From NCBI GenBank assembly GCA_015233285.1, contig JADFYA010000071.1, positions 1-12,224 on the forward strand: a DNA stretch of 12,224 bases, given 5' to 3'. The notes under the pieces are model-generated. The model worked only from the letters and a program-made list of their open reading frames with translations, had not been told where the DNA came from and did no database searches. The stretch comes from Deltaproteobacteria bacterium (GTDB taxonomy: Bacteria > Desulfobacterota > JADFXK01). Below are positions 1-12,224 of this stretch, in pieces. The position numbers were made by a program, and so were the translations under genes. Within the stretch, counting starts at the first letter, position 1. The number at the start of each line of letters is the position of its first letter.

Positions 1-2110
1 ATTTTTTGTTTTAGCAATTCTTCAATCAGGGAAGAGAAGGACCTGGCCGCGATCTTGGGGCTGAAGGTTTGTTCCACGACCCATTCACCCATAGACCTAA
101 GGCCGGCCAGTAGTTCTGCGTCTATGATCAGCCGGCCGGCGGCGAGAACATATTCTTCCACGGTCGCGACGTGGGCAAAGGAGAGAGTTGGCCGGCCCTG
201 GTAATGAAGGAACGAAGCGGCGCCCCATTCCCATTTCACGGCAGCCTCAGGCAATTGAGTTTGATCATAAAAGTCGAATGGCTGCAAGGCCAGCAGGGCG
301 CCTCCCTGAGCCAGGTACTCACCCTGAGCCGTGGTGCTGGCGGAAGAAGGAGAAAACGGATGAAGATACAGGTCAATGACATGGGCATAAAGTGGGGTGT
401 TTGATGATCTTGGGAAGTAGAATTTGTCCTGCATCCCCAATTCTGCAATCTTCTGCTTCAGGCCGGCATCTATGTCGTCATTGCCTCCGGTACCGCAGGC
501 CAGGTAGACAGCCTGAGGGTATTCGGTCAATATTTCAGCCACAGCCCGAAGATATTCTTCATCGTCTATTTCAGACAATTGATCGATACTCCCTAATATA
601 AACGCATCTTCCGGATAGCTCTGCCGTAACTCGGCCACCAATTTCGGGTCGGCCTTGGAAGAATCAGGTATCACCACCATGGGCGGACGGAAAAAGTAGT
701 ACTCGTATCCGGAAAGTATTCCCCTGGTCCCGACCCGGTGCGTTATCCGATAGTCGATTCCGGCGACATCATAGACCAGGTCGGCTTCAGCCCAGTAAAT
801 CTGCAGGGATGAAGTCCGAGTCGATAACAAGAACGCGTCTTGCTCTCTGCGGCAGGATGAGATCAAGATATCTATCTCATCAGCGGTCACCTTTTCTCTA
901 AGCTTCAGGCACTTATTGAAGTGGCTGTAATACAGGCCGGTATCGCGGTCGTCAATGAGGTCATGGATGCTGACATAGCTAACCCCCAGGTCGGCTATTT
1001 TCTTGACGCACTCCCTATCTGATATAGATTTTTCAATATATTCCAAATCATAGACGTAATACTCATACTCCGGGCGGCCTTGGGCCACCAGTCCCACCAG
1101 CAGAGGATATAGAAGGTCAAATTGAGAATTATTGACGATCCGATCACAAACAAAGCCTATTTTCCATCGGTTTCGGCCCACAAAGGTATCTTTGCCGGGC
1201 GGGCGCAGATCATGCTCGGCCACCAGGTGGTCTGAGATATACCTCCCCAGCGGTTGATCCAGGTCCTTGGTTAAGGCGGCCCATCCGGTTTGAGTCTGTG
1301 TTAGGTTGCCATAGATGTGGGATAAAGGAAAATGCAAATAAAAAGCTAATTCCGTTTGTCCTTTTTGCACGGCCTGGTGGAAGAGGCCGAGCAGGCAAGA
1401 ATATATTTTCAGCCATTCCGGCTTGGCTCCGTAGCTGTGCCACAGGCTGAAAAGTACCCATATGATATTGGATTTTTGGACCTGAAGCGGTTTTTCCAAG
1501 AATTCTGAGGAAAAGACGTATTGAATGAGATTCTCTATCAGTTCTTCCAGGTTGGAGAAAAGGACATCCAGCACATTTTTTAATAGGGCCGGGGTATTCC
1601 TGATACCGGATTCTACTGTGAAGTCTAGATCGACTATTCGGGTCAAGTATTCCGTCCTGGCCTGGTGCCGGTCTTTTCCGTTAAAAAAGTTGAGAATGAG
1701 TTCGACGTTCGCCAAGATTGCTTTGAAATAGTCAGTGGATGAGGCATAGATTTTCTGGATTTCACTGAATAGCATTTCACTCTGAGGCGAAGATGTCAGA
1801 GTCACGCCCGACCGGGCGATCAGTTCGACAAAGGCCAGGCAATTAAGATTATACTGGGCACAAAGAAGTGATCCCGGATGATCCCGAAAATGTCGGCATA
1901 AGCCATCTTGTATTTCGGATTCCGATGAGGGAAGTAAGTCATCTCCATGGCATAAAAGGCGGCAATGGCGTCGCTCGCCGCCTCGTTGTCCATCGGTTCA
2001 TGGAAGACATTGGCGACGTCGACCAGGTATCTTTCGATATGGCCTAGTTTCAACATGTCCAGCCAGGTTGACAGTCTAGGATTCATTTTGCAGCTCTCTT
2101 TCAATGTCAT
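1..2110 (-). pseudogene. SPINDLY/HMW1C-like glycosyltransferase (GT41-type), frameshifted, C-terminus beyond window
   Basis: Two minus-strand reading frames together make one protein of about 700 residues. The first runs from ATG 2110 (or the better-placed ATG 2086, preceded by GAGAG) to about 1865. The second stays open from about 1862 to the window edge. Frame one reads through IIRDHF and frame two continues with CAQYNLNCLAF, so one base appears to be missing from a short T run (plus-strand A's at 1862-1864). The first part is all-helical in character. The later part looks like a GT-B sugar-nucleotide transferase: LQIYWAEADLVYDVAGIDYR (about 750-806) resembles the acceptor/UDP-binding stretch of O-GlcNAc-transferase-like enzymes, IDLYLHPFSPSSASTT (about 330-380) resembles their nucleotide-binding loop, and the end (VEEYVLAAGRL and SFSSLIEELL) matches the SPINDLY C-terminal helices. 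Family members glycosylate proteins such as adhesins in the cytoplasm. It may be a decayed gene or a sequencing error. The substrate is unknown. Confidence 0.68.
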
Positions 2111-2198
2111 TTTTTGGTGACAGGCAGATTTCTTAAGGCCCGGTTTCGTGGTCTGGGCCCACGGCTAATTGGCTTGCTCCTTCCCAGGGGGGGACTGC

Positions 2199-2924
2199 TT
2201 AGGCAGTCAGCACCTGGATATTGAATACAGGGACATGTTGCCGGCTCAACAAAATGGCATGGTTTTTATAAGGCTCTGAGTTGTGTTTGAGCAGGGGAAT
2301 AAAATGGGGAAACCGGCGCAGAAACAACTCAATGGTTCGAACCGAAGTATTAATCTCGCCTTCGATGTAAGTCTGGAGCGGGGCTAAGTAGGATTTGACT
2401 TGAAAACGAAACATCGCCTGCCGGGCGGTTTGTTTTTTCCAGGCCGGGCTGCCGTGGAATTGCTCCAGCTCGATGACAAAGGCTACCTGCTGCAAGTCGA
2501 TCATGAGTTCCTGGTCAGACCAAATAATCTTTTTGTCTTTAACCAGGCAAGGTTTTTTTAGATAGGGATAGTAAACCGCTTCGTTATCAAACCAGATTTT
2601 TCTGAGTTCGTCTTCATTGGCCACCGGCCGCTTTTTGTCTGGGCCGGCATAAAGAATTTTTTGCCCGACCATCCGTTTGGCTTCTTTGGGATCACGAATA
2701 ACTCTTGTTATTTCTTTTGATTGCAGAGTGACGTGTTCTATGATTTTTTTATTTAGGAGAACAGACAACAGGCCGATGTCTGGGAGGGCGCCTTCGACGA
2801 TCTCCCCCGTGACCAGGAAAAAACGTACCAGATTAAGGGGGATGACGCCCGGACTCCCGTCCAACGGCGGACGATTTTCGGAGCTGGATTCCATGTGATC
2901 GGGATAATCGTTAAAATCAACCAT
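2199..2924 (-). CDS. Unrecognised 241-residue protein
   Basis: I do not recognise this family. The frame is also open from a TTG at 2945, but the ATG at 2924 (MVDFNDYPDH) is a more natural start, although neither has a convincing ribosome binding site. The protein is soluble in character, with no signal peptide or membrane segment. It has a charged, proline-containing N-terminus, then a beta-rich part (VRFFLVTGEIVEGALP), a basic middle (KEAKRMVGQKILYAGPDKKR), an acidic/hydrophobic stretch (DLQQVAFVIELEQFHG) and a helical, aromatic C-terminal third (FLRRFPHFIPLL). It lies 88 nt upstream of the glycosyltransferase-like gene on the same strand, so the two may be co-transcribed. That gives a weak hint of a role in the same surface- or protein-modification process. 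Coding reality is supported by length, strand agreement and lack of a better overlapping frame. Function is unknown. Confidence 0.65.
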   Translation of the reverse strand: MVDFNDYPDHMESSSENRPPLDGSPGVIPLNLVRFFLVTGEIVEGALPDIGLLSVLLNKKIIEHVTLQSKEITRVIRDPKEAKRMVGQKILYAGPDKKRPVANEDELRKIWFDNEAVYYPYLKKPCLVKDKKIIWSDQELMIDLQQVAFVIELEQFHGSPAWKKQTARQAMFRFQVKSYLAPLQTYIEGEINTSVRTIELFLRRFPHFIPLLKHNSEPYKNHAILLSRQHVPVFNIQVLTA

Positions 2925-2945
2925 GAACCCAACTAACCGGCCCAA

Positions 2946-3517
2946 TTGGCCATTTTTCAGTTGTTAACTGCTGGATACGGGTGTTTTAAGACGCATCAAA
3001 GAGTCGCTGGCCAAAGGAAACTAGACGCCGACCCTTCAAATGAGTCTATCATCCGTGCTGCAGACCTTCATTCCCAGACGGTCTCATGAGAATTCAATTT
3101 CTTTATACTTCTTTAGACTGAAAAGAAAGCAAAGTCAATGAAAAGCACAGGGCAAATGCTTCGGTTTTGTCACAGGACATCCGAGGACTAGACTTCATGA
3201 GCCGGTCCCAAACCAGTTTGAAATTTGTTTGCTTTTGATTGGCGTCCGAGGGGCGGGATTTGTCGGGGTGAGAGATGGATAGCTTAGACTTGTTATCTGA
3301 TTATGGCCGGGTAGGCCGGGTTGGAGTGCTCCCGGCCGTGGTAGAGAATTATCTTGAATTCGAAAGGATAAATATAGGCACAGGCAATTGACCACACAGG
3401 GCAAAGGTGTTCGTTGTCCCACCGGTTTGCAGGGGCCACAGGAGTATTTAATCTTCTTCTCCGATGAGTTTACCACGGCCACCGGTTCTTCCCGGAAGGG
3501 ATCGTGGGGGCCCCCTT
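2946..3517. other. Intergenic region of about 570 bp with no convincing gene
   Basis: The stretch separates the BcrA-type gene from the unknown gene. It contains GC-rich short repeats of GGCCGGG type (about 3305-3340), a perfect 10-bp GGGGGCCCCC palindrome (3503-3512) just after the upstream stop codon, and an AT-rich part (about 3090-3140). A minus-strand frame at 3195-3482 is open for 95 codons, but it is rich in Pro, Ser and Cys with no recognisable domain, so I treat it as chance. No classical hairpin plus U-tract terminator was found. Confidence 0.5.
3110..3138 (-). promoter_or_regulatory. Possible sigma-70 promoter for the unknown protein and glycosyltransferase pair
   Basis: On the minus strand, TTGACT (3138-3133) is followed after 17 nt by TAAAGA (3115-3110) in an AT-rich patch. 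The -35 is close to consensus. The -10 matches only three of six positions. It would leave a leader of about 180 nt before ATG 2924. Position and composition are suitable, but the match is weak. Confidence 0.25.
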
Positions 3518-4384
3518 TTATTTGCCGGATTTTTTGAACAGAGCTTCAGCGAACAGGGCCGCGCCCAGGGCACCGGCAATCTGCGTATCCCTGGTCGGTT
3601 TGAGCGCCTTGATCCCCAGTTCCTTCTCGATTCGGGAAACTACGCCGATGTTCTTGGCGATACCTCCGGTAATGGCGAGTTCTTTCTCAACGCCGATTCT
3701 TTTTAGCAAAGAGACGACCCGATGGGCCATGGCCGAGCTGTACGCGGCCAGAACCTTCTCTTTGGGCCAGCCGGAGCGCAGAAGGCCGGAAGCCTCAGAT
3801 TTGGCGAACACGACGCAGGTGGAGGAAACCGGCTGGGGCTCCTCAGCCACCTGGAGGGATAACTCGCCCATGTCGTTAATGGATACGTTCAACAGGTCGG
3901 CAAATACTTCCATTCCGCGACCGGTCCCGGCCGCGCATTTGTCGTTCATCAAGAAATTGGTCACCTTGCCCTTTTCGTCGCAATGGATGGCCTTACAATC
4001 CTGTCCGCCCATGTCCAGAACCGTGCGAACGCTGGGACCATGCATGAAGTTGGCCCCCAGAGCATGGCAGGCGATTTCGGTGATGGCCCGTTGCCCAAAG
4101 GGGACATTAACCCGGCCGTAACCCGTTCCCACGGTGTACTGCAGGTCTGTGTAGGTCACCCCTGTTTCTTCCATGGCCATGTTCATGGCGTTCATGGCGC
4201 TGTTGGGACTGTCGGAACCGGTTCTGGTATTGCCGTAGGCATAGAGTTGACCGTCGACCATGATCACGGCCTGGGAGCTGACTGAGCCGACATCCACGCC
4301 GCCCGTGATGAGCTTACCGGCTTTCCAGTCAAGGTCTGGATTGGTCCAGCGGGATTCCTTCCACCTCCAGAATTCTTCAGCCAT
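3518..4384 (-). CDS. bcrA: BcrA/BzdQ-type ATPase subunit of class I benzoyl-CoA reductase-like enzyme
   Basis: 288 residues of the ASKHA-fold BcrAD/BadFG ATPase family. Such subunits hydrolyse ATP in the cytoplasm to push electrons from a bridging [4Fe-4S] cluster to a low-potential aromatic-ring reductase. Visible motifs are GGVDVGS (about 28-34, phosphate 1), DMGGQD (124-129, phosphate 2), NDKCAAGTG (C150), STCVVFAKSE (C190) and TGGIAKN (239-245). The two cysteines are the expected cluster ligands shared with the partner subunit. GGQD together with the N-terminal extension (EEFWRWKESRW) points to the BcrA/BzdQ side of the pair rather than to a simple 2-hydroxyacyl-CoA dehydratase activator. 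The ATG is preceded by AAGGAGAG at a 7-nt distance. It lies 64 nt after the BcrD-type gene and is probably the last gene of that operon. BcrB/BcrC catalytic partners are not seen, so the true substrate (benzoyl-CoA, a polycyclic aryl-CoA or another acyl-CoA) is open. Confidence 0.85.
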   Translation of the reverse strand: MAEEFWRWKESRWTNPDLDWKAGKLITGGVDVGSVSSQAVIMVDGQLYAYGNTRTGSDSPNSAMNAMNMAMEETGVTYTDLQYTVGTGYGRVNVPFGQRAITEIACHALGANFMHGPSVRTVLDMGGQDCKAIHCDEKGKVTNFLMNDKCAAGTGRGMEVFADLLNVSINDMGELSLQVAEEPQPVSSTCVVFAKSEASGLLRSGWPKEKVLAAYSSAMAHRVVSLLKRIGVEKELAITGGIAKNIGVVSRIEKELGIKALKPTRDTQIAGALGAALFAEALFKKSGK

Positions 4385-4448
4385 TTGGGCTCTCCTTCTA
4401 TTTTTTGCTACCGGTCAACCGGGCGATGGCTATGTTAACCTTCGGGCA

Positions 4449-5213
4449 TTATTGCGCGGCGACCAAAGCGGCGCCGAAGGCTCCGACAATATCCGGATCT
4501 TCGGGAACCAGGATGTCGGTTTCCAGCATGTTCTTCAGGCTGGTGTAGAAGCCGATATTCCTGGCCAAACCGCCAATCAGCATGACTGGAGTTTCCAGGC
4601 CGATCCGCCGGACCAGGGACGTGATCCGGTCGGAAACGGCATTGTGGATGGCCTTGGCCATGTCGGGCTTGGCCGTTTTGGCGTGAACCAGCGTGACCAA
4701 CTCGCTCTCGGCGAATACGGCGCACTGGGCATTCATATTGACCATTTTGGTGGATTGGAGCGACAGGGGGCCAAGTTCTTCGAGTTTGACTTCCAGGGCG
4801 CGGGCCATGGCCTCGATGAAAGCTCCGGCGCCCGCGGCGCATTTTTCGTTAATGGCGAAGTCGGCCACCTTGCCGTCGGCCTTGATTTTAATCGCCCGGC
4901 CTTCTTCCGCTCCGACATCGATAACCGTCCGGATGGCCGGATTTAGGGCCACAGCGCCTTTGGCCGCCGCGCTCACTTCGGTGATCTTGGCCTGGGCATA
5001 GGGCACTTCATCCCGGCCGGCTCCGGTCGCCACGATTTTTGAAATATCTGAAGCCTTGATCCCCGCGGCCTTTAGGGCTTGTTGCCAGACTGTTTCGGTG
5101 GCGGGTTGAATATCGTATCCGGCGTCACCCTTGGCTTGGCCGATGATCCGGCCGTCTTTCACCACAACGGCCTTGACGGTTTTCGATCCGGCATCTATTC
5201 CTGCCGTAATCAC
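4449..5213 (-). CDS. bcrD: BcrD/BzdP-type ATPase subunit of class I benzoyl-CoA reductase-like enzyme
   Basis: About 254 residues, from the same BcrAD/BadFG ATPase family and the expected heterodimer partner of the next gene. Motifs are AGIDAGS (4-10), DVGAEE (99-104), NEKCAAGAG followed by AFIEAMARALE (C125), NAQCAVFAESE (C164) and GGLARN (214-219). GAEE in place of GGQD together with AFIEAMARALE is typical of the BcrD-type subunit and argues against a stand-alone dehydratase activator. I chose the GTG at 5213 because AGGGAGGA lies 4-5 nt upstream and the protein then begins directly at the first beta strand (ITAGIDAG). ATG 5228 and TTG 5234 are in frame but have poor ribosome binding sites. 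It is the middle gene of a probable three-gene operon. The family role is ATP-driven electron activation. The specific reductase partner is not visible. Confidence 0.85.
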   Translation of the reverse strand: MITAGIDAGSKTVKAVVVKDGRIIGQAKGDAGYDIQPATETVWQQALKAAGIKASDISKIVATGAGRDEVPYAQAKITEVSAAAKGAVALNPAIRTVIDVGAEEGRAIKIKADGKVADFAINEKCAAGAGAFIEAMARALEVKLEELGPLSLQSTKMVNMNAQCAVFAESELVTLVHAKTAKPDMAKAIHNAVSDRITSLVRRIGLETPVMLIGGLARNIGFYTSLKNMLETDILVPEDPDIVGAFGAALVAAQ

Positions 5214-5296
5214 AATGTCCTCCCTCATGATCAAAGGATGCGTTCCATTTCAATAGCATTTGATCTGTTAGGTTTCCATGAAGGCGAATATCCCGT

Positions 5297-5485
5297 CTAG
5301 TCGATTCGGATGATTTTGACGTGTTTTCCAACCCAATCGGGCGGCAAATAAACACGCCCGCTATTACAACTTAGTTTAACCTCTTTTTCCAGCATTTCCT
5401 CGCCATAGAAGACGAACTGGACCAGGGCGCTGTGCGGCCGGATGGTCTCTTCTTCGACGGAGGTGCTGTTGTCCATTTTGGGCAT
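5297..5485 (-). CDS. Small DUF2080-like (AbrB-type fold) protein
   Basis: 62 residues from ATG 5485. The C-terminal half, KLSCNSGRVYLPPDWVGKHV, carries the NSGRVYLP-x-WVGK-x-V signature of the DUF2080 family. These are short proteins often labelled transposase-associated and thought to have a SpoVT/AbrB-like beta fold. The N-terminal half is acidic and variable. It lies 63-83 nt upstream of the BcrD-type gene, depending on that gene's start, and about 115 nt downstream of a strong promoter, so it is likely the first gene of the bcrD-bcrA transcript. No transposase gene is visible nearby. A DNA-binding or antitoxin-like regulatory role is possible, as for other AbrB-fold proteins, but is only inferred. 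A 63-codon frame from 5562 that overlaps it in another phase looks like a shadow. Confidence 0.6.
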   Translation of the reverse strand: MPKMDNSTSVEEETIRPHSALVQFVFYGEEMLEKEVKLSCNSGRVYLPPDWVGKHVKIIRID

Positions 5486-5582
5486 GTTGAGTCGTACCCT
5501 CTTGGTGAAGAGACAAGATGTGTTAAATTATCTCGCTGCGATGATACCTTAACGTCATACATGGCCTGGATAATTTTTTATT

Positions 5583-5599
5583 TAGCTACATTACAGCTA
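5583..5599. promoter_or_regulatory. Dyad TAGCT-N7-AGCTA at the predicted transcription start (candidate operator)
   Basis: Perfect 5-bp half-sites, TAGCT and AGCTA, are separated by 7 bp and sit immediately downstream of the -10 element, spanning about +1 to +17 of the predicted transcript. A repressor bound there would block initiation. Alternatively the dyad could fold as a short hairpin at the mRNA 5' end. No regulator gene in the window is an obvious owner, apart from the small DUF2080-like protein. Confidence 0.35.
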
Positions 5600-5606
5600 T
5601 AATATA

Positions 5607-5635
5607 ACTATAATGAAGCTTCGTCGGGTTGTCAA
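5607..5635 (-). promoter_or_regulatory. Near-consensus sigma-70 promoter upstream of the DUF2080-bcrD-bcrA operon
   Basis: On the minus strand, TTGACA (5635-5630) is a perfect -35. It is separated by exactly 17 nt from TATAGT (5612-5607), a five-of-six match to the -10. Transcription would start near 5600-5598, leaving an untranslated leader of about 115 nt before ATG 5485. This is the best promoter in the window and is correctly oriented for the operon below it. Confidence 0.65.
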
Positions 5636-5737
5636 GAAAAAACCGGTAGATCAAATTTTTATGAGCGGGAGGCCGGGGAAGCTAGGAATATCCAGTCAGA
5701 ACAACGGCGAGAACAAAATTTCCATTTTAACCCGAGT

Positions 5738-5896
5738 CGACGAGTTTTCCGGATTATCTGATTGGTTATACTATTTGGATTTTTCGTGAATGAGACATGA
5801 GGAAGATTGGCGGGCTGACAAATTTTGCCGGCGACAATTGGAACGTGGTCAAACATAAAACGAAAGCATGTTATTACCCTGAGTTCGACGAGTTTT
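5738..5896. repeat. Pair of short direct repeats (CGACGAGTTTT)
   Basis: The 11-bp word CGACGAGTTTT occurs at 5738-5748 and 5886-5896. The flanks are also similar (CCGAGT and CTGAGTT upstream, ATTGG-type sequence downstream), about 148 bp apart. They look like two diverged copies of an intergenic repeat unit. No function can be assigned. Confidence 0.45.
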
Positions 5897-5923
5897 ATTA
5901 ATTGGCAGACGGAAATGAATCCG

Positions 5924-6002
5924 CCGATGGCGCAGATAAACGCAGATGGATGAGGCCCACAGGTGCCTGCGATCATATGTTTTTTTAATCTGCGCTCATC
6001 GG
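5924..6002. repeat. Long imperfect inverted repeat of the CGCAGAT intergenic type
   Basis: The left arm (5924-5940, CCGATGGCGCAGATAAA) pairs with the right arm (5984-6002, TTTAATCTGCGCTCATCGG) with two one-base bulges. The loop of about 43 bp holds a second CGCAGAT (5941-5947) and a small CAGG-TG-CCTG hairpin (5960-5969). Another ATCTGCG follows at 6008. The composition resembles dispersed intergenic repeats common in Desulfobacterota and other MAGs. It lies downstream of the GNAT stop codon on the minus strand and may end or stabilise that transcript. Confidence 0.5.
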
Positions 6003-6092
6003 AGCAATCTGCGGATTAAATCAAGGCCCGTGACAGTAAGCGCTTAACGTACTCATCGAATTAAGGTTAACTGATAAGATCAACCCCCGGCA

Positions 6093-6545
6093 TCACAGGC
6101 TTCGTTCCAGGTTTATGGTTTTAGATGGGCTAAAGTGGTTCGCGCTAAAAAAATGTATCAGCTTGGAATCATTCCAGTCGACCAGGGTAAAGATTTTTTT
6201 AACGCCAAGTGTCCTCAAATGGGCCATAAATTCATTAATCAACAGATTACCGATACCTTTCTGCCGGCAAGAGGGATCAACACCGATGGTGTCCAACGTG
6301 GCTTTTTCGTTGGAAATACCAAATTCACCTATATATATTTCCCCCATGACAAACCCCACCATCGTTCCCTGTTCATCCTCAGCCACCAGCGAGGCGAGCA
6401 AATAATCTGTGGAATGGAAAAGCTTTTCAAACTTCACGGTATAGTACTCCGGCCGCGAAGCCTTGAGTACCTTCTCATCAATCCCGACCACGGCGTCAAA
6501 ATCGTCAGCCTTCATGAGTCTAATTTTGATGGGGTTCTCGTTCAT
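6093..6545 (-). CDS. GNAT-family N-acetyltransferase
   Basis: 150 residues from ATG 6545, with AAAGGA about 6 nt upstream. The fold signature is clear. An N-terminal beta strand, IKIRLMKADDFDAVVGIDE, is followed by a central strand with GTMVGFVMGEIY. Motif A is DTIGVDPSCRQKGIGNLLI, in which the QKGIG turn binds the acetyl-CoA pyrophosphate. Next comes a C-terminal strand (KKIFTLVDWNDSKLIHFFSANHF), typical of the N-D-x-x-x-x-x-FF part of RimI-like enzymes. It would transfer an acetyl group from acetyl-CoA to an amine in the cytoplasm. It begins 52 nt after the MvhD-like gene on the same strand and may be the last gene of that transcript. The acceptor is unknown. Lysine acetylation of acyl-CoA ligases is known in aromatic degraders, so a protein target is possible but unproven. 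Confidence 0.82.
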   Translation of the reverse strand: MNENPIKIRLMKADDFDAVVGIDEKVLKASRPEYYTVKFEKLFHSTDYLLASLVAEDEQGTMVGFVMGEIYIGEFGISNEKATLDTIGVDPSCRQKGIGNLLINEFMAHLRTLGVKKIFTLVDWNDSKLIHFFSANHFSPSKTINLERSL

Positions 6546-6597
6546 GATGGTCCTTTCTTTTTAAGGGCATATTGTGAGTTACGATAAGCTATTTCTA

Positions 6598-7434
6598 TTA
6601 TTTTTCCTTGTTCTTTTTGACTATGATTCTTTTTTCTTCAGGAATCGGAGGAGGAACAGGCCCGCCGGAAATTTTCTGGACCGACCCAAAGCGAGGGGGG
6701 CAGGCTTCAAAGCAAGTTCCGCATTTTATGCACTTGTCCTGGTCGATAACATGGATCCGGTTTTTCCCGCCGACAATCGCCTCGACCGGGCATTTCCTAA
6801 GGCAAATCATACAGGCCTGGCACTTATCCGGATCAATATGGTAGGAGACCACGTCACGAAATAGACTGTCTATCTCTTCAGTGGTGAAAAGCTTGTCATA
6901 CTCCTCCAGATCATAAAGACGCGACGCCAGCTTCTCCTTTTTGACCACCTTAATATATGGGACTAACTTGATAATTTCTGCCAGTCCGGACTTCAATTCG
7001 CCTAGGTCTAGTCCTTCTCCCTGGCCCAGCGGCCCCAGCTTATTCACCCTATTGCCAAACCCATTCATAATTTCGGCAAAAAGGATTCCTTCACCGGCGG
7101 ACATGAATTCGATCTTCAGCCTATCCGGGTTCAGCCCCAGGTAGGCCAGTATCTTTCTGCATAGAAGGACCATGTTTAAGGCATGGTAATTTCCATGAGT
7201 AATATAATTACATTCATTTAAACGGCAACCACCAATAATCACGCCGTCGGCTCCATTAGAAAAAGCCCGGAGGACAAATTCCAGGTCGATTCTACCGGAA
7301 CACATGACGCGAATAAGCCTGACATCCGTTCTATATTGTAGTCTGGAAACTCCAGCCAAGTCAGCCGCTCCGTATGCTCACCAATGGCACATAAAGCCTA
7401 TGATTCTCGGCTTAAATGCAAGTCCCGCACTCAT
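6598..7434 (-). CDS. mvhD: Selenocysteine-containing MvhD-ferredoxin fusion (BamF-like)
   Basis: A 278-residue protein if the TGA at 7380-7378 is read as selenocysteine (residue 19). The ATG at 7434 has AGAGGTGA 6 nt upstream and starts MSAGLAFKPRIIGFMCHW. The TGA follows, and the frame continues AYGAADLAGVSRLQY. Cysteine is usual at the TGA position in the MvhD C-x-W-C-x-Y-x-x-A-D motif. Other MvhD [2Fe-2S] residues are in MCSGRID and GCRLNECNY. The C-terminal part (about residues 190-278) adds two [4Fe-4S] ferredoxin motifs, CQACMICLRKCP and CIKCGTCFEACPPRFGSV, and a NuoF-like tail (SGGPVPPPIP). MvhD passes electrons between an oxidoreductase and HdrA. In Bam clusters the equivalent BamF is reported as a selenoprotein in Geobacter. 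It follows the HdrA-like gene by 51 nt. Calling the start at 7359 (TTG) would lose the metal-binding N-terminus. Confidence 0.88.
7343..7380 (-). promoter_or_regulatory. UGA codon and candidate bacterial SECIS hairpin in the MvhD-like mRNA
   Basis: After the in-frame UGA (7380-7378) there are 27 nt to the loop of a CUGGA-GUU-UCCAG hairpin (7355-7343): five perfect base pairs and a triloop beginning with G. This agrees with the general bacterial SECIS pattern of a short upper stem, a G in the first loop positions and about 16-37 nt between UGA and loop. The stem is short, so the call rests mainly on the Sec context. Confidence 0.55.
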
Positions 7435-7485
7435 TCGTTCTCACCTCTTTTATCAGTAATCCCGGCTCGATTCATTGGTATACTT

Positions 7486-10400
7486 CTACGCATCTCCAAC
7501 CGCCGCATCCATTGGTTCCAGGATCTCGTTTGCAGGAAATGCCGCATCAATTTGGCTGAATAGCTCTTCATCGGTAAAGTGCTTTAGTGAAATGGCCCCG
7601 GTCGGACACTTGGCGTTGCAGAGACCATCCCCTTTACAGAGGATAGGATTGACTACAGCCTTTTTGCCCTGTTTTGTCTCACGAAACTCTATGGCGCGAT
7701 ACGTACAGGCGGAGATACATTCTCCACACCCCATACACTTACTCTCTTGCACCTCACAAACAGAGCCGGAGGCGACGACCGTATCGTGTGACAGAAGGGT
7801 TAAGACCCGGCCGGCCGCTCCGTAAGCCTGGTTAATCGTTTCCGGCATAAGCTTTGGGTAGTGGGCCAGTCCACAAAGATAAACGCCGTCTGCGGCAAAC
7901 TCAACAGGTTTTAATTTGGCATGGGCTTCTTTGAAGAAGCCGTCCGGGCTCAAAGTCACCTTGAATAATCCGGCGACTTCCTTAGTGGCGGCAGAGGGAA
8001 TAACCGCGGCGGCCAAAGCAACCAGATCGGCGTCTATTTGAAGCTGATTCCCTAAAATATAATCCGTCACGGTAACCCTTAGAACTGGTCGACCATCCTC
8101 TTCAACGGCTTCCACCAGAGGTTTATCTTCGGGCTCATAGCGAATGAATTTTACATCGTTACTTGATGCTTCCCGGTAATAATCTTCTTTAAACCCGTAT
8201 GTTCTTATATCCCGAAAGAGAATGTAGATATCCATATTGGGGTTTATCTCTCTCAGTTTCAAGGCGTTCTTTACGGACTCGCTGCAACATATCCGGCTGC
8301 AGTAATTTCTGTCTTCATTTCTGCAGCCGACACACTGGATCATGACTAGGCTCCCGGAGTTAATCAGCCGTTCATCTCCTTTGGCGATTCGCTCCTCCAG
8401 CTCCAGGTGGGTCAAAACCCGATCATCTTCTCCGTAAAGATATTCGGTGGGTTTATATACGTCGGCACCGATGGCGATGAGGGCTGCGCCGTGTTTTATC
8501 TCATTGATCCCTCTTTCAGATTTTACCTTGGTTACGAAATTTCCCACATAACCGGTCGCCTCTAAGATGGTCGCGTCGGTATAGACATGGATCAAGGGGT
8601 CCTGATAAACCTGGCGGATGATGTCACTCAGATATGCTTGAACATCCAGCCCTTCCAGAGTGTAATGAATCTTTCGGGCTATCCCCCCCAGGTCGGTAGC
8701 CTTCTCCACCAGATGAACCTCATGTCCCTGGCGGGCTATGCTTAGGGCGCTGGTCATGCCGGCCAGGCCGCCTCCGACCACTAAGGCCATCGGGTTGACG
8801 GGCAGATCAAATTCCTGTAACGGCTCCAAATGGCAGGCCCGGGCCACAGACATCCTGATTATATCCTGTGCCTTCTGGGTGGCTTCTTCCTTTTCTTTGG
8901 AGTGGACCCAGGAGTTATGCTCCCTGATATTAGCCATTTCACAGAAATATTGATTAATTCCCGCCTCCCGCAGGGTGTCGCGGAATAACGGCTCCAGGGT
9001 CCGGGGCGAGCAGGCCGCGATAACCACTCGATTGAGCCCTTTTTCCCTTGTGATGTCGGTTATTTGTTTGGCGGAATTAGTCGCACATGAAAATAGTTGT
9101 TCCTGAGCGTAGACGACATTAGGTAAGGTTAAAGCATATTCAACTGTGTCCGGAACATTGACTATCCTGCCGATATTGGCCCCACAATGACAGACGAAGA
9201 CGCCGATCCTCGGCTTCTCTTGGGAAACATCCCTTTCCAGCGGATAGATTCTTTCTTTGGTCAGCTTCCCCCGCCGGAAGTCAAGGAGTTCACCGCACTG
9301 GGCCCCGGCCCCGCTGGCGCTAAAAACCGATTCGGGAATATCTATGGGACCCTGGAATCCTCCGCTGACAAAGATCCCCCGCCGGTTGGTCTCCATGGGA
9401 TTGACGGGATTGATCTTACAAAAATCATGATAATTTAGTTCTATTCCATACTTAGCCGACAGCTCCCGATAACCCGCCGGAGGATTCAATCCGACGGATA
9501 AGACGACCATATCGAATTCTTCCTCTTTTACTCCTTCATCGGGTGTAGCATATCGGATGGTGACATTCTTGGTTTCCGGGTTCTCTTTTTCTATTGAGGC
9601 GTAGCTTCTGATAAATCTGGTCCCGGGAAGTTTCGCCGTTCGTTCGTAGTACCGCTCAAAGTCCTTGCCATAGGACCGAACATCGTTATGGAATATGGTG
9701 CACTCGGCCCCTGCGTCATGCTCTTTGGTCAAAATCACCTGTTTCTGGGTATAGGTGCAGCATACAGCTGAACAATAGCTGTTTTCATCCGGCGTAACCC
9801 GTCTGGAACCGACGCATTGAATCCAGGCGACTTTATGGGGATGCTTCTTGTCGGAGGCGCGCAGTATCTCACCCTCGTATGGCCCGGTGGCGCACATCAG
9901 CCGTTCGTAGTCCATACTGGTCACCACGTTCTGAAACTTCCCGTAGCGATATTCCGCCCTGACCTTAGGATCAAACGGCTCAAATCCAGGAGAGAGAATG
10001 ATCGCCCCGACTTTTACTTCTTCCTTTTCGGGCGTTTGACTTAAGTCTATGGCCTTATTTTTGCATACTGCTTCGCAAATACGACATTTTTTGTCTTTAA
10101 GGTAAAGACAGCTTTCGTCGATATAAGCGACCAGGGGAATGGCTTGGGCAAAATATATGTGTACGGCTTTATTCTTCGATATTTCCTGATTAAATTGATC
10201 AGGGCATTTCACCGGACAGTATTCCACGCAGGTAGTACACCCCGTGCATCTGCTCTCGATAATGTATCTGGGCTTTTTAATCAGCGTTACTTTGAAATTT
10301 CCTGCTTCCCCGACCACACTGTCAACTTCAGTGTAGGTCAGGATCTCTATGTTGGGATGCCGGCCGACCTCGACCAGTTTAGGTGCGAGAATTCACATAG

Positions 10401-10611
10401 AGCAGTCATTGGTCGGGAAAGTCTTGTCGAGCTGGGCCATGTGGCCCCCGATACTCGGCGCTTTGTCAACCAGATAAACCTTGAAACCTGCATTGGCCAG
10501 ATCAAGAGAGGCCTGGATACCGCTGATCCCCCCGCCGACAACCATAACATCTCCAAAATTAGTGTCTGCGAGACTATTGAGAAGCTGTCCTTTAACCGAT
10601 TCTTTTTCCAC
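7486..10611 (-). CDS. hdrA: Duplicated HdrA-like flavoprotein, selenocysteine-containing (BamE-like)
   Basis: A 1041-residue protein if the TGA at 10395-10393 encodes selenocysteine (residue 73). GTG 10611 is the only in-frame start after the upstream stop; TGAGGA lies about 9 nt before it. The first unit has a FAD Rossmann motif GGGISG (26-31), [18 protein letters not shown] (65-81; cysteine is usual at U73) and ferredoxin-like cysteines [12 protein letters not shown] (122-133) and CRICEAVC (176-183). The second unit starts at IGVFVCHCG (469) with another FAD motif, GGGLAG (613-618). Each unit carries a QCVG-x-R...YCS-x-x-CC block. Two C-terminal [4Fe-4S] motifs follow (about 959-1005). HdrA is the electron-bifurcating flavin hub in heterodisulfide reductases. 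BamE is the equivalent in class II benzoyl-CoA reductase. The gene lies 33 nt after the HdrD-like gene. The true partner set and electron carriers are inferred. Confidence 0.9.
10360..10395 (-). promoter_or_regulatory. UGA codon and candidate bacterial SECIS hairpin in the HdrA-like mRNA
   Basis: After UGA (10395-10393) come 15 nt and then the hairpin CUGGUC-GAGGUC-GGCCGG (10377-10360). It has six base pairs including two U-G pairs. A further G-C pair can close the loop to AGGU, so the loop holds the GGU core seen in the E. coli fdhF SECIS. The UGA-to-loop distance of 21-22 nt is within the range known for bacterial SECIS elements. Confidence 0.65.
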
Positions 10612-10644
10612 TTTTCCGTATCCTCATCAGGTTTCTTTGGTTAC

Positions 10645-11796
10645 CTAAATCACTTCTGCGATAATTTCGGTGATGTCTTTAACTTCCAGGGTTTCGACAA
10701 CATTCAGAGTTAACCGACTGTCTTCAAAGTTGGCAATGCAATAGGGGCAGGATGTACTGAGAACCTCAGCCCCGACCCCGATAGCCTGTTCTAATCTCAG
10801 GTCGGAGAATCTCTCCCCCTTTGGTGTTTCCATCCAAATCCGGCCTCCGCCCCCGCCGCAACAGAGACTATCCACCCGCGCATCAGGCATCTCCATCAAT
10901 TCTAAACCTGGTATCTTTTTTAAGACGGCACGAGGCTCGTCATAGATGCCATTATGCCGGCCCAGGTAGCATGGGTCGTGATAAGCCACTTTTTTTCCGT
11001 ACTCTTTGGTGATCTGAAGCCGTCCTTCATTGATAAGCTGTGATAAATATTGGGAAATATGGATCACCTCAAAGTTCACCATAAATTGGGGATACTCGTT
11101 TTTGAAGGTATGGTAGCAATGAGGCGAGGACACGAGGATTTTCTTCACCCCGTTGTCAATAAAGTTTTTGATGTTTTCCCTGGCCAGGCGTTTGAATAAT
11201 TCCTCATCCCCGGTTTTGCGGATGCTCTCTCCACAGCAATTCTCCTTCTCGCCCAGTATCCCGAAATCTACACCCGCCGAGTTGAGGATCTTGGCCGTGG
11301 CTTTAGCTACCTTCTTTAATCTTGGGTCATAGCTAAGGTAGCAACCGGGGAAATATAGAATGTCCATTCCCTCGGTGAATGTATTGACAGCCAGACCTTC
11401 CGCCCACTTGGCCCTATTTTGTCGCTCTTCACTAAAGGGGTTGCCTTCGCCGACGAGGCTTCCGCTGATGGTGCGGATAGGACGGACAGATTTGGGAAAA
11501 ACGCCATATTCGGTGGCGATCCGGCGTAAGGCGACTCCGGATTCGATCTGTCTGACGTCCCTGGGGCACTTCTGAGGGCATCTGCCGCAGGTGGTACAAC
11601 GCCAGATATCTTCACTTTCTATGTCCGTCAAACCGAACGTAGCCTCTCGGACTATCTTGCGCATACTAAAGCTTCTGACCCTGTTCCAGGGGCAAACAGT
11701 ATCGCATAATCCGCACTGGAAGCATAATTTGAAGGCGTCTCCACCGTTCGCTTTAATGACCTCGATGATCTCTTTGTAGGGGGCTACAGTCTCCAC
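10645..11796 (-). CDS. HdrD-type (HdrC-HdrB fused) iron-sulfur protein, BamD-like
   Basis: 383 residues. The N-terminal HdrC-like part has two [4Fe-4S] motifs, CFQCGLCDTVCP (C25, C28, C31, C35) and CTTCGRCPQKCP (C67, C70, C73, C77). Two CCG domains follow. The first has C152, ENCCGE (C187-C188) and SSPHCYHT (C227), and lacks the last cysteine of C-x-x-C. The second is complete: DPCYLGR (C276), LCCGGGGGR (C312-C313) and CPYC (C350, C353), with the spacing expected for an unusual CCG-type cluster. There are no membrane segments, so the protein is cytoplasmic. In HdrB/HdrD the complete CCG domain holds the non-cubane cluster that handles disulfide or thiol-like chemistry or two-electron transfer. 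BamD is the class II benzoyl-CoA reductase version. The start is GTG 11796, with AGAGGA about 12 nt upstream, which is longer than ideal. It lies 35 nt after the BamC-like gene. Whether it serves Bam or another reductase is not settled by this window. Confidence 0.88.
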   Translation of the reverse strand: METVAPYKEIIEVIKANGGDAFKLCFQCGLCDTVCPWNRVRSFSMRKIVREATFGLTDIESEDIWRCTTCGRCPQKCPRDVRQIESGVALRRIATEYGVFPKSVRPIRTISGSLVGEGNPFSEERQNRAKWAEGLAVNTFTEGMDILYFPGCYLSYDPRLKKVAKATAKILNSAGVDFGILGEKENCCGESIRKTGDEELFKRLARENIKNFIDNGVKKILVSSPHCYHTFKNEYPQFMVNFEVIHISQYLSQLINEGRLQITKEYGKKVAYHDPCYLGRHNGIYDEPRAVLKKIPGLELMEMPDARVDSLCCGGGGGRIWMETPKGERFSDLRLEQAIGVGAEVLSTSCPYCIANFEDSRLTLNVVETLEVKDITEIIAEVI

Positions 11797-11831
11797 TGTC
11801 TTTATTAATCCTCTTCTTTCGCCTTAGCGTT

Positions 11832-12224
11832 TTAGTCCTTTTTCGACATGGCCATTCGGGCAACGGTATCCATTAGTTCCTGCAATCCATATTTGCCGGC
11901 CAAAGAATCCAGTCCGGTCTCCAGATCACCCAGCTTCACGTCCTCTTCAACTTCCTCTTCTCTTTCTTCGTAAGTCAGGGCTTTAGTTATGCACCACTGA
12001 ACACACAAAGGCTCTGGTTGGGCCGGATCGTCTTCACACATATCGCATTTTAGAGGAAGTTTGGAATCGGGTTCTTTAAACACATCCCTGGATGGGCAGG
12101 AAGCCCGGCAGAAGCCACACTCTTCATATTCTTTCCCGTCGATCACGTATTTGTCTCGGCCCATGCATTCGGCTGCAGCATACTCACCCGCGTATACCGG
12201 AAGATATACGTCTCTTAGTGGTTC
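11832..12224 (-). CDS. Multi-[4Fe-4S] ferredoxin-like subunit (BamC-like), N-terminus beyond window
   Basis: The frame is open to the window edge, giving 130 residues of the C-terminal part. The ATG at 12164 is internal, because homologous-looking sequence (VYLPVYAGEYAAAEC) continues upstream. Cysteine motifs are C20 (numbered from the edge), CGFCRASCP and KCDMCEDDPAQPEPLCVQWC, the latter with the usual KCDxC...CVxxC pattern of DmsB/HycB-like ferredoxins. An acidic linker (EEREEEVEEDVKLGD) and a helical tail follow. Such subunits wire electrons to a tungsten or molybdenum catalytic subunit. In Bam clusters BamC does this for the tungstoenzyme BamB, which would lie just upstream, outside the window. 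Gene order (this gene, then HdrD-, HdrA- and MvhD-like) supports the BamC assignment, but other aldehyde:ferredoxin-oxidoreductase clusters share this layout. Confidence 0.75.
   Translation of the reverse strand, partial: EPLRDVYLPVYAGEYAAAECMGRDKYVIDGKEYEECGFCRASCPSRDVFKEPDSKLPLKCDMCEDDPAQPEPLCVQWCITKALTYEEREEEVEEDVKLGDLETGLDSLAGKYGLQELMDTVARMAMSKKD

Follow-up and report, generated by a model that had tools for sequence, protein, structure and literature searches.

Selenoprotein forms of HdrA and FrhD have been known since at least 2006, when HdrA (16) and FrhD (19) were presented among 25 bacterial selenoprotein families together with linked operons (PMC1794560). Selenocysteine (Sec) is described in HdrA, HdrL, HdrD and MvhD of Desulfobacterium autotrophicum (PMC2702500) and in HdrA and VhuD of methanogens (PMC2933860, PMC11097638), and the incomplete hdrA genes of methanogens such as Methanocaldococcus have been explained by Sec codons (PMC12054007). 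A CxxU motif is given for both the HdrA and the MvhD/FrhD families (PMC13188914), and the [2Fe-2S] cluster of an MvhD homologue is placed near the bifurcating FAD of HdrA (PMC12350162). Sec-BamE of Desulfococcus multivorans has been known since 2016; a UGA upstream of a SECIS is reported in its hdrA, mvhD and BamE (dmul_C24500/10) genes (PMC5109826). Since Sec-HdrA, Sec-MvhD and Sec-BamE are all in print, this kind of selenoprotein is already known. A limited literature search returned no statement of Sec in both BamE and BamF of one complex.

Here we analysed a 12,224-nt stretch of DNA from a Deltaproteobacteria bacterium, the whole of which we call the window, with an HdrA-like gene that is interrupted by one TGA (Table 1). 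We are highly confident that this UGA (codon 73) is decoded as Sec by SelB and tRNA-Sec, directed by a stem-loop 15 nt downstream, and that the next gene, of the BamF/MvhD type, carries a second Sec. This reading is based on an in-frame UGA that occurs once and coincides with a Cys site, at which 81 loci (the window and the best 80 of 440 relatives) have only UGA or Cys, on the RNA-level constraint on the stem-loop, on the Sec machinery (selA apart) in a near relative, and on the gene order bamC-D-E-F.

Table 1. Features of the window discussed in the text; codon counts refer to the window plus the best 80 of 440 relatives.
Feature	Position	Strand	Remarks
HdrA-like / BamE-like selenoprotein gene (predicted)	7486..10611	-	1041 aa with U73; three separate matches to HdrA chain 5odc_A
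UGA codon 73, read as selenocysteine (CSMU = CxxU)	10393..10395	-	71 TGA / 10 Cys / 0 other
Bacterial SECIS-like stem-loop CUGGUCG-AGGU-CGGCCGG	10360..10377	-	starts 15 nt after UGA73
mvhD/frhD-like gene (BamF-like), C-terminal 4Fe-4S motifs	6598..7434	-	278 aa with U19; FlpD PF02662, 154.9 bits
Second UGA, mvhD codon 19 (CHWU = CxxU)	7378..7380	-	76 TGA / 5 Cys
Small hairpin CUGGA-GUU-UCCAG after mvhD UGA, weaker SECIS candidate	7343..7355	-	codons +8..+12 conserved
HdrD/HdrBC-like gene (BamD-like)	10645..11796	-	contains Fer4 and two CCG regions; in-frame TGA absent
BamC-like ferredoxin gene, cut by window end	11832..12224	-	75% identity to G011 BamC-like protein

The HdrA-like frame and its internal TGA

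From a GTG at 10611 on the minus strand, the frame extends over 1042 codons, and its only stops are the TGA at codon 73 (10395..10393) and the TAG at codon 1042. By base composition, a random frame would contain about 52 stops, compared with the one internal stop seen. The initial annotation had described a 1041-codon HdrA-like frame with this single interruption, and both its coordinates and its codon number were correct. GC3 was 0.556 on the 5' side of the TGA and 0.554 on the 3' side.

The encoded protein has the features of the HdrA family, i.e. an FAD domain with a PTNDCSxC segment, a CHCG-type domain and a C-terminal ferredoxin domain, arranged as FAD module, N-terminal-type domain (CHCG motif, residues ~465-620), second FAD module and ferredoxin domain. 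The Sec site is in the first FAD module only. The NCBIfam cut-offs for methanogen HdrA were not reached by the window protein (918.9 vs 1100 bits for HdrA2), and we therefore consider it an HdrA relative, not an equivalog. The best solved HdrA chain, 5odc_A, aligned with query residues 22-377 at chain positions 146-497, and because no gap lies between the start of the alignment and the site, residue 73 corresponds to Cys197 of 5odc_A. The proposal that the TGA stands at an HdrA cysteine position, with similarity continuing on both sides, is thus borne out by the 5odc_A alignment, which spans the site, and by a Cys codon in 10 of the 81 loci (the window and the best 80 of 440 relatives).

The TGA is a stop in table 11, and, as had been predicted for ordinary annotation, an ORF listing splits hdrA and leaves a 943-aa ORF from GTG 10317. 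Such a split would be correct if the TGA were a real stop in a gene broken by a nonsense mutation or a sequencing error. However, the TGA also occurs at this site in two relatives (G001 and G002) and in 71 of the 81 loci. The nearest relative among the genomes examined is G001, which matches the MAG Deltaproteobacteria nDJH8bin5 (L068) and is 97% identical to the window over 5,725 bases of the operon. Codon 73 is TGA in the window and in the G001 locus L043. The 72 codons upstream of it differ by one synonymous and one non-synonymous codon, and the 969 codons downstream by 62 synonymous and 19 non-synonymous codons, which argues that the frame past the TGA is under protein-level selection. We consider the probability of a real stop negligible; the gene split by standard ORF listing is very probably intact.

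The 81 loci were the window and the best 80 of 440 relatives from a contig scan with six peptide patterns, none of which covers the Sec site. The hdrA codon at the site was TGA in 71 (among them loci of Desulfonema magnum and Pelotomaculum, which are cultured relatives), TGC in nine and TGT in one, which answers the suggested check by alignment with HdrA proteins that have Sec or Cys here, and residues 40-140, which span the TGA, were 78-99% identical. The residues after the site were CIESPK in all 10 Cys loci and U-I-L-[A/S/N]-P-K in the 71 others. In a quick tree of the 81 loci and two Cys outgroups, with the site masked, the 10 Cys loci formed one clade (support 100). The loci carry record names from several phyla, although these are titles of MAG records and single names may be wrong. 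Divergent HdrA paralogues of the relatives had TGA as well as Cys codons at the site.

The stem-loop and the selenocysteine machinery

Bacterial SECIS elements are stem-loops located just 3' of the UGA, with a small apical loop that carries a G in one of its first two places. The hairpin with a GGU-containing loop that had been reported 15 nt past the TGA was found as described, with CUGGUCG and CGGCCGG as stem and AGGU as loop. A search for a bacterial SECIS had been suggested as a check; our own hairpin scan (best hairpin per locus) recovered a conserved stem-loop in all 71 TGA loci (among the window and the best 80 of 440 relatives), with a stem of 6-8 bp and a 4-nt loop whose second nucleotide is G. 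The apical loop was located at nt 26 from the U of the UGA in 71 of 71, and its sequence was AGGU in 70 and AGAU in one. No Rfam family scored over threshold in the window.

Synonymous identity at hdrA codons +6 to +11 was 1.0, 1.0, 1.0, 0.94, 1.0 and 0.94 among the 71 TGA loci, compared with a mean of 0.537 and a highest value of 0.88 outside codons 0-14 (tested range -15 to +59). The hairpin of the hdrA TGA loci exceeds chance. With synonymous recoding by the gene's own codons as the null, the fold energy of nt 19-39 had a mean z of -4.01 (p<=0.05 in 68/71 TGA loci) vs -0.6 in the Cys loci (0/10), and that of nt 16-42 a mean z of -3.70 (66/71) vs -1.06 (3/10). For the window's own hairpin, p was 0.01 with nt 16-42 and 0.245 with nt 10-51. 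This value varies with the stretch folded because an alternative that pairs upstream is approximately equal in energy (-10.5 vs -10.2 kcal/mol), and folding of the whole SECIS region of the window hdrA returned an alternative structure.

Covariation was read from 30 of the 71 TGA rows, chosen to include variants, of which 29 were distinct; related rows are not independent. In these rows, 90.5% of cells pair. Pair 25-30 changed from G-C to C-G in two of the 29 and pair 19-36 from C-G to A-U in one, both compensatory; the latter pair was lost in one further row. Pair 23-32 was U-A in seven, and a tentative outermost pair, 18-37, failed in 21. We conclude from these patterns of conservation that the stem-loop is under constraint at the RNA level.

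The presence of GTG 10317 as a possible downstream start raises the alternative of two polypeptides, one of 72 residues and one of 943 residues that begins at the restart. This would separate the glycine-rich FAD-binding motif (residues ~24-33, on the 5' side of the TGA) from the rest of its domain, and it conflicts with the high identity of residues 40-140 across the TGA in the 81 loci, with the 10 Cys loci, which read straight through, and with the hairpin, which marks the TGA loci. Two separate products are therefore very improbable, and Sec insertion is preferred.

The Sec machinery of the window organism is predicted from that of its 97%-identical relative G001, in which we found a tRNA-Sec with anticodon tca (ARAGORN), SelB (384.5 bits) and SelD (331.3 bits), the selD gene having an in-frame TGA of its own. 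The three same-genus MAGs G001, G002 and G003 are 79, 67 and 62% complete. SelB was over the cut-off in two of them (G001, G003), SelD in two (G001, G002), and the Rfam tRNA-Sec family in all three. At the same cut-off, the Rfam family also matched 37 of 39 relatives and 5 of 14 control genomes; the ARAGORN calls are better evidence because of these matches. selA was not found in these three incomplete MAGs (62-79%) by TIGR00474 or PF03841, and it was present in 34 of 36 other relatives (PF03841). Of the selA, selB, selC and selD genes that had been named as a check, the near relative thus provides tRNA-Sec, selB and selD; selA, which was not found in the three incomplete same-genus MAGs, is the one suggested check that gave no support among those that were run.

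We also noted the following. In-frame TGA codons occur in selD of both G001 (L054) and G002 (L055), and SelD of these genomes is for this reason probably a selenoprotein too. In L057 (G001, 443-2487) and L060 (G003, 482-1651), a divergent tRNA-Sec (tca, 58.4 bits) immediately precedes a SelB-like gene, and this pair adjoins hdr-type genes. The SelB-like protein of L057 is 30% identical to the other SelB of G001, and the G003 copy is incomplete (cut short); G001 has a further tRNA-Sec, scoring 74.4 bits, and a further SelB on other contigs. Two further genes score as tRNA-Sec by Rfam and have a Cys anticodon (gca), in L151 (G031, 1354-3383, 58.8 bits), where a SelB homologue follows immediately, and in L152 (G019, 3249-3341, 54.6 bits), where no SelB match was obtained. 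They resemble the recoding of Cys codons to Sec that was reportedly described by Mukai et al. in 2016.

The second TGA and the operon

The gene directly after hdrA, of the MvhD type, carries a TGA that was absent from the initial annotation. Its context is FMCHWU, and the site aligned to a Cys in 5odc_D. Among the 81 loci (the window and the best 80 of 440 relatives), the codon was TGA in 76 and Cys in five; in L089, the mvhD included in this count flanks hdrA on the opposite side. Synonymous identity of mvhD codons +8 to +12 was 0.81-1.0. The energy of the mvhD hairpin (nt 22-42) was not in excess of the recoding null (mean z -1.11; p<=0.05 in 6/75 TGA loci, L100 of the 76 having been dropped as its DNA ends early), z was as low or lower in the five Cys loci (-1.44), and wider stretches gave mean z values of 0.7 and -0.03.

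The TGA itself could suggest that this organism translates UGA routinely, as Trp, Gly or Cys, and we found no further support for this. Each of the two genes has one internal TGA, which in both falls at a CxxU site with Cys in relatives; all 38 Cys codons of the window hdrA are TGC or TGT; in G001, a TGA that appears to be a genuine stop terminates the mvhD frame; and tRNA-Sec and SelB are present in G001. An ordinary sense codon is therefore extremely unlikely, and we retain Sec at both sites.

The order of genes in the window is bamC-like, hdrD-like, hdrA(U) and mvhD(U), with bamB outside. In G002 and G011, an aldehyde-oxidoreductase (AOR)-family gene precedes the operon. Against Geobacter BamB (4z3w_A), the BamB-like protein of G011 scored 1215 bits (next AOR in the PDB: 227) and a 502-aa piece of that of G002 scored 875 bits (next: 107); the BamC-like protein of G001 scored 228.5 bits against 4z3w_E. 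BamB- and BamC-like genes were both present in 49 of 50 related loci with at least 3.5 kb of upstream DNA. Judged by homology, the neighbours identify bamCDEF of a putative class II benzoyl-CoA-reductase-type operon. In the downstream neighbourhood of bamF in the window, there was no BamGHI (NuoEFG-like) gene, and a GNAT gene was found there instead; the bam cluster of G. metallireducens includes an N-acetyltransferase gene, bamK (PMC1924859), to which the GNAT gene may correspond. In G011, mvhD is followed by a 2Fe-2S thioredoxin-like gene and then a Nuo51-like gene.

Other features of this region were recorded separately. The window has two adjacent BcrA/D-type ATPase (activase) genes (3518-4384 and 4449-5234, minus strand), of which the first was over the BzdQ equivalog cut-off (424.5 vs 380.2 bits); activases of class I type are unexpected in the vicinity of a class II cluster. 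A class I benzoyl-CoA reductase to which they might belong was looked for in the three same-genus genomes and rejected (best BzdO 79.1 vs a cut-off of 448.6 bits). A malic enzyme gene of ~2 kb in G001 (L043, 7093-9208) is missing at the same place in the window (3391-3505). At the end of the G001 contig C516 (L044, 763-872), 53-62 nt of the bamC/bamD junction are repeated in inverted orientation, probably as an assembly artefact.

In the proposed mechanism, SelB and tRNA-Sec would insert Sec at UGA73 under direction of the stem-loop. From what is known of the families, electrons would pass from MvhD/BamF to HdrA/BamE, the flavin of HdrA/BamE would bifurcate them, and the low-potential branch would reach BamB; the potential of benzoyl-CoA is given as -622 mV (PMC12054007). 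The Sec would then lie in the module of HdrA to which the bifurcating FAD binds, with Sec-MvhD as its partner, on the route to BamB. We hypothesize that a selenolate at the HdrA CxxU site, close to the FAD or a cluster, would adjust the potential or the reactivity there.

Sec may be real while the BamB-like tungsten enzyme acts on a substrate other than benzoyl-CoA. Paralogous BamB sets do co-occur, e.g. two bamB-D sets in D. multivorans (PMC5109826), no complete bamB was observed for the window species, and the gene after bamF is not bamG. However, for the BamB- and BamC-like proteins encoded by close relatives, the Geobacter benzoyl-CoA reductase is a far better match than any other AOR in the PDB, and we consider another substrate rather unlikely; this alternative bears on the function and not on the Sec, and its odds overlap with those of our preferred reading.

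All 71 hdrA-TGA loci also had mvhD-TGA, as did 5 of the 10 Cys-hdrA loci (window and best 80 of 440 relatives). We therefore propose, tentatively, that paired Sec in BamE and BamF could be ancient in class II benzoyl-CoA-reductase-type complexes and actively maintained there, as a requirement for a bifurcation branch of extreme potential. This is favoured because the UGA and a near-invariant hairpin are common to records named from several phyla, because Sec-HdrA never occurred without Sec-MvhD in the 81-locus set, and because the single Cys clade has altered adjacent residues too (CIESPK vs UILxPK). Its odds are lowered by two more divergent HdrA loci outside this set, L026 and L028, which combine an hdrA TGA with an mvhD Cys codon. 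Pairing is looser among such divergent paralogues, and L029 shows the reverse combination. The natural Sec/Cys panel (71 vs 10), with its matched changes beside the site, provides a test set for the role of selenium in flavin-based bifurcation.

Comparison with known systems

The case presented here is well supported and has two Sec sites in adjacent genes, and it ties Sec-HdrA to an operon of a type associated with anaerobic ring reduction. As in the published selenoprotein HdrA of methanogens and Deltaproteobacteria (PMC1794560, PMC2702500, PMC2933860, PMC11097638, PMC13188914), the predicted Sec is located in a CxxU motif of HdrA, and as in the published hdrA-frhD operons, hdrA adjoins an FrhD/MvhD gene with a predicted Sec. 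In contrast to published selenoprotein HdrA, the window protein has 1041 aa with an N-terminal-type domain after the first FAD module, its gene has linked genes of the bamB/C/D type instead of the hydrogenase genes frhG/frhA, and it has a bacterial in-frame SECIS.

With Geobacter metallireducens BamBCDEFGHI (BamBC: 4z3w), the order AOR-ferredoxin-HdrD-HdrA-MvhD is shared by the relatives, and BamB and BamC are orthologous. In Table 3 of PMC1794560, the selenoproteins given for G. metallireducens include FrhD but not HdrA, and we infer from this table that its BamE is presumably the Cys form, unlike the BamE-like protein of the window with its predicted Sec. Likened by its description (PMC5109826), BamE of D. 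multivorans is similar to the window protein in being HdrA-like, in belonging to a class II benzoyl-CoA reductase cluster and in having a UGA for Sec; the window differs from it in that its BamF/MvhD-type gene carries a UGA too.
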